Notes under the pieces: generated by a model
What the model saw: only the letters and a program-made list of their open reading frames with translations
Told to the model about the DNA's origin: nothing
Databases searched by the model: none
Shown: piece by piece, positions 1-64,000 of the stretch
Layout of the letters: each line of letters begins with the position of its first letter
Numbering within the stretch: the first letter of the stretch is position 1
Source: Aliiroseovarius sp. F20344
Lineage (GTDB): Bacteria; Pseudomonadota; Alphaproteobacteria; Rhodobacterales; Rhodobacteraceae
Reading direction: 5' to 3'
Assembly: GCF_023016155.1 (NCBI RefSeq)
Contig: NZ_JALKBG010000008.1
Span: 1,304,501 to 1,368,500, forward strand
DNA: 64,000 nt
Translations under genes and position numbers: made by a program

Positions 1-212
1 AAAGATCAGCGAAAGAATGCGCATTCCGAATGGTAACGCGCAAAATCGCTCGGGAATAGCCACATTCGCGTGTATGGCTTGATCAAACACCACAAAAATA
101 CAGGGTTCCCTTGCGTCCATTCATGGATTTCCCGGTTTACGCGCACGGAAGCTTTGATCTAGCATTAGAAGAACATTCACGCCCAGACGGGCTATATTTC
201 GGAGGATTGCAC

Positions 213-503
213 GTGAGCGACGTGATCAACGCGGCTGTGACCGCCCTGAGCGAAAAAGTTAACGGCGGATTTGACGGTGGAACCGCCAAATTTGTCATCA
301 ACGGCGAAGGTGCTATCATCATTGACGGCGACGGAGTGCGTGCTGGCGACGACGAGGCGGATGTAACCCTGACCGCTGACGCTGACGTGTTCGAGGAAAT
401 GCTGTCGGGCGAACTGAACCCGACGACCGCCTTCATGACCGGCAAGTTGGCTGTAGATGGCAACATGGGTCTTGCCATGCAGCTGGGCGCAGTTCTGGCC
501 TAA
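213..503 (+). CDS. SCP2 sterol-binding domain family protein
   Basis: This 96-residue protein has the composition of a stand-alone SCP2 (sterol carrier protein 2) domain, a small lipid-binding fold. Visible features are the F-V-I-N-G-E-G strand, the D-x-D-V-T-L-T strand and the ending F-M-T-G-K-L-x-V-D-G-N-M-G-x-A-M-Q-L, all typical of the family. The open frame extends upstream to 111. I chose GTG at 213 because GGAGG sits 7 bases before it and the family N-terminus (M-S-D-V-I-N) begins there. Its ligand cannot be read from sequence. The alpha/beta hydrolase gene follows 43 bases downstream on the same strand, which may point to a shared lipid-related role (inference). Confidence 0.85.
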   Translation: MSDVINAAVTALSEKVNGGFDGGTAKFVINGEGAIIIDGDGVRAGDDEADVTLTADADVFEEMLSGELNPTTAFMTGKLAVDGNMGLAMQLGAVLA

Positions 504-546
504 TCAGGCCTCTGGCTTAGACCCCAATTCGACAAGGATACGCGGC

Positions 547-1512
547 ATGCACCACTCTGACGCACCTTTGTTCGACGACATTGCGCAAGGACCTGCCGGT
601 GGGCGGGCCTTTTGGCGCGAGACCTCGGATGGGGTTCGTCTGCGGTTGGGGCATTGGCCTTCTTCGGAAAATGCAGAAGCTGCGGGCACAATCCTGCTGT
701 TTCCCGGCCGCACCGAGTATATCGAAAAATATGGCGTCATCGCCGCGGAACTGGCGGAACGTGGCTTTACCACCCTTTGCATTGATTGGCGCGGACAGGG
801 ATTGTCTGATCGCGCGGATCAAGACCGTCTTCTTGGGCATGTCGGCCAGTTTTCCGAGTACCAGCTGGACATCGTCACCATGCTGGAGCTTGCAGACGAG
901 CTGGCTCTGCCCAAGCCATTTGTCCTTTTGGGGCATTCGATGGGCGGATGTATCGGCCTACGCGCCCTGCACGAAGGGCTGGACGTAAAAGGGGCGTGCT
1001 TTACGGCCCCAATGTGGGGCATCACCATAAAATCCGCTTTGCGCCCAATTGCATGGGGCGTTTCCTGGGCGCTTCACCACACGCCGTGGAAACTGATGCT
1101 GACACCGGGCACGGCTCGAAAAACATATGTCGATATCCAGCCATTTGCCGACAATATGCTGACCACCGATCCCGAGATGTACGCGTTGATGCAACTTCAA
1201 GCCCGTGCACGCCCGGAGTTAACTCTTGGCGGTCCTACGGCTGGCTGGCTTTACGCTGCCTTGCGAGAAACAACGGACCTTATGAAAATGCGCGCGCCGA
1301 GTGTCCCGTGCGTGACGTTCTTGGGCACTCAGGAACGCATCGTCGAACCCGACCCAATTCACGAGATGATGGGGCGCTGGAAAGAAGGCCGTCTTCAGAT
1401 CATGCCGGGTTGCGAGCACGAAGTTCTGATGGAAGCCGAGCCTCTGCGTGAACAGGTTTATGACGCGATCCACATGCTGGCGCATGCCAAAGACCTTCAA
1501 GGTGCTGCTTGA
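547..1512 (+). CDS. Alpha/beta hydrolase (lysophospholipase / serine aminopeptidase S33 family)
   Basis: Cytosolic alpha/beta hydrolase of 321 residues resembling PldB-like lysophospholipases and monoacylglycerol lipases. The nucleophile elbow G-H-S-M-G-G puts Ser at 131, and a G-C-E-H-E motif supplies His at about 291. The usual catalytic Asp position (G-x-x-D-x-x-V) reads G-T-Q-E-R-I-V, so Glu263 may be the acid. An oxyanion-type stretch F-P-G-R-T-E-Y is near residue 52. The ATG at 547 is preceded by AAGGA. An upstream in-frame start at 457 would overlap the SCP2 gene and lacks family-like residues. Substrate unknown. It converges on pgi with only 13 bases between stop codons. Confidence 0.88.
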   Translation: MHHSDAPLFDDIAQGPAGGRAFWRETSDGVRLRLGHWPSSENAEAAGTILLFPGRTEYIEKYGVIAAELAERGFTTLCIDWRGQGLSDRADQDRLLGHVGQFSEYQLDIVTMLELADELALPKPFVLLGHSMGGCIGLRALHEGLDVKGACFTAPMWGITIKSALRPIAWGVSWALHHTPWKLMLTPGTARKTYVDIQPFADNMLTTDPEMYALMQLQARARPELTLGGPTAGWLYAALRETTDLMKMRAPSVPCVTFLGTQERIVEPDPIHEMMGRWKEGRLQIMPGCEHEVLMEAEPLREQVYDAIHMLAHAKDLQGAA

Positions 1513-1531
1513 TATTAATGCAATATCAAGC
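1507..1531. terminator. Hairpin between convergent hydrolase and pgi genes
   Basis: A perfect 10-bp inverted repeat (arms 1507-1516 and 1522-1531, loop 5) lies exactly at the meeting point of the two genes and includes both stop codons. It has no clear T-tract on either side, so function as a bidirectional terminator is an inference from position. Confidence 0.45.
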
Positions 1532-3154
1532 CTTTGAAGGTTTTAGCTCACTCAAAACATCAATCATTTTCCGGGTGGACCCATCAAGACCTTCGGCTGT
1601 GGCATCCCCCTCAAGCACAGGTGTTAGAGCAACAGCTAATTCCTTGCCCAGTTCGACGCCCCATTGATCAAATGAATTGATGCCCAACAACACGCCCTCC
1701 ACGAAAACGCGATGTTCATAGAGCGCGATGATGGCCCCCAGAACCTCCGGCGTCAGCTTCGCATAGAGCAATGTTGTTGACGGACGGTTGCCGGGGAACA
1801 CACGATGGGCAGCCTGCCGCTCTAGCTCCTCGCCTTCAAATCCCTTGGCCCGCATCAACTCGCGCGCGACAGGCAAGCTACGCCCGGTCATCAAAGCCTG
1901 AGACTGGGCCAGACAATTGGCGACAAGAAGCTGGTGTTGATGTGCTAGATCGGGCTCATGCCCCTCTGCCCCCAGCATGAACTCACACGGGATGATGTCG
2001 GTTCCCTGATGGATCAGCTGATAAAACGCGTGCTGCCCGTTGGTGCCGGGCTCGCCCCACACCACCGGACCCGAAGGCACCTCTAAGGTTTTCCCATCCA
2101 AACCCACCCGTTTGCCATTGCTCTCCATCTCTAGCTGCTGAAGGTAAGCCGGCAAACGAGCCAGCCTTTGTTCATAGGGCAACACCGCACGGGTTGCATA
2201 GCCGCAGACTTGCCTGTGCCAAAAGCCAACCAAAGCCAGCATCAAGGGCATATTCTCGCGGCCTTGGGCTGACTGGAAATGAGCATCCATAGCCCGCGCA
2301 CCGTTCAGCATCTCGTCAAAGCGGTTGGGGCCGATGGCAATCATCAAAGACAGGCCAATGGGCCCCCACATGGAATAGCGCCCACCTACCCAGTCTTCGA
2401 ACCCAAAGACCCGCTCAGCCGCAATACCCCATTCCGCAGTCTTCTCTTCATTGGATGAAAGCGCTGCGAAATGTAGGCCAACGGCCTCGGCCGGGATATC
2501 CCGCAAGAGCCAATCGCGCGCCGTGGCAGCATTCGTCATCGTTTCAATCGTTGTGAAGGTCTTCGACGCCACCATGATCAGTGTTTCAGTTGGGTTCAGC
2601 CCCTTCAATACATCTGCAATCTGCGCGCCATCCACATTCGATACGAAATGTACACGAGGCCCGTCATGGTAAGGTGATAAGGCCTGCACAGCCATTGCCG
2701 GGCCAAGATCCGATCCGCCGATGCCGATATTCACCACGTCCCGGAACCGACCTCCGCCGGGCGCGCGGATCTGGCCTGATCTTAGTCTGGTGGCGAAATC
2801 GCGCATCCGGGCCAAGGTTTTCTGAACACCGGGAATAACGTTCTCACCGCCAACAATTATTTCTGTTTCAGGATCTGCACGCAAAGCGGTGTGAAGAACC
2901 GCACGATCTTCTGTCAGGTTGATTCTATCGCCTCGAAACTTCTGGTCGCGCCGGGTGGTTACACCCGCCTCTTCCGCAGCAGCCAGAAGCAAGTCTACCC
3001 CGGCATCATCCAAAGACGTTTTTGACCAATCAAAATACAGCCCTGCCGCACGTGTTGCATAGCGGCATGCCCGATCTGGGTCCGCATCAAACAAATCCCG
3101 AATGCGCGTATCCGCCAGTTCATCGCGATGTGCGATCAGCTTTTCAGTTCCCAT
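1526..3154 (-). CDS. pgi: Glucose-6-phosphate isomerase
   Basis: Interconverts glucose-6-phosphate and fructose-6-phosphate in the cytosol. The 542-residue protein has the family signatures: V-N-I-G-I-G-G-S-D-L-G-P near residue 140, D-W-V-G-G-R-Y-S-M-W-G-P-I-G near 255, and the C-terminal F-D-Q-W-G-V-E-L-G-K block near 500. It is the last gene of a zwf-pgl-pgi operon. The start is uncertain: ATG at 3154 gives a conventional N-terminus (M-G-T-E-K-L), while an in-frame TTG at 3178, five bases after the pgl stop, would add 8 residues. In an organism that degrades sugar by the Entner-Doudoroff route, this isomerase probably feeds fructose-6-phosphate back into the zwf branch (inference). Confidence 0.96.
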   Translation of the reverse strand: MGTEKLIAHRDELADTRIRDLFDADPDRACRYATRAAGLYFDWSKTSLDDAGVDLLLAAAEEAGVTTRRDQKFRGDRINLTEDRAVLHTALRADPETEIIVGGENVIPGVQKTLARMRDFATRLRSGQIRAPGGGRFRDVVNIGIGGSDLGPAMAVQALSPYHDGPRVHFVSNVDGAQIADVLKGLNPTETLIMVASKTFTTIETMTNAATARDWLLRDIPAEAVGLHFAALSSNEEKTAEWGIAAERVFGFEDWVGGRYSMWGPIGLSLMIAIGPNRFDEMLNGARAMDAHFQSAQGRENMPLMLALVGFWHRQVCGYATRAVLPYEQRLARLPAYLQQLEMESNGKRVGLDGKTLEVPSGPVVWGEPGTNGQHAFYQLIHQGTDIIPCEFMLGAEGHEPDLAHQHQLLVANCLAQSQALMTGRSLPVARELMRAKGFEGEELERQAAHRVFPGNRPSTTLLYAKLTPEVLGAIIALYEHRVFVEGVLLGINSFDQWGVELGKELAVALTPVLEGDATAEGLDGSTRKMIDVLSELKPSKA

Positions 3155-3183
3155 TTCCCCCCCAAGGGCAATACTCAAATATA

Positions 3184-3858
3184 CTATTCAGCCCAGTGTA
3201 CTGTCATATCAGACAGGACCGCGTTGACCGGGGCAAGGCGGGCATGTTTTGCGCCAGCAGCTTGCTTTAGAGCAGCACGTTTGGCGTCCCCGATAATCAA
3301 CAAATGCTTCGACATGGCACCGTTCAGAATCGGTGCGGTCAGTGTGACACGCGGCTCATCTGCGCCCGGCGCGCGCATTGGCAAAAGCGCAGGTGCGTGG
3401 CGTGACAAAGCTTCATCCAGATGATCAGCTCCCGGGAAAAGACTGGCCGTGTGCATGTCTTCCCCCATCCCCAGCAGCAGGACAGAAATGGGCGAGATCG
3501 CATCAATAGCGCGTGTCAATTCGGGCAGAGAATCCTCGGGCCGATCTGTCGGCCCATAGAGCGGCACCAAATTGGCCTTTGCAGCATGGCCAACCAGCAA
3601 ACGCGACTTCAGAAGCGCGGTGTTTGAACGCGGGCTGCTTTCTGGCACCCAACGTTCATCTGTCAGCAAAACATCCACACGCGCCCAATCCAGATCAACT
3701 GCAGAAAGCGCATCAAAGACCGGGCCCGGCGTGGTTCCACCAGGCACAGCCAGCGACGCGCGTTCCTCGTGATCCAGCATCGAGCTCAGCTCTGAGGCCA
3801 GCTTATCCGCCAGATCCAGCATCATCATGTCGCGATCTGCATATTCGATCAGGTTCAT
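3184..3858 (-). CDS. pgl: 6-phosphogluconolactonase
   Basis: Hydrolyses 6-phosphogluconolactone, the product of Zwf, to 6-phosphogluconate. The 224-residue protein matches the DevB/SOL type: the phosphate loop V-P-G-G-T-T-P-G-P near residue 39, L-L-T-D-E-R-W-V-P near 65, and L-L-L-G-M-G-E-D-M-H-T-A-S-L-F-P-G near 127. That last motif usually reads GxGxDGHxASLFP; here D-G-H is E-D-M-H, a small deviation at a conserved spot. Its start overlaps the zwf stop by four bases (ATGA type), indicating translational coupling. Confidence 0.94.
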   Translation of the reverse strand: MNLIEYADRDMMMLDLADKLASELSSMLDHEERASLAVPGGTTPGPVFDALSAVDLDWARVDVLLTDERWVPESSPRSNTALLKSRLLVGHAAKANLVPLYGPTDRPEDSLPELTRAIDAISPISVLLLGMGEDMHTASLFPGADHLDEALSRHAPALLPMRAPGADEPRVTLTAPILNGAMSKHLLIIGDAKRAALKQAAGAKHARLAPVNAVLSDMTVHWAE

Positions 3859-5309
3859 TCGCGGATCTCCCTCCAGCGGCGACCGTCCTTATGAAGCAGC
3901 ATAAGCGCCTCTTCCGGTCCCGTCGAGAAAGGTTCGTATAACGTAGGGGCATCCCTGCGGTCTTTCCAGCCTTCGATGATGGGATCCGTCCAGGCCCAGG
4001 CGGCCTCGACCTCGTCCCCACGCATAAACAGTGTTTGGTTTCCGCGGATCACATCCATGATCAGGCGCTCATAGGCATCAGGTGCGTCGGCCAGTTCCTC
4101 GCCCAGGGCCTCGGCAAAAGTCATATCAAGCGGCACGTCGATCAAACGCATCCCGCCTGGCCCCGGTTCTTTGATGGTCACTTTCAGATCCATGCCTTCG
4201 TTCGGCTGCAAACGGATCGATAGCTCGTTCGCGGATTGGCCGGTATCTTCTTCGAAAATCGAATGCGGCGGCTCTTTGAATCGCACCACGATTTCAGACA
4301 TACGTGCCTTCAGGCGCTTCCCGGTGCGCAAATAGAATGGCGTGCCATTCCAGCGCCAGTTTGCGATATGCAGCTTCATTGCCACGAAGCTTTCCGTATC
4401 GCTCGCCTCGGTCTCGGCGTCCTGTAGGTACGAGGCCGTTTCATCATCGCTGGCATATTGGCCACGCACGATGTCCTCATGCGAGACTGGATCCAGCGCG
4501 CGGATGATCTTCAGCTTCTCATCGCGCACCGCATCGGAATCGAATTTGGAAGGAGGCTCCATCGCGGTCAGGCACAAAAGCTGCATCAGGTGGTTTTGCA
4601 CCATGTCCCGCATGGCACCGGACTTGTCGTAGTAGCTTCCACGCCCCTCGACCCCTACGGTCTCGGCCACAGTGATCTGAATGTGGTCCACGTATTGAGC
4701 ATTCCAAAGCGGCTCGAACAACATATTACCAAAGCGCACGGCCATCAGGTTCTGAACGGTTTCTTTGCCCAGATAGTGATCAATCCGGTAAATCTGGCTT
4801 TCGTCAAAATGCGCAGCCAACGTGGCGTTCAACGCCTTTGCCGTTTCAAGGTCGTGCCCGAAAGGTTTCTCGACAACAATGCGCGCTTCAGGACCCGCGA
4901 TGCCTTTGGTGTGCAGCCGTTCAGCGATTGGGCCAAACAAAGATGGGCCAACCGAGAAATAGAACGCTTGCACACGATCCAGTTTCACAAGCTTCTTAAG
5001 GTCGCTCCAACCGCCGTCACCAAGCGCATCAACTGTCACGAACTCCAGCGATTCCCGGAATGCCTTGATCGTTTCAGGATCACATTTGGGCTTAGAGACG
5101 AACTCGCGCACGGCCTTTTCAACGAAGTCGCGATAGCCTTCGCTGTCCATTTCGGATCGTGCTGCCCCGATGATGCGCGCGCCTTCAGGCATTTGACCAT
5201 CAAGGAAACGGCGATACAGCCCCGGCAAGATCTTTCGACGGGCCAGATCGCCCGTACCACCGAAAATCACAAGGTCAAAAGGGTCGACTGGGATGACGCG
5301 CGAAACCAT
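3855..5309 (-). CDS. zwf: Glucose-6-phosphate 1-dehydrogenase
   Basis: Oxidises glucose-6-phosphate to 6-phosphogluconolactone with NAD(P)+, the entry to the Entner-Doudoroff and pentose phosphate pathways. The 484 residues contain the dinucleotide-binding G-G-T-G-D-L-A-R-R-K near residue 18 and the substrate/catalytic signature R-I-D-H-Y-L-G-K-E near 178. First gene of the zwf-pgl-pgi operon. The ATG has GGAG about 8 bases upstream. The 5' region carries a candidate promoter (5377-5404) and a perfect 12-bp LacI-type palindrome (5327-5338), suggesting sugar-responsive repression. Confidence 0.97.
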   Translation of the reverse strand: MVSRVIPVDPFDLVIFGGTGDLARRKILPGLYRRFLDGQMPEGARIIGAARSEMDSEGYRDFVEKAVREFVSKPKCDPETIKAFRESLEFVTVDALGDGGWSDLKKLVKLDRVQAFYFSVGPSLFGPIAERLHTKGIAGPEARIVVEKPFGHDLETAKALNATLAAHFDESQIYRIDHYLGKETVQNLMAVRFGNMLFEPLWNAQYVDHIQITVAETVGVEGRGSYYDKSGAMRDMVQNHLMQLLCLTAMEPPSKFDSDAVRDEKLKIIRALDPVSHEDIVRGQYASDDETASYLQDAETEASDTESFVAMKLHIANWRWNGTPFYLRTGKRLKARMSEIVVRFKEPPHSIFEEDTGQSANELSIRLQPNEGMDLKVTIKEPGPGGMRLIDVPLDMTFAEALGEELADAPDAYERLIMDVIRGNQTLFMRGDEVEAAWAWTDPIIEGWKDRRDAPTLYEPFSTGPEEALMLLHKDGRRWREIRE

Positions 5310-5326
5310 AAGATTCTCCGGTGCTT

Positions 5327-5338
5327 GTTAGCGCTAAC
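5327..5338. promoter_or_regulatory. LacI-family-type operator upstream of zwf
   Basis: Perfect palindrome GTTAGCGCTAAC with the central CG typical of LacI/GalR-family operators. It lies 18 bases upstream of the zwf start codon and downstream of the predicted -10 element, a repression position. The regulator gene is not in this window; the alpha-glucoside operon at the far end suggests an AglR-type protein (inference). Confidence 0.65.
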
Positions 5339-5376
5339 GGGTTTGTTGATTGGCTTCTACCCGCTCTTCATCGCCA

Positions 5377-5404
5377 AGTCTAGCATTGATCCTTGGGGTC
5401 ACAA
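5377..5404 (-). promoter_or_regulatory. Candidate promoter of zwf-pgl-pgi
   Basis: On the minus strand TTGTGA (5404-5399) and TAGACT (5382-5377) are separated by 16 bases, a plausible sigma-70 pair. Initiation near 5370 would place the 5327-5338 palindrome about 30-45 bases into the transcript. Both boxes deviate from consensus, so this is tentative. Confidence 0.45.
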
Positions 5405-5420
5405 GGGCATGACATCCGTA

Positions 5421-6377
5421 TCATTCAGGTTTTGTCATCACGCAAAGAAGTTCGAACATGATTGACGCGCCCAGATAGGCCGTTGCGCCGGAGGCATCGA
5501 AGGGCGGCGAAACCTCGACCAAATCCGCACCGATGATGTTCAAGCCTTTCAATGCACGCACCACTTCCAACGCTTCAAACGAATTCGGACCGCCAATTTC
5601 CGGTGTTCCCGTGCCCGGCGCGAATGCAGGGTCCACAAAATCGATGTCATAGCTGACATAGGTTGCGCCCTGCCCGGCGATCTTGCGCGCCTCGCTCATC
5701 ACCTCCGCAACGCCGCGCGCGTGGAATTCTTCGATTGGAATCACGCGGATGCCGACGCTGTCGGCGAAATCCCGGTCTTCATTGTCATAGGCCGTGCCGC
5801 GAATGCCGATCATCACCACGCGTTTGGGGTCCAGAAGACCTTCCTCTACCGCGCGACGGAAGGGCGTGCCGTGCGTGTACATGGTGCCGTCGAAATAGGA
5901 ATGAAACAGATCCGTGTGGCTGTCGAAATGCACCATGCCAACCGGCCCGTCCTTCGCCAATGCGCGCAAAATCGGAAGCGTGCACAAGTGGTCCCCACCC
6001 CCGGTCAGAGGCCGAATACCAGCGTCACGCACACGGGTATAGAACGCCTCCATCCGCTTAAGGCTGTCCATAACATCTGCGGGGTTAGGGGCCACATCGC
6101 CCAAGTCGGCACAATTCAGCGCCTCAAAGGGTCGAACACCCGTCGCGCCGTTCTGTGCCCGGATCATGGTGGACATATCGCGCAACTGTCGTGGGCCGTG
6201 GCGTGGACCGGGTCGGTTCGTGGTCCCTCCGTCCCACGGTGCCCCAATCAATCCGACATCTACATCCTTCAAACGGGGATGTTCAAAATCCACATGAGGC
6301 AGACGCATAAACGTGGGCACGCCCGCAAAACGCGGCAAGTCAAACCCAGAGATGGGGGTGAAGAACGGATCAGACAT
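5421..6377 (-). CDS. Agmatinase-family ureohydrolase
   Basis: Mn-dependent hydrolase of the arginase/agmatinase superfamily (318 residues), releasing urea from a guanidino compound. Metal-ligand motifs are present: G-G-G-D-H near residue 125, F-D-S-H-T-D near 150 (most agmatinases have D-A-H-T-D) and S-Y-D-I-D near 235, followed by P-G-T-G-T-P-E-I-G-G. Start at 6377 is supported by GGGAGG 5-10 bases upstream; the frame extends to 6419 without a better signal. A second ureohydrolase at 36903-37865 differs at the Ala/Ser position and in the specificity loop, so the two likely take different substrates. The actual substrate (agmatine, guanidinobutyrate or other) cannot be told. Confidence 0.86.
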   Translation of the reverse strand: MSDPFFTPISGFDLPRFAGVPTFMRLPHVDFEHPRLKDVDVGLIGAPWDGGTTNRPGPRHGPRQLRDMSTMIRAQNGATGVRPFEALNCADLGDVAPNPADVMDSLKRMEAFYTRVRDAGIRPLTGGGDHLCTLPILRALAKDGPVGMVHFDSHTDLFHSYFDGTMYTHGTPFRRAVEEGLLDPKRVVMIGIRGTAYDNEDRDFADSVGIRVIPIEEFHARGVAEVMSEARKIAGQGATYVSYDIDFVDPAFAPGTGTPEIGGPNSFEALEVVRALKGLNIIGADLVEVSPPFDASGATAYLGASIMFELLCVMTKPE

Positions 6378-6444
6378 GTGACCTCCCTTTTTTAAGGAGG
6401 ACGCTAGCGCCAAAGCCACGCCGCGTCATGCCAAAACTGACAGT

Positions 6445-7029
6445 TTACGCGTCCAGTTCGGTGTCCCAGTAAAGGAAATCCATCCAGCTGTCGTGCAAAT
6501 GGCCCGGTGGGAATTTGCGGCCCACGTTGCGCAGCTCTTCCGCCGTGGGTTGGCGCGCGGGTTTTCTGAGCGTCAGGCCCGAGCGCCGCAAGGGCTTTGA
6601 CCCTTTCTTTAGGTTGCACCGCTGGCACGCAGCCACCACGTTTTCCCAGCTGGTGACACCCCCAGCTGCGCGCGGCACCACATGGTCAAAGGTCAGATCG
6701 CCGCGTGCACCGCAGTATTGGCAGCAAAACTCGTCCCTCAAGAATAAATTAAAGCGCGTGAAAGCCACGCGCTTTTGAGGTTTCACATAGTCTTTCAGGA
6801 CAACGACCGATGGGATCCTGATTTCAAGCGACGGGCTTCTGACCACCTCGTCATACTCGGCCAATATATTGACCCGATCCAGCACCGCCGCCTTGATCGC
6901 TTCCTGCCAAGGCCATAGCGAAAGTGGATAATAAGACAGGGGCCTGAAATCCGCATTCAACACCAGCGCTGAGTGGTTTTTCACCCCGCCGCCTTCGCGA
7001 ACAAATTCTGTCCTGAAATCTCCGTCCAT
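6445..7029 (-). CDS. HNH endonuclease domain protein
   Basis: A 194-residue protein with a complete HNH fold in its centre: zinc cysteines C103-x2-C106 and C135-x2-C138, the D115-H116 catalytic pair in T-F-D-H-V-V-P-R, and N130/N139 in the E-N-V-V-A-A-C-Q-R-C-N block. The N-terminal part (A-L-V-L-N-A-D-F-R-P-L) and length match the chromosomal stand-alone HNH proteins widespread in bacteria, which are not linked to restriction modules. Its biological role is unknown. No methyltransferase or mobile element is adjacent. A good promoter lies at 7118-7145. Confidence 0.9.
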   Translation of the reverse strand: MDGDFRTEFVREGGGVKNHSALVLNADFRPLSYYPLSLWPWQEAIKAAVLDRVNILAEYDEVVRSPSLEIRIPSVVVLKDYVKPQKRVAFTRFNLFLRDEFCCQYCGARGDLTFDHVVPRAAGGVTSWENVVAACQRCNLKKGSKPLRRSGLTLRKPARQPTAEELRNVGRKFPPGHLHDSWMDFLYWDTELDA

Positions 7030-7111
7030 AGTGCACTCATCCTCGCCCGATCGCCTAGCCGGCCCTTTAAGGCCGATCGTCAGGGCGGGGACACCCGCGC
7101 CCCATGCTTAT

Positions 7112-7145
7112 AGGTTGACTATATATAGATAGAACAACCTGACAA
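7112..7145 (-). promoter_or_regulatory. Candidate promoter with inverted repeat for the HNH gene
   Basis: Minus-strand TTGTCA (7145-7140) and TATAGT (7123-7118) are spaced by 16 bases. The -10 region is framed by an inverted repeat, AGGTTG at 7112-7117 and CAACCT at 7135-7140, with a very AT-rich centre. This is the only strong AT-rich island in the neighbourhood. Initiation would be about 80 bases before the HNH start. Confidence 0.45.
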
Positions 7146-7204
7146 CCCCAACATCTGGGGCTGCCCGACGGGTAGCATGGGATTATCTCAGAGATGTGAC
7201 AGGA

Positions 7205-7888
7205 TCACTTGCCGTCTTCAGGTTGGGCCAAACCAAGTTTGTCGAGCATAAAGCTGAGTGCAACAGACAGACCATCCATCGCAATCCCGTGTCCCGTGCC
7301 CTTCATGATAAAGCCATAGGTTTCAAAACCAGCGGCCTGCAAAACTTCTCCGCTTTCCGAGAAGTGGCCGGGAGGCACCATGTCATCCTGATCGCCATGA
7401 ACCAGTAGGATTGGCAGCTTGGACACGACGTTTTCAGCAAAGTCATCAGGTTCCAACATCCGGCCCGAGAATGCGACCAGTCCCGCGATGGGTTCGTCCC
7501 GACGCGGAAGCACACGCAACGACATCATCGTGCCTTGCGAAAACCCGAAAACAATGAGTTCCGAGGGGCTTATCCCCTCATCCTCAAGCACTTGATCGAG
7601 GAACGCGTTGATATCTGCGCTGGCCATCTCCACCCCGCGCATGCTGTCTTCTTCCGACGATCCGTCCAGCCACGGGATGGGAAACCACTGATATCCCATC
7701 GGGTTGCCCAAGCATTTCTCGGGGGCGTCCGGTGCGATGAAGGTTGTGTCGGGCATATGCTCGGACAACGGGTCGGCCAATCCCAGCAAATCCGCGCCAT
7801 CCGCGCCGTAGCCGTGCAGGAACACCACCACCGATTTTGTGGTGCCCGAGGCCGCTTCGCGCCGTTTGCTTTCCAAGATGCGGGTCAT
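7205..7888 (-). CDS. Phospholipase/carboxylesterase family hydrolase
   Basis: Serine hydrolase of 227 residues of the YpfH/carboxylesterase type. The N-terminal oxyanion motif L-H-G-Y-G-A-D-G-A-D (residues 24-33), nucleophile elbow G-F-S-Q-G (Ser117), H-G-D-Q-D-D (Asp169) and G-T-G-H-G (His200) form a full triad. No signal peptide is seen, so it is cytosolic. Its ATG overlaps the glycosylase stop by four bases, making it the last gene of the cbiD-cobK-glycosylase-esterase run. Substrate is unknown; a link to cobalamin or DNA repair is not implied by the sequence. Confidence 0.88.
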   Translation of the reverse strand: MTRILESKRREAASGTTKSVVVFLHGYGADGADLLGLADPLSEHMPDTTFIAPDAPEKCLGNPMGYQWFPIPWLDGSSEEDSMRGVEMASADINAFLDQVLEDEGISPSELIVFGFSQGTMMSLRVLPRRDEPIAGLVAFSGRMLEPDDFAENVVSKLPILLVHGDQDDMVPPGHFSESGEVLQAAGFETYGFIMKGTGHGIAMDGLSVALSFMLDKLGLAQPEDGK

Positions 7889-8526
7889 TTGCCAATCCCT
7901 TCCCGTTTCGTTTCCATCCGGTAATAGGCCCAGAGCAATCGCGCCGCAACGCCCCTGTGTGGCGCCCAGTCCAAAGCCATCTCTCGGAACGGCTTTTCCT
8001 TGGGGCGGTCGGGCAAATCAAACAGGCGTTTTGCAGCTTCTTGCAGCGCCAAATCTCCGGCTGGGAACACATCTGCGCGTGCCAAAGCAAAAAGCGCATA
8101 TATTTCGGCGGTCCACAAACCAATCCCAGGCACAGCGGTCAAAATCTGCAAAACTTCGGAGGATGGCAGATCTCGCAGCGTCTCGTAGTCGATTTGTTCC
8201 GCCGCCAACGCATGAGCATATCGAATCTTGGGGCGAGACAGCCCCACATCCGCCAGATCTGCGTCGCTGGCCTGTGCCACGTTGTCTTCCTGATCGAACC
8301 CAGCGGCCTGCACCCGCGTCCAAATCGCCGCCGCAGACGCGGTCGAGACCTGCTGACCCACAATGGCAAACATTAGCGCCGAAAACCCGTCAGGGCGAAG
8401 GCGAAGCGGGATCTCCTCCAATTGATCAAGGATTGGTTGAAACCGCGGCTCCAGTACACAGAGCGCACGCGCGCCTTCTTGCAAGCAGCCCTGCCCCTTG
8501 ATCAGCTTTTCAGTGAATTCAGCCAC
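7885..8526 (-). CDS. DNA-3-methyladenine glycosylase II family (AlkA-like HhH-GPD)
   Basis: Base-excision repair glycosylase of 213 residues, acting on alkylated purines. The helix-hairpin-helix-GPD region reads L-x-x-L-P-S-S-E-V-L-Q-I-L-T-A-V-P-G-I-G-L-W-T-A-E-I-Y-x-L-F, with the catalytic Asp expected in A-R-A-D-V-F-P-A-G-D-L-A-L. A-I-V-G-Q-Q-V-S precedes it. The start is taken as GTG 8526, which follows a G-rich ribosome-binding stretch and overlaps the cobK 3' end by 25 bases; a TTG at 8562 is also open. Short like the single-domain bacterial AlkA proteins, without the Ada regulatory part. Confidence 0.87.
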   Translation of the reverse strand: MAEFTEKLIKGQGCLQEGARALCVLEPRFQPILDQLEEIPLRLRPDGFSALMFAIVGQQVSTASAAAIWTRVQAAGFDQEDNVAQASDADLADVGLSRPKIRYAHALAAEQIDYETLRDLPSSEVLQILTAVPGIGLWTAEIYALFALARADVFPAGDLALQEAAKRLFDLPDRPKEKPFREMALDWAPHRGVAARLLWAYYRMETKREGIGK

Positions 8527-9233
8527 GCCACAGCCCCCTCTACGGTGTCGGCAATCTGGCAATCCGGTACGGGTGGACGTGCCAACATCACAACGGGAAG
8601 GCCAAGTTGGCGCGCGGCGATCAGCTTTGCTTGCGCAGCGCCACCCGCATTTTTGCAGACGACATGCGTGATGCGATTCTCGCGCAGCATTTTCACTTCG
8701 TCTTCAACAGAGAACGGCGGCCTTCCCACAATCCAAGAACCCTCATACGGAAATGGGGCATCAGTCGGATCAACGCGACGGCAAAAAAGCGTGCGGTCTT
8801 TGGCCAAATCAACCCATTCATCCAATGACAGCGCCCCGGTGGCCAAAAGCACACGCGTGCCAGAAGGTATATGCCGCGCCGCATCTTCAGGGATCGCAAT
8901 CACTTGCCAATTGTCGCCGGGTTCAGAGGACCATTCAGACCTCAGCAGTCGTAAATAAGATGTCCCAAGGCGCGATGAAATCTGAAAGCTCCGGGTGGAA
9001 ATTTGTTCCGCAAATGGGTGGGTTGCATCAATCACGGCATCAAAGGCTGCCTGCTGCATGAACGCCTCTTGTGCTTTCTCGCCGCCAAAGCCGCCGGTTC
9101 TGGTCGCAACAGGAAAGGGTTTCGGATCGCGCGTTGCCCCAGACAAGGACGCCAAAACGTCATGCCCCTGATCCGACAACAATTGCGCCAGCTGCCGCGC
9201 CTCTGCCGTGCCCGCCAGCAGTAATACCTTCAA
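8502..9233 (-). CDS. cobK: Precorrin-6A reductase
   Basis: Reduces the macrocycle of precorrin-6A with NADPH in cobalamin synthesis. The 243-residue protein starts with the family's L-L-L-A-G-T-A-E-A-R-Q-L dinucleotide loop and contains the D-A-T-H-P-F-A block (near residue 88) and K-N-A-G-G near 215. Its start overlaps the cbiD stop by four bases, so the two are translationally coupled. CobK is used in the aerobic route, while its neighbour is of CbiD type. Confidence 0.93.
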   Translation of the reverse strand: MKVLLLAGTAEARQLAQLLSDQGHDVLASLSGATRDPKPFPVATRTGGFGGEKAQEAFMQQAAFDAVIDATHPFAEQISTRSFQISSRLGTSYLRLLRSEWSSEPGDNWQVIAIPEDAARHIPSGTRVLLATGALSLDEWVDLAKDRTLFCRRVDPTDAPFPYEGSWIVGRPPFSVEDEVKMLRENRITHVVCKNAGGAAQAKLIAARQLGLPVVMLARPPVPDCQIADTVEGAVAWLNSLKS

Positions 9234-10282
9234 TCGGTTCGCGCGATGATCGCGCCCTTCCTGTCGATTACGACGATGTCCACCTCAACGGGAGCGCCCC
9301 GCAAGATTTCATAGGCCATGGCCCGCGCTTTTTTCGCAATCAGCGAAGACATTTTTTCACCATGTTTTTCATAAGCTTGCAGTGCGGTGTTCATATCCGC
9401 AACCTGATCATCTTCCAGCCACTCAGCCAGCACTTTGAAATCGACCTGACTGCGCCCTGAATGCAAATCCCGTGCGCCCTGTGCCAGCTTGGTTAGCTTT
9501 CCGATACCACCGCCAATCGTCACAAGCTCAACTGGGTTACGCGCCAGATATTTCAGCATTCCCCCGGCAAAATCGCCCATGTCGATCATCGCACCGTCGG
9601 ACAATCCAAGCAGATCTTGCACAACCCTTTCAGACGTCGCGCCGGTGCATCCGGCGACATGCGTCAGCCCCTCGGCCCGCGCCACATCGATCCCCCGATG
9701 GATCGAGGCAATCCAAGCCGCGCAGGAAAACGGGCGTACAATGCCCGTCGTTCCCAAAATGGACAAACCTCCCTTAATCCCCAGCCGCGGGTTCCAGGTT
9801 TTTTCAGCTAAGGCGGCACCATCATCGACGGAAATCGTGACGGTTATATCAGCCCCTTGCCCATAGGTCGCGGCCGCTTCATGCACCACGCCTTTGATCA
9901 TCTGGCGCGGAACGGGGTTGATGGCAGGTTGCCCAACCGGGATCGGCAACCCCGGTTTCGTGACTGTGCCCACACCTTCGCCCGCAACAAACCAAACCCC
10001 CTGTCCCGGTTTGGCGGGCGCAACACGCGCGCGGATGATCGCCCCATGTGTGACATCCGGATCATCGCCCGCATCCTTAACGATGGCGGCTTCAGCCCAG
10101 CTATCCCCAGAGGCCTGATCGTAAATCAGAAAATCCGGCGTTTCTCCGCGTGGCAAGGTGATCGTGACACGCGAAGGTGCCCCCTGCCCCCAAAGCGCAT
10201 CAAGGGCTGCTTTGACCGCTGCGGTCGCGCAGGCACCCGTGGTCCAGCCACGGCGCAATTCTGGGGGAGATTCCTGTTCCAT
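9230..10282 (-). CDS. cbiD: Cobalt-precorrin-5B (C1)-methyltransferase, CbiD type
   Basis: SAM-dependent corrin C1-methyltransferase of 350 residues. Recognisable blocks are L-R-R-G-W-T-T-G-A-C-A-T-A-A at the N-terminus, G-G-L-S-I-L-G-T-T-G-I-V-R-P-F-S near residue 175, and V-T-I-G-G-G-I-G-K-L-T-K-L-A-Q-G near 255. Start taken at ATG 10282. In alphaproteobacteria lacking CobF, a CbiD homologue is often found beside aerobic-pathway enzymes such as CobK (family knowledge), which fits here. It heads a four-gene minus-strand run and is divergent from cobA, with 97 bases between the two starts and no B12 riboswitch visible. Confidence 0.92.
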   Translation of the reverse strand: MEQESPPELRRGWTTGACATAAVKAALDALWGQGAPSRVTITLPRGETPDFLIYDQASGDSWAEAAIVKDAGDDPDVTHGAIIRARVAPAKPGQGVWFVAGEGVGTVTKPGLPIPVGQPAINPVPRQMIKGVVHEAAATYGQGADITVTISVDDGAALAEKTWNPRLGIKGGLSILGTTGIVRPFSCAAWIASIHRGIDVARAEGLTHVAGCTGATSERVVQDLLGLSDGAMIDMGDFAGGMLKYLARNPVELVTIGGGIGKLTKLAQGARDLHSGRSQVDFKVLAEWLEDDQVADMNTALQAYEKHGEKMSSLIAKKARAMAYEILRGAPVEVDIVVIDRKGAIIARTD

Positions 10283-10379
10283 CCCATCGACTATAGGCTG
10301 GCAATCCCGCGCCGCCAATCCGTTCTGTGAGGTCGTTGTTGCGCTTTTCGCCAGCGCTCAACAGGTGCATAAGGGGCGC

Positions 10380-11249
10380 ATGAGCGACTCGCGTGATTAT
10401 ACGACCCCCGTATTGCCCGGCCATGACTGGCCAAAGCTGGAACCCGGCTGGGTCTGGCTGTGTGGCGCTGGCCCCGGTGATCCGGGCCTTTTGACCATTC
10501 ACGCGGTGAATGCGTTGATGCAAGCGGACGTGATTGTCCATGACGCGCTGGTTGCCCCAGAAATCCTTGATTGGGCCCGCCCCGAGGCCGAAGTGATCTA
10601 TGCCGGCAAGCGCGGTGGCAAGCCATCGGCAAAGCAGCGTGATATTTCACTGAGACTGGTGGATTTGGCGAAAGCGGGCAAACGGGTGTTGCGCCTGAAA
10701 GGCGGCGATCCTTTTGTGTTCGGGCGCGGTGGCGAAGAAGGTCAAACCCTTGTTCAACATGGCGTTCCGATCCGCATCATTCCCGGCATCTCGGCCGGGA
10801 TCGGCGGCTTGGCGTACGCGGGCATCCCCGTCACTCATCGTGACGTCAATCAATCCGTGACCTTTGTCACCGGGCATGACCAATCGGGCAATGCCACCGT
10901 ATCGCTCGACTGGAAGGCCATTGCGCGCGGTTCGCAGGTGATTGTGATCTATATGGGCATGAAGCATCTGGACCGCATCCGAAATTCTCTGATGGATGCA
11001 GGGCGACCGGGGGATGAGCCGGTTGCCATCACCTCGAACGCCACAACGCCCGATCAGCGGGTGCTTGAGACCTCGTTGGCCAGTTGTGTTGAAGATGCTG
11101 AACGCGAAGGCATTGGTGCCCCAGCGATTATTTGCGTAGGCCGCGCCGTTTTGATGCGTCAGGCGCTGGACTGGCAGGCCATGGCTGCTGGATTGGCGCC
11201 ACGCGATACCGACCCACTGGGGCGGGGACGCCCCGCCGAGGATCGCTGA
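10380..11249 (+). CDS. cobA: Uroporphyrinogen-III C-methyltransferase (SUMT)
   Basis: Transfers two methyl groups from SAM to uroporphyrinogen III, giving precorrin-2, the branch point to cobalamin and siroheme. The 289 residues include V-W-L-C-G-A-G-P-G-D-P-G-L-L-T near residue 22, V-x-R-L-K-G-G-D-P-F-V-F-G-R-G-G-E-E near 100, and P-G-I-S-A-G-I-G near 135. It is a stand-alone methyltransferase without the CysG dehydrogenase part. ATG 10380 follows AAGGGG. Its stop overlaps the cobB start (TGATG), so cobA and cobB are coupled. Confidence 0.95.
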   Translation: MSDSRDYTTPVLPGHDWPKLEPGWVWLCGAGPGDPGLLTIHAVNALMQADVIVHDALVAPEILDWARPEAEVIYAGKRGGKPSAKQRDISLRLVDLAKAGKRVLRLKGGDPFVFGRGGEEGQTLVQHGVPIRIIPGISAGIGGLAYAGIPVTHRDVNQSVTFVTGHDQSGNATVSLDWKAIARGSQVIVIYMGMKHLDRIRNSLMDAGRPGDEPVAITSNATTPDQRVLETSLASCVEDAEREGIGAPAIICVGRAVLMRQALDWQAMAAGLAPRDTDPLGRGRPAEDR

Positions 11250-12544
11250 TGCCGCGGGGCGCCTCCACGAACGCCCCTACGGGTCTGGTTCTGTCTGCGC
11301 CGTCCTCCGGCAGCGGAAAAACCACGTTGACCCTTGGCTTACTGCGCGCCTTGTCGCGACGTGGTGTTGATGTCAGCGGCGCAAAATCCGGCCCAGACTA
11401 TATCGACCCGCGCTTTCATGCGGCTGCTTGCGGTCGGGATTGCCCAAATCTCGACGCTTGGGCGATGGGACCTGCGCGGTTGCATGACCTTGCCCGATCC
11501 GGAGCTGAACTATTGCTGATAGAAGGCGCAATGGGCCTGTTTGACGGCGCTCCGCCCGAAGGGCGAGGTGCAACCGCCGATCTGGCGCGCCTGTTTGGTT
11601 TGCCCGTCATTCTGGTGGTGGATTGCGCCCGTTTGGCACACTCCGTCGCGCCATTGGTCAACGGGTTTGCGCACCATGACCCTGGAACACGGGTTGCTGG
11701 TGTGATCCTGAACCACGTGGGAAGTCCTCGCCATGAAGCGATGTTGCGTGCAAGCCTGCAAGACAGTCTGATCCCAGTTCTTGGGGCCGTGTATCGGCAG
11801 ACGGGGCTAGAGCACCCGTCGCGCCATCTGGGTCTGGTTCAGGCCGAGGAACATCCGGATTTACAAGCCTATCTGGATCGCGTGGCCGATGTGGTGGAAG
11901 CCGAAATCGATCTTGATGCGCTGGTTGCATTGGCCGGGCCTCTTACGCCCTCACCCGGCGCATCACAGCGCCTGATCCCGCCCGGTCAGCGGATTGCGGT
12001 GGCCTCGGACAAAGCTTTTGCCTTTGCCTATCCGCACATCATGAACGATTGGCGTACCGCTGGGGCCGAAGTCATCCCGTTTTCACCCCTGGCAGACGAA
12101 GCCCCTGCCCCGGATGCGGATTTCATCTTTCTGCCCGGCGGGTATCCTGAGCTTCATGCAGAAACACTTGCCGCTGCGCGGAGCTTCAAACGCGGGATGC
12201 AAAACGCCACCTGCCAGATCTATGGCGAATGTGGTGGCTACATGACATTAGGCCGCGCGATCACGGACAAAGACGGCCACCGCCATGAAATGCTGGGACT
12301 ATTGGCGCTTGAGACCAGCTTTGCCAAACGCAAGCTGCATCTGGGATACAGGTTTCTTGCAGCGTCTGAAGGCCCATTTTCCGGCCAATGGAACGCGCAT
12401 GAGTTCCATTATGCCACAACGCTTCTGGCCGAGGGCACACCGCTGTTCGAGGCCACCGATGCCGAAGGCCGCGCCCTTGCCCCCATGGGGCTGATCAACG
12501 GGAATGTTTCAGGAAGTTTTGCCCATTTGATCGACCGCGCCTGA
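11249..12544 (+). CDS. cobB: Hydrogenobyrinic/cobyrinic acid a,c-diamide synthase
   Basis: ATP- and glutamine-dependent amidation of the a and c carboxylates of the corrin ring. The 431-residue protein has the N-terminal P-loop S-A-P-S-S-G-S-G-K-T-T-L (about 16-27), G-P-D-Y-I-D-P near 51, and the C-terminal class I glutaminase-like region with L-P-G-G-Y-P-E-L and the nucleophile-type Cys in Y-G-E-C-G-G-Y-M. Begins inside the cobA stop (1-base overlap). The rest of the corrin pathway is not in this window. Confidence 0.94.
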   Translation: MPRGASTNAPTGLVLSAPSSGSGKTTLTLGLLRALSRRGVDVSGAKSGPDYIDPRFHAAACGRDCPNLDAWAMGPARLHDLARSGAELLLIEGAMGLFDGAPPEGRGATADLARLFGLPVILVVDCARLAHSVAPLVNGFAHHDPGTRVAGVILNHVGSPRHEAMLRASLQDSLIPVLGAVYRQTGLEHPSRHLGLVQAEEHPDLQAYLDRVADVVEAEIDLDALVALAGPLTPSPGASQRLIPPGQRIAVASDKAFAFAYPHIMNDWRTAGAEVIPFSPLADEAPAPDADFIFLPGGYPELHAETLAAARSFKRGMQNATCQIYGECGGYMTLGRAITDKDGHRHEMLGLLALETSFAKRKLHLGYRFLAASEGPFSGQWNAHEFHYATTLLAEGTPLFEATDAEGRALAPMGLINGNVSGSFAHLIDRA

Positions 12545-12601
12545 CTGCGACATCACCCCTCATGAAGGGGTACAATTTCGCACTGGCCAAATCCAATATG
12601 C

Positions 12602-13840
12602 ATGGATACGCATATCAGCATGACCGATGCGACCCTATCACCCGCCGATGACGCACGCGCCAAGCGTAACGTGACCATTCTTGTGCTTGCTCAAGCCATC
12701 TTGGGTGCGCAGATGCCCATGATCTTTACCATGGCGGGTTTGGCGGGACAGTCACTGGCCACAAACCTGTGCTGGGCGACGCTTCCGATCTCGCTCATGG
12801 TGGGGGGATCGATGATCTTTGCCAACCCGGTCAGCTGGGTGATGCAGACCTTTGGGCGACGCATTGGGTTTTGGCTTGGCACGCTTGGCGGATCAACTGG
12901 GGCCGCGATCAGTGCTTATGGATTGATGCAGGCGGACTTTACGATTTTCCTGATCGGGTCCTTCTTCATGGGATTGTACCAATCCGCGCAGGGTTTCTAT
13001 CGCTTTGCCGCGGCGGACACGGCTTCTGATGCCTTCCGTCCCAAGGCGATTTCATATGTTATGGCAGGTGGATTGGCCTCGGCCATCATCGGCCCGCAGC
13101 TGTTCAACTTAACCAATGACGCCATGGTTGTCCCGTTTCTGGGCGCGTATGTCGCCATCATCGTCATCAACATTTTGGGATCTTTCCTGTTCCTTGGGCT
13201 GGACATCCCCAAACCCGCAAAACCGCATGCAGATGCCCCCAAGGGCCGCTCGCGGATGGAGCTGCTTCGCGATCCGGTCATTGCAGTGGCCATCATCTGT
13301 GGCATGGTCTCTTACGCGCTTATGAACCTTGTTATGACGTCAACGCCGCTTGCTGTGGTTGGCTGCGGGTTCGAAACGGATATGGCCGGCAATGTTGTGA
13401 CGGCGCACGTGCTGGCAATGTTTGTGCCCAGCTTCTTCACCGGCCATTTGATTGCCCGGTTTGGCACGCGCATGGTGATCGCAACCGGTTTGGCCATTCT
13501 TGGACTGGCCGGCGTGGTGGCCCTTCAGGGGGTCGAACTTGAGAACTTCTTTATCGCATTGATCCTGCTGGGCGTCGGCTGGAACTTCGGCTTTATCGGC
13601 GCGACCTCAATGCTGGCAGGCGCCCATGCGCCCGAGGAACGCGGCCGCGTCCAGGGGATGAACGACATGATCGTTTTTGGCTGTGTGACCGTCGCATCGC
13701 TGGCATCCGGCGGTTTGATGAATTGCTCTGGTGGTTCCGCCGTGGAAGGTTGGAGCGCCGTCAACATCGCCATGATCCCATTCCTTGTGCTGGCCGGTGG
13801 ATCGCTGATTTGGCTAATGATGCGCCCGACAGAAGCGTAA
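12602..13840 (+). CDS. MFS transporter
   Basis: Major facilitator superfamily protein of 412 residues with about twelve hydrophobic segments, cytoplasmic N-terminus and a central hydrophilic loop (near residues 200-220, K-P-A-K-P-H-A-D-A-P-K-G-R-S-R). A loop with F-G-R-R-I-G follows the second segment, where MFS proteins have their G-x-x-x-D-R/K-x-G-R-R motif. It starts 57 bases after cobB, on the same strand, so it may belong to that operon, but nothing in the sequence shows a corrinoid or cobalt substrate. Substrate unknown. Confidence 0.85.
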   Translation: MDTHISMTDATLSPADDARAKRNVTILVLAQAILGAQMPMIFTMAGLAGQSLATNLCWATLPISLMVGGSMIFANPVSWVMQTFGRRIGFWLGTLGGSTGAAISAYGLMQADFTIFLIGSFFMGLYQSAQGFYRFAAADTASDAFRPKAISYVMAGGLASAIIGPQLFNLTNDAMVVPFLGAYVAIIVINILGSFLFLGLDIPKPAKPHADAPKGRSRMELLRDPVIAVAIICGMVSYALMNLVMTSTPLAVVGCGFETDMAGNVVTAHVLAMFVPSFFTGHLIARFGTRMVIATGLAILGLAGVVALQGVELENFFIALILLGVGWNFGFIGATSMLAGAHAPEERGRVQGMNDMIVFGCVTVASLASGGLMNCSGGSAVEGWSAVNIAMIPFLVLAGGSLIWLMMRPTEA

Positions 13841-13870
13841 TTCTAAAACAGTTCCCCGGGGATCCTCAGC

Positions 13871-14818
13871 TTACCATAATTGCCGTGAGATTTCTGTCAC
13901 ATTGTGTTGCGGGCAGGTCTTGTGACAGTCGACCGAGAAACATGTCTTCGCGTTCGATTGCAGACCACTTTCCTCCAAAGAAGCCCCGCTTTTATCAACC
14001 ACATCTTTCAATACTTGCGGGCTGATTTTTCGGTTGAATTGTATCCCGGCAAAATAGCTGTTTTTCCACCTCACTTGACCGCTGGTTTTATGGCCGCAGA
14101 AATATAGTTCTACGTGATTTCTCTCAACATGTTCTGGGGCGGCCTCTACCTTCATGCCGGATCGGTTGATGTCCAGGATATTGGACATCGAACAGTTGCC
14201 ATTTTGAACCAAAAGTAGCGGGGTTCGACACACCAGACGAGCAGCCCGTTCAGCAAAACTCCAGCGAACAATCACTGCGGACAGACAGATAAGGGCCATC
14301 AAAGCCAGCATGGACACACCCAGCGTGATAGATGTATCCCCCGAAATTATCGAAGACACCTTTTCACGGGGGCGATCCATCGAGCTAAGCGATATAACCC
14401 GTTCTTGCGTATCAACGCGGCGGATTTCTGAGCACCCAAAAACGGGTTCAAGCTTTTGTAAATCTTGGACCAGATCTGTCAGGTCCTGAATGGCACTGGG
14501 AACCATTGTATTCACATTCACCAGGGTTCTATCCAATGAAACGACTGCTGAAGACAGATTTGAAAACGTAGGACGATCAACGTAGCTATTGTTCGTCTGC
14601 TTCACCAATTTCAGCCGCGCCGACAGCTTCTTCATACTGGAAAGCGCGGCCAATTGATCTGTAAAGCCTATTTCTGATGTTATCCTTTGCTCCACACGCT
14701 TCAGCACTGCAATTGAATTGCAGATTTCAGTGCTGTTTGCGAAGGCCGGGGTTCCAACCGGCAGTAGTACCAATAGGAAAAAGAGCCTGAAGATATGTTG
14801 AGTGATCCGGATAGGCAT
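13871..14818 (-). CDS. Membrane-anchored PilZ-domain protein (hypothetical)
   Basis: Protein of 315 residues with a signal peptide (1-28), a periplasmic helical region rich in charged residues (30-160), one membrane helix (about 163-185) and a cytoplasmic C-terminal domain resembling PilZ. The PilZ cyclic-di-GMP motifs are recognisable as R-x-x-x-R (194-198, R-L-V-C-R) and D-I-N-R-S-G (216-221), the latter deviating from D/N-x-S-x-x-G by Asn for Ser; Y-F-A-G-I-Q-F follows near 255. A periplasmic sensor coupled to a c-di-GMP-binding output is a reasonable inference. The tail has several Cys/His residues (about 290-305). Both neighbours are unrelated; it is lower in GC than its surroundings. 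Confidence 0.6.
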   Translation of the reverse strand: MPIRITQHIFRLFFLLVLLPVGTPAFANSTEICNSIAVLKRVEQRITSEIGFTDQLAALSSMKKLSARLKLVKQTNNSYVDRPTFSNLSSAVVSLDRTLVNVNTMVPSAIQDLTDLVQDLQKLEPVFGCSEIRRVDTQERVISLSSMDRPREKVSSIISGDTSITLGVSMLALMALICLSAVIVRWSFAERAARLVCRTPLLLVQNGNCSMSNILDINRSGMKVEAAPEHVERNHVELYFCGHKTSGQVRWKNSYFAGIQFNRKISPQVLKDVVDKSGASLEESGLQSNAKTCFSVDCHKTCPQHNVTEISRQLW

Positions 14819-14991
14819 TGCAGAGAAAACCTTGTCAGGTTTTCGTTACGAAACTTCTAATCCATGACCAACCCTTTTCGTAGGCAATCTGATATGCATG
14901 GATATGCCAAAAACCCACGGAATTGCATCTCATGGCGCCTTTAAGGCTTTGCCTGCACCCGTTTTCGACAGACACAGTTTGAACGGAGATG

Positions 14992-15264
14992 TTATTCCAC
15001 CCGCCCCTTGCGCCCACCGCGTCGCTTGGGTTGGGCTTGGTCTTCCAACCCAGCGCGCATCACAATGGTCATCGGATGATCCGGCGCGGCTTCGCCATAG
15101 TGATCGAGCAGAGCCTTGATCCGGTCCGCTTGAGCCATCTCGTGATCATCAAACAATGCCCAATCCAGAAAAATCGAGCGGCATTCACCCGCCGTGATCC
15201 CTTCGATCACATAGCTGTCGCGGATCAGCCCTCGTGGGTCGATAGCAGTCATGAGGTCGGTCAT
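14992..15264 (-). CDS. Conserved small protein downstream of glnE
   Basis: A 90-residue hypothetical protein. I do not recognise a family with certainty. The first two thirds are acidic with aromatic residues (D-W-A-L-F-D-D-H-E); the C-terminal tail is strongly basic (P-K-R-R-G-G-R-K-G-R). The ATG has GGAGG 5-9 bases upstream and lies 17 bases after the glnE stop, so it is very probably co-transcribed with glnE. No membrane segment or signal peptide. Confidence 0.7.
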   Translation of the reverse strand: MTDLMTAIDPRGLIRDSYVIEGITAGECRSIFLDWALFDDHEMAQADRIKALLDHYGEAAPDHPMTIVMRAGLEDQAQPKRRGGRKGRVE

Positions 15265-15281
15265 TTTATCCTCCAGTGCGC

Positions 15282-18077
15282 CTACCCGGGCGGGTTGGTC
15301 AGCACCTCATCAATCGCAAGGGCGGCGGCCCGTGCTTTTTCCTCCAGATCCTTGATCAGGGCGGTCTCACTTTCCGCCCCAGTCTCGCGCAGTAGCAAAT
15401 CCTGCCCCCCTTGTCCTAATGCCTCAAGATCCAAAGGACCATCGGATAGGAGCTTTGACGCAGCCTGCAATCGCCACATTAAATCATGTGATTGCGCCAT
15501 GGATCGTCCCTGCCCGTCAGAAAACCATCCAATGGCGACACCTTCGGCGATCTGTTGATCGGGTTCGCGCGGTGTCTTCGGCGCAAGTAGGGCTGCAGCT
15601 TGGGCGACAAGTTCCACATCTTGCAGGTGGCCCTCGCCCAGTTTCGCATCAAGCGCTCCGCCAGCCTGTTTGGCATCCGCGATGCGGTTTCGCATCTCGA
15701 TCACATCCCTGACGACTTTTGCCGGATCTCGCTTTGCGCTCAGCACATCTGCACGCGCGGCTTCATAGTCCTTATGAAGCTCTTCTGGGCCGGTGATCAC
15801 ACGGGCGCGCGTCAATGCCAGATGTTCCCAAGTCCATGCTTCGTCCCTTTGATAGGCCCGGAAGCTTTCAATGGAGGTTGCAACGGCCCCCTGCCGCCCT
15901 GACGGGCGAAGCCGCATATCCACTTCGTAAAGGCGCCCTTCCGCCATCGGGGCGGAAAGCGCGGTCAGGAAGGCTTGCGTCAAACGCGCATAATAGGGTC
16001 GCGTGGCCAAGGGGCGCCGCCCCTCTGACATATCTTCGTCCCGTGGGTCATAGATGATGATCAGATCCAGATCCGAGGTCGCCGTCAGCGATCGCGCGCC
16101 CAGCGATCCCATCCCGATAATTACAGCCCCTACACCCGGCGGCGTCCCGTGTTTCAAGGCAAAATTGTCGACCACCACCGGCCAGAGCGCCCGGATCACC
16201 GCATCCGCAAGATCCGTGTATTGCGCCCCCGCCTCGCGTGCATCGATCAATCCACGTAGGAAATGCACACCGATGCGGAAGTGCCATTCCTTCATCCAAC
16301 GCCGCGTGCTGTCCAGCTTGGCCTCGTAGTCTGGTGCTTGCTCAAGACGAGTGGTCAGCTCGGCCTCCAACGCGTCACCACCGGGCCAAGGCTCAAAAAA
16401 GCCCCCGCCTATTACTGCATCAAGCACCTGAGCGTTGTGCCCAAGATAGGCCGCCAAAGCAGGCGCCGTGGCCGCGATATCAACGATCAGGTCTACAAGC
16501 GTGGGGTTTGCTTCGAAAAGCGAAAAGAGCTGCACGCCTGCGGGCAGTCGCTTCAGAAACCCATCAAACTGGATCAGGGCATCATGCGGGCGCGGCGCAT
16601 CTGCCAATCGGGCCAGAAGGTCAGGTTTCAACCGATTGAAAATCTCGACCGCGCGGGCGGAACGCAGGCAGGGATAAGTCTCCCACCGGGAAACGATCTC
16701 GGCCTCTCCCTCAGTCAGCTCTCGGCTATCTGCATCTGTTCCATCGGGCGCGAAGAAGCTCTCCGTGACCTCATGCACCTCGGCCAGAGCATCGTGGATA
16801 CGGGTCTTCAGGGCTTCTGTATCCCCCTCGCCCATCATCCTGGCCAGCCGGTCAAATTCGTCATCCGTTTTCGGCAAAGCATGGGTCTGTGCGTCCCGAA
16901 ACATTTGCACGCGATGCTCAACCGTGCGGTGGAACCGATAGTGACGGGTTAGAATTTCGGCCACGTCTGTGGGGATCCAATCCTTTTCAGCCAATGCGGC
17001 AAGTCCGGGAACGGTTTCGCGCATCCGTAAGCCTTCGTCACGTCCGCCAGCAATGATTTGGCGGGTTTGGGTGAAAAACTCGATCTCGCGAATGCCGCCA
17101 CGCCCCAATTTCATGTCATGTCCGGGCAGCGTGATATCCCCGTGTAAGCCTTTATGTTCGCGAATGCGCAGGCGCATATCATGCGCATCCTGGATCGCTG
17201 CAAAATCCAGATGCTTGCGCCAGATGAAAGGGCGAAGGCGCGTCAGATAGGCGTCGCCCGCTGCAATATCACCGCCACAAGGGCGCGCTTTGATATGGGC
17301 CGCGCGTTCCCAAGTACGGCCGAGGCTTTCATAGTATCGCTCTGCCGCTTCCATCGACACGCAAACCGGTGTCACCGCTGGATCGGGCCGCAAACGAAGA
17401 TCGGTACGGAAGACATAGCCGTCCTCGGTCAGTTCAGACAGCATGGTGCTCATCTTACGGGTGGCGCGGATGTGGCTGGCTCGTGCCTCGTGAAAATCCG
17501 CGCCCTCAAAACGGCTGTCATCAAACAGCATGATCAAATCGATATCCGAGCTGTAGTTCAGCTCGTGCGCGCCCATTTTACCCATGGCGAGCGCAACCAT
17601 ACCGCCCGCGATTTCAATGTCGCCTTCCCCCATGCCCGGCAGCTTGCCACGACGAATTTCATTCCCGACCTGGAACGTCATCGCCTGATGGGTTGTGAAA
17701 TCTGCAAGATCGGTCAGCGCGCCCGTCACCTGCTCCAGCTCATAGACACCGGCCAAATCGGCCAAGCCCGTCAGCAATGCGATGCGTTGCTTGGCAACGC
17801 GCAGCGATTTACGAAGCGCGCTGTCGCTATCGCAATCCATTCCGGACATGGCGTCAGAAATTGCCTCTTCCGGGGGGCGACCCAAAGCCTTGCGCAACCA
17901 ATCAGATTGCTTTTCCATCAAGCCCTTCAGATAGGGCGAACAGCCCGCAGCGCCGGAAAGCACATCGCGCAGCTCCGGGGCGAAGTCAGAAAACGCCTCG
18001 GCAATCTCGCGTGCAGGCTCTGCATCATATGCGATCGGAGTTCTGGTGATACGGGCAGAAAAAGTAGATTGGCTCAT
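15282..18077 (-). CDS. glnE: Bifunctional glutamine synthetase adenylyltransferase/deadenylase
   Basis: Controls glutamine synthetase by adding and removing AMP, in response to PII. The 931-residue protein has two nucleotidyltransferase domains: the N-terminal one (deadenylase) with L-N-Y-S-S-D-I-D-L-I near residue 165 and the C-terminal one (adenylylation) with G-S-L-G-A-R-S-L-T-A-T-S-D-L-D-L near 680, joined by helical linkers. G-R-G-G-I-R-E-I-E-F near 325 is also characteristic. ATG 18077 gives the usual N-terminus, although the open frame runs to 18155 and the ribosome-binding signal is weak. A small gene follows in the same operon. Confidence 0.96.
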   Translation of the reverse strand: MSQSTFSARITRTPIAYDAEPAREIAEAFSDFAPELRDVLSGAAGCSPYLKGLMEKQSDWLRKALGRPPEEAISDAMSGMDCDSDSALRKSLRVAKQRIALLTGLADLAGVYELEQVTGALTDLADFTTHQAMTFQVGNEIRRGKLPGMGEGDIEIAGGMVALAMGKMGAHELNYSSDIDLIMLFDDSRFEGADFHEARASHIRATRKMSTMLSELTEDGYVFRTDLRLRPDPAVTPVCVSMEAAERYYESLGRTWERAAHIKARPCGGDIAAGDAYLTRLRPFIWRKHLDFAAIQDAHDMRLRIREHKGLHGDITLPGHDMKLGRGGIREIEFFTQTRQIIAGGRDEGLRMRETVPGLAALAEKDWIPTDVAEILTRHYRFHRTVEHRVQMFRDAQTHALPKTDDEFDRLARMMGEGDTEALKTRIHDALAEVHEVTESFFAPDGTDADSRELTEGEAEIVSRWETYPCLRSARAVEIFNRLKPDLLARLADAPRPHDALIQFDGFLKRLPAGVQLFSLFEANPTLVDLIVDIAATAPALAAYLGHNAQVLDAVIGGGFFEPWPGGDALEAELTTRLEQAPDYEAKLDSTRRWMKEWHFRIGVHFLRGLIDAREAGAQYTDLADAVIRALWPVVVDNFALKHGTPPGVGAVIIGMGSLGARSLTATSDLDLIIIYDPRDEDMSEGRRPLATRPYYARLTQAFLTALSAPMAEGRLYEVDMRLRPSGRQGAVATSIESFRAYQRDEAWTWEHLALTRARVITGPEELHKDYEAARADVLSAKRDPAKVVRDVIEMRNRIADAKQAGGALDAKLGEGHLQDVELVAQAAALLAPKTPREPDQQIAEGVAIGWFSDGQGRSMAQSHDLMWRLQAASKLLSDGPLDLEALGQGGQDLLLRETGAESETALIKDLEEKARAAALAIDEVLTNPPG

Positions 18078-18224
18078 TCTTGCAAATTGCGCCTGTCCGC
18101 CGGGAGCGTCAACCGGCGATGACGCCGTGCGACAATCACGCCTGTCACGCCACAAAGACAGCGATCCGAAGGCTTGCCCAGTGTGGCCCCATCAGTATTG
18201 TCGTGCACAACCAAGGGGGTGTTC

Positions 18225-18692
18225 ATGTCGAAAAGCTTGAATCGCGTAAAATCTGCACTTGAGACGATCGGATTAATCACCGAGGTCATGGAAATGGCGG
18301 ATGGAACGCGCACCGCCGCAGATGCCGCCCGCGCTTGTGGCTGTGAGCTGGACCAGATCGCCAAATCCATCATCTTCCGCGGGGAAAACAGCGGCCATGT
18401 GATCCTGTTCCTGACTGCGGGCGGCAATCGGGTGGACGCGACGAAGGCTGCCGTGCTTGCGGAGGAGCCGCTTGGCAAGGCAGATGCTGCCTTGATCCGA
18501 AAAGAAACAGGGTTCGCCATCGGAGGCGTCTCACCGGTCGGCCTGACCAATCCTGTGAAAGCGTTCTACGACGCGCGTTTAATGGATTTCGACGTGGTCT
18601 GGGCCGCAGCTGGCACCCCACGTCACGTCTTTGCCGCAGCGCCGTCTGACTTGATTGCGGCCTGTGGCGCTCAGCCCGGCAGCTTTGTCTGA
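18225..18692 (+). CDS. YbaK/EbsC family aminoacyl-tRNA deacylase
   Basis: Protein of 155 residues with the YbaK/ProX editing fold, which hydrolyses misacylated tRNA. Seen: A-K-S-I-I-F-R-G near residue 47, L-F-L-T-A-G-G-N-R-V-D near 63, and the G-F-A-I-G-G-V-S-P-V-G loop near 101, which forms the substrate pocket. The chosen ATG follows a GGGGG stretch by 5 bases. Whether it deacylates Cys-, Ala- or Ser-tRNA is not decidable here. It converges on the MarR gene, overlapping its 3' end by 22 bases. Confidence 0.88.
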   Translation: MSKSLNRVKSALETIGLITEVMEMADGTRTAADAARACGCELDQIAKSIIFRGENSGHVILFLTAGGNRVDATKAAVLAEEPLGKADAALIRKETGFAIGGVSPVGLTNPVKAFYDARLMDFDVVWAAAGTPRHVFAAAPSDLIAACGAQPGSFV

Positions 18693-19144
18693 TCATTGGG
18701 GTCCATGAGCGTCATCAAAATCTGAGCAAGATCGGCGCGCTGCGCGTCTGGCAACGGGGCCAGAAACGTCTCGTTCACTGTTTTGACCGTAGCAAACAGG
18801 CTGGGCATCAATTGGGTGCCTGCCTTGGTCAGAAAGACGCGATGGGATCGGCGGGATGTGGCATCTGGTCGGCGCTCGACCAACCCCTCCCCTTCAAGGT
18901 GGTCCAAAGCGCGGGTTATCGCGTAATTGGGCATTGAAATGCCATCGCCCAATTCAGTTTGTGTGACGTTCTCCCGCTCTGACAAGTTCATGAGGATAAT
19001 AAAGTGATCAATTTTCAGGCCAAATTCTGACAACCTATCCGTCATTTGTCGCTCAAGCATTCGTGCGAGTCGTTGGATCATCCAACCGACACTGGTTTGT
19101 CGCGTGGCTGTTGCACGGTCTGAAAGGGAATTGTTTTTCTTCAT
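18671..19144 (-). CDS. MarR family transcriptional regulator
   Basis: Winged-helix repressor of 157 residues. The recognition region reads N-V-T-Q-T-E-L-G-D-G-I-S-M-P-N-Y-A-I-T-R-A-L-D, followed by the wing with L-V-E-R-R-P-D-A-T-S-R-R-S-H-R-V-F-L-T, the most conserved MarR block. Divergent from a cytochrome b561 gene. Two TTGCA-type palindromes lie between them (19166-19183 and 19200-19211), so it probably represses both itself and the cytochrome pair. The longer frame to 19180 would overlap the first palindrome; I chose the ATG at 19144. No conserved Cys near the N-terminus as in OhrR, so the effector is open. Confidence 0.88.
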   Translation of the reverse strand: MKKNNSLSDRATATRQTSVGWMIQRLARMLERQMTDRLSEFGLKIDHFIILMNLSERENVTQTELGDGISMPNYAITRALDHLEGEGLVERRPDATSRRSHRVFLTKAGTQLMPSLFATVKTVNETFLAPLPDAQRADLAQILMTLMDPNDQTKLPG

Positions 19145-19165
19145 AAGCAAGACCATAAAACGCAA

Positions 19166-19183
19166 CATTTGCAGTTGCAAATG
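19166..19183. promoter_or_regulatory. Probable MarR operator 1
   Basis: CATTTGCAGTTGCAAATG, palindromic except for the central base pair. It lies 22 bases upstream of the marR start in the divergent region, a fitting autoregulatory position. Size and symmetry are typical for MarR dimers. Confidence 0.6.
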
Positions 19184-19199
19184 ATTTTTCTTGCCATTG

Positions 19200-19211
19200 T
19201 TGCAATTGCAA
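19200..19211. promoter_or_regulatory. Probable MarR operator 2
   Basis: TTGCAATTGCAA, a perfect 12-bp palindrome sharing the TTGCAA half-site with operator 1. Its centre is 31 bp away, three helical turns, and it is 39 bases before the cytochrome b561 start. The spacing suggests two dimers on the same DNA face. Confidence 0.6.
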
Positions 19212-19250
19212 ATATGATGATTCCGACTCTTTCAAGGATTGGAGAACACA

Positions 19251-19784
19251 ATGAAACGCTATCATCCCCTTTTGGTCGCCCTGCATTGGGTCTTGGCTGC
19301 AATGATCGTCGGAGGCCTGATTATGGGTGGCCAAGTCTTGGCAGCACTTCCCAATGACAGCCCCGACAAACTGTTTAGCTTGCGCATGCATATGAGCTTG
19401 GGAATGATCATCGGCGTCCTGATGATTATTCGCCTGATCACTCGGCTTCGCACGCAACACCCACCCAAGGCTGATACCGGGAACGCCCTGTTGAACATGG
19501 GCGGGCAAGCCGCGCATTGGGCGCTTTACGCACTTGTGCTGCTGATGGTTGCCAGCGGCATCGGCATTTCGCTGGGCGCTGGCCTGCCCGATATCGTGTT
19601 CGGCGGATCTGGCGCACCTTTGCCAGAAACCTTTAGTGACCTGCCCCCGCGCACGGCCCACGGCATCCTGTCGAAGCTTTTGGCCCTGACCATCCTCGCC
19701 CATATCGCCGGCTGGGCGTATCACCAGTTCATGCTGAAGGACGGCTTGTTCAGCCGCATGTGGTTCGGAAACCGGACTGACTGA
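19251..19784 (+). CDS. Cytochrome b561 family protein
   Basis: Four-helix membrane cytochrome b of 177 residues that would carry electrons between the quinone pool and a partner. Heme-ligand-type histidines lie in helix 1 (A-L-H-W-V-L), at the start of helix 2 (R-M-H-M-S-L-G), in helix 3 (A-A-H-W-A-L-Y) and helix 4 (L-A-H-I-A-G-W-A-Y-H). ATG 19251 follows GGAGA by six bases. It is coupled to the next gene through TGATG and is divergent from a MarR regulator. Confidence 0.9.
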   Translation: MKRYHPLLVALHWVLAAMIVGGLIMGGQVLAALPNDSPDKLFSLRMHMSLGMIIGVLMIIRLITRLRTQHPPKADTGNALLNMGGQAAHWALYALVLLMVASGIGISLGAGLPDIVFGGSGAPLPETFSDLPPRTAHGILSKLLALTILAHIAGWAYHQFMLKDGLFSRMWFGNRTD

Positions 19785-20272
19785 TGCGTAAGGTTCTGGA
19801 CTTCTTAAATGAGATCGCCGGCATTCTATATGTCGGCGGTATCCTGTCGCACATTGTTATAGGGGCCGTGATTGGCACCCCGGATGGCGCGACAGCGGTG
19901 ACGGTCTATAGCTACAAACTGACCAGCGCATACATTTTGATTCTGCCCGGGCTTGCATTGAAACTTGCCTGTGATCTGGCCCTGTTCTTCATTTGGAAAG
20001 AGCGGTCGCGTTGGATGATCGTCAAACTCGCCTGTCAGGCCTTCTTGGCAGTGAACGCATTTGTCTTCCTTGTACCGATGATGCCTGACCTGCTTGCCCT
20101 CGCAGAAGCCGGAGACGCCGCCGCTCCCGTAAGCGACGCGTTCCACGCGCTGGAAGCCCGCGAGGCACTTGTGGGCATGTCCAACGTACTGCCGCTTGTG
20201 ACAGAGCTGATTATGGGCGCATTCAAGCCCAGACTGGGCCAAAAAGCCTCATCTGACGCCATTCAAGCATGA
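19784..20272 (+). CDS. Integral membrane protein paired with cytochrome b561
   Basis: Hydrophobic protein of 162 residues with about four membrane helices (near 12-33, 45-68, 78-100 and 135-152). No family recognised. Its ATG overlaps the stop of the cytochrome b561 gene (TGATG), so the two are translated together and may form one membrane complex. It has a single His in the first helix (S-H-I-V-I-G), too little to predict heme binding. A strong terminator follows. Confidence 0.75.
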   Translation: MRKVLDFLNEIAGILYVGGILSHIVIGAVIGTPDGATAVTVYSYKLTSAYILILPGLALKLACDLALFFIWKERSRWMIVKLACQAFLAVNAFVFLVPMMPDLLALAEAGDAAAPVSDAFHALEAREALVGMSNVLPLVTELIMGAFKPRLGQKASSDAIQA

Positions 20273-20296
20273 GCTTTGACCAAATGAGACTGAAAA

Positions 20297-20326
20297 GAGC
20301 GGTGAAAACTCATCGCTCATTTTTGT
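20297..20326 (+). terminator. Intrinsic terminator of the cytochrome b561 operon
   Basis: A 9-bp stem with one G-T pair (arms 20297-20305 and 20310-20318), tetraloop AAAC, then ATTTTTG. It lies 25 bases after the membrane protein stop. Confidence 0.8.
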
Positions 20327-20361
20327 GTTTTACCCATTAATTACAGCGCATTATGCGATTT

Positions 20362-20380
20362 ATGTAAAAAACATTCACAT
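20362..20380. promoter_or_regulatory. Palindromic site 1 upstream of the DUF2852 gene
   Basis: ATGTAAA-N5-TTCACAT, an imperfect copy of site 2 with the same 19-bp size and ending (ACATTCACAT). The two copies are 59 bp apart centre to centre. Confidence 0.5.
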
Positions 20381-20420
20381 TAGCTCTTGATGTCCTGAAG
20401 GGAATACCCACATCCTAATC

Positions 20421-20439
20421 ATGTGAAAGACATTCACAT
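20421..20439. promoter_or_regulatory. Palindromic site 2 upstream of the DUF2852 gene
   Basis: ATGTGAA-N5-TTCACAT, a perfect 7-bp inverted repeat ending 27 bases before the DUF2852 start codon. A repeated palindrome of constant size in a promoter region points to a dimeric regulator; I cannot name it. Confidence 0.55.
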
Positions 20440-20466
20440 TCAAACATTAACCGAATGGAGACCATC

Positions 20467-21003
20467 ATGAACACCGCCGCCCATACCACTGACTACACCG
20501 CCGCCCCTCGCGGCTGGTTCTCGCGGACCGAGGCGTGGCTGGACGAGCGCGGCAAAGGCGCTTGGATCGCTGCCATGGTCATCAGTTTCATCTTTTTCTG
20601 GCCCGTCGGCCTTGCGCTTCTGGCTTACATGATCTGGGGTAAACGCATGTTTTCTAAATCTTGTTCTCATCGCCGCAACCGTGACAGCCAGGCTTGGCAA
20701 GATCAGCACATGTCGCACCGCCACGGATTTGCAAGCTCGGGCAACACCGCGTTTGACTCCTACAAGGCGGAAACCCTGCGCCGTTTGATGAGCGAACAAG
20801 AAGCGTTTGAAGCCTTCTTAGAACGCCTACGCGCCGCAAAGGACAAATCCGAGTTCGACCAGTTCATGGAAGAACGCGCCGAAGCCGCCCGCAGCACGCA
20901 TATCGACGACTACGAAATGTCGGACGAAGAAGTTGACGAGCTTGCGGAAGAAACGGCCGAGGATGTTGAAGTCCTTGATGAACCCAAACGTAAAAAGAAG
21001 TAA
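20467..21003 (+). CDS. DUF2852 domain protein
   Basis: Protein of 178 residues with one membrane helix (about 32-57, W-I-A-A-M-V-I-S-F-I-F-F-W-P-V-G-L), a basic stretch after it, a helical segment (S-Y-K-A-E-T-L-R-R-L-x-x-E-Q-E-A-F-x-x-F-L-E-R-L, near 97-120) and a very acidic tail that ends in K-R-K-K-K. This layout fits DUF2852, a family of unknown function common in Rhodobacterales and Rhizobiales. ATG 20467 follows GGAG. It has its own promoter region with two palindromes and its own terminator, so it is monocistronic. Confidence 0.8.
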   Translation: MNTAAHTTDYTAAPRGWFSRTEAWLDERGKGAWIAAMVISFIFFWPVGLALLAYMIWGKRMFSKSCSHRRNRDSQAWQDQHMSHRHGFASSGNTAFDSYKAETLRRLMSEQEAFEAFLERLRAAKDKSEFDQFMEERAEAARSTHIDDYEMSDEEVDELAEETAEDVEVLDEPKRKKK

Positions 21004-21023
21004 TCTAATTCCGATTACACCTT

Positions 21024-21050
21024 CCCGGCCCTACGTGGGCCGGGTTCTTG
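21024..21050 (+). terminator. Intrinsic terminator after the DUF2852 gene
   Basis: 8-bp perfect GC stem (21024-21031 with 21037-21044), 5-base loop, followed by TTCTTG. The T-tract is short. Confidence 0.65.
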
Positions 21051-21077
21051 TGACTTAAGAGAGCAGCCAAACCCAAG

Positions 21078-21563
21078 ATGACTTATTCCTTTGACCATCA
21101 AAATACCCGTCGCGATACGGCGCTTTGGGGACTTCCTGACCCGGATACGCAATCCGAATTCTACCAAGATGTAGTCATGAAGCGCCTTCTGGCATGGTTC
21201 ATCGATGTTGTCTTGATCATCGGGATCTGTTTTGTGATTGGCCTTTTGACCCTTGGCATTGGGTTTTTTCTTTGGGGGCTTGTGTATCTGGCCGTGGGTT
21301 TTGCCTATCGCATAACAACCCTGACCCGGAAATCCGCCACCATAGGCATGCGCTTTACGGCGATCGAGTTGCGCCGCCATGACGGGCAACGCTTTGATCG
21401 ACAGACTGCAGCGCTTCACACCTTGGGCTACTACTTGTCGATGTCGACGGTTGTTCTTCAGATGATTTCGCTGGTGATGATGTTTACCACAGCACGCGGC
21501 CAAGGCTTGGCGGACATGGTGCTGGGAACCACGGCAATCAACCGCATGGCCGAGCGCCGTTAA
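21078..21563 (+). CDS. RDD family membrane protein
   Basis: Protein of 161 residues with the RDD layout: a soluble N-terminus, then K-R-L-L-A-W-F-I-D-V-V at the first helix (Arg and Asp of the RDD name), a second helix, a loop with K-S-A-T-I-G-M-R, and a third helix ending in G-Q-G-L-A-D-M-V-L-G-T. Some RDD proteins act as ion transporters, but most have no known role. No partner gene is adjacent; bpt follows 101 bases later. Confidence 0.85.
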   Translation: MTYSFDHQNTRRDTALWGLPDPDTQSEFYQDVVMKRLLAWFIDVVLIIGICFVIGLLTLGIGFFLWGLVYLAVGFAYRITTLTRKSATIGMRFTAIELRRHDGQRFDRQTAALHTLGYYLSMSTVVLQMISLVMMFTTARGQGLADMVLGTTAINRMAERR

Positions 21564-21664
21564 GACACCTCCTGCCCCCGTTTACCCTAGCTGTTTACGG
21601 GGGCTTGCCCGACACCGCTTGATCGGGCTAGGCTCCTTACGATTTGAGCTGATTTCGAGAAACT

Positions 21665-22522
21665 ATGCGCCACACCCTTCCACTTGCCCCCCAGTTCTAT
21701 GTGACCGCTCCGCAGGAGTGTCCGTATCTGGATGGACGCCTTGAACGTAAGCTGTTCACCGCGCTGCAAGGGGAACATGCGGAAACCCTGAATGACACGC
21801 TGTCCAAGCAGGGCTTCCGACGTTCACAGAACGTGCTTTATCGCCCGTCCTGTGCGGAATGTTCGGCTTGTCTGTCTGCGCGCATTCGCGTTGCAGATTT
21901 CAAACCCAGCAAAAGCCAAAAGCGTACGGTAAAGCGCAACGCGATGCTTGAACGACGTGCTCGTGCGCCTTGGGCCAGTGAAGATCAATACGAGTTGTTC
22001 CGCCGCTATCTGGATGATCGGCACGCCGAAGGCGGCATGGCAGATATGGATGTGTTCGAATTTGCCGCGATGATCGAGGAAACTCCGATCAAAAGCCGCG
22101 TGATTGAATATGCAGAACGCGGACAAGGGCAAAAACCTGGCGATGACGCCACCGGTCCGCTGCGCGCGGTGTGCCTGACGGATGTGCTCGAAGACGGATT
22201 GTCTATGGTGTATTCGTTCTACGATCCGAACTGGCATCGCAAGTCCCTTGGCACCTACATGATCCTCGACCACATCGAGATCGCGCGCGAAGCTGGCCTG
22301 CCCTATGTCTATCTTGGCTATTGGGTACCGGGCAGCCCGAAGATGGATTACAAAGCCACGTTCTCGTCTATCGAGATCTACCGCGACAATCACTGGACCC
22401 CGCTCAATACGGACGAAGATTACTCGGCAGAGCTGCATCCCTTGTCCACGGATCCAATTGCGGAACAAGTGGCCGGCATCAACCTTCCAGACACCGCAAG
22501 CCGAGCACAGCGCGAAGGCTAA
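21665..22522 (+). CDS. bpt: Aspartate/glutamate leucyltransferase (Bpt; ATE family)
   Basis: Transfers an amino acid, usually Leu, from tRNA to N-terminal Asp or Glu of proteins, marking them for ClpS/ClpAP degradation. The 285 residues carry the N-terminal Cys cluster (P-S-C-A-E-C-S-A-C near residue 59-67), K-R-x-x-K-R-N near 81-94, and the conserved Y[18 protein letters not shown] near 185 and [17 protein letters not shown] near 215. Length and start agree with alphaproteobacterial homologues. Confidence 0.94.
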
Positions 22523-22672
22523 CCCGCCATATGGGACTCGGTTTGACAGCCAAATCTACCGTGATCATCAAAAAAACCACTCAGATTTCCATTAATTGCG
22601 CCAATCAGGCCACCAAACGATCTAAAATTACAAAAAATTAGCCTACGCGACATTTTATGCGCGCTTTCGCTG

Positions 22673-22699
22673 TTGACGCCCCCCATCACCGCTCATAAT
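22673..22699 (+). promoter_or_regulatory. Candidate promoter of the ilv leader
   Basis: TTGACG at 22673-22678 and CATAAT at 22694-22699 with a 15-base spacer, shorter than ideal. Initiation near 22706 would give a leader RNA of about 185 bases before ilvI, enough for the attenuator. Confidence 0.45.
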
Positions 22700-22763
22700 G
22701 TCCCCCGCACGTAATGTAGAAGCCTTCAAGGATATCCTTGGGCAAGAACTTGGGAAAACTGCA

Positions 22764-22811
22764 ATGAGCGGCGTCCTAGTGATTGTGAGAAATTGGCGCA
22801 TGGGCCGGTAA
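22764..22811 (+). CDS. ilv leader peptide (attenuation)
   Basis: A 15-codon open frame encoding M-S-G-V-L-V-I-V-R-N-W-R-M-G-R. Codons 4-8 are Val-Leu-Val-Ile-Val, an uninterrupted run of all three branched-chain amino acids, and the Leu codon is CTA, which I expect to be rare in this GC-rich genome. The frame ends 24 bases before the terminator hairpin at 22836-22862. A weak GGGA lies upstream of ATG. This is the expected layout of a leader peptide whose ribosome stalling senses branched-chain aminoacyl-tRNA. Confidence 0.85.
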   Translation: MSGVLVIVRNWRMGR

Positions 22812-22838
22812 CGGAACCATAATGGAACCCCATGCGCC
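22795..22838 (+). promoter_or_regulatory. Competing stem of the ilv attenuator
   Basis: GGCGCATGGG (22795-22804, in the last codons of the leader peptide) is exactly complementary to 22829-22838, whose last three bases are also the first three of the terminator stem. A ribosome stalled on the Val-Leu-Ile run leaves the first arm free, allowing this stem to form and weaken the terminator; a ribosome at the stop codon would cover it. Confidence 0.65.
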
Positions 22839-22862
22839 CCCGAGAAAATCGGGGGCTTTTTT
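22836..22862 (+). terminator. Attenuator terminator before ilvI
   Basis: 8-bp stem (22836-22843 with 22849-22856), 5-base loop, then six T at 22857-22862. It lies between the leader peptide and ilvI, so it acts as a conditional terminator rather than the end of bpt. Confidence 0.9.
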
Positions 22863-22892
22863 ATGAGAAGTGCACGTGGAACGGAGAAGAAG

Positions 22893-24647
22893 ATGACACG
22901 TCAAATGACCGGAGCGAAAATGGTGGTTCAAGCCCTGAAGGATCAGGGTGTGGACACAGTCTTTGGCTATCCCGGAGGCGCTGTCCTACCGATTTACGAC
23001 GAGATTTTTCAGCAAAATGACATTCGCCACATCTTGGTACGTCATGAACAAGGTGCCGTACACGCAGCCGAAGGCTATGCGCGTTCGACAGGTAAGCCGG
23101 GCGTTGTCCTTGTAACGTCGGGCCCTGGTGCCACCAACGCTGTGACCGGCTTGACCGATGCTCTTTTGGATTCCATTCCGCTGGTTGTTCTGACCGGTCA
23201 GGTTCCGACTTTCATGATCGGCACGGATGGCTTTCAGGAAGCGGATACCGTCGGCATCACCCGCCCCTGCACCAAGCATAACTGGCTTGTGAAAGAGACC
23301 GACAAGCTGTCAGACGTCATCCATCAGGCGTTCCATGTCGCGATCTCGGGCCGACCGGGGCCAACCCTGATCGACATCCCCAAAGATGTGCAGTTTGCGA
23401 CCGGCACCTACACCCCGCCAGCAAAGGTAGAAACCGGACATTATCAGCCGCAGATGCGTGGCGATATTAACGCGATCACCGAACTGGCCGAGCTGATGGA
23501 AACTGCAGAGCGACCGGTTTTCTATACGGGTGGTGGCGTGATCAACTCTGGCCCCGCTGCCAGCCAGCTTCTGCGCGAGCTTGTGGATGCCACAGGTTTC
23601 CCAATCACCTCGACCCTGATGGGTCTGGGTGCCTACCCTGCCTCGGGCGAACACTGGCTAGGCATGCTGGGCATGCACGGGCTCTATGAGGCCAACATGG
23701 CAATGCATGGCTGCGACCTGATGATCTGTGTTGGCGCGCGCTTTGACGACCGGATCACCGGTCGCGTGGATGCGTTCAGCCCGAACTCGAAGAAAGCCCA
23801 TATCGATATTGATCCAAGCTCGGTCAACAAGGTGATTCATGTGGATCTGCCGATCATCGGCGATGTTGGACACGTTTTGGAAGACCTGCTGAAGGTTTGG
23901 AAGGCCCGCGGCCGTAAGACCAACAAAGACGGTCTGAAAGGTTGGACAGCGCAAATCGCGGATTGGAAAGAGCGTCGTTGCCTGAGCTACAACAACACTG
24001 ACAACGTCATTCAGCCGCAACATGCGCTGGAACGTCTTGAGGCGCTGACCAAAGACAAAGACCGCTATGTGGCGACAGAAGTTGGACAACACCAGATGTG
24101 GGCTGCCCAGTTCATGGGCTTTGAAGATCCCAATCGCTGGCTTACGTCAGGTGGTCTGGGCACAATGGGCTATGGCCTGCCCGCCTCGCTGGGGGCGCAA
24201 ATCGCGCATCCCGACGCCTGCGTGATCAACGTGGCGGGCGATGCGTCCTGGCTGATGAACATGCAGGAAATGGGAACGGCCGTTCAGTTCCGCGCGCCGA
24301 TCAAACAGTTCATTCTGAACAATGAACGTCTGGGTATGGTGCGACAGTGGCAGGAACTTCTGCATGGCGAGCGCTATTCGCACAGCTGGTCGGAAAGCCT
24401 GCCGGACTTCGTGAAGCTGGCCGAAGCATTCGGGTGCAAAGGTCGTCAAGTGTCAGATCCCGCCGAGCTGGATGACGCCATTCAGGAAATGCTCGACTAT
24501 GACGGGCCGTTCATCCTGGATGTTCTGGTCGAAAAACATGCAAACTGCTTCCCGATGATCCCCTCGGGCGCACCGCATAATGAAATGCTCATGGGCGAAG
24601 CTGAAACGCAGGGCGTTATCGGTTCTGCCGGCGCAACTTTGGTTTAA
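22893..24647 (+). CDS. ilvI: Acetolactate synthase large subunit
   Basis: Thiamine-diphosphate enzyme that makes acetolactate or acetohydroxybutyrate, the first common step of Val, Leu and Ile synthesis. The 584-residue protein has the catalytic Glu at 52 (R-H-E-Q-G-A), the G-Y-P-G-G-A-V-L-P motif near 25, the FAD-binding middle domain and the TPP motif [11 protein letters not shown] near 450. ATG 22893 has GGAG 8 bases upstream; an ATG 30 bases earlier directly abuts the terminator T-tract. Controlled by the upstream attenuator and followed by the small subunit. Confidence 0.97.
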
Positions 24648-24660
24648 GGAGGGTCTCTAA

Positions 24661-25221
24661 ATGTCTGCACTCAAGATCAAAAAAGGCTCTTCCAGCAAGT
24701 CCGCTTATAACCTGCGCGACCCGAATTTGGACGTGATTGAAAGCCATACGCTTACCTGTCTGGTGGACAACGAAGCGGGTGTTTTGGCACGTGTGATCGG
24801 GTTGTTCGCAGGCCGTGGCTATAACATCGAAAGCCTGACCGTGGCCGAGGTTGATCACGAAGGTCACCTGTCGCGCATCACCATCGTGACCACCGGCACC
24901 CCTGCGGTGATCGAACAGATCAAAGCCCAGTTGGGCCGCATCGTGCCCGTGCACGAAGTTCATGACCTGACCGTTGAAGGTCAGTCCGTCGAACGGGAAC
25001 TGGCGCTATTCAAGGTGGAAGGCACCGGCGACAAACGGGTCGAGGCACTGCGCCTTGCGGATATCTTCCGCGCCAATGTGGTGGATTCAACGCTGGACAG
25101 CTTTGTGTTTGAGATCACCGGCACGACCGAAAAGATCGACGCGTTTGCTGACCTGATGCGGCCTCTTGGCCTGATCGAAGTGGCCCGCACCGGCGTCGCG
25201 GCCTTGTCTCGCGGCATCTAA
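24661..25221 (+). CDS. ilvH: Acetolactate synthase small (regulatory) subunit
   Basis: Regulatory partner of IlvI, carrying the valine feedback site in an N-terminal ACT domain (L-T-C-L-V-D-N-E-A-G-V-L-A-R-V-I-G-L-F-A-G-R-G-Y-N-I-E-S-L near residues 36-62) and a C-terminal ACT-like domain ending I-E-V-A-R-T-G-x-x-A-L-S-R-G. Length 186. Starts 13 bases after ilvI with AAGGAGG, so the pair is one operon; a strong terminator follows. Confidence 0.96.
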   Translation: MSALKIKKGSSSKSAYNLRDPNLDVIESHTLTCLVDNEAGVLARVIGLFAGRGYNIESLTVAEVDHEGHLSRITIVTTGTPAVIEQIKAQLGRIVPVHEVHDLTVEGQSVERELALFKVEGTGDKRVEALRLADIFRANVVDSTLDSFVFEITGTTEKIDAFADLMRPLGLIEVARTGVAALSRGI

Positions 25222-25244
25222 GAACAGCTTACAAAACAGACGAA

Positions 25245-25281
25245 ACGCCCCGGTGATGTGGTCACCGGGGCGTCTTTCTTT
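25245..25281 (+). terminator. Intrinsic terminator of ilvIH
   Basis: 12-bp perfect stem (25245-25256 with 25262-25273), 5-base loop, then CTTTCTTT. The rest of 25222-25522 holds the nrdJ terminator and no gene that I can see. Confidence 0.9.
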
Positions 25282-25325
25282 GGCCAGTCCGCACCCGGAT
25301 GCCGCGCTCAAAATACCCGTCACGC

Positions 25326-25354
25326 AAAAAAACGGGGCGCCGCAAGGGCACCCC
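25326..25354 (-). terminator. Intrinsic terminator of nrdJ
   Basis: On the minus strand an 8-bp stem with one T-G pair (25354-25347 with 25341-25334) followed by GTTTTTTT. It is 169 bases beyond the nrdJ stop, giving a long 3' untranslated region. Confidence 0.75.
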
Positions 25355-25522
25355 AGTTTCACTGATAGGGCTCTGATTGATACCGCCCGGTTTATTTTGC
25401 CTGCGGCCCTATCCGTGTCAGGGGCGAGCGCACCCGCCCCGTGTCAGGATGGGGGGCATCCCCCAACCCACCCTAACCTTGCCAGAGCCACCCCTTGGGA
25501 GTAGGCGGCCCTGACGCAACTC

Positions 25523-28500
25523 TTAGCTACAGCCCGTGGTCGATCCGCAAGTGTTGCACTTCATGCAGGTGCCGTTGCGCACCAAGGTGTAGTTGCCGCA
25601 TTCGCCACAGGGGTCGCCTTCGTATCCCTGCATCTTGGCTTTCGTACGCGCATCGATCGAGTTCACTGTGCCTGTCGAAACACTGGTCTCGGTGACCATG
25701 GTTTCGGTGACCACTGTGCCCGCGGTTTCCGGCACGAGCGTGTTCAGCGCCCCAACCGGATCGGTGCCCGTCAACGCGGTTGCACCCACTTCAGCCCCGC
25801 CCTGCAGCACTACCAGCTCTTGCGGCAAACGCTTACGCAGATACCCGGTCGAGCTGATTTGTTTCAGCACTTCCAAGGACTTGGTCGCTGCGGTCTCGGA
25901 CGGTTCCTGAACGTTGGACACGCCTTCTTCTTCGCCACGGCCCAGATCGTCGAACGCAGCACCTTGCGGTTTCACATGCGCCAGATCGGTGCGGTCCAGA
26001 TAGGACACGGCCAGTTCGCGGAAGATGTAGTCAAGGATCGACGTCGCGTTCTTGATCGAGTCGTTGCCCTGAACCATGCCCGCCGGTTCGAACTTGGTGA
26101 AGGTGAAAGCGTCTACGAATTCCTCAAGCGGAACGCCGTATTGCAGACCTACGGAAACGGCGATGGCGAAGTTGTTCATCATCGCACGGAAGCCAGCGCC
26201 TTCCTTGTGCATGTCGATGAAAATCTCACCCAGATTGCCGTCTTCATACTCGCCCGTACGCAAGTAAACCTTGTGCCCACCCACGATGGCTTTCTGAGTG
26301 TAGCCCTTACGGCGTTCAGGCAGCTTTTCGCGGCCACGCGCCACTTCTTTGATCACCACTTTCTCGATGATCTTCTCGGCCAATGTGACAGCTTTTTCGT
26401 GGGTCGAACCCGACGCCAGAATTTCTTCTGCTTCTTCGTCATCTTCGACCAGAGCCGCCGCCAAAGGTTGGCTGAGTTTCGAGCCGTCGCGATAAAGCGC
26501 ATTGGCCTTCACACCCAGCGACCAGCTGAGTTCATACGCCTTCTGGCAGTCTTCGATCGTCGCATCATTCGGCATGTTGATCGTTTTCGAGATCGCACCC
26601 GAAATGAAGCTCTGCGCTGCGGCCATCATGTAGATATGGCTGTCAACACTCAGGAAACGCTTGCCTTTTTTACCGCACGGGTTGGCGCAGTCGAAGACAT
26701 TGTAATGCTCTTCCTTCAGGTGCGGCGCCCCTTCCAATGTCATCGTGCCAAGCACGTGATCATTCGCAACTTCGATGTCCTGACGGGTGAATCCAAGGTG
26801 ACGCAGCAGGTTAAATTCGGGATCGTTTAGCTTCTCAGCTGGAATACCCAGAACGTTGGTGCAGAACTCCTCGCCCAATGTCCACTGGTTGAAGACGAAA
26901 CGGATGTCGAACGCCGACGATAGCGCCGCCTCGATTTTTTCGATCTCATTCTGACCAAAGCCGTGACCGATCAACGTTGTGTGGTTGATCGCAGGCGCGT
27001 TGCCCATGGAGCCGTGACCGACCGCATAAGCGATGATTTCTTCAATCTCGGCACTGTTGTAACCCAGCTTTTCAAGGGCAGCGGGAACCGAACGGTTGAT
27101 GATCTTGAAGTAACCACCACCGGCCAGTTTCTTGAATTTCACCAGCGCGAAGTCAGGCTCAATCCCGGTTGTGTCGCAGTCCATCACCAGACCGATGGTA
27201 CCGGTCGGGGCAATCACCGACACTTGCGCGTTGCGATAACCGTGTTTTTCACCAAGCGCATAGGCTTCGTCCCATGCGCCCATTGCCAGATCAACCAGCT
27301 TTGCGTCGGGGCAGTTCTTCAGGTCCAACGGAACCGGCTTCACCGCCAGATCCTCGTACCCTTCGCTAGCCCCATATGCGGCGTTGCGGTGGTTGCGGAT
27401 GACGCGCAGCATGTGATCTTTGTTGCGCTCATAGCCTTCAAACGCACCCAGCTCACCTGCCATCTCTGCAGACGTCGCATAAGACACACCAGTCATGATC
27501 GCGGTCAGAGCCCCACAGAGCGCGCGGCCTTCGTCACTGTCATAGCCAAAGCCCATGTTCATCAGCAGACCGCCAATGTTCGCATAGCCCAGACCCAGCG
27601 TGCGGAAGACATACGACAGCTCGGCGATTTCTTTCGACGGGAATTGCGCCATCATCACCGAGATTTCCAGCGTGATGGTCCACAGACGCGTGGCGTGCAT
27701 GTAATCTTCGGCCTGGAACACACCATCCTTCAGGAAAGTCAGAAGGTTCATAGAGGCGAGGTTACAGGCAGTGTCATCCAGGAACATGTATTCCGAGCAC
27801 GGGTTCGACCCGCGGATCGCGCCATCTTCCGGGCAGGTGTGCCAAGCGTTTACAGTATCGTGATACTGGATGCCCGGATCGGCACAGGACCACGCGGCGT
27901 GTCCAATCTGCTCCCACAGATCTCGCGCTTTGATAGTCTTGGCAACCGAACCATCTGTGCGGCGGATCAGTTCCCAGTCAGCGTCGTCTTCAACGGCTTT
28001 CAGGAAGCTGTCAGTCACGCGAACCGAGTTGTTCGAGTTCTGGCCGGAAACGGTAGCGTAAGCCTCTGAATCCCAGTCAGTATCGTAGGTCGGGAATTCG
28101 ATCGAGCCAAAGCCCTGCTTTGCATAATCCAACACGCGCTTGACGTAGTTTTCGGGAATTGCCACTTTTTTGGCCGCCCGAATTGCACTTTTCAAGCTTT
28201 CGTTGACCTTGGGGTCATAGGCGTCTTCTTCTTTGCCATCCCAAGCACGAATGGCTGCAAAGATGTGGTTCAGATGCTCCTCATGCATCTTCGAACCCGC
28301 GACGAGCGACGCAACCTTCTGCTCTTCTTTGACCTTCCAGTTAATGTATTCTTCGATATCCGGGTGATCCGCATCAACGATCACCATCTTGGCCGCACGA
28401 CGTGTGGTGCCGCCCGATTTGATCGCGCCAGCAGCGCGGTCACCGATCTTCAGGAAGCCCATCAGGCCCGAAGACTTGCCGCCGCCGGACAGCGCTTCAT

Positions 28501-29224
28501 TAGCAGCCCGTAGGGACGAGAAGTTGGTGCCCGTGCCCGAGCCGTACTTGAACAGGCGCGCTTCGCGGACCCACAGGTCCATGATGCCGCCGTCGCTTAC
28601 CAGATCGTCACCGACGGACTGAATGAAGCAAGCGTGCGGTTGCGGATGCTCATAGCTGGATTTCGATTTGGTCAGCTTGCGGGTCTTGTGATCCACATAA
28701 TAGTGACCCTGCGCAGGGCCATCGATACCGTAGGCCCAGTGCAAACCCGTGTTGAACCACTGTGGCGAGTTCGGCGCGGCGCGTTGGCTGGCCAACATGT
28801 GGCGCATCTCGTCAAAATAGGTGCGTGCGTCTTCTTCGGTGGTGAAGTAGCCACCTTTCCATCCCCAATACGCCCAGGCGCCAGCCAAACGGTCAAACAC
28901 CTGCTTGGCCGAGGTCTCGCCCCCGAACCGTTCGTCTTCGGGCAGATCAGCCATGGCTTTGTCGTCTGGCACCGAACGCCACAGGAATTCAGGAACGTCT
29001 TTTTCCTTAACCTTCTTCAGAACCGCCGGTACGCCTGCTTTACGGAAGTATTTCTGCGCAATCACATCAGAAGCCACTTGGCTCCAACTCGTGGGGACTT
29101 CGCATTCGTCCAGTTTGAATACGATCGTGCCGTCAGGGTTTCGAATTTCAGAAGAAGTCGTGGTGAACTCCAGCTCCGAATAAGCGCCCTGCCCCGATTT
29201 TGTGAATTTGCGTTCAATCTTCAT
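25523..29224 (-). CDS. nrdJ: Adenosylcobalamin-dependent class II ribonucleotide reductase
   Basis: Reduces ribonucleotides to deoxyribonucleotides with a radical generated from adenosylcobalamin, independent of oxygen. The 1233 residues match the long alphaproteobacterial form: [11 protein letters not shown] near residue 235, [21 protein letters not shown] near 480 (active-site Cys), P-T-G-T-I-G near 675, a TSCPD-type domain near 1000-1110, and a C-terminal Cys-rich tail (C-G-E-C, C-M-K-C, C-G-S) that serves as redox shuttle. An NrdR box lies 202 bases upstream. The cobalamin genes at 8-13 kb match its cofactor need. No B12 riboswitch is visible upstream. Confidence 0.96.
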
Positions 29225-29909
29225 TGTGCCTGTCCAGTCCCTTCAGTCTGTCTTTGCGCCGCGCAGCACAAAGAACCTGCCCTAATCGATAAAATTTCCA
29301 CGCTGGTCGTGGTGACAGGAAATTAGACATAGGATCACCGCCGAGTGCCGCATCCACCGAAGTAGAGCACCCTGATAACTTCAATATCGAAGCTTGGTCC
29401 CTGTTTCGTCCCGCCTAACCACCAGCCACTATATATTGTGGCCTTGCGACTAGCTCCCACAAACTGGCGTAGTGACCCCTAGATCGTCAACGAAAAATTC
29501 ATAGATATCCCCAACTCTTTTCTGTTGACGTGTCTCGTCGAACTTCTGGTGGTTCGAGTTAGTTTGATTCTCGGATCGCTCAACTGAAAAGAGAGCGTAT
29601 CTTTTGCTAGGAAATTGGCCTGTTTACGCTCCAATCGAAACAATCTGCTTGAAGCAATGGGCGATTCTTTCATCGCGTTAAGGAACTGTGGCCAAAATGT
29701 TGAATCCATATTTGCTTAACGCCGAAAGCGTTAACAAACATGTGTCGAACGGCATCGACAACAACGACTCACGTGGCAATGCGTCGAGCAAGTTCGTTCA
29801 ATATACTGTGCACACCAGAAGTGATTCATTGTAATTGAACGCGCATTTGCCATGCAGCGCCAAACCCAAAGCAATTGGGCTATTCAATACTGAACTGAAT
29901 GAAAGTTGG
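29225..29909. other. Gene-poor region between nrdJ and tRNA-Pro
   Basis: About 685 bases, clearly richer in A+T than the surroundings, with no convincing gene. It contains the NrdR box (29426-29441) and presumably the nrdJ promoter. A 76-codon minus-strand frame at 29479-29709 lacks a ribosome-binding site and any family resemblance. Nothing resembles an integrase, insertion-sequence end or a copy of the tRNA 3' end. Confidence 0.6.
29426..29441. promoter_or_regulatory. NrdR box upstream of nrdJ
   Basis: CCACTATATATTGTGG matches the NrdR consensus (ACACwATATATwGTGT) in its ACT/A-TATAT-TGTG core and is palindromic apart from the w position. NrdR is the ATP/dATP-sensing repressor of ribonucleotide reductase genes. 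NrdR boxes usually occur in pairs; I see only one good copy here. Confidence 0.75.
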
Positions 29910-29986
29910 TGGTCGGGACGGCAAGATTCGAACTTGCGACCTACGGTACCCAAAACCGTCGCGCTACCAGGCTGCGCTACGCCCCG
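29910..29986 (-). tRNA. tRNA-Pro (anticodon UGG)
   Basis: 77 bases including encoded CCA. The acceptor stem pairs C-G-G-G-G-C-G with C-G-T-C-C-C-G (one G-T pair), the anticodon loop reads TTTGGGT with anticodon TGG for CCA proline codons, and the T arm contains GTTCGAATC. It lies in minus orientation between the DUF192 gene and nrdJ. Confidence 0.96.
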
Positions 29987-30054
29987 AACGCCCCCTCCTT
30001 ACCGATGTGTTCCGGCAATGAAAAGAGGTAAAACAGCCAAAATTCGCAGTCAGT

Positions 30055-30561
30055 CTATTCGGTTGGTGCAACAGGAGCACAAGGCCAGGCTGCATCGGCC
30101 TGATCGAAGGCCGGATGCTGCAGTTCGCTGCCCTCATCGATGCCGAATCGCGCAGCAATACCTCCGTTCACTTCTAAAACAGCTCGAACACCCGCCCCGC
30201 CATCAATCAATGTCGTGTCGTGAGGAATCGCATTGTGATGAACACGCGAGACTGTTCCGTCTTCCTGCACAAAGATCATGTCCAACGGGATCAGCGTGTC
30301 TTTCATCCAAAACCCGACTTGTTGCGGCTGTTCGAATAAGAAGAGCATGCCGTGTGTAGTTGGTAGAGCTTCGCGAAACATCAGGCCTTTGGCACGTTCA
30401 CGCGGATCATCTGCCACTTCGATGGTGAACGCCGCCTGCCCCCATGGGCCGCGAACGCTAACGCGATCCGGCTCACACTCCGCAGCCCACGCCATCGGCG
30501 CGCAGAAAAATCCAGCAAAACTGAGAATATGAATCAGACCAACGCGCAAAGCGAGGGTCAC
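30055..30561 (-). CDS. DUF192 family secreted protein
   Basis: Protein of 168 residues with a signal peptide (about 1-26, cut after A-W-A) and a single DUF192 domain: A-K-G-L-M-F-R near 58, G-M-L-F-L-F near 70, F-W-M-K-D-T-L-I-P-L-D-M-I-F near 84, and V-L-E-V-N-G-G near 127. Function of the family is not established; structures exist but no reaction. Its ATG overlaps the stop of the cold-shock gene by four bases. Confidence 0.88.
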   Translation of the reverse strand: MTLALRVGLIHILSFAGFFCAPMAWAAECEPDRVSVRGPWGQAAFTIEVADDPRERAKGLMFREALPTTHGMLFLFEQPQQVGFWMKDTLIPLDMIFVQEDGTVSRVHHNAIPHDTTLIDGGAGVRAVLEVNGGIAARFGIDEGSELQHPAFDQADAAWPCAPVAPTE

Positions 30562-31103
30562 TCGGCTGTGCCGCCTTCAACGGCCGCATCCCAAGCGTGG
30601 ACGGAAACCGCCATCTTACCGCGTTTTCCGTCAGCGGCTCGGATGCTGATCGCCTCGCCTGGCTGAAGATCGGCCAAGCCGGAACGCCGCAGAACTTCGA
30701 CATGTACAAAGATGTCTTCCGAACTTCCAAACGCATTTGCGAAACCAAAGCCTTTGGCTTTGTCGAACCACTTCACACGGGCGGGTTCCATATCGCCAAT
30801 GCTTTCGGGATCGACCAGACCTTCTACGATCTCTTCCAACTCGTTGATCTCGCTGCCTTCTGGGGGCGTGATCGACAAAACACTAACGGCCTGACGACCG
30901 CGATCCGTGGCTTGTACTGTGATCTCAATACTTGAGCCGTCAGCGACTGAGCTTTGGCCAAAATTGCGCAGAACATTGGCGTGCAGCAGGATATCCGCTC
31001 CACCCTCGTTCGCGACAACGAAGCCGAACCCCTTGTTCGGATCGAACCACTTGACCTGCCCTTGCACCACATCTGGCACGCGAGCGTCATCGATCTGCGC
31101 CAT
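30558..31103 (-). CDS. Tandem cold-shock domain protein
   Basis: RNA/DNA-binding protein of 181 residues with two cold-shock domains. The first has V-K-W-F-D-P-N-K-G-F-G-F-V (about 17-29, RNP1), the second V-K-W-F-D-K-A-K-G-F-G-F-A (about 108-120), linked by an acidic spacer (E-L-E-E-I-V-E-G near 85). ATG 31103 has GAGG 6 bases upstream. Two-domain cold-shock proteins of this size are common in alphaproteobacteria (as CspD-like proteins) and often precede a DUF192 gene, as here. Confidence 0.9.
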   Translation of the reverse strand: MAQIDDARVPDVVQGQVKWFDPNKGFGFVVANEGGADILLHANVLRNFGQSSVADGSSIEITVQATDRGRQAVSVLSITPPEGSEINELEEIVEGLVDPESIGDMEPARVKWFDKAKGFGFANAFGSSEDIFVHVEVLRRSGLADLQPGEAISIRAADGKRGKMAVSVHAWDAAVEGGTAE

Positions 31104-31216
31104 ATCTACCTCTAGCAATTTGCGTCCCCGACACACTATTGGGATGTTTATTCAAACGACGCAAGCCCCACCGCCCTGTATTTTTGGTTAGGTCAATCCA
31201 AATTCAAGTATGCTTT

Positions 31217-31822
31217 TCAAGGATTCAGGCGGGTAACCTGCCATGCCTCGTCGGGCTTGGATCGAGCCCACCTAAACCGGTCGTGAAGCCTAAAAGCACC
31301 ATCTGCCCAGAACTCGATTTCGACAGGTTGGATCCGATATCCACCCCAAAATAAGGGCCTTTGAGGCGTCGGCCCATGCTGTGCGGTGACCTTCGCAACC
31401 TTCGCCATCAGACTGGCCCGCGATGCCAGCGGCTGGCTCTGACGCGACGCCCAAGCGCCCAGTTTGCTCTTCAGTGAACGCGAGGAAAAATAATTATCTG
31501 CCTGCACACCCTCTTCCCGTGTAACGAGACCCCGGACACGCACTTGTCGCCTTAAACTTTTCCAATGCATGACGAAGGCGGCTTTGCCGGCCTGTTCGAT
31601 CTCATCGGCTTTGACGGATCCGTAATTTGTGTAGAAGACAAATGCGTCATCCTCGATATCTTTCAACAGAACCATTCGGGCGTTGGGCAAGCCGTCCGCA
31701 TCCACCGTAGAAAGCGCAATCGCGTTGGGATCATTCACTTCGCCTTTCTCGGCCTCGGCCAACCAGTTACGTGCAATGACAAACGGGTCATCCCCCGCGA
31801 AGATACCGTCACGTTCAGACAT
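31217..31822 (-). CDS. pdxH: Pyridoxamine 5'-phosphate oxidase
   Basis: FMN enzyme that oxidises pyridoxamine or pyridoxine 5'-phosphate to pyridoxal 5'-phosphate. The 201 residues show N-A-R-M-V-L-L-K near residue 48, [11 protein letters not shown] near 61, and the C-terminal signature E-F-W[13 protein letters not shown]. Transcribed alone, divergent from fabI with 158 bases between the starts. Confidence 0.95.
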
Positions 31823-31980
31823 TTGCTTTCCTTTTCACTCACATCAGTATTGCACATTGTTACAAAACTGTTTGGCCAAATCCCGCCAGATCACAAGCAC
31901 ATAGCGCCATGCCGGACTTGAAGACAAACGGTCAATCGCCTAAACGGTCTTATCGCAGTATCCCGGGACGAGGAACATAT

Positions 31981-32799
31981 ATGTCGACCGAATTGATGAA
32001 GGGAAAGCGCGGCCTGATTATGGGGCTCGCAAACGACAAGTCCATTGCATGGGGCATCGCAAAGGCTTGTGCCGATGCTGGCGCCGAGCTGGCCTTTTCG
32101 TATCAGGGCGAGGCCTTGAAGAAACGTGTGGGGCCTTTGGCAGAACAGCTGGGGTCAGACATCATGATTGAATGTGACGTCGCCGACCAAGGGTCGATTG
32201 ACGCGTTGTTCAATGCATTGGAAGCCAAGTGGGGCAAGCTTGACTTCATCGTGCACGCCATTGGTTTCTCTGATAAAAACGAGCTTCGCGGTCGTTACGT
32301 TGACACCAGCCCAGAAAACTTCCGCATGACCATGGACATCTCGGTCTACAGCTTTACCGCCGTCGCCCGTCGCGCATCTGCGATGATGACCGAAGGTGGA
32401 TCCATGCTGACTCTCACCTACTACGGTGCCGAGCAAGTCATGCCGCATTACAACGTCATGGGCGTTGCCAAAGCGGCGCTGGAGGCTTCGGTGCGCTACC
32501 TTGCCGAGGATCTGGGCAAAGACGGTATCCGCGTGAACTCGATTTCGGCAGGTCCGATCAAAACGCTGGCCGCCTCTGGCATTGGCGATTTCCGCTATAT
32601 CCTTAAATGGAACGAGCTAAACTCGCCCCTGCGCCGCAATGTGACCATTGGGGACGTTGGCAACTCGGCCCTGTATCTGCTGTCCGATCTGGGCGCAGGC
32701 GTTACGGGTGAAACCCATCACGTTGATGCGGGCTATCACGTTGTCGGTATGAAAGCCGTCGACGCGCCTGATATCGATGTGACCACCGGCCGCAAATAA
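31981..32799 (+). CDS. fabI: Enoyl-[acyl-carrier-protein] reductase (NADH)
   Basis: Carries out the last step of each fatty-acid elongation round. The 272-residue short-chain-dehydrogenase-type protein has the FabI nucleotide motif [11 protein letters not shown] near 15-25 and the Y-x6-K catalytic pair at Tyr157 and Lys164, preceded by L-T-Y-Y-G-A-E. ATG 31981 is preceded by GAGG; 24 more codons are open upstream without a signal. gpt follows 11 bases later, so the two share an operon despite unrelated functions. Confidence 0.95.
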
Positions 32800-32810
32800 G
32801 GAGCCCTGCC

Positions 32811-33332
32811 ATGAGCGATCATCGTCTGCCTCACGAAAAGGGATTTCACATCAGCTGGGATCAGATTCACCGTGACAGCCGGGCCTTGGCTTGGCGTCTG
32901 GATGGACAAGGCCCAGATGATGGGGCTTGGCGTGCCGTTGTGGCGATCACGCGTGGCGGTATGGCCCCTGCAATGATCGTCAGCCGCGAGCTGGACATCC
33001 GCACCGTCGACACGATCAGCGTGAAATCCTATCACGCGGGCGGTGGCAAAGCGGACAAGCAAAGCGATGCAGAAGTGCTGAAATCGCCGGATGCTGATCT
33101 GATGGGCGACGGCACAGGCATTTTGATCATCGACGATCTGGTAGATAGCGGCAAAACGCTGGAACTGGTGCGTGAGCTTTATCCCAACGCTCATTTCGCC
33201 ACAGTTTATGCCAAGCCCAAGGGGCGCCCGATGGTTGACACCTTCATCACCGAGGTCAGCCAGGATACCTGGATCTTCTTCCCTTGGGATATGGCGTTGC
33301 AATACGTCGAACCCTATCGCGGTACTGACTAA
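32811..33332 (+). CDS. gpt: Xanthine-guanine phosphoribosyltransferase
   Basis: Purine salvage enzyme converting xanthine and guanine to nucleotides with PRPP. The 173 residues contain the PRPP-binding loop [13 protein letters not shown] (near 103-115) and the early A-I-T-R-G-G-M-A-P (near 44-52). AAGGAG precedes the start, and a strong terminator ends the operon. Confidence 0.93.
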
Positions 33333-33357
33333 CGCTAAAAACTGTTTTCAAACTAAA

Positions 33358-33386
33358 AAGCCCCGGCTGTGCCGGGGCTTTTTTTT
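33358..33386. terminator. Bidirectional terminator between gpt and DUF4167 gene
   Basis: 10-bp perfect stem (33358-33367 with 33371-33380), 3-base loop, eight T on the plus side and a matching A-run on the other, so it can serve both converging genes. Confidence 0.92.
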
Positions 33387-33403
33387 GATATCATTTAGAA
33401 AAC

Positions 33404-33982
33404 TTATTCTGCTGCTTCGCCCGAGCTATCTGCATCTGGCTGAGGTGTAGCCTCGGTCGACTTTTCTTCGCTGCGTGCAGGCTTGCGTGGCTTGCGTGTG
33501 CGCGGAGATTGACGACGTGGCTTGCTTTCGGGTGTTTCCACCAATCCGTTGTCACCATCATCCGCCATCTCAGGTTGCGGAGATTGAGACAGATCTGGCT
33601 GATCCCCTTCGCCCGGCACCGGTTGATCCCCACCAGGGGTCACATCCGAGGCTGCGCGATCCGCACGGGCATCTTTTTCACGCTGTTGGCGTTCGCGGTT
33701 CTGCTGGTCAGCTTGCTGGCGGCGGTTGTCAATCTCGCGCTGAGCTTCGCCCAGAAGGCGGGTGTAATGCTCGGCGTGTTGTTGGAAATTCTCACCTGCC
33801 ACGCGGTCGTTCGACAGGAACGCATCCCGAGTCAGCTGGTTGTATTTGTCGATAATCTGCTGCGGCGTTCCGCGCACCTTCCCCTCAGGGCCAGAACTGT
33901 CATACACGCGATTGATAATGTTGCCGGGGTTATTCCGGTTGCGGTTCGACTTGTTGCGCGAACGTGATTTCGACGATCTCAT
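33404..33982 (-). CDS. DUF4167 domain protein
   Basis: A 192-residue hydrophilic protein. The N-terminal 90 residues (basic S-R-S-R-N-K-S-N-R-N-R-N-N, then V-Y-D-S-S-G-P-E-G-K-V-R-G-T, N-F-Q-Q-H-A-E-H-Y-x-R) match DUF4167, a family nearly confined to alphaproteobacteria; the rest is low-complexity, with Q/R-rich, acidic and K/R-P segments. The basic ends suggest nucleic-acid binding (inference). Function unknown. It lies downstream of prmC, separated by 243 bases without a gene. Confidence 0.88.
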   Translation of the reverse strand: MRSSKSRSRNKSNRNRNNPGNIINRVYDSSGPEGKVRGTPQQIIDKYNQLTRDAFLSNDRVAGENFQQHAEHYTRLLGEAQREIDNRRQQADQQNRERQQREKDARADRAASDVTPGGDQPVPGEGDQPDLSQSPQPEMADDGDNGLVETPESKPRRQSPRTRKPRKPARSEEKSTEATPQPDADSSGEAAE

Positions 33983-34225
33983 ATATATTTTCCGATTTCA
34001 GCACAGTCTTGCGGCATCCGCCGCGCTGTTGTCTCGGACATTAGCTGTTAAACAACCAGATGATCCGATTTTGAGGGCTTGTTCGCAACGGCTGTCCTGC
34101 CGGACTGCATCGCTGCTTGTTATTGCTAACCATGCGTCCCAACAAAAGACAAGCCTTATGTGAAAAAATTGCCGCAATTCGCAGTATTTCGCGCGGTTTT
34201 GGGGGTTTCGAACACACCCAAGCGG

Positions 34226-35074
34226 TCAGCACCGATCCAACCCCGATGCAGCAACAACGCGATCTTTTCCCGACAGGTCCTTATGCACCAGAACGTCCTT
34301 GAACCCGGCAGCGCGACATAAGGCCGTAACATCTGTGGCCTGTTCGTAACCGATTTCCAGAAGCATACGGCCGCTTGGTACCAGAAACTCTGCCACACGG
34401 CTTATGATGCGGCGATAGGCCTCCAACCCGTCACCACCCGGCGTCAGCGCCATATGCGGTTCCCAATCGTGAACCTCGGGTGCTAAGGCGCCCATCTCGT
34501 CCTTCGTGATATAGGGCGGGTTTGAAACGATCAGGTCGAATTGTTTTGTTGGCTCCAGCGGATCAAACCAGCTGCCCTGCATAAGTGTTGCCCGTGTCGC
34601 GACATCAAGCTGCGCCGCGTTGCGCTCGGCAACCTCTAACGCCTTGTCTGACAGGTCTACCCCAATCCCAATGGCGTCGGGCATTTCGGCCAGTAGGCTA
34701 AGTAATATGCAGCCAGACCCCGTTCCAAGGTCCAACACCGATGCAAACGGCTGTGATATCGCCAAATCAACGATCAGCTCTGTGTCTGGGCGTGGATCCA
34801 GCACGTCTTGGGTGACAACGAAATCCCGTCCATAAAACGCGCGCAATCCTACGATTTGTGCAACCGGTTGACGATTGCAGCGGGCGTCAACAAAGCGTTC
34901 GAATGCGGTCGCCTGTTCTGGTGTAACCTCATCATGAAGCACCAAGGTCAAACGGCTGCGATCCACCTGCAATGCATGGGCCAAGAGAATACGCGCATCT
35001 GGTGCCGGATCATCAATCCCGACTTCACGCAAACGCGCCACAGCCTTGGCCAGCAGCACCGATCCGGTCGTCAC
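34226..35074 (-). CDS. prmC: Peptide chain release factor glutamine methyltransferase
   Basis: Methylates the Gln of the GGQ motif in RF1 and RF2 using SAM. The 282 residues contain L-D-L-G-T-G-S-G (114-121) and the glutamine-binding N-P-P-Y at 185-188. Its start overlaps the prfA stop by four bases, the usual coupling of this enzyme with its substrate gene. Confidence 0.96.
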
Positions 35075-36126
35075 GCGTCCAGATCCGCAAGCTGCGCCGC
35101 CTGCGCCTCGGCTGTCAGAGCATCCACGATCTCGTCAAGGTCCCCGCCCATGATCTGATCCAGCTTGTAAAGCGTCAGATTGATACGGTGATCGGTCATG
35201 CGGCCTTGCGGGAAATTATAAGTTCGGATCCGTTCTGAACGGTCCCCCGACCCCACCTGAGATTTCCGATCTGCCGCCCGTTCACTGTCAACACGCTGCC
35301 GCTCAAGGTCATAAAGCCGCGTTTTCAGCACTTGCATCGCAATCTCGCGATTGCGGTGCTGAGACTTCTCGGAACTGACCACCATGATCCCCGTGGGCAG
35401 GTGAGTGATCCGTACGGCCGAATCCGTCGTGTTCACGTGCTGACCACCAGACCCGGACGCGCGCATCGTATCGATACGCAAATCACCGGGATCAATCTGG
35501 ATGTCCACGTCTTCAGCTTCAGGCAGTACCGCGACCGTCGCGGCCGAAGTATGGATACGCCCGCCACTTTCCGTTTCGGGCACGCGCTGTACACGGTGCA
35601 CGCCGCTTTCATATTTCAGACGGGCAAACACACCTTCGCCCTTCACATGTGCGGTGACTTCTTTAACACCGCCAAGTTCGGACAGGCTTTGTTCGACAAT
35701 ATCAAAGCTCCAACCGCGGGATTCTGCATAACGCTGATACATCCGCAGCAAATCACCTGCGAAAAGTGCGGCTTCGTCTCCACCGGTTCCGGGCCGAATT
35801 TCAATCATCGCAGGCCGTGCATCTGCCGCATCTTTGGGCAGCAGGGCCAGCCGCATTGCTTGCTCCATTTCGGGCAAGCGCTCGCGCAGGCTGGGCAATT
35901 CTTCCTCGGCCAACTCACGCATATCTGGGTCATCCAGCATAAGCTCTGCCTCGGCGATATCGCCCAGCAATTGCTGATAGCTGATGATCTCGTCGACCAC
36001 CGGCTTCAACTCGGCATATTCGCGCCCCAGAGCGGCGATTTCATCCCCAGATAGGCCTTCGGCCATGCGGGCTTCGAGATACTGAAAGCGCTCGGTGATC
36101 GCGTTGAGTTTTACCATAGGAACCAT
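35071..36126 (-). CDS. prfA: Peptide chain release factor 1
   Basis: Recognises UAA and UAG and triggers peptide release. The 351 residues include the P-E-T anticodon-like tripeptide (183-185; P-x-T class) and G-G-Q at 227-229 followed by [10 protein letters not shown]. Start chosen at ATG 36126 (M-V-P-M-V-K-L) by resemblance to Rhodobacteraceae RF1 N-termini; ATG 36117 is three codons further and 36168 is also open. Coupled to prmC. Confidence 0.96.
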
Positions 36127-36188
36127 GGGGATGGTGTCTATGATTACGCAGATTTGGTCAAGAGGCACGGGCGTGCTAGACTGCGCAT

Positions 36189-36485
36189 ATGATCTATCGC
36201 GCTACGCTCTTTTTCTTGATGCTAACCACACCCAGCTTTGCAGATGTCACCGGACCGGGTGGTAAGGTAATCGACTGCTATTGTACCGACAGCCAAGGGG
36301 GTCGGGTCGAGCTTGGACAGTCCATCTGTTTGTTCGTCGATGGGCGCGCGTTTATGGCCCTGTGTGACATGAGCCTGAACGTTCCGATATGGCGTGATAC
36401 CGGTCAGGGCTGCGTCTCATCACGGGGCAGCGAAGAGCAATTCAATCCATTGCCCCACTCGACGCCCATTAACCCCAACATCTGA
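36189..36485 (+). CDS. Small secreted cysteine-containing protein (hypothetical)
   Basis: 98 residues with a clear signal peptide (about 1-18, T-P-S-F-A) and five cysteines in the mature part, including a C-Y-C pair near residue 30. Length and exported cysteines suggest a disulfide-stabilised periplasmic protein. Family not recognised. It is divergent from prfA and its 3' end overlaps the converging DUF1499 gene by 66 bases, an unusually long overlap for two real genes. Confidence 0.6.
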
Positions 36486-36845
36486 ACTTCCAATGACAAG
36501 ATGCGCATGGATGTGCAGATTGTTTTCAGCCACCCATATGCGTGTGACATCCGGAAACCCGAACAGCCGCGACCGGGTTACGAAGCTATAACCCTCATCG
36601 GCGGGCACTTCGGTTGTCCCGTCGCTTTGGCGCACGAGTTCAAGCAGCTGTGGCACCGCATCCTCTGGCAGGTCGGCCAAAGGAACGACCTGCTTTACCC
36701 CACCTTTTAAGTCATGAACTCCAACCTCGTTTGGCCCCGGTGTTGCATGAAAGCGCGTGCGGTCAATTGGCTTTAGTCGCGCATAAACCGCGAAAGCAGC
36801 CAGCAGCAGCGCAATCACACCGAGGAGTGCAATAATGAGTTTCAT
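36420..36845 (-). CDS. DUF1499 family protein
   Basis: Protein of 141 residues with an N-terminal membrane anchor (3-22) and a periplasmic-type DUF1499 domain; the S-R-L-F-G-F-P-D-V-T-R-I-W segment near 92-104 is the family's best-conserved block, followed by H-A-H-L and G-x-N-G-R-R-V near the end. Function unknown. It follows the ureohydrolase by 57 bases on the same strand. Confidence 0.85.
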   Translation of the reverse strand: MKLIIALLGVIALLLAAFAVYARLKPIDRTRFHATPGPNEVGVHDLKGGVKQVVPLADLPEDAVPQLLELVRQSDGTTEVPADEGYSFVTRSRLFGFPDVTRIWVAENNLHIHAHLVIGSSDVGVNGRRVGQWIELLFAAP

Positions 36846-36902
36846 GATGTGTTTCGAACCCTTGTAGCTATCGTCGCAGGATCAATTCCAGACGTCCATG
36901 CA

Positions 36903-37865
36903 TTAACTACGTTTGGGGAAGGCCCAAAGGTTCAAAATCTCCATCGCAACATGCGCGCCAGCGATTGCCGTGGCCCCGGTGGTATCAAATGGCGGAGACA
37001 CTTCAACCACATCGCCGCCAACCACGTTTATCCCAGCAAGATCACGCAAGATGATCGATGTCTGCGCTGAGGTCAAACCACCCCAAACCGGTGTTCCGGT
37101 GCCGGGTGCAAAGGCCGGGTCCAGCGCGTCGATGTCGAAGGTCAGATAGGTTTTGTTGTCGCCAAGGATCGATTTGATCTTTTCCACGACCGCTGCCGGG
37201 CCAGTTTCGTGCACTTCGCGCGCGTCAATGATGTTCACGCCCAGCGTGTCTTCATTGGTGGTGCGAATACCCACCTGTACCGAGCGCGCGGGATCAATCA
37301 GCCCCTCTTTCACCGCCTTATAAAACATCGTTCCATGATCCACGCGCGTCATGTCGTCATCAGCCCATGTGTCAGTATGGGCATCGAATTGCAGCAGGCT
37401 GAGCGGTCCGTGCTTTTTCACATGCGCCCGCAGGATCGGAAAGGTGATGTAGTGATCCCCACCTAACGTCAAACAGGCCGCATCCTGATCAAGGATCGAT
37501 GTGATATGCGCCTCAAGCGTCGCCGGAAACTGATCAATATGGGCATAATCAAAAGCCAGATCGCCGTAATCTGCGATGGCGAATTCGGACAGCACATCAA
37601 AGCCCCAGCCATAGGCGGGATCAGGGGATTGCAGCGCTGAAGCTTCGCGGATCGCGCGCGGGCCAAGCCGCGTGCCGGGGCGGTTGGTCACCGCTTGATC
37701 AAAGGGCACGCCGGTTACTGCAATATCCACGCCCGAAAGGTCTTTGGCATAGCGTCGGCGCAGGAATGAGGTCACACCCCCGAAGGTGTTTTCAAAGGAC
37801 AGCCCCTTGAACCCGTCGCGTGTCAGCGCGGTGTCGACCTGTTTGCTTGCGTCTTCCAAAGCCAT
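36903..37865 (-). CDS. speB: Agmatinase-family ureohydrolase (second copy)
   Basis: A 320-residue Mn-dependent ureohydrolase. It has G-G-D-H-Y near 135, the classical F-D-A-H-T-D near 160 and T-F-D-I-D-A-L-D-P near 240, then G-T-G-T-P-V-W-G-G. The intact D-A-H-T-D and conventional start (AGGAG 9 bases before ATG 37865) make agmatine, giving putrescine and urea, a fair guess, though guanidinobutyrate cannot be excluded. It follows an M20 amidohydrolase by 66 bases on the same strand, suggesting a joint role in breakdown of arginine-derived amides. Confidence 0.88.
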   Translation of the reverse strand: MALEDASKQVDTALTRDGFKGLSFENTFGGVTSFLRRRYAKDLSGVDIAVTGVPFDQAVTNRPGTRLGPRAIREASALQSPDPAYGWGFDVLSEFAIADYGDLAFDYAHIDQFPATLEAHITSILDQDAACLTLGGDHYITFPILRAHVKKHGPLSLLQFDAHTDTWADDDMTRVDHGTMFYKAVKEGLIDPARSVQVGIRTTNEDTLGVNIIDAREVHETGPAAVVEKIKSILGDNKTYLTFDIDALDPAFAPGTGTPVWGGLTSAQTSIILRDLAGINVVGGDVVEVSPPFDTTGATAIAGAHVAMEILNLWAFPKRS

Positions 37866-37931
37866 GGCGATGCTCCTTGTTTTGACCGTCGTAACACAGG
37901 CCATCTAGGCTGACTAGGTAATTTGATCAAA

Positions 37932-39095
37932 TTAATCCAACCTGTACTTCTGTTCAACCAAACGGGCAAAGAAGCTTGCCCCGATGGGGGACACGTCGTC
38001 GTTAAAGTCAAACTTCGGGTGATGCAGGCCAGCGCCCTCGCCCTGCCCGATGAACAAATACGCGCCGGGCCGTTCGTTTAACATGTAAGCAAAGTCTTCG
38101 GCGCCCATCTCGCGCCCGCTATTGGGATGCACCAACGCCTTGCCCGAGACGCCTATGGCAGCTTGCGCGGCCTCCGCGACGGCATCAGCATCGTTGATTG
38201 TGGGCGGATAGCCGCGGTCATAACTAACCTCTGCCGTGACACCAAAGCTGGCCGCCTGCCCCGCAATCACATCCCGTATGCGGGTTTCCAACATGTCGCG
38301 CACTTCCGGATCAAAGGATCGCACCGTGGCCCCGAACCACGCCGTTTCGGGGATGATGTTATCTGCCGTGCCGCCCTCGATCTGCGTGACGGAAATCACC
38401 GCCTCATCCATCGGGTTTAAATTGCGCGTCAGGATGGATTGCAGCGCCTGCACCATCGACACCATCGCGATGATCGGATCGACCGTTTCATGCGGATAGG
38501 CCCCGTGCCCACCGCGCCCCGTAATCGTAACGCGCAAAGTATCAACTGCCGCCATGATCGGTCCGGGTGTGGTGGCGAAACTTCCTACCTCATTGCCGGG
38601 CATCGTGTGCAGCGCAAAGACCTCGGCGATGTTGAACCGATCCATCATGCCTTCGTCGCACATGTATTTGGCCCCGCCGAAGTTTTCTTCGGCTGGCTGA
38701 AAGATCAGCGCCACACGACCTTTGAAGTTTCGCGTTTCCGCCAGATAGCGCGCAGCCCCAAGAAGCATCGTGGTGTGACCATCATGCCCACAGGCATGCA
38801 TCATGCCCGGCACGGTCGAAGCATGGTCCACCCCGGTTTCCTCCTGCATCGGCAGCGCGTCCATATCCGCGCGCAAACCAATCGTCGGACCATCCCCCTG
38901 CCCGTTGATCACAGCAACCACACCCGAAACGCCAATCTTCTCGTGAACCGCGTCCACCCCGAAGGCGCGCAGCTTGTCGACCACAAAGGCAGCCGTGTCG
39001 TGACACTCCAACCCAAACTCCGGATGAGCATGCAAATGTCTGCGCCACGCCTTCATATCCTCAGAAAACGCGCCTATGCGGTTGATGATTGGCAT
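37932..39095 (-). CDS. M20 family amidohydrolase (hippurate hydrolase-like)
   Basis: Metal-dependent amidohydrolase of 387 residues that removes an acyl group from an N-acyl amino acid or similar. The metal centre is visible: M-H-A-C-G-H-D-G-H near 98-106, Q-P-A-E-E-N near 132-137 and a C-terminal H-P-N-S-G-R-E-M-G-A-E-D-F near 330. The insertion domain carries G-R-G-G-H-G-A-Y-P-H. Ribosome-binding AGGAG lies 7 bases before the ATG. First gene of a presumed operon with the ureohydrolase. Confidence 0.92.
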   Translation of the reverse strand: MPIINRIGAFSEDMKAWRRHLHAHPEFGLECHDTAAFVVDKLRAFGVDAVHEKIGVSGVVAVINGQGDGPTIGLRADMDALPMQEETGVDHASTVPGMMHACGHDGHTTMLLGAARYLAETRNFKGRVALIFQPAEENFGGAKYMCDEGMMDRFNIAEVFALHTMPGNEVGSFATTPGPIMAAVDTLRVTITGRGGHGAYPHETVDPIIAMVSMVQALQSILTRNLNPMDEAVISVTQIEGGTADNIIPETAWFGATVRSFDPEVRDMLETRIRDVIAGQAASFGVTAEVSYDRGYPPTINDADAVAEAAQAAIGVSGKALVHPNSGREMGAEDFAYMLNERPGAYLFIGQGEGAGLHHPKFDFNDDVSPIGASFFARLVEQKYRLD

Positions 39096-39148
39096 GAGTT
39101 GCTCCTATCAATATGACGAAACACAATCCCGAAAAGGCACAGAATGCA

Positions 39149-39991
39149 ATGAGCAAATCGCTGAACAAAGCCGCCTCTGACGCGCTGGTCCATGACCCCA
39201 ACGGCGGTATGGACCGTCTGCGCGAAATCATGCGGCGTTTGCGCGACCCTGATAATGGCTGCCCGTGGGATATCGAGCAGGGCTTCGCCACGATCGCCCC
39301 CTATACGATCGAGGAAGCTTACGAAGTCGCTGATGCGATCGAGCGCGAGGCTTGGGGGGAGTTGAAGGGCGAACTGGGCGATCTGCTATTCCAATCCGTC
39401 TTCCACGCACAGATGGCCGAGGAAAAAGGGCTTTTCAGCTTTGATGAGGTCGCAGACACCATGTCTGACAAGATGGTCACCCGCCATCCGCATGTTTTCG
39501 GCGATGAGAACCGCGACAAATCCGCTGAACAGCAGACCCGCGACTGGGAAACGATCAAAGCTGCCGAGCGGGCCGAAAAGGCGCAAGAAGGCGTACTGGA
39601 TGGGGTGGCGATTGGCCTGCCTGCCCTGCTGCGCGCAGGTAAGCTGCAAAAACGCGCGGCCCGCGTAGGGTTTGATTGGCCCGAGATTGGCATGGTGCTG
39701 GACAAAATCAGCGAAGAGGCCAAAGAGCTGGCCGAGGCGCGCGACGAATTGGGTCCAAAGGAAGTTCGCGAGGAAATGGGGGATTTGCTGTTTGTCATGG
39801 CCAATCTCGCACGGCACCTTAACGTCGAACCAGAAGAGGCCCTACGTCACGCCAACGCCAAATTCGAACGCCGTTTTAAAGGGATCGAACGTCGGCTGGC
39901 TGCGGAAGGCAAGTCGCCAGAGCAATCCACACTGGAAGAAATGGACGCGCTATGGGACGCTGAGAAGGCGGCGGAGCGGGCCGCAAAGTAA
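39149..39991 (+). CDS. mazG: Nucleoside triphosphate pyrophosphohydrolase
   Basis: Hydrolyses (d)NTPs to monophosphates, cleaning the nucleotide pool. The 280 residues have two tandem MazG domains: the first with L-R-D-P-D-N-G-C-P-W-D near residue 28 and E-E-A-Y-E-V-A-D-A-I-E near 52 and E-L-G-D-L-L-F-Q near 74; the second with K-I-S-E-E-A-K-E-L near 188 and E-E-M-G-D-L-L-F-V near 207. Start is uncertain: ATG 39149 has AAGG further upstream, ATG 39113 adds 12 residues and lacks a signal. Confidence 0.94.
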   Translation: MSKSLNKAASDALVHDPNGGMDRLREIMRRLRDPDNGCPWDIEQGFATIAPYTIEEAYEVADAIEREAWGELKGELGDLLFQSVFHAQMAEEKGLFSFDEVADTMSDKMVTRHPHVFGDENRDKSAEQQTRDWETIKAAERAEKAQEGVLDGVAIGLPALLRAGKLQKRAARVGFDWPEIGMVLDKISEEAKELAEARDELGPKEVREEMGDLLFVMANLARHLNVEPEEALRHANAKFERRFKGIERRLAAEGKSPEQSTLEEMDALWDAEKAAERAAK

Positions 39992-40086
39992 CCTGCGACA
40001 AATTCTCCGATTATTTTTATCAGGTATTGACCCTAGTGAAAGACTCGGGTTTAAGCGCACTATCGAAACCTAAGGAGATTTGTTCG

Positions 40087-41103
40087 ATGAAAACTGTTCG
40101 CACACTTGCCACGGCCGTTGTTGCGGCCTCAGCCCTTACCCCCGCCGCTGCAAGTGCTGACGAGGTTAATGTCTATTCCTACCGTCAACCCGAGCTGATC
40201 CAGCCGTTGATGGATGCGTTTCAGGACGAGACCGGCATCACCATCAATGTGGCGTTTCTAAAACAAGGTGTGGTGGAACGCCTTGAAGCTGAAGGAAAAC
40301 GCAGCCCCGCCGACCTGATCATGACCGTCGACATCTCGCGCCTTGCAGGCGTTGTAGAAGCAGGACTAACCCAGACAGTCGATTCCGAAACGCTGGATGC
40401 CAACATCCCTGCTGAATACCGCGATCCCGGCGACCAATGGTTCGGTCTAACCTCGCGCGCTCGCATTGTATACGCGTCAAAAGACCGTGTCGCAGACGGT
40501 GAAGTGACTACCTATGAAGACCTTGCCGACCCGAAATGGAAAGGCCGCATCTGCACCCGATCAGGCACCCACAGCTACACGCTTGGCCTTGTGTCCGCGC
40601 ACCTGACCCACCATGACGCGGCCTCGACCAAAGCGTGGCTTGAAGGCGTGAAGGCCAATCTGGCCCGCAAACCGCAGGGCAACGACCGTGCGCAGGTGAA
40701 AGCGATCTGGGCTGGTGAATGCGATATCTCGATCGGCAACACCTACTACATGGGCAAAATGCTGGCAGACGAAGAGCAGAAGGAATGGGCCGACAGCGTA
40801 AACGTCATCTTCCCAACATTCGAAGGATCAGGCACCCACGTGAACCTGTCCGGTATGGCGCTGGCCAAACACGCCCCGAACAAGGAAAACGCCATCAAGC
40901 TGATGGAATTCCTATCCTCACCCAAAGCGCAGGAAATCTATGCCTCGCAGAACTACGAATATCCCATTGCACCGGGCACAAAGGCTGATGACATTGTGAC
41001 CAGTTGGGGAGAGTTCACCGCAGATGGCGTAAACCTGATGGATGTTGCCGGACATCGCGCGGACGCGCTAAAACTGGTTCAGGAAGTCGATTTCGACGGC
41101 TGA
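40087..41103 (+). CDS. Iron(III) ABC transporter substrate-binding protein
   Basis: Periplasmic binding protein of 338 residues with a signal peptide (about 1-25, cut after A-S-A) and the FutA/FbpA layout: V-N-V-Y-S-Y-R near 28, S-R-A-R-I-V-Y-A near 122, and the tyrosine motif G-N-T-Y-Y-M-G near 218 that ligates Fe(III). AAGGAG is 9-14 bases before ATG 40087. Its permease and ATPase genes are not adjacent, so it is an orphan here. I could not recognise an iron-responsive operator with confidence. Confidence 0.9.
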   Translation: MKTVRTLATAVVAASALTPAAASADEVNVYSYRQPELIQPLMDAFQDETGITINVAFLKQGVVERLEAEGKRSPADLIMTVDISRLAGVVEAGLTQTVDSETLDANIPAEYRDPGDQWFGLTSRARIVYASKDRVADGEVTTYEDLADPKWKGRICTRSGTHSYTLGLVSAHLTHHDAASTKAWLEGVKANLARKPQGNDRAQVKAIWAGECDISIGNTYYMGKMLADEEQKEWADSVNVIFPTFEGSGTHVNLSGMALAKHAPNKENAIKLMEFLSSPKAQEIYASQNYEYPIAPGTKADDIVTSWGEFTADGVNLMDVAGHRADALKLVQEVDFDG

Positions 41104-41124
41104 TCCCTGATAGCCCTAAACAAA

Positions 41125-41151
41125 AGCCTGGCGTGTCGCCGGGCTTTTTTT
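41125..41151 (+). terminator. Intrinsic terminator after the iron-binding protein gene
   Basis: 9-bp stem with one T-G pair (41125-41133 with 41137-41145), loop TGT and a run of seven T. It abuts the patatin stop and may serve both strands. Confidence 0.88.
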
Positions 41152-42056
41152 CATGCGCAGGCTTCGCGGATCTGATTAGCCTGCGACATGGTACGCGCAT
41201 ATCCCATCGTGATCGCCTCGGCTCCGCGGTGCAACTCCAACACGGTCAGATTGGTAAACCCCATATTGATCAACACATGCGGGGGATCGCCCGCTAGACG
41301 AGCACGACGAATTTGATCGCTCATGATGTCTACAGTGGCGTTCAACACCTCGAAGTAGTTAGGCTTTCCCGGCTCAGCTTTGGCATCCGGGTCTAGTCCA
41401 AGAGCCTGATTCCACTCAGGCGGCAACTGCGCTGCAGCCCACGCTTCTGCGCTCTGAGTGGGCTGGGGCGGCTTCCAGAACCGTCCACGCGGTTTGGCAT
41501 TGGGATTCACGGCAATCGTCACCTCGGCCCCCATCGCGCGCGCCATTGATACCGGGATCGGATTCGACAAGCCGCCATCCAACAGCCAGTGTCCTTCGTG
41601 TTGGATGGGGCTGAACACACCTGGAATGCCAACCGACCCGCGTACTGCGGGGTACGTCGGGCCCTTCTGCAACCAGATTTCGCGCCCGGTCTCCATATCG
41701 GTGGCGACGGCCCCAAAAGGGCGCGGGAGTGCTTCGATCCGATCCGGCACGCCAATGTTGCGCAACATCACCTCGATCTCGCGCGCTTCAACCAGACCGC
41801 CCGAGCCGAGCCGGACATCCATCAACCCAACATATTTTCCAGGAGTGAGTGCAAGAACCCAAGCTTCCAACGCATCCAGTCGATCCGCCGCCCATGCGGC
41901 CCCAACAAGGGCCCCCATTGAGCAGCCCGACACGACAGCCGGTTCGATCCCCAATTCTTCAAGCGCGCGCAAGACACCGATATGGCACCAGCCACGCGCG
42001 CCTCCCGACCCAAGGGCGAGGCCAATCGTTGGTTTTCGGTTCTCGATCGCCCTCAT
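41151..42056 (-). CDS. Patatin-like phospholipase (RssA/NTE family)
   Basis: Lipid acyl hydrolase of 301 residues with the Ser-Asp dyad: oxyanion loop G-S-G-G-A-R-G (16-22), G-C-S-M-G (Ser46) and L-L-D-G-G (Asp160). It resembles RssA of bacteria, without the cNMP-binding domain of larger members. No signal peptide. A GAAGG site precedes the ATG. It starts 23 bases after the uvrA stop on the same strand, so it is probably co-transcribed with an SOS-controlled repair gene. Confidence 0.92.
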   Translation of the reverse strand: MRAIENRKPTIGLALGSGGARGWCHIGVLRALEELGIEPAVVSGCSMGALVGAAWAADRLDALEAWVLALTPGKYVGLMDVRLGSGGLVEAREIEVMLRNIGVPDRIEALPRPFGAVATDMETGREIWLQKGPTYPAVRGSVGIPGVFSPIQHEGHWLLDGGLSNPIPVSMARAMGAEVTIAVNPNAKPRGRFWKPPQPTQSAEAWAAAQLPPEWNQALGLDPDAKAEPGKPNYFEVLNATVDIMSDQIRRARLAGDPPHVLINMGFTNLTVLELHRGAEAITMGYARTMSQANQIREACA

Positions 42057-42079
42057 TTACCTTCTCTTTCCATAGGCGC

Positions 42080-44941
42080 CTATTTCGGCAACATGTCTTT
42101 CAGATAATGACCTGTATAGCTCTCAGTCACTTTCGCGACCTGCTCGGGCGTGCCTTTGGCAACCACCGTACCGCCGCCGTCGCCGCCTTCAGGACCAATA
42201 TCGATGATGTGGTCAGCGGTTTTCACGACATCCAGATTGTGTTCGATCACCACAACGCTGTTGCCCTGATCCACCAATTCATGAAGCACTTCCAACAACT
42301 TGCGCACATCTTCAAAATGCAGCCCCGTTGTGGGTTCATCCAGAATGTAGAGCGTGCGGCCGGTGGAGCGTTTCGAGAGTTCCTTAGACAGCTTAACCCG
42401 CTGCGCCTCGCCCCCTGACAGGGTCGTGGCCTGCTGCCCCACTTTGATATAGCCCAGCCCCACACGCATCAGTGCGTCCATCTTGTCACGAATGGATGGT
42501 ACAGCCTGGAAGAACTCTTGCGCATCCTCGACGGTCATATTCAGCACATCAGCAATCGACTTGCCCTTGAACTGAACCTCAAGCGTTTCGCGATTGTACC
42601 GCGCACCTTTGCAGGTTTCGCATTGCACATAGACGTCTGGCAGGAAGTGCATTTCGATCTTGATAACGCCGTCGCCTTGACAGGCCTCGCACCGTCCGCC
42701 CTTTACGTTGAAGCTGAACCGACCAGGCTTGTAGCCGCGTGTTTTCGCCTCTGGCAGGCCCGCGAACCATTCGCGAATGGGGGTGAACGCGCCGGTATAG
42801 GTCGCAGGGTTCGACCGCGGTGTCCGCCCGATGGGGCGCTGGTCGATGTCGATCACCTTATCCAGATGCTCTAAGCCTTTGATGGTCTCGCAGGGCGCGG
42901 GCGTCTGGCGCGCGCCATTCAGCCGCATCGAGGCGGTCTTGAACAAGGTCTCAATCGTCAGCGTGGATTTCCCCCCGCCCGACACACCGGTCACACAAAC
43001 AAACTTGCCCAACGGGAAGTCAGCGGTCACGTTTTGCAGGTTGTTGCCCGTAGCCTTTTTCACCGTGATTTTTTTGCCATTGCCCTTGCGCCGCTTGGCG
43101 GGCACCGCGATCTCGCGTGTACCCGTCAAGTATTGACCCGTGATGGAGTTCTCACAGGCCTCGATATCCGCAGGCGTGCCGTGGGCGATGACTTCTCCGC
43201 CATGGACACCCGCCCCCGGACCAATATCAAAGACATAATCAGCCTCGCGGATCGCTTCTTCGTCATGCTCAACGACAATCACAGTATTGCCCTGATCGCG
43301 TAGGTTCTTCAGTGTGGTCAGCAGCCGGTCATTGTCGCGCTGGTGCAGCCCGATGGACGGCTCGTCGAGCACATAAAGCACGCCTGTAAGACCAGATCCG
43401 ATCTGACTGGCCAAACGGATCCGCTGACTTTCGCCGCCCGACAGCGTGCCCGAGTTACGGCTGAGCGTCAGGTATTCAAGCCCGACATTGTTCAAGAACC
43501 CAAGCCGCTCGCGAATCTCTTTCAAGATCGCGCGGGCGATCTCGTTCTTCTGGGCGGTCAGATGGTTGGGCGCGTCTTCGACCCAAGCCAGCGCCTCGCG
43601 GATCGACATTTCGACCACCTGCCCCACATGCAGAAGATTTTCCTTGTCATCAGCAGGGCCGATCTTCACCGCCAAAGCCTCGTCGCGCAGACGGTAGCCC
43701 CCGCAGGCTCCACAGGGACGATTGTTCTGATACCGTTCGAATTCTTCACGAATCCAGTTCGAATCCGTCTCGCGATAGCGGCGCTCCATATTGGGGATCA
43801 CGCCTTCAAACGGTCGGGTCACCTCGTAAACGCGCCCGCCCTCGTCAAAGCGGAACTTAATCTCGTCCTCGCCCGAGCCGTAAAGAAACACTTGCTGCAC
43901 ATGAGCAGGCAAGTCTTTCCACGGCGTGTTCTTGTCGAACTCGTAATGTTTCGCAATCGATTCAATCGTTTGCAGGAAGTAGGGCGACTTTCCTTTGCGC
44001 CAAGGGGCAAGCGCTCCGTCGTAGACCTTCAGCGTTGCATCCGGCACCACGAGACGTTCATCAAAGAAGAGCTCTTTGCCCAATCCGTCGCAGTCCGGGC
44101 AGGCTCCGAAAGGGGCGTTGAACGAAAACAGACGCGGTTCGATCTCGGGAATGGTGAAGCCCGACGCCGGGCAGGCAAAGTTTTCCGAGAAGGTTATGAT
44201 CTCAGATTCACCCTCTTTCGGGGCGGTCTCAAACAAAGCGATCCCATCAGCCAGATCAAGCGCTGTGCGGAAACTGTCGGCCAGCCGCTGCTCCATCCCC
44301 TCGCGCACCACAACGCGGTCCACCACCACGTCGATATTGTGGCGGAACTTCTTGTCCAGCGTGGGTGGAGCGTCCAACTCGTACATCTCGCCATTCACTT
44401 TGACACGCTGGAAGCCCTTTTTCTGAAGCTCTTGAAATTCCTTACGATATTCGCCTTTTCGGTCCCGCACGATGGGGGCCAGCAGATAGGCACGCGTGCC
44501 CTCTTCCATCTGCATGACACGGTCCACCATATCCTGCACCTGCTGGGCCTCGATTGGCAGGCCCGTGGCAGGGGAATAAGGTGTCCCTGCGCGGGCAAAG
44601 AGCAGGCGCAAATAGTCATAGATCTCGGTCACAGTTCCGACGGTTGAGCGTGGGTTTTTTGATGTCGTCTTCTGCTCGATGGAAATCGCAGGTGACAGAC
44701 CCGCGATGTGATCCACGTCAGGTTTTTCCATCATATCAAGGAATTGTCGCGCATAGGCCGACAGGCTTTCGACATAGCGCCGCTGCCCTTCTGCATAGAT
44801 CGTATCGAAGGCCAAAGACGACTTGCCAGACCCAGAAAGCCCGGTGATCACCACAAGTTGATCGCGCGGAATATCCACATCAATGGATTTCAGATTGTGC
44901 TCGCGTGCGCCGCGGACTTGTATTTCTTTCAGCTCGGCCAT
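42080..44941 (-). CDS. uvrA: Excinuclease ABC subunit A
   Basis: DNA-damage recognition ATPase of nucleotide excision repair (953 residues). Two ABC domains: Walker [10 protein letters not shown] near residue 31 and G-V-S-G-G-G-K-S-T near 640, each with a signature L-S-G-G-E. Zinc modules include C-P-D-C-D-G-L-G and C-E-A-C-Q-G-D-G-V / C-E-T-C-K-G. The first Cys pair of the first module reads C-P-A-S, lacking one Cys found in E. coli UvrA; I recall the same in other alphaproteobacteria. ATG 44941 is used; the frame is open to 44953. LexA box at 45009-45023. Confidence 0.97.
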
Positions 44942-45008
44942 TCTGACCCCCAATTCATCGTTGCTTAACCGTTAGGGCAAAGAAAAAGGAGAGACAATGG
45001 TAAAGTTA

Positions 45009-45023
45009 GAACATTGCAGGAAC
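45009..45023. promoter_or_regulatory. LexA (SOS) box upstream of uvrA
   Basis: GAACATTGCAGGAAC fits the alphaproteobacterial LexA motif GAAC-N7-GAAC exactly and lies 68 bases upstream of the uvrA start codon. Confidence 0.85.
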
Positions 45024-45153
45024 ATACCGCCATCCCCTGACATGCACTTCGCTTACATTCTATTTCTTGAATATTTATGGATTAAATAGGTTGAACCGTA
45101 TATGCTGAAGCCTATATCCCCTCTCAAACGCATATGCGTAAAGGAGCAACGAG

Positions 45154-45507
45154 ATGTTTGGTTTCATGACTGGCGGTGCAAAAATGGACCCGCGCGATGC
45201 GGTCGCCAAGGTTAATGCAGGCGAGATCAATCTGATTGACGTGCGCGATCACGGAGAAGTGCAAATGACAGGCAAAGCAAAAGGCGCCGTGGTTGTGCCT
45301 CTGTCCGTGATGCCATTCCAGTGCGATCCGAAAGGGCCCGACTTCAACACGGAAATCGATACCTCAAAACCCGTGGCACTATACTGCGCATCCGGCGCAC
45401 GTTCCGCGCAAGGCGCGCAGGTTCTAAAGCGCCTTGGGTTTGAGGATGTCTACAACATTGGCGGGCTGGGTCATTGGCATCAGGCGGGCGGAGAGATCAC
45501 CCGCTAA
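45154..45507 (+). CDS. Rhodanese-domain protein
   Basis: Single-domain rhodanese of 117 residues, likely a cytosolic sulfur carrier or sulfurtransferase. The active-site loop reads Y-C-A-S-G-A-R-S (Cys near residue 76), with L-I-D-V-R-D-H-G-E at the start of the fold and G-G-L-G-H-W-H near the end. AAGGAG precedes ATG. Substrate not predictable; own terminator at 45529-45560. Confidence 0.9.
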   Translation: MFGFMTGGAKMDPRDAVAKVNAGEINLIDVRDHGEVQMTGKAKGAVVVPLSVMPFQCDPKGPDFNTEIDTSKPVALYCASGARSAQGAQVLKRLGFEDVYNIGGLGHWHQAGGEITR

Positions 45508-45528
45508 CTTCCCTACCCTAGAATTTGG

Positions 45529-45560
45529 AAACCGCGTTGGCTCTGCCCTGCGCGGTTTTT
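45529..45560 (+). terminator. Terminator after the rhodanese gene
   Basis: 8-bp stem (45529-45536 with 45551-45558), 14-base loop, followed by further T (TTTTT in total). Confidence 0.7.
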
Positions 45561-45578
45561 CATTACCTAAATCATCAT

Positions 45579-45594
45579 TCACCCAAAAGGTTGA
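45579..45594. promoter_or_regulatory. ArsR-type operator, distal copy
   Basis: TCACCCAAAAGGTTGA, the same half-sites as the proximal copy with a different centre, 38 bp upstream of it. Confidence 0.6.
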
Positions 45595-45615
45595 CTGAAT
45601 GAAATCACCATGTTA

Positions 45616-45633
45616 TTCACCCATATGGTTGAA
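45616..45633. promoter_or_regulatory. ArsR-type operator overlapping the regulator's start codon
   Basis: TTCACCCATATGGTTGAA, nearly palindromic with a CCATATGG centre. The ATG of the regulator (45625) lies inside it, so binding would block translation-start-proximal transcription. It closely resembles operators of ArsR regulators paired with AHSA1 proteins (recalled, not checked). Confidence 0.65.
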
Positions 45634-45966
45634 CGACAAGACACCGACCGCCTCGCCACGGTCTTGAAAGCCGCAGCTGACCCAACGCGTCGCTCTATCC
45701 TGACACTGCTCGCACAGGAAGGGCCGCTAAGGATCACGGATATCGCTGCGCGTTTTGACATCAGCCTCAATTCGGTCTCAAAGCACATCAAGGTGCTGGA
45801 AACTGCCGGGTTGGTGACGCGACGCACCGAATGGCGTGAACATTTGATTGAAGTGCAGATGGGACCACTTTCGCTTGTTGATCAATGGTTTAATGAACTC
45901 CGGTCGATCTGGGCGCTACGCCTGGACGCCCTCGAAGCTGCCTTGAAGGAGGACGACAATGACTGA
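45625..45966 (+). CDS. ArsR family transcriptional regulator
   Basis: Winged-helix repressor of 113 residues. The signature A-A-D-P-T-R-R-S-I-L-T-L-L is near 18-30, and the recognition region reads I-T-D-I-A-A-R-F-D-I-S-L-N-S-V-S-K-H-I-K-V-L-E. No metal-binding C-x-C is present, so it belongs to the non-metal subgroup usually paired with an SRPBCC/AHSA1 protein. The start within the operator palindrome (M-V-E) has no Shine-Dalgarno; ATG 45610 is an alternative adding five residues. Overlaps the next gene by eight bases. Confidence 0.85.
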   Translation: MVERQDTDRLATVLKAAADPTRRSILTLLAQEGPLRITDIAARFDISLNSVSKHIKVLETAGLVTRRTEWREHLIEVQMGPLSLVDQWFNELRSIWALRLDALEAALKEDDND

Positions 45967-46390
45967 ACTATCGCTTGAGATTACCCGCCACATCCCCCAC
46001 CCGCCCGAACGTGTGTTCGATGCTTGGTTGAACCCGAAGATGCTGGCAAAATTTATGGTGCCCGGCCCCGGCGTGACCATCCCCGAGGCCAAAGTTGACG
46101 CCAAAGTCGGCGGTCAATTTCTGATCTTGATGCGCGTACCCGAGGCAGGCGATCTGCCTCATTCGGGCGAATACCACGTGATTGACCGTGCCAACCAATT
46201 GGCCTTCACATGGGTATCGCATAACAGCGCCGAGGATTCGGTGGTCACGCTTAATTTCGTGCCCAAAGACGGCGGTACCGATCTGACACTTCGTCACGTG
46301 CGCTTTCCTTCGGAACAGAGCCGCGATGACCACACTGGCGGCTGGAACCGTATTCTGGACGCACTTGCCGGGCTTGAAGTCTTCGCCTGA
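45959..46390 (+). CDS. SRPBCC / AHSA1-domain protein
   Basis: Hydrophobic-ligand-binding fold of 143 residues; R-H-I-P-H-P-P-E-R-V-F-D-A-W near 8-21 and the C-terminal G-G-W-N-R-I-L-D-A-L-A-G-L are standard for AHSA1-like proteins. AAGGAGG precedes the ATG, which lies inside the ArsR gene. This regulator-effector pair is widespread and has no agreed ligand; a small-molecule stress or solvent response is the usual guess. Confidence 0.88.
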   Translation: MTELSLEITRHIPHPPERVFDAWLNPKMLAKFMVPGPGVTIPEAKVDAKVGGQFLILMRVPEAGDLPHSGEYHVIDRANQLAFTWVSHNSAEDSVVTLNFVPKDGGTDLTLRHVRFPSEQSRDDHTGGWNRILDALAGLEVFA

Positions 46391-46404
46391 GCACCCTCAA
46401 GAAA

Positions 46405-46436
46405 AGAAAAGGCCGGGCGACTAACCCGGCCTTTTC
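46405..46436. terminator. Bidirectional terminator between AHSA1 and lpdA genes
   Basis: 11-bp perfect stem (46407-46417 with 46425-46435) with A-run before and T-run after, serving both converging genes. Confidence 0.92.
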
Positions 46437-46454
46437 TGTTTATTTCACAGTATC

Positions 46455-47849
46455 TTACATGTGGATAACGCGGTCGTAAGCGTCCAGCACAGCCTCGTGC
46501 ATGCTTTCCGAGATCGTCGGGTGCGGGAAGACCGTGTGCATAAGCTCTTCTTCCGTGGTCTCCAACGTCTTGCCGACCACATAGCCTTGGATCATCTCGG
46601 TCACTTCCGGACCGACCATGTGGGCGCCCAGAAGCTCTCCAGTTTTGGCATCAAAGATGGTTTTGATCATGCCGTCGGGGTCGCCCATAGCGATGGCTTT
46701 ACCGTTGCCGATGAACGGGAAGCGGCCGACTTTGATGTCATAGCCCTGCTCTTTCGCCTTGGCTTCGGACAGTCCGACCGAGGCCACCTGCGGGTGACAA
46801 TAGGTACAGCCAGGGATGCTTTCGGGCTTCACGGGATGGGCGTGCAGGCCTGCAATTAGCTCGGCAACCATCACACCTTCATGGCTGGCTTTGTGGGCAA
46901 GCCACGGCGCACCCGCGATGTCGCCAATCGCATAAAGGCCATCCACGCCAGTGCGGCAATGCGCGTCCGTGATCACATGGGTGCGGTCGATTTTCACGCC
47001 AAGCGCTTCCAGACCCAGACCTTCCACGTTGCCAACGATGCCAACGGCGGAAATCACGGTGTCGAACTCTTGTTTTTCGACCTTGCCACCTACTTCGATA
47101 TGGGCGGTGACTTTGCCTTTGGCGCGGTCGAGCTGCTTGACCATGGCTTTTTCCATGATCTTCATGCCTTGTTTGACGAAGGACTTCTTTGCGAAGGCCG
47201 AGATCTCGGCGTCTTCTACTGGCAGTACGCGATCCATCACCTCGACAACGGTGGTATCAGCGCCCAAGGTATTGAAGAAGCTCGCAAATTCGATGCCAAT
47301 CGCGCCCGACCCAATGACCAGAAGTTTCTTCGGCATGCGCGGCGGGTTCAGCGCGTGTTTGTAGGTCCAGACCAGATCGCCGTCAGCCTCCAGCCCCGGC
47401 AATTCACGTGCACGTGCGCCGGTGGCCAGAACGATGTTCTTGGCGGTCAGCTCTTCCGTGCCTTTTTCGGTCTTGACCGAAACCTTGCCCTTGGCGGGGA
47501 TCGTGGCTTCGCCCATCACCACGTCGACTTTGTTCTTTTTCATCAGATGACCGATGCCGCCTGACAATTGGGCCGCGACGCCGCGCGAGCGTTTCACGAT
47601 GGCGGGCAGATCATAGTCGATCTTGCCAGCTGACAGACCAAATTCCTTGGCACGGTGCATCAAATGGAACACTTCGGCTGAGCGCAACAGCGCTTTGGTT
47701 GGGATACATCCCCAGTTCAGACAGATACCGCCAAGATGCTCGCGTTCGACGATCACCACCTTCTGGCCCAACTGAGCCGCCCGGATAGCTGCCACATAGC
47801 CGCCCGGCCCTGCGCCGATCACGATGGTATCATATGCCTTACCCGCCAT
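46455..47849 (-). CDS. lpdA: Dihydrolipoyl dehydrogenase (E3)
   Basis: FAD enzyme reoxidising the lipoyl groups of 2-oxoacid dehydrogenase and glycine cleavage complexes. The 464 residues include the N-terminal G-A-G-P-G-G-Y loop, the redox disulfide G-G-I-C-L-N-W-G-C-I-P-T-K (about 40-52), the NAD domain G-S-G-A-I-G-I-E-F near 180 and the C-terminal H-P-H-P-T-I-S-E with the catalytic His. The odh/pdh genes are not adjacent. Confidence 0.96.
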   Translation of the reverse strand: MAGKAYDTIVIGAGPGGYVAAIRAAQLGQKVVIVEREHLGGICLNWGCIPTKALLRSAEVFHLMHRAKEFGLSAGKIDYDLPAIVKRSRGVAAQLSGGIGHLMKKNKVDVVMGEATIPAKGKVSVKTEKGTEELTAKNIVLATGARARELPGLEADGDLVWTYKHALNPPRMPKKLLVIGSGAIGIEFASFFNTLGADTTVVEVMDRVLPVEDAEISAFAKKSFVKQGMKIMEKAMVKQLDRAKGKVTAHIEVGGKVEKQEFDTVISAVGIVGNVEGLGLEALGVKIDRTHVITDAHCRTGVDGLYAIGDIAGAPWLAHKASHEGVMVAELIAGLHAHPVKPESIPGCTYCHPQVASVGLSEAKAKEQGYDIKVGRFPFIGNGKAIAMGDPDGMIKTIFDAKTGELLGAHMVGPEVTEMIQGYVVGKTLETTEEELMHTVFPHPTISESMHEAVLDAYDRVIHM

Positions 47850-47913
47850 GGGGGATCCTCCTCATCCAAAAAGTAGTTTGCCATTAAACTATTTTGTTCA
47901 ACGGATCAATTAC

Positions 47914-47948
47914 CTCAGCGAAACCCTGCTAGTCGCTCAGCGAAACCC
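47914..47948. repeat. Short direct repeats between DUF924 and lpdA genes
   Basis: CTCAGCGAAACCC occurs twice (47914-47926 and 47936-47948), with a partial third copy (GCGAAAC) right after. No gene lies here. Function unknown. Confidence 0.5.
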
Positions 47949-47960
47949 GGCGAAACAGGG

Positions 47961-48545
47961 TCACGCATCCCTCTTCTGAATTTCATCGCGGATGCTGGCA
48001 TAACCACCATCCTGAATGAATGCAGTTTCTTCAGCGCTGCTTTCGCGTCCCAAAGCCTCGTTCCGGTAAGGGAAGCGGCCAAACTTGCGGATTATCTCGC
48101 GATGTACACGGGCGTGCAGCGTATCCCCTGCCCCTCGCGGGTCCGACATGCGATCCTGCATCAAGTCGATGCAGCGATCTTGATCCGTCATCTTTTCACT
48201 GTGCATGAACGGCATGTAAAAGAACTGCCGATTTGGCAGGTCGATCTGCAAATCAAGCCCAGCGTGGACGGCGGCATCGGCACAGGTAAGCGCCGCTGCG
48301 TCTGTCGCAAAGCTTCTGGCATCTCCGCGAAACATGTTTCGCGGGAACTGATCGGTTAGAATGATGAAACCTAACGCGCCTTCAGCGCTGCCTTGCCAAT
48401 CGGCCAGTTCACCTGAACGGGCCGCTTCCCAATCTGCCATGAAACGGCTGCGTATCTCATCATCAAGCTTTTGCGTGCCGTTATACCAGCCCTCTGGACC
48501 GGTTTCGTCGATCCAGAAGCGGATGATGTCTTCGGGTGTTGCCAT
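47961..48545 (-). CDS. DUF924 family protein
   Basis: Protein of 194 residues, with the DUF924 blocks I-R-F-W-I-D near 7, G-F-I-I-L-T-D-Q-F-P-R-N-M-F-R near 58, F-F-Y-M-P-F-M-H-S-E near 103 and F-G-R-F-P-Y-R-N-E-A-L-G-R near 150. The TPR-like helical fold has no known function. ATG 48545 follows GGGAGG. It lies between the MFS gene and lpdA on the same strand. Confidence 0.9.
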   Translation of the reverse strand: MATPEDIIRFWIDETGPEGWYNGTQKLDDEIRSRFMADWEAARSGELADWQGSAEGALGFIILTDQFPRNMFRGDARSFATDAAALTCADAAVHAGLDLQIDLPNRQFFYMPFMHSEKMTDQDRCIDLMQDRMSDPRGAGDTLHARVHREIIRKFGRFPYRNEALGRESSAEETAFIQDGGYASIRDEIQKRDA

Positions 48546-48604
48546 GGGATCCTCCCTGCTGCCCTTCCACCCTAGCGCGGTGTGGGAAAGCTGCAAGGGC
48601 GCGA

Positions 48605-49864
48605 TTACCCTTCGTCCTCTTCGGCGGCTTCTGCTTCGTCTGCCCAGAACTCCTGCGCCATATCAACAGCCACAGGCGAAGCCGCAGGCGCCATGGTCAC
48701 AAAGGCACCCGTTTCATCCGGCGCAGGGGCCGAACGTTGGGTCGAACGCCACAGGCCATACCCCAGCAGCAGCACCAAAAGCACCGCCATGTAGAACCAG
48801 AACCCGGCAGGGCCCATAACACCCATCACCCAACCCGACACGATCGGGCCAGCAATGGCTCCAATACCGTTGATGAAGATCAGCCCAGCCGAAGCCGCAG
48901 GCATATCATCCGGGTCCAGAAAGTCATTCACATAGGCGAGCAACAGCGCATAAAGGGGGTTGGTCATTCCCCCCATCAAGAACGCCGCCACCAACAGCAG
49001 AGAATAACTTAGGCCCAGCGCCACGGGCAGAAGCCCAGCGAAAGCTGCCACGGCGGTTACAATCAAAATCAGGAAGCGACGGTCCATTCGGTCCGAAATC
49101 CATCCAATCGGATACTGCAACACAAGCCCGCCGATGTAGAAAGTCGACACAAAGCCCGAGATCTGTGCGACCGACAGCCCCGCCTGTTGGCCAAACACCG
49201 AGGCCATGCCGAACTGGGCAGCAAACACGCCCCCCAGGATCAGGAAGCCCACACAGCCCAAAGGAGAGATCGTGAAAAGCTCGCGCAGGCTCAGGCCCTT
49301 GGTGGTCTCGAAGGCAGGCGTGGGGTTGATCGACAGTAGGATTGGCGCAAATGCGATCGACACAAGAACCGAGGGGATGATGAACAGGATGAAGTCCTGC
49401 GGGTCGCCGATGACCAGCAGACCCTGCGCTGCAATGATGCCGACCATCTGAACGAACATATAAAGCGACAGGGCTTTGCCTCGGTTAGCATTGTCTGATG
49501 CGTTGTTCAGCCAGCTTTCCGCCGTGACGTACACGCCAGAAAAGCAGAAGCCCACGATCACGCGCAGGACGCTCCACGCCCAAGGATCGTCGAACGCAGG
49601 ATACAGAATAAGAACAGCGGAGATAAATGACCCAAGGGCCGCAAAGACACGCACATGTCCTACGCGACGGATCATAATCGGGGCCATGCGCGATCCAAAC
49701 AAGAATCCCGCGAAGTAGCCGGACATGACAACGGAAAGCTCGAAGGTTGAAAATCCTTCAAGCCCACCACGGATGCCCAACAGCGTGCCCTGCACACCGT
49801 TGCCCACCATAAGGAGCATCATACCGAGCAAAAGCGCCCATGAGCTTTTCAGAACTTGAAGCAT
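48605..49864 (-). CDS. MFS transporter (YcaD-like)
   Basis: 419 residues with twelve hydrophobic segments. The F-C-F-S-G-V-Y-V-T-A-E-S-W-L-N block (near 105-120) is typical of the YcaD-like MFS group. The C-terminal tail after the last helix is cytoplasmic and ends in a highly acidic stretch (E-A-E-A-A-E-E-D-E-G). A G-run precedes ATG 49864. Substrate unknown. Confidence 0.87.
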   Translation of the reverse strand: MLQVLKSSWALLLGMMLLMVGNGVQGTLLGIRGGLEGFSTFELSVVMSGYFAGFLFGSRMAPIMIRRVGHVRVFAALGSFISAVLILYPAFDDPWAWSVLRVIVGFCFSGVYVTAESWLNNASDNANRGKALSLYMFVQMVGIIAAQGLLVIGDPQDFILFIIPSVLVSIAFAPILLSINPTPAFETTKGLSLRELFTISPLGCVGFLILGGVFAAQFGMASVFGQQAGLSVAQISGFVSTFYIGGLVLQYPIGWISDRMDRRFLILIVTAVAAFAGLLPVALGLSYSLLLVAAFLMGGMTNPLYALLLAYVNDFLDPDDMPAASAGLIFINGIGAIAGPIVSGWVMGVMGPAGFWFYMAVLLVLLLGYGLWRSTQRSAPAPDETGAFVTMAPAASPVAVDMAQEFWADEAEAAEEDEG

Positions 49865-49970
49865 ATCGCCCCCACCGACCAATTGTGAAAATCTGCAAAG
49901 ATCAGTCTAACCAAGCCATGCGTCGGCGTGACGACAATTCGCGACTAAATGGGGTCGCGTTCCGGCTTTC

Positions 49971-51023
49971 TTAGGGCAGAAGCAGCGAGCTATCGCCGTA
50001 TGAGAAAAAACGATAGCGGTTATCGATCGCGTGATCATAAACCTGCCGCATACGTTCAGTTCCCATCAACGCAGAAACCAACATCATTAGTGTGGATTTC
50101 GGCAGGTGGAAATTGGTCATCAGGGCATCTGCGATCTGAAAGCGGAAGCCGGGCGTGATGAAGATATCGGTTTCCCCCACCCACGGCGCAATGAATCCCC
50201 GCGAAATCGCAGCGCTTTCAATCAGGCGCAGCGCTGTGGTCCCAACGGGGATTACGCGCCCACCTGCGGCTTTGGTCGCGTTGATCTCGCGCGCGGCTTG
50301 GGGGCTCACCTCACCCCATTCCGCATGCATTTTGTGCTCGGATACGTCATCCACCTTCACCGGAAGGAAAGTGCCCGCGCCAACGTGAAGTGTGACATGG
50401 GTCAGGCCAACACCCATCCCTGCAATCCGTGCCAGCAGCGCTTCATCAAAGTGAAGGGACGCGGTCGGCGCGGCCACGGCCCCAGTATTGCGCGCAAAGA
50501 CTGTTTGATAGTCCTCGTTGTCCTGATCATCTGCTGCACGCTTTGCCGCGATATAAGGAGGCAGGGGCATCTTGCCCGCCTCATCGATGGCGTTATCAAA
50601 GACATCGCCCTCAAGATTGAAGCGCAGAATGGCTTGATCATCATCCCGCCCGACAAACTCGGCAGACAGTGCGTCGGAAAACGAGATGACGTCGCCTTCT
50701 TTCAACTTGCGAAGCGGTTTGGCCATCGCATGCCACTTGCCCTGCCCATCTGGGGACAGCAGTGTGACTTCGATATTCGCAATGCCTTCCCCCGGGGCGT
50801 GGCCGGGGCGGGTACGCGTGCCGAAAAGTCGACCGGGAATGACTTTGGTATCGTTCAGGATCAGTCTGTCGCCGGGCTTCAGCCAATCTGTCAGATCACT
50901 GACATGGGCATCCGTGATGCCACCCCCCGTCGCCACGAGCATACGGCTTGCCGTACGCGGACGCACAGGACGGGTTGCAATCAGATCTTCAGGCAGATCG
51001 AAATCAAAATCACTCAGCTTCAT
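49971..51023 (-). CDS. queA: S-adenosylmethionine:tRNA ribosyltransferase-isomerase
   Basis: Adds the ribose of SAM to 7-aminomethyl-7-deazaguanine in tRNA, forming epoxyqueuosine. The 350 residues start [11 protein letters not shown] and contain [11 protein letters not shown] near 55, the [11 protein letters not shown] near 225, and [12 protein letters not shown] near 305. The AsmA-like gene ends 36 bases upstream on the same strand. tgt is not seen nearby. Confidence 0.95.
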
Positions 51024-51059
51024 GGCCGCGCACATAGGTCTGATCCGCTTGAAGGTCAA

Positions 51060-54000
51060 TCATTCAGGTCTGGGCGGAGGGTCGCGCCGGAAGATGTCAC
51101 GAAAGAAGCCCGGTGTGAAAACAGAGAGCGGGTTCACCGAAACTTGCGGTGATGTCGCCGTTCCCCCCAATTGGTAATTAAAGCCAACCAGCCCTTCCCC
51201 CTTGCGGGCAAATATCCTCCCGGCAGAGTTCACAACATAGAACGGAGAGATTACGCCCTGCATCTGCATCTGCTTGGACCCAAGGAAATAGTATCCATCC
51301 ATCGAGATCCCCATGGAATGCCCTGAGGCTGCACTTTCGTAGATCGTCACCTTCTCGGGATCCAACCGGAAGCGCGCATCGACATCCGTAAAGGGAATGC
51401 CCTGCCCCCCCAGCTGCTGCAAAAGCCCGATCACCGAGATCGCGGACAAAAGCTCGGCCATGGCGGGGGCGTTGTGGACGTCGATATTCTCGGTGATCTT
51501 CAGGCTGCCATCATACACACCTTTGCCACCCGCCGGGGCCAGAACAAGTTCCATCTTGCCGCCCTTAGCCGACTTGAACAATCCGGCCTCACGCAGGACA
51601 GCGCCTGCATTGTTGGCATTGATGCGAAATGCTGTGCCCTTCGGTTGTGCTGCGGCCACCCCCCGTATCCGTGGCTTGCCTGAAACACGGCCTTCGAACT
51701 TGCCTGACAGGCCAGAGGCACCGCTGGTAAAGCTGCCTTCAAACGGGGTCAGGACAATCCCCTCAGAAACCGTCAGGCGGTCGAGCTTCACATCAATGGG
51801 AAGCTCACCCTTTGCTGTCGCTCCACCGCTTTGCGATCCAAGCTTCGCTCCTCGCATGTCAATTGTGCCGCCATTCACGTTAACAGCAACAGGAACACCT
51901 GCCCCACGCCCCGTCAAAGTGACATTGGCGTCCAGCCAGCCCCCCAGTTTCACCCGGTCAAAGGCAGCCGTATCCAATCCCCCATCAGGGTTGATCGAAA
52001 CGCGCCCAGCGGCGGACAATCCCGGGGCTGTCAGCGCCAATTGATCGATGCTTGGTACTTTTCCCAAATCGGCAGTCAAGCTCACCTGACCATTGGACCC
52101 TTTGGATTTCGACCACCCCAGAGCAGCAATCGACATCCCGATCCCCTTCAAGTCACCGTCCAAGCTCAGGCGGGGCGGCGTATCCTTGGCCAGCACGATC
52201 TTATAGCTTCCGCGTCCCTCACCACTGACCGAACCTTTAGGCAGGCCAATGTTGAAAACGTCCAGCATCTTAGCATTCAGCGGGAAGTTTCCGGTCACCA
52301 CCGACTGATCGGCAGCCTTACCTGCTTTAAACGGAAGCTCCCACCGTCCTGACATGGGAAGCCCCGAAAGCGTTCCCTGCCCCTCAAGTTTAAGCGAGCT
52401 GTCGGTGTAGCGGATCGTCGCCCGCGGCAAGCGCAGCGTGTGATTGGGCACAATCTTGGAGCTTTCGATGTTTCGAAGGTCCCCAACAAGATCATAGGAA
52501 ACCGCATCACGCGGTGGCTTGGGTTGCATCTGAATATCAATGCGCCCACGGATCGAGGCACGGCCTGAGGCAAGATCAGGACCAAGTTTTCCCTCGCTAG
52601 CCCTGAACACGCGGAAGGGTTTCGAGTTCAGCAAATGAAGCGCGGCCTTCATGGGACCGTTTACCGCCAAATCAACCTCTGCCGGCACAGGTGGGCGCGG
52701 CGTATTAGGATCTTCCCCGACTGGGCGTGGCTTGGCCATTTTGGGGATCACAAAGCTGGTTCCAGACACATCCAGCACCCCAGCGACACCTCCATCTGCA
52801 TCTCGTGGACGCACAACACCCCGATCGGCCGAGACCGAAAGGCGGCGTCCCTCGATCACCAAACGCCCCGCCGCGTTTTCAATCGGTTGCATATCCTTCA
52901 CAGCCCGGATCGTCATGTCCTTGAACGAGGCTGCGAGATTCAGATATGCCGGAGCATCCCCCTGTTTACGCCATGCAAAAGAAACATCCTGGAACTGCCC
53001 CTTTGACACATTCTTACGGATCCAATCACGGGTTTTTGCGCCGCGCGCTTCGGGCCACAGGGCGATGACCTGTTCAGGTGCGACCTGATCGGCACGGCTG
53101 TCAAAGGCCAAGTTCCAGCCATCACGATCTGCCGAGATCCGGCCACTGCCTTCAATCCGGCGATCTTCATGCATGACATATGCCTGCCCAATCTTCACAT
53201 CAAATGGATCCATTTCCAGCCGGAAGTCGGCCCCACCTTCCCCAAGCAAGACCGTTTCCTCAAACAGATCGGATGGGTTGATCTGAGCATCAGACAGTTG
53301 AAGCTGGCCGATAAGTTGGCTGGGCCAACCTCCGGACCAGCCGCGAAGATATGCATGTCCGGCCGCACGCGCCTCGACCCAGTCGGACGACATGGACATT
53401 TCCGAAAAATCCATGCGTTCACGTTCCGGGTCGTAATCAATCGCAACCCGCCCGCCGTTAAAGCGCACGGGTTTAGCACCTTCGCTGGGGGACAGAACGC
53501 CTGCACCGAAATTCAGCGCTCCGGCCAAATCCGCAATGGCCCCGCTTTCATCTACGGTTGTCAAAAGCTCGCCCGATATCGGAGCATCCACAACGCCAAG
53601 AAACGCCAGAAGCGGGGATTGGGCCGCGATATCTGCGGAAAGCGCATTGCGGAACAGCGCCTTAAACTCGGCTTCCGAGGAATTCTTCGCACTGCGGAAC
53701 TCAAAGACCGTTTCGGCCAGTGTCTCGGTCTGGTTAAACACGTCGAATGACAGGACCATACTGACGTGCTCCGCATCCTGCGTGATGACAAGCTTCCCGT
53801 CAGTTACCTGCCAAATCCGTCCCGTGCGCGCATCCTCAAGCGTGATGGTCAGTGCCTCGGCCCGGATTTCGTCGGTGTGGGTCAACACCCCCTTTGCAAA
53901 CACATCATCAATGCCATCAAGAACCGTGGCGAAATCGCCGCTGGCACCAACCCCCTGCCCGAAGCTCAGATCAAACGCGCCATCCGCTTGTCTGCGCACG

Positions 54001-54794
54001 GTGATTTGCGCCCCAGACAGCTCCACCGTCGCAGGCTCCAATCGCCCCGACAGGACTGGCAACACGAAGACCGAGCCCTCAACGGCATTCAAACGCCCGA
54101 TCTCCAACCCGGTTTCGTCACGTACCCCCAGATCAACAAGACGCAAGCGGGGGCGTCCATCGGTTCCGATGCCAAGCTCGATCTTCGACAAGGACAGCCC
54201 AACCGCATCGGTCTGCGCATTCAGCTGATCTTCGACCTGTTTGGCCACCCAATCGGGCATCGCAACCACGCGGCCCGTGACGGACATTGACACCAGAACC
54301 AAAAACAGCGCCACAGCACCAAGCATAAACACAGTCCAAACACCCAGACGCCGCTTTAGCTTGCGCGGTGTTTTGCGACGGGGCGTGGGAGCCGGGATTT
54401 CTGGCGTTTCTGTATCAGGGATATCCCGCGATGGGACAACGTCTAGCGGCGTAGATGAACCGGCAGCCTTGGCCCGGCGCAGGCGCGGTACGGCCAGTTT
54501 TCGCGCAAGGGACGGATCAGATTTTGCCCGCTCCCGCTTTACCAAACTCTCTTTCCGCCGCGGTTTTCCAATTCTGCGAAACACTTGCTCAATCAAGCCA
54601 CGCAAAGGCAGCCTGCGCGCGCTTGCAGCCAGAACTGCGGCTTCCGCTTCTTCTATGGTAATCTCATCCGAAGGCGTATCGTCCGCTTGATCCGCGTCAT
54701 GATCCAAGTCGTCAACCTCAAACGCCTTTTCCTCAGCGCCATCCTTTCGGGGCACATCAATTGGTTCAACGTCTGGCTTTTCGTCACTGGTCAT
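51060..54794 (-). CDS. AsmA/YhdP-like envelope protein
   Basis: A 1244-residue protein with a long hydrophilic, charged cytoplasmic N-terminus (about 1-150), one membrane helix near 158-178 (V-F-M-L-G-A-V-A-L-F-L-V-L-V-S-M) and a very large periplasmic part with repeating beta-strand patterns, ending in the AsmA-like C-terminal region (M-D-G-Y-Y-F-L-G-S-K-Q-M-Q-M-Q-G and P-F-Y-V-V-N-S-A-G). Such proteins form long grooves thought to move phospholipid between the inner and outer membrane. The 150-residue charged cytoplasmic extension is longer than I expect for this family. ATG 54794 preferred over 54836. Confidence 0.85.
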   Translation of the reverse strand: MTSDEKPDVEPIDVPRKDGAEEKAFEVDDLDHDADQADDTPSDEITIEEAEAAVLAASARRLPLRGLIEQVFRRIGKPRRKESLVKRERAKSDPSLARKLAVPRLRRAKAAGSSTPLDVVPSRDIPDTETPEIPAPTPRRKTPRKLKRRLGVWTVFMLGAVALFLVLVSMSVTGRVVAMPDWVAKQVEDQLNAQTDAVGLSLSKIELGIGTDGRPRLRLVDLGVRDETGLEIGRLNAVEGSVFVLPVLSGRLEPATVELSGAQITVRRQADGAFDLSFGQGVGASGDFATVLDGIDDVFAKGVLTHTDEIRAEALTITLEDARTGRIWQVTDGKLVITQDAEHVSMVLSFDVFNQTETLAETVFEFRSAKNSSEAEFKALFRNALSADIAAQSPLLAFLGVVDAPISGELLTTVDESGAIADLAGALNFGAGVLSPSEGAKPVRFNGGRVAIDYDPERERMDFSEMSMSSDWVEARAAGHAYLRGWSGGWPSQLIGQLQLSDAQINPSDLFEETVLLGEGGADFRLEMDPFDVKIGQAYVMHEDRRIEGSGRISADRDGWNLAFDSRADQVAPEQVIALWPEARGAKTRDWIRKNVSKGQFQDVSFAWRKQGDAPAYLNLAASFKDMTIRAVKDMQPIENAAGRLVIEGRRLSVSADRGVVRPRDADGGVAGVLDVSGTSFVIPKMAKPRPVGEDPNTPRPPVPAEVDLAVNGPMKAALHLLNSKPFRVFRASEGKLGPDLASGRASIRGRIDIQMQPKPPRDAVSYDLVGDLRNIESSKIVPNHTLRLPRATIRYTDSSLKLEGQGTLSGLPMSGRWELPFKAGKAADQSVVTGNFPLNAKMLDVFNIGLPKGSVSGEGRGSYKIVLAKDTPPRLSLDGDLKGIGMSIAALGWSKSKGSNGQVSLTADLGKVPSIDQLALTAPGLSAAGRVSINPDGGLDTAAFDRVKLGGWLDANVTLTGRGAGVPVAVNVNGGTIDMRGAKLGSQSGGATAKGELPIDVKLDRLTVSEGIVLTPFEGSFTSGASGLSGKFEGRVSGKPRIRGVAAAQPKGTAFRINANNAGAVLREAGLFKSAKGGKMELVLAPAGGKGVYDGSLKITENIDVHNAPAMAELLSAISVIGLLQQLGGQGIPFTDVDARFRLDPEKVTIYESAASGHSMGISMDGYYFLGSKQMQMQGVISPFYVVNSAGRIFARKGEGLVGFNYQLGGTATSPQVSVNPLSVFTPGFFRDIFRRDPPPRPE

Positions 54795-55025
54795 TATGCC
54801 TGTCAGTCCGGCCCTTGCAGCCCCCTGTATTTTCAATCATTCTGCCCAAAACTTGGGAGCGGTGAAAGACCTGAATATCAGCTTACGCCCAGATTTCCCT
54901 ACATATTCGGCCTGCGACCCTTGCCGCAGATCACCTCTTTGCTGGGTTTATGGACGATCCACTGTTAGGGCCAGCGTTCGGTGTTGCCTCGGCTCTAACC
55001 GTTAGATGGAAGGATTTCCAGAAAC

Positions 55026-55511
55026 ATGACCCATACCATGCCCACAATTGGCGACATCGCGCCGGACTTCACCCTTCCGCAGGACGGCGGTGACCCCATT
55101 ACCCTTTCAAAACTGTCCAAAGGACCCGTTGTTTTGTTCTTTTACCCAAAAGACAGCACACCGGGCTGCACAACAGAAGCAATTGATTTCACGTCTCTTC
55201 TACCTGACTTCCAGAAACTGGGCGTGCATGTCTTGGGCGTCTCAAAAGACAGTGTGAAGCGGCACGAGAACTTTCGCGCCAAGCACACACTTGGCATTCC
55301 CCTTCTGTCCGATGCTGAAGGTGATGTGTGCGAACGTTATGGCACTTGGGGTGAAAAGAAGAACTATGGGCGCACCTATATGGGCATCACTCGGACCACT
55401 TTCCTGATCGGGGAAGACGATCGGATCGCGCAGGTTTGGGAAAAGGTGAAAGTCAAAGAGCATGCTCAGGCCGTATTGGCAGAAGCGCGTGCTTTAGTGG
55501 GTGGCGCATGA
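55026..55511 (+). CDS. bcp: Thioredoxin-dependent peroxiredoxin (BCP/PrxQ type)
   Basis: Reduces hydrogen and organic peroxides. The 161 residues have F-Y-P-K-D-S-T-P-G-C-T-T-E-A with peroxidatic Cys48, and a second Cys at 102. The usual PrxQ resolving Cys five residues after the first is absent (T-T-E-A-I), so Cys102 or a partner thiol would complete the cycle. Coupled to the next gene by ATGA. Confidence 0.93.
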   Translation: MTHTMPTIGDIAPDFTLPQDGGDPITLSKLSKGPVVLFFYPKDSTPGCTTEAIDFTSLLPDFQKLGVHVLGVSKDSVKRHENFRAKHTLGIPLLSDAEGDVCERYGTWGEKKNYGRTYMGITRTTFLIGEDDRIAQVWEKVKVKEHAQAVLAEARALVGGA

Positions 55512-56380
55512 CAAGCTTGCCCAAACCCCTGGCCGAAATGGCCGATGAGGTGCTGCGCACCGCGGATGGTCGACAGAAAACCGCCCTCGCCCGGTCATAT
55601 GCGAGCGCTTGGTTCGCCGCACGTGAGGCGGGCCAGATCGCCTCGCCCCTAGAAGAACGCACTACGATTATCGGGCACGCCACACCGCCCGACTACCCCG
55701 CGCGCCCGGATAAGCCCGAGCTGAAAGACCCCCGTGACGTCCCTCGTCGGCGCCCCGGGGCCCGTCCGGGCCAGATCGCGCTTCTGCACGCAGTTGCGCA
55801 TATCGAGCTGAATGCTGTGGACCTGCACTGGGACATCATTGCGCGCTTTACCGACACCAAGATGCCTTTGGGGTTCTACGACGATTGGGTGAAGGCCGCA
55901 GACGAAGAAGCCAAGCATTTCAACCTCGTATCCGATTGCCTTGAAGCACTGGACAGTCATTACGGCGCTTTGCCCGCCCATGCTGGTATGTGGCGGGCTG
56001 CCGAAGATACGGCGGACGACATACTGGGCCGTCTTGCCGTCGTTCCCATGGTGCTGGAAGCGCGTGGGCTGGATGTCACGCCGGGCATGATCGACATTTT
56101 CCGTAAGGCCGACCTGCCCGACACTGTGGCCGCGCTTGAGGTGATCTATGCCGAAGAGGTTGGCCATGTTGCCTATGGTTCAAAGTGGTTCCACTTCTTG
56201 TGTGGACGTCATGAGCTTGACCCGAAAGAAACATTCCACGCATTGGTGCGAAAATACTTCCACGGCGCATTGAAGCCCCCTTTCAACGAAGAAAAGCGCG
56301 CCGAGGCAGGACTGCCACCCGATTTCTATTGGCCGCTTGCCGACGAAACGCCGGACCGATCACGAGGAACCCCCGGCTGA
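55508..56380 (+). CDS. DUF455 ferritin-like protein
   Basis: 290 residues with a ferritin-like four-helix metal site: A-H-I-E-L-N-A-V-D-L near 98, D-E-E-A-K-H-F near 137 and Y-A-E-E-V-G-H-V near 222 supply Glu and His ligands of a diiron centre. Function unknown. Starts in the bcp stop codon (four-base overlap), suggesting a joint role in oxidative metabolism (inference). Confidence 0.88.
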   Translation: MTSLPKPLAEMADEVLRTADGRQKTALARSYASAWFAAREAGQIASPLEERTTIIGHATPPDYPARPDKPELKDPRDVPRRRPGARPGQIALLHAVAHIELNAVDLHWDIIARFTDTKMPLGFYDDWVKAADEEAKHFNLVSDCLEALDSHYGALPAHAGMWRAAEDTADDILGRLAVVPMVLEARGLDVTPGMIDIFRKADLPDTVAALEVIYAEEVGHVAYGSKWFHFLCGRHELDPKETFHALVRKYFHGALKPPFNEEKRAEAGLPPDFYWPLADETPDRSRGTPG

Positions 56381-56430
56381 CGTCAAAGCGTTCCCGCTTC
56401 GATTGAGTTCGGGACGGGCAGCAAATACCA

Positions 56431-56462
56431 GATGTGGTAGGGCAGGATTTCCCAACCACATC
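56431..56462 (+). other. Hairpin-forming region downstream of the DUF455 gene
   Basis: An 8-bp outer stem (GATGTGGT with ACCACATC) continues into a GGG/CCC inner stem, but has no T-tract. It lies in the 269-base gap 56381-56649, which holds no gene that I can see. Could be the operon's 3' end or a structured RNA. Confidence 0.35.
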
Positions 56463-56649
56463 AAACCTTACCCAAACGCAACAGGTCGGCATAAAATCGC
56501 CCGTTTTTCTGCGACAAGCCTATGAAATTTCCAAATTTTCTTGCGCGATTCAGATCGCCACGTTAAGCACCTCGGGTCTGTCGGCAAGCCAACAAAAGCA
56601 CTCACGCGCCGCAGCTTAGGGACATAGGGACGTTACTGGGGATTGCGCA

Positions 56650-57969
56650 TTGCATAACCAATTGATCATCAAGACCAATCACCTGCTCGAGCGGATATTC
56701 CCCGAGCAGCGACTTTTCTTGAGATCCGAGGAAGGCACACGCTTCATCCGCCTTTCACCTCTGACACAAGCCCTTGGCTGGACAGGTTCCGCCGCCTTCT
56801 TTGCGTGGTCGATTATCGCAACCGCTGTTTTGCTGATGGATTCCATCGGATCTGGCAACCTGCGCGATCAGGCGCAGCGAGACAAAATTCTCTACGAACA
56901 ACGTGTCCAGACCTTGTCTGAAGAACGCGACATCCGCACCGCTGAAGCCATCGCAGCTCAGCAGCGTTTCAACCTGGCGCTGTCCGAGATCTCGGAAATG
57001 CAAAGCGAGCTTTTGGCGTCGGAAGAACGTCGTCGCGAGCTGGAAACCGGCATCGGTGTCATCCAGTCGACATTGCGTCGCACCATCGGCGAACGGGATC
57101 AGGCCAACGGCAGCCTGGAACAAGTATTGGCTGAAGCCCGTGAAAACGCCGAGAAGACAACGGCCGATGTTGCATCCGCCAGCGGCAACGCGACGTTGAC
57201 CTTCATGACAGAAGAGCTTGCACGGACGGCGGCTGAACGTGACGCAGTTGCGGCAAATGCTGCAGAAGCCGAACGTTTTGCCCAAGACATGATGTACGAG
57301 GCCCGTCTGCGTGAAGAGCGCAATGACCAGATCTTCCGTCAGCTTGAGGACGCCGTGACCATCTCGCTGGAACCTCTGGACAAGATGTTTGCCAAGTCCG
57401 GCATGTCCGTTGACAACATTCTTGGTCAAATTCGCCGCGGCTATTCCGGCCAAGGCGGTCCCCTGACCCCGTTGATCCTGTCGACCAGTGGCGGTGCCCC
57501 TGATGCAGACACAGAACGCGCCAACCGCATTCTGGGCGAGCTGGATCGCATGAATCTCTATCGCATCGCAGCCCAGAAAATGCCTTTTGGCATGCCCGTA
57601 AAATCCAACTTTCGATTTACGTCTGGCTTTGGGTCCCGCTGGGGCCGCATGCACAATGGCACAGATTTCGCCGCCCCTATCGGCACACCGGTCTATGCAC
57701 CGGCGGATGGGGTCGTCGTTCACGCCGCCTGGTCTTCGGGCTATGGGCGGCTTATCAAGATCCAACACGAGTTCGGTATCGAAACCCGTTACGCCCATTT
57801 GTCGCGCATGAACGTGCGTAAAGGACAAAGGGTCTCGCGCGGGGAGCGAATTGGTGATATTGGAAACAGTGGACGCTCTACCGGGCCGCATCTTCATTAT
57901 GAAGTGCGCGTCGGCGGACGTCCGATCAACCCCATGATCTATATCAAGGCAGCACGCGATGTTTTCTAA
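56650..57969 (+). CDS. M23 family metallopeptidase (LytM domain)
   Basis: Cell-wall endopeptidase of 439 residues: one membrane helix (about 41-62), a long periplasmic coiled coil (about 75-230, rich in E/R/A) and a C-terminal LytM domain with zinc ligands His335 and Asp339 (H-N-G-T-D), His383, and H-L-H at 414-416. All key residues are present, so it should be active. Start is TTG: the frame is stopped at 56617, no ATG or GTG occurs before the transmembrane segment, and GGGG lies 9-12 bases before the TTG. Overlaps the bactofilin gene by 11 bases. Confidence 0.92.
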   Translation: MHNQLIIKTNHLLERIFPEQRLFLRSEEGTRFIRLSPLTQALGWTGSAAFFAWSIIATAVLLMDSIGSGNLRDQAQRDKILYEQRVQTLSEERDIRTAEAIAAQQRFNLALSEISEMQSELLASEERRRELETGIGVIQSTLRRTIGERDQANGSLEQVLAEARENAEKTTADVASASGNATLTFMTEELARTAAERDAVAANAAEAERFAQDMMYEARLREERNDQIFRQLEDAVTISLEPLDKMFAKSGMSVDNILGQIRRGYSGQGGPLTPLILSTSGGAPDADTERANRILGELDRMNLYRIAAQKMPFGMPVKSNFRFTSGFGSRWGRMHNGTDFAAPIGTPVYAPADGVVVHAAWSSGYGRLIKIQHEFGIETRYAHLSRMNVRKGQRVSRGERIGDIGNSGRSTGPHLHYEVRVGGRPINPMIYIKAARDVF

Positions 57970-58468
57970 AAGCAAGATCAACGAGCCCGGCCCCAAAGCC
58001 GGCGGTCAAGACACCACCTCGGCGGCTCCCGCTGCTGACAAGCCGGCGATCCCGCCCAAGGCATCCACACCGCCCGTGCCGTCCTCAGCCCCGAAGGCCA
58101 AGCCGCCCGCATCGACCCTTTCGTCGGACCTCGTCATCAAAGGCAATGTCAGGTCGACTGGTGACATCATCGTGGAAGGCACTGTCGAGGGTGACATTCG
58201 CGCCCACCAGCTGACCGTTGGCGAAGGCGCAACCGTTCGTGGCGAAGTCATCGGTGATGACGTTGTGATCAACGGACGTATCATCGGCCGCTTGCGTGGC
58301 TTGAAGGTACGCCTGACCGCAACTGCGCGCGTCGAAGGTGACATCATCCACAAAACCATCGCAATCGAAAGCGGTGCGCATTTCGAAGGCTCTGTCCAAC
58401 GTCAGGACGATCCGCTTGCAACCAGCTCTAAGAAGACCCCTGCCGCGGCTCCTGCCGAAAAGGGCTGA
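57959..58468 (+). CDS. Bactofilin (polymer-forming cytoskeletal protein)
   Basis: 169 residues. A disordered, Pro/Ala/Lys-rich N-terminus (1-50) precedes the bactofilin beta-helix with repeats such as V-I-K-G-N-V-R-S-T-G-D-I-I-V-E-G and V-E-G-D-I-R-A-H-Q-L-T-V-G-E-G-A; a short Pro-rich tail follows. Bactofilins assemble into non-nucleotide filaments and recruit cell-wall enzymes. The overlapping M23 peptidase gene is a widely seen partner. Confidence 0.93.
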   Translation: MFSKSKINEPGPKAGGQDTTSAAPAADKPAIPPKASTPPVPSSAPKAKPPASTLSSDLVIKGNVRSTGDIIVEGTVEGDIRAHQLTVGEGATVRGEVIGDDVVINGRIIGRLRGLKVRLTATARVEGDIIHKTIAIESGAHFEGSVQRQDDPLATSSKKTPAAAPAEKG

Positions 58469-58500
58469 TACGCTTTCAGTTTTGAAGAACACTTAAAAGA

Positions 58501-58528
58501 AAAGGCCGCCTTCAAGGGCGGCCTTTTT
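58501..58528 (+). terminator. Intrinsic terminator after bactofilin
   Basis: 10-bp perfect stem (58501-58510 with 58517-58526), 6-base loop and TTTTT. An A-run on the left makes it usable for the converging DUF2189 gene. Confidence 0.9.
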
Positions 58529-58547
58529 CATTTAATTAAGGTCTGCG

Positions 58548-59336
58548 TCAGTCGTCAAACTTCATGACCTTGCGATAGAGGTGCCATGTGGCATGTCCCA
58601 ATACCGGCAATGCGATGAAGAGGCCCAAAAACAAGGGCAGCATGGCTATGACCATAAGCACGGTGATCAGCACGCCCCAGAACAGCATGGGCACAAGGTT
58701 CTGCAAAACCGACTGGAACGAATAGATCATCGCCGAGATGAAATCCATTTCGCGATCCAGCAGCATCGGCAGGCTGCAAACGGTTAGCGAAAACGCGACA
58801 AAAGCCATAACCCCGCCAATGGCACTGCCCACGGCCAACATGGTTATGCCATTTTGATTAAGCAGCGCATCCTGCCAATTCGAGGTGATGTTTGTCATCG
58901 GGTGCAACCCCATGAACAGCATGAAAACGATATGTGCCACGAAAATCCAGAACAGGAAGCCCATGATCAGGACCATTGCAATCGACGGAAATTGCCGGTC
59001 CTTTTGATTAGCAACCACGCCCAGAACTTGCGCCCAGTCCAATGGCGTACCGTTTCCCAAACGGCGGCTGACTTCGTAAATCCCGACGGCAAGGAAGGGG
59101 GCGAGGAACGGAAACCCAAAGGCCACCGGAATAATCCAATAGCTTTGTCCCATCACCTCAAGCTCTAGTAGTAGAACGATACCGCCTAGAACGAAAAACA
59201 GCGCGAAGAACAGCCCGAACGCTGGGGCTGCCTTGAAGTCCTGAATGCCTAACTTAAGAGCGGACATCACATCTGCGATGGAAATGGATTGAATAACTGG
59301 CGGCGACGAGGCCTCCAATGGGGTAGCGTCTGACAT
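58548..59336 (-). CDS. DUF2189 family membrane protein
   Basis: 262 residues with about six membrane segments after a short cytoplasmic N-terminus (P-L-E-A-S-S-P-P-V-I). The D-V-M-S-A-L-K-L-G-I-Q-D-F-K-A-A-P segment (near 23-39) and the following F-G-L-F-F-A-L-F-F motif fit the DUF2189 family; some are annotated as cytochrome c oxidase-related, without evidence here. GGGAGGAG precedes ATG 59336. Confidence 0.87.
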   Translation of the reverse strand: MSDATPLEASSPPVIQSISIADVMSALKLGIQDFKAAPAFGLFFALFFVLGGIVLLLELEVMGQSYWIIPVAFGFPFLAPFLAVGIYEVSRRLGNGTPLDWAQVLGVVANQKDRQFPSIAMVLIMGFLFWIFVAHIVFMLFMGLHPMTNITSNWQDALLNQNGITMLAVGSAIGGVMAFVAFSLTVCSLPMLLDREMDFISAMIYSFQSVLQNLVPMLFWGVLITVLMVIAMLPLFLGLFIALPVLGHATWHLYRKVMKFDD

Positions 59337-59609
59337 GTCTCCTCCCTGCACGTGTCTTTTTGTTGTTTTCGCGCGTATAGCGAGTGTTGCCGCTGGATTG
59401 CGTTCCGTCAAGTTCGTGCACGCGTTAAGTGCCCGTTCATATGAGATATTTCACAGGCGCGCTGCCCGATATATGCCCAGCAAGTTGGTGAAACAGTCCT
59501 TGACCAATGGGCCGTCTAAGGCTTTCGTAGAAACAGTATATTTGGCGCTGTCTTGTTCATTGCAAACTGCTCGGGGTGCGCCTTCGCATTGAGTGACAAG
59601 GATTTGATC

Positions 59610-60413
59610 ATGTCTTTTCTTAGAAAACTAATCATCGTTGGAAGCACCATTTGCCTAACCTCAGGCGCAGCAGCGGCCGCGAGCTGTGGTAACACGTCTG
59701 CCGGGTTCGAAGCGTGGAAAGCCAGTTTTGCCAAGGACGCTAAGAAAGCAGGCGTTGGAAAACGGGGGCTTCAAGCCTTGGCAGCCGCAAAATACTCCTC
59801 GGCCACGATCAGCGCTGACCGGAATCAAAAGTCCTTCCGCTATTCCCTGTCAAAGTTCATGAAAATCCGTGGATCTGCCACGATCGAGGCTCAGGGGCGA
59901 AAACGTCTGGCCAAGAGCCCGAAATTCTATCAGTCGCTCGAGAAACGTTTTGGTGTACCCGCCGGCGTCCTGCTGGCAATCCACGGGATGGAGACCGGCT
60001 TTGGCGGGTTCATGGGCAACACCCCTGTTGTGTCCGCGATCACGACATTGGCCTATGACTGCCGACGTTCGGATTTCTTTAAGCCCCATGCCATCGGCGC
60101 GCTGAAACTGGTGGATCAAGGAACGATCACGGGCAACACACGCGGCGCAAAACACGGAGAGCTGGGGCACACCCAATTCTTGCCGGGTAATGCCCACAAA
60201 TACGGCGTCGATGCCTCGGGCGATGGGCGTGTTGATCTATACAATCTGGCCGATGCCATGGCCTCGACCGCAAACTTCCTGCGCAAGAAGGGGTGGAAGC
60301 CCGGCAAAGGCTATCAACAGGGCCAGCCAAACTTCCGCGTGATTAAGGAATGGAATGCAGCGACCGTGTATCAACAGGCCATTGCCATAATGGCCGCAAA
60401 GATCGACGGCTAA
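59610..60413 (+). CDS. Lytic murein transglycosylase (MltB type)
   Basis: Cleaves the glycan backbone of peptidoglycan. The 267 residues comprise a signal peptide (1-25, no lipobox Cys at a usual position) and one catalytic domain with Glu128 in A-I-H-G-M-E-T-G-F-G, plus G-x-L-G-H-T-Q-F-L-P-G-N near 192 and D-G-R-V-D-L-Y-N-L near 213. It is a soluble periplasmic type, lacking the peptidoglycan-binding domain of longer homologues. AAGGA precedes the ATG. No gene in 59337-59609. Confidence 0.9.
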   Translation: MSFLRKLIIVGSTICLTSGAAAAASCGNTSAGFEAWKASFAKDAKKAGVGKRGLQALAAAKYSSATISADRNQKSFRYSLSKFMKIRGSATIEAQGRKRLAKSPKFYQSLEKRFGVPAGVLLAIHGMETGFGGFMGNTPVVSAITTLAYDCRRSDFFKPHAIGALKLVDQGTITGNTRGAKHGELGHTQFLPGNAHKYGVDASGDGRVDLYNLADAMASTANFLRKKGWKPGKGYQQGQPNFRVIKEWNAATVYQQAIAIMAAKIDG

Positions 60414-60427
60414 GACCTAAGAAAGAC

Positions 60428-60461
60428 AAAGTCCCGGTCAGCATAACGGACCGGGGCTTTT
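60428..60461. terminator. Bidirectional terminator between transglycosylase and prfB
   Basis: 10-bp stem with one T-G pair (60430-60439 with 60449-60458), 9-base loop, flanked by A-run and T-run. Confidence 0.8.
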
Positions 60462-60479
60462 GCGATTTCCAAATCTTGA

Positions 60480-61607
60480 TCAGTCGTCCAGGTTCGCCTC
60501 GGCGCGTGATTTACCTGCAACGTCATGCGCCAAAACAGACGCCATGAACGCGTTCAGATCACCATCCAGAACACCCTTGGTATCTGAAGTCTCGTACCCC
60601 GTGCGCAGGTCTTTTACCATTTGATAGGGCTGCAACACGTAAGACCGGATCTGGTTGCCCCAACCAGCGTCACCCTTGTTTTCATGGGCCTCGTTGATCG
60701 CGGCATTCCGGCGGTCCAACTCCATTTGGTAAAGACGCGATTTCAGAGCCTTCATGGCAATGTCACGGTTTTGGTGCTGCGACTTCACAGAACTGGTGGT
60801 CACAATCCCGGTCGGGATGTGGGTAATCCGCACAGCCGAGTCCGTTGTGTTCACGTGCTGCCCACCAGCACCTGACGACCGATAAGTGTCGATACGGATG
60901 TCAGAGGGATTCACCTCGATCTCGATATTGTCGTCGACCACTGGATATACCCAGACCGAGCTGAACGAGGTGTGGCGCTTCGCGGCACTGTCATAAGGCG
61001 AAATCCGTACCAGACGGTGTACGCCGCTTTCCGATTTCAGCCAGCCATAAGCGTTGTGGCCCGAGATTTTATAGGACGCGGATTTGATTCCTGCCTCTTC
61101 GCCCGCGCTTTCCGACTGCAATTCGACCTTATAGCCCTGCTTTTCAGCCCAGCGAACGTACATACGTGCGAGCATCGACGCCCAATCACAGCTTTCCGTG
61201 CCGCCAGCGCCCGAGTTGATTTCAAGGAACGTGTCGTTGCTATCTGCTTCGCCATCCAACAGCGCTTCCAGCTCGGCCGCGGCGGCTTTTTTGACGAGGG
61301 CTTTCAGGCCATCTTCGGCCTCGGACACAACCTCGTCATCTTCTTCCATCTCGCCCAGTTCAATCAGGTCGATGTTGTCCTGCATGTCCTGCGCCATGGA
61401 CTTATAGCTGTTCACGCTGTCCAAAAGTGACTGACGCTCGCGCATCAGTTTTTGGGCACGCTCAGGGTCGTTCCACAGGTCCGGGTCTTCGGTCATCGCA
61501 TTGAATTCCTCAAGACGATGTTCGGCCGTATCCCAACCGATCCGCTGACGCAAAAGCGCCAGGGATTTTTCGATTGCGTCAACGTTGTTCTGAGCCTCTG
61601 CCCGCAT
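60480..61607 (-). CDS. prfB: Peptide chain release factor 2
   Basis: Recognises UAA and UGA. The 375 residues have S-P-Y at the anticodon-mimic site (I-S-P-Y-D-S; E. coli has S-P-F) near residue 210 and G-G-Q near 258. The coding frame is continuous from ATG 61607, so the programmed +1 frameshift at an in-frame UGA, known from E. coli, is absent. Lies alone between a terminator and the agl operon. Confidence 0.95.
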   Translation of the reverse strand: MRAEAQNNVDAIEKSLALLRQRIGWDTAEHRLEEFNAMTEDPDLWNDPERAQKLMRERQSLLDSVNSYKSMAQDMQDNIDLIELGEMEEDDEVVSEAEDGLKALVKKAAAAELEALLDGEADSNDTFLEINSGAGGTESCDWASMLARMYVRWAEKQGYKVELQSESAGEEAGIKSASYKISGHNAYGWLKSESGVHRLVRISPYDSAAKRHTSFSSVWVYPVVDDNIEIEVNPSDIRIDTYRSSGAGGQHVNTTDSAVRITHIPTGIVTTSSVKSQHQNRDIAMKALKSRLYQMELDRRNAAINEAHENKGDAGWGNQIRSYVLQPYQMVKDLRTGYETSDTKGVLDGDLNAFMASVLAHDVAGKSRAEANLDD

Positions 61608-61702
61608 GGGTTCGTTCCCTGTCCGAAATCTTGTCCCTCGCAATAGCAATCAGGGGCGAGATGGGCAAGCCGGATGGTGGATGCCCATAAGCCTGCATAA
61701 TG

Positions 61703-61734
61703 AATAAGGCCGCACGAACAATGCCCGTGCGGCC
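61703..61734 (-). terminator. Terminator of the agl operon
   Basis: 9-bp perfect stem on the minus strand (61734-61726 with 61716-61708), 9-base loop, followed by TTATT. It lies 42 bases beyond the aglK stop. The T-tract is poor. Confidence 0.65.
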
Positions 61735-61775
61735 CTGCTTGCAGTCGTGAGTGATGCGAAGGGGGGACCCTCGCC

Positions 61776-62885
61776 TTAGGTGCGCAGGGACAAGCCACCT
61801 GCGAACAGTTGCAATTTGGACGGATCCGCCGTCAGGCGCACATTCTGGCCTTTCAACCCATCATGAATGCCGGGCAGTTTGGCGATCAGATGGGTTTGGT
61901 TGGCACTGTCTGCCCCCTCGCCCACTGACATTTTTGCGGGCAGATACAAAAGCGATACTTCCCCCAGTGCTTCGACAATCTCGACTTCACCTTCAAAAAT
62001 CGCATCGCCGTCGGCCAGCACGAAATCCTCGGGTCGGATACCCAGATTAACCTCGCGGCCCAAATCGGCATCCGTTGTGGCAATCTCGGTGGTTGCCACG
62101 CCACCTGCATCCAAGGTGACTTGTGTTTGCGCCCCCGTCGCGGTGATCTTGCCAGGCAGAAGGTTCATCGCCGGGGAGCCGATGAATTGCGCCACAAATT
62201 CGGTGCGTGGACGTTCATAGAGCTCAAGCGGGCTTCCGACCTGTGCGATGCCCTTGTTGGCCAGAACGACAATACGATCTGCTAGCGTCATCGCTTCGAC
62301 CTGATCGTGGGTGACATAGACCATGGTGCTTTCCGGCATCGCCTCTTTCAGCTGCGCGATTTCAATCCGGGTGGCGACCCGAAGCGCAGCATCAAGGTTC
62401 GAAAGCGGTTCATCAAACAAATAGACCTTGGGGTCGCGCACAATCGCACGCCCGATGGCGACCCGCTGCCTCTGCCCGCCGGACAAAGCTTTCGGCAAAC
62501 GATCAAGATAAGGTCCAAGCTGAAGCGCATTGGCCGCCTTTTCGACGGCAGCATCAATCTCGGCCTTCGATTTCTTCGCGATGTTCAGCGCAAAGGCCAT
62601 GTTATCGCGCACCGTCATATGCGGATAAAGCGCATAGGATTGGAACACCATCGCGATGCCACGCTGACTTGGGGGCACGTCATTAACGACCTCACCATCA
62701 ATTTCCAACGTCCCAGCCGTGATCCGTTCAAGCCCAGCAATCATGCGAAGAAGCGTGGATTTTCCGCAGCCCGAGGGGCCGACAAAGACAATCAACTCGC
62801 CCGTTTCGATGTCCAGATCGATGTCATTCAGGACATTGACCGCACCGTAGCTTTTGACAACATCTGTAAGTTTCAAGCTGGCCAT
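61776..62885 (-). CDS. aglK: Alpha-glucoside ABC transporter ATP-binding protein
   Basis: ATPase of a carbohydrate importer of the MalK/UgpC type, 369 residues. Walker A G-P-S-G-C-G-K-S-T near 36, signature L-S-G-G-Q-R-Q-R-V near 133, Walker B V-Y-L-F-D-E-P-L-S-N-L-D near 153, and the C-terminal regulatory OB folds (P-E-D-F-V-L-A near 288). It starts 2 bases after the aglA stop, so they are co-transcribed, which supports alpha-glucoside specificity over glycerol-phosphate. Confidence 0.92.
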   Translation of the reverse strand: MASLKLTDVVKSYGAVNVLNDIDLDIETGELIVFVGPSGCGKSTLLRMIAGLERITAGTLEIDGEVVNDVPPSQRGIAMVFQSYALYPHMTVRDNMAFALNIAKKSKAEIDAAVEKAANALQLGPYLDRLPKALSGGQRQRVAIGRAIVRDPKVYLFDEPLSNLDAALRVATRIEIAQLKEAMPESTMVYVTHDQVEAMTLADRIVVLANKGIAQVGSPLELYERPRTEFVAQFIGSPAMNLLPGKITATGAQTQVTLDAGGVATTEIATTDADLGREVNLGIRPEDFVLADGDAIFEGEVEIVEALGEVSLLYLPAKMSVGEGADSANQTHLIAKLPGIHDGLKGQNVRLTADPSKLQLFAGGLSLRT

Positions 62886-62887
62886 GA

Positions 62888-64000
62888 CTACACCTCTTCC
62901 ATCTTCACGATTGAAACGCCCCAAGCAGGGAGTTGTTCGCCATCATGGCCAAACAAAACACTCCAGTTCCCATCAGGGCGACGTGCCATTGACGGTGCAT
63001 CCCCGAGATTGAACTGGCACAGGATGCGTTCTGATCCGTGGCACCGTTCAAACCGCAAAACCTGTCCGTCAGCCTCAAGGTTAACCATCTCGCCTTTCGC
63101 CAAGGAAGGGTGCGCGCGACGCAGAGCAATCACCTGACGATAGTGATGGATCAAGGCTGCGGGTTGGGCTTCGGCTTGGTCAACGGCCATGGGTAGGTGT
63201 TCTGACGCAACCGGCAACCATGTGCGATTGGACGAAGAAAACCCGCCCTGTGGCGCATCTGCCGACCACACCATAGGCGTGCGACATCCGTCGCGTCCTT
63301 TGAATTCCGGCCAGAACTCAATGCCATAAGGATCTTGCAAATCTTCAAAAGCGACCTTTGCTTCGCTCAACCCCAGCTCTTCGCCCTGATAGATACAAGC
63401 CGATCCGCGCAGGCTCAACAAAAGCGTGGCAAACAAGCGTTGCGCATCCTTCGTCAAAGCCCAGCGGGTCGCGTGGCGGGCAACATCATGATTGGAATAG
63501 GCCCAACAGGCCCATCCATCAGAGGCGACTCTCGCCACTGTGTTCATAACTTCCGCCACCCGAGCCGCATCCGGCTGATCGCCTGAGAGCAGTTCGAACG
63601 CATAACACATCTGCACCAGATCATCGCCACGGGTGTATTCACCCATGATCTCAAGCCCGCGTTGTGCATCACCCACCTCGCCCACGGCGGCAGCGCCGTA
63701 AGGCTCCATCACGGCACGTAATTTCCGAAGAAACTCAAGTGTTTCTGGCCGGTTCTTATCGTAAAGGTGTTCCTGATGATTATAGGGGTTCACCGCCGGC
63801 GCGATTGAGCTGTTGCGGTCCTCGGGCGCCAGCGGCGGGTTGTCCCGCAACTGTGCGTCATGAGTGTAGAAGTTGATTGTATCCAGACGAAACCCGTCCA
63901 CGCCACGCTCTAACCAGAACCGCACGACGTCCAGCAAAGCGTCCTGAACCTGAGGTTCGTGGAAATTCAGATCAGGCTGCGACGTTAGGAAGTTGTGCAG
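62888..64000 (-). CDS. aglA: GH13 alpha-glucosidase, 5' end outside the window
   Basis: Intracellular retaining glycosidase that releases glucose from imported sucrose, maltose or trehalose-like sugars. 370 codons are seen; the N-terminal third lies beyond 64000. The nucleophile is Asp in G-F-R-L-D-T-I-N-F-Y, the acid/base Glu in A-V-G-E-V-G-D, and the third Asp in Y-S-N-H-D-V-A-R. These motifs match the oligo-1,6-glucosidase/alpha-glucosidase subgroup. No internal start should be used: the reading frame continues to the window edge (L-H-N-F-L-T at the margin). aglK follows. Confidence 0.93.
   Translation of the reverse strand: MHNFLTSQPDLNFHEPQVQDALLDVVRFWLERGVDGFRLDTINFYTHDAQLRDNPPLAPEDRNSSIAPAVNPYNHQEHLYDKNRPETLEFLRKLRAVMEPYGAAAVGEVGDAQRGLEIMGEYTRGDDLVQMCYAFELLSGDQPDAARVAEVMNTVARVASDGWACWAYSNHDVARHATRWALTKDAQRLFATLLLSLRGSACIYQGEELGLSEAKVAFEDLQDPYGIEFWPEFKGRDGCRTPMVWSADAPQGGFSSSNRTWLPVASEHLPMAVDQAEAQPAALIHHYRQVIALRRAHPSLAKGEMVNLEADGQVLRFERCHGSERILCQFNLGDAPSMARRPDGNWSVLFGHDGEQLPAWGVSIVKMEEV

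Follow-up and report, generated by a model that had tools for sequence, protein, structure and literature searches.

We consider it very probable that the gap before ilvI in the 64-kb stretch of DNA analysed here (the window) carries a ribosome-mediated transcription attenuator of ilvIH, and that this element is a member of a broader RNA family in alphaproteobacteria that is found also before MFS genes of the Bcr/CflA type. This gives a definite RNA element, with its parts and range, to a regulator that is present in the majority of the genomes sampled from the window's family, the Rhodobacteraceae, and is absent from Rfam; what was unexpected is that it also stands ahead of a gene for an efflux-type transporter, both on plasmids and in ten further families.

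Results

A gap of 370 nt, holding a probable promoter, a leader frame, a stem and a terminator, separates ilvI from the arginyltransferase gene (21665-22522), whose identity was confirmed by a profile scan. Both ilvI (22893..24647, forward strand), for the large subunit of acetolactate synthase, and ilvH (24661..25221, forward strand), for the small subunit, scored above the profile cut-offs (NF006581 and TIGR00118, and NF008864 and TIGR00119, respectively), which confirms the assignment to ilvIH made in the first-pass annotation. The ilvI start codon was picked from the GGAG just 5' of it, and the nearest ilvI relatives among the matches listed come from named Aliiroseovarius, with 95-96% identity. 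The predicted promoter, read by eye as TTGACG-15 nt-CATAAT (22673..22699, forward strand), was not listed by a consensus promoter scan with a spacer limit of 16-18 nt, which returned one chance-level match only; a GTTGACGCC...CATAATGTC-like pattern is seen again in many of its aligned relatives.

The remaining parts also lie on the forward strand. By direct reading, the leader frame (22764..22811) encodes MSGVLVIVRNWRMGR in 15 codons, from the ATG at 22764 to the TAA at 22809-22811, and its codons 4-8 (22773..22787) form the regulatory run Val-Leu-Val-Ile-Val, which is also supported by conservation. The 5' arm of the antiterminator stem, GGCGCATGGG (22795..22804), corresponds to the leader codons W-R-M-G and is paired in 94.2% of cells over 71 distinct sequences; it is followed by an apical hairpin, CCG-GUAA-CGG (22805..22814), whose loop holds the leader stop codon and whose pairs have a probability of about 0.95 if the arm is left free. 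The 3' arm, CCCATGCGCC (22829..22838), makes 10 bp with the 5' arm, and its last three bases (22836-22838) are common to the intrinsic terminator (22836..22862), identified by a terminator scan and by alignment, in which an 8-bp hairpin, GCCCCCGA-GAAAA-TCGGGGGC (22836-22856), precedes a T6 run (22857-22862). The coordinates previously proposed for the 15-codon frame with its Val-Leu-Val-Ile-Val run before a terminator, and for a 10-bp stem built from the last leader codons with a three-base overlap, thus proved right on direct reading. The two strands of 22000-23500 contain six terminator-like sites where 1.6 were expected, and this terminator is the longest of them; the segment 22740-22892 folds better than its shuffles (z -2.49), with 2 of 200 shuffles as good.

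Between the promoter and the leader there is a further hairpin, CAAGGATATCCTTG (22717-22740), and the AGAAGCC just 5' of it can pair with the 3' end of the terminator, GGCUUU, a pairing that wins in the fold without a ribosome once the whole 5' region is included. The AAGCC is kept in L005-L007 and not in L056, and the pairing may be a genus-level extra antiterminator or may be due to chance.

The first-pass annotation had predicted that the leader frame, the codon run, both stems and the T-run would be conserved in relatives. When 80 ilvI loci, the best 80 of at least 590 pattern matches and mostly from named Rhodobacterales genera or Rhodobacteraceae, were compared together with the window, 73 of these 81 loci had kept leader frame, stem and terminator; one further copy (L036) is cut by a contig end with its remaining part kept, and the element is absent from seven, namely six of Paracoccus (L020, L022, L033, L034, L049 and L062) and one of Nereida (L080), in which no frame with more than three Val/Ile/Leu per six residues was present within 300 nt 5' of ilvI. 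The anatomy and this conservation together identify a conserved leader-peptide attenuator of ilvIH, and the earlier reading is therefore upheld by conservation as well as by gene identity. Among the 73 leaders, positions 4-8 of the run are Val/Ile/Leu in fractions of 0.99, 0.99, 0.97, 0.95 and 0.88, the flanking positions in only 0.01-0.12, with varied residues, and the run lies at a near-constant distance from the 5' arm of the stem. The C-terminus is RMGR followed by the stop codon in 68 of the 73 and another ending in 5, and a Shine-Dalgarno-like motif, under a loose rule, precedes 55 of the 61 leaders checked.

Val codons in the run are GTA in 98 of 187 cases, versus 4.5% in ilvI. The use of rare run codons as proof of amino-acid sensing was nevertheless set aside, because the adjacent Gly codon is equally A-biased (GGA in 32 of 45) and the enrichment may reflect a constraint on base composition; the choice of sensitive synonymous codons is already known, according to the accessible part of PMC1183508. 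As a separate observation, GGA stands at the third codon before the arm codon in 32 of 73 relatives, often after GTA; the AGGA so formed, some 9 nt ahead of the in-frame ATG within RMGR, could be an internal Shine-Dalgarno-like pause site in ilvI leaders. The window itself has GTG AGA at these two codons.

The stem, apical hairpin and shortened terminator, taken as one structure, had 93.9% of cells paired over the 71 distinct sequences, and each of the five structure measures beat 500 of 500 shuffles, a result that related sequences can also give without structure. Sliding the partners by one column lowered pairing to 41-45%. Sliding by two columns gave 21 cells with two-sided change versus 20 in the true register, and because slid versions match or exceed the true one here and in the mixed alignment described below (9 versus 7), such counts alone are not proof of structure. 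The compensatory change that had been predicted was found in the stop-codon hairpin and in the terminator, which is paired in 95.1% of cells and has two-sided change in four of eight pairs, but is scarce in the main stem (two of ten pairs, both in sequence L035) because that stem is nearly invariant. Both of its arms, including the non-coding 3' arm, hardly vary, and either pairing retains the shared bases. The outermost stem pair is present in 38 of the 71 distinct sequences, so the stem overlaps the terminator by three bases in these 38 and by two in almost all of the rest; a short overlap of 2-3 bases is, as judged from the alignment, a trait of the whole class.

The stop-codon hairpin, which was absent from the first-pass annotation, is mostly CCG-GUAA-CGG or CCG-GUGA-CGG, which puts the leader stop codon in a loop that we take to be GNRA-like. 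Its first pair is seen as C-G, U-G, U-A, A-U and G-C, with two-sided changes in four sequences. We also compared 31 ilvI-linked copies of greater divergence: many have the hairpin restored with different pairs (e.g., L211, L225, L226 and L234), several form none, and only 9 of the 31 have a better fold than 95% of simple shuffles.

A covariance model (R1) built from the 73 ilvI copies only was run on 387 alphaproteobacterial genomes, where six listed genomes of the window's own family matched before ilvI. The 13 best matches outside this family, from 13 of 381 genomes in 10 families, had E-values of 1.4e-14 to 3.8e-6; twelve lie between 1.4e-14 and 2.8e-7, and the thirteenth (L106, 3.8e-6) rests on its MFS context and not on its score, because it scores no better than the fourteenth match (L107 in G151, 4.4e-6), a plain chance terminator. 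Each of the 13 loci was read: an MFS transporter gene lies 14-50 nt downstream in all 13, and ilvI in none. Their MFS proteins share 49-57% identity with the first of them, and three of four scanned pass the TIGR00710 (Bcr/CflA efflux) cut-off, the fourth reaching 195.7 against 200.9 bits. In the same 13 genomes there was no copy 5' of ilvI and no match above 19 bits near ilvI. Since the two forms share arms, stop-codon hairpin and terminator, the MFS-linked and ilvI-linked elements are, on this comparison of sequences, one RNA family.

A combined model (R2), trained on the 13 outside loci and others, which it matches by construction, found 19 copies at E<=6e-16 in the same 387 genomes, the next match being at 3e-7. 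In a mixed alignment of 32 rows, 88.0% of cells were paired; three of five measures exceeded all shuffles, the other two were reached by 10 and 5 of 500, and one slid version had 9 two-sided pairs versus 7. The element was present in 9 of 14 genomes of the order of G128, and the seven newly fetched loci are all before an MFS gene. Several weaker candidates were rejected. Beyond the 19 true copies, the weak matches (R1 at E<=0.01 in 98 of 387 genomes; R2 at E<=1e-4 in 65 of 387) are background by score, some having been inspected, and two weaker matches in the window's own genome (L086 and L087) had no ilvI, no MFS match and no run of branched-chain amino acid (BCAA) codons. Among 348 genomes drawn from the phylum, the best match outside the window's family (5.2e-9) is a plain terminator; this hit, in G877, and another in G960 (1.5e-8), both outside the class, have no recognisable leader, and a further match is in G961 (8.4e-8).

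Of the 296 genomes surveyed in the window's family, R2 finds a match in 258 at E<=1e-6, a count that includes at least one chance terminator (G469) and two MFS forms (G387 and G390). We read 66 family loci, 26 among the best matches and 40 chosen mainly as weak or second matches: 61 stand before ilvI, two before an MFS gene and three before neither. At least three consecutive Val/Ile/Leu precede the arm in 26 of the 26 best and 29 of the 35 other ilvI loci (55 of 61), and the six without a clear run are all weak or second matches. There is no clean score gap in the family, with ilvI copies down to 5e-7 and the three loci of neither gene at 2.5-2.6e-8. In G410, two ilvI genes each have their own leader element (L203 and L236), through either real duplication or a mixed assembly.

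The MFS form occurs in five genomes of the family. A relative of the MFS protein was found in 55 of 61 family genomes, and none in the window's own genome at that threshold; the element precedes only three of the 30 best family MFS loci (G387, G390 and G394), and is therefore an exception at this gene within the family. Mutual exclusion of the two forms was considered, as G387, G390 and G394 have only the MFS form and G391 and G417 only the ilvI form, and was rejected because G463 and G649, with contamination of 1% and 2%, carry both. The ilvI genes of G387, G390 and G394 follow different leaders (L148, L149 and L159), which the model does not recognise; L149, L159 and L148 hold short BCAA-containing frames, MNGILVLCWRGDRAA, ...RAILVVGSAPGTA and MRHNVVLI, each closed by a stop codon, with different terminators, and in these three genomes the attenuator of ilvIH may have been exchanged for another or may have evolved afresh. 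Relatives of the MFS gene are also on 26 plasmid records, and the element was present in three of seven regions fetched, on conjugative plasmids of Roseobacter denitrificans (pTB1), Phaeobacter piscinae and Leisingera caerulea, whose leaders are MTVKFVVVVSKRRMVR, MSVKFVVVVSRRCMVR and MTFNFVVVVSKRCMVR; a DNA search gave a second record for each of the Roseobacter denitrificans and Phaeobacter piscinae plasmids. In the Leisingera caerulea plasmid (L250), the MFS gene is near a gene annotated as of the chloramphenicol phosphotransferase family and a GNAT acetyltransferase gene.

In the MFS-linked leaders the run is mainly Val and shorter: at least three consecutive Val/Ile/Leu are present in 18 of 28 versus 70 of 71 ilvI leaders, and at least five in 4 of 28 versus 56 of 71. 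The 28 are not independent, as seven of these loci come from a single order and three from related plasmids, and the ilvI frames were partly chosen by such runs. The residue just before the arm codon is Arg in 23 of 28 MFS leaders and most often Trp (31 of 73) in ilvI leaders, and the run is nearly lost in some MFS copies (L101, L106 and L118). The neighbourhood of the MFS gene, scanned for pointers to its substrate (20 frames, loci L271-L275), contained no partner common to the loci and none plainly related to BCAA.

Discussion

From this anatomy we infer an order of events, a ribosome reach and a response to starvation for the ilvIH attenuator. With charged Val, Leu and Ile tRNAs ample, the leading ribosome would reach the stop codon at 22809 and hide the 5' arm (22795-22804), leaving the 3' arm free, so that the terminator (22836-22856) would form and transcription would end before ilvI. 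A ribosome covers about 12-15 nt downstream, and if one of the three tRNAs were scarce, it would halt on codons 4-8 with the 5' arm open; the stem (22795-22838) would then be made before the terminator is complete and would hold three bases of its base, leaving of it a hairpin of 5 bp at a distance from the T-run, and RNA polymerase is proposed to read on.

The folding model gives -16.9 kcal/mol for the terminator, -6.9 without the three shared bases and -23.0 for the antiterminator alone. In equilibrium folding with a ribosome at the stop codon, the seven GC pairs of the terminator are at probability 1.0; with no ribosome and the whole 5' region, the antiterminator takes the shared bases (0.93-1.0). 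With a ribosome held on the Val/Leu/Ile run, the stem is otherwise formed and the three basal pairs of the terminator still stand at 0.77-1.0, since a trimmed stem leaves room for the two hairpins next to each other. The doubt raised in the first-pass annotation about how strictly the two stems exclude each other therefore stands, and exclusion must be kinetic or rest on effects outside the model; kinetic precedence of the stem made first is the likely explanation.

The same folds would fit an upstream stem that is no antiterminator at all, with both hairpins forming and the leader tuning the terminator through ribosome occupancy or the coupling of transcription and translation, and the overlap of merely 2-3 bases, with the outermost stem pair in 38 of 71 distinct sequences, points the same way. 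We consider this unlikely, given near-invariant arms on both sides, the non-coding one included, shared bases kept in both pairings, a terminator that loses 10 kcal/mol without them, and an antiterminator that wins them when no ribosome is present. That the conserved arrangement is a short frame which by chance precedes the ordinary terminator of an upstream transcript has practically no probability left and is already refuted by conservation. Short frames abound, with 555 counted over both strands of the 64-kb window, but two have five consecutive Val/Ile/Leu, five have a terminator within 70 nt, and the ilvI leader is the sole one with both features, its frame and codon run being conserved in 73 of 81 loci.

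What the leader senses is a separate matter. It might mainly respond to a general slowing of translation, as by ribosome-binding drugs, with the branched-chain codons as a convenient slow stretch, and this would explain how one element serves also a pump-type gene: the MFS-linked copies keep the RNA fold with a looser codon run, and the protein downstream passes the Bcr/CflA efflux cut-off in four of five scanned. For ilvIH this is nonetheless quite improbable, since its run has all three branched-chain residues over five positions, matching the products of the pathway. For the MFS form, the leader sequences allow a sensor of Val supply, a sensor of general translation slowing, or decay.

Regarding origin, parsimony on a thin sample points to ilvIH as the later host, since the MFS form is spread across ten other families. 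It is possible, though we put it forward only tentatively and hold it to be rather doubtful, that one attenuator cassette of promoter, Val-rich frame, stop-codon hairpin and terminator passed between a Bcr/CflA efflux-type gene and ilvIH in the alphaproteobacteria, being older or wider at the pump, where it would sense slowed translation, carried by conjugative plasmids and, within the window's family, recruited by ilvIH in the main clade. If so, ribosome-directed compounds or valine shortage would switch on efflux, and an amino-acid attenuator and a pump attenuator would have one origin.

At gathering score, Rfam release 15 (4227 models) reported only a tRNA elsewhere in the window and none of eight loci of both forms, and it gave no match to 22600-22900 at E<=1. 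We recognised no account of an attenuator before a Bcr/CflA gene or of this ilvIH leader in Rhodobacterales in the literature searched, which is weak evidence that none exists, as subscription papers and supplements lay mostly outside the search; the plasmid copies and the stop-codon hairpin were likewise found neither there, with queries that did not name the hairpin, nor in Rfam. The wider family with its link to a Bcr/CflA-type gene thus appears to be new. BCAA attenuation of acetolactate synthase genes, by contrast, is old knowledge, in alphaproteobacteria too. To judge by the accessible parts of these articles, attenuation of Caulobacter crescentus ilvBN/ilvIH is described in PMC4117421 (citing Tarleton et al. 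1994), and Vitreschak et al. 2004 is cited for an ilvB leader peptide in PMC1273637 and for a cis-regulatory element of Sinorhizobium meliloti ilvIH in PMC2573895, so that such attenuation is not unusual outside the enterobacteria.

By description, the leader of Caulobacter resembles that of the window in its tandem Ile and Val codons before alphaproteobacterial acetolactate synthase genes (PMC4117421, accessible part). The E. coli ilvGMEDA, ilvBN and leuABCD attenuators likewise combine, in the accessible part of PMC6123439, a BCAA-rich leader and a terminator with a decision by ribosome position; their leaders have 32, 32 and 28 amino acids versus 15 codons in the window, whose stem-terminator overlap of only 2-3 bases is also unlike theirs. 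The uORFC-8-2 motif of Rhodobacterales cysS, as described in the accessible part of PMC8632094, is a leader-peptide attenuator of the same order, and set against the window's element by description, it differs in its cysteine codons and in the gene, cysS, that it precedes.
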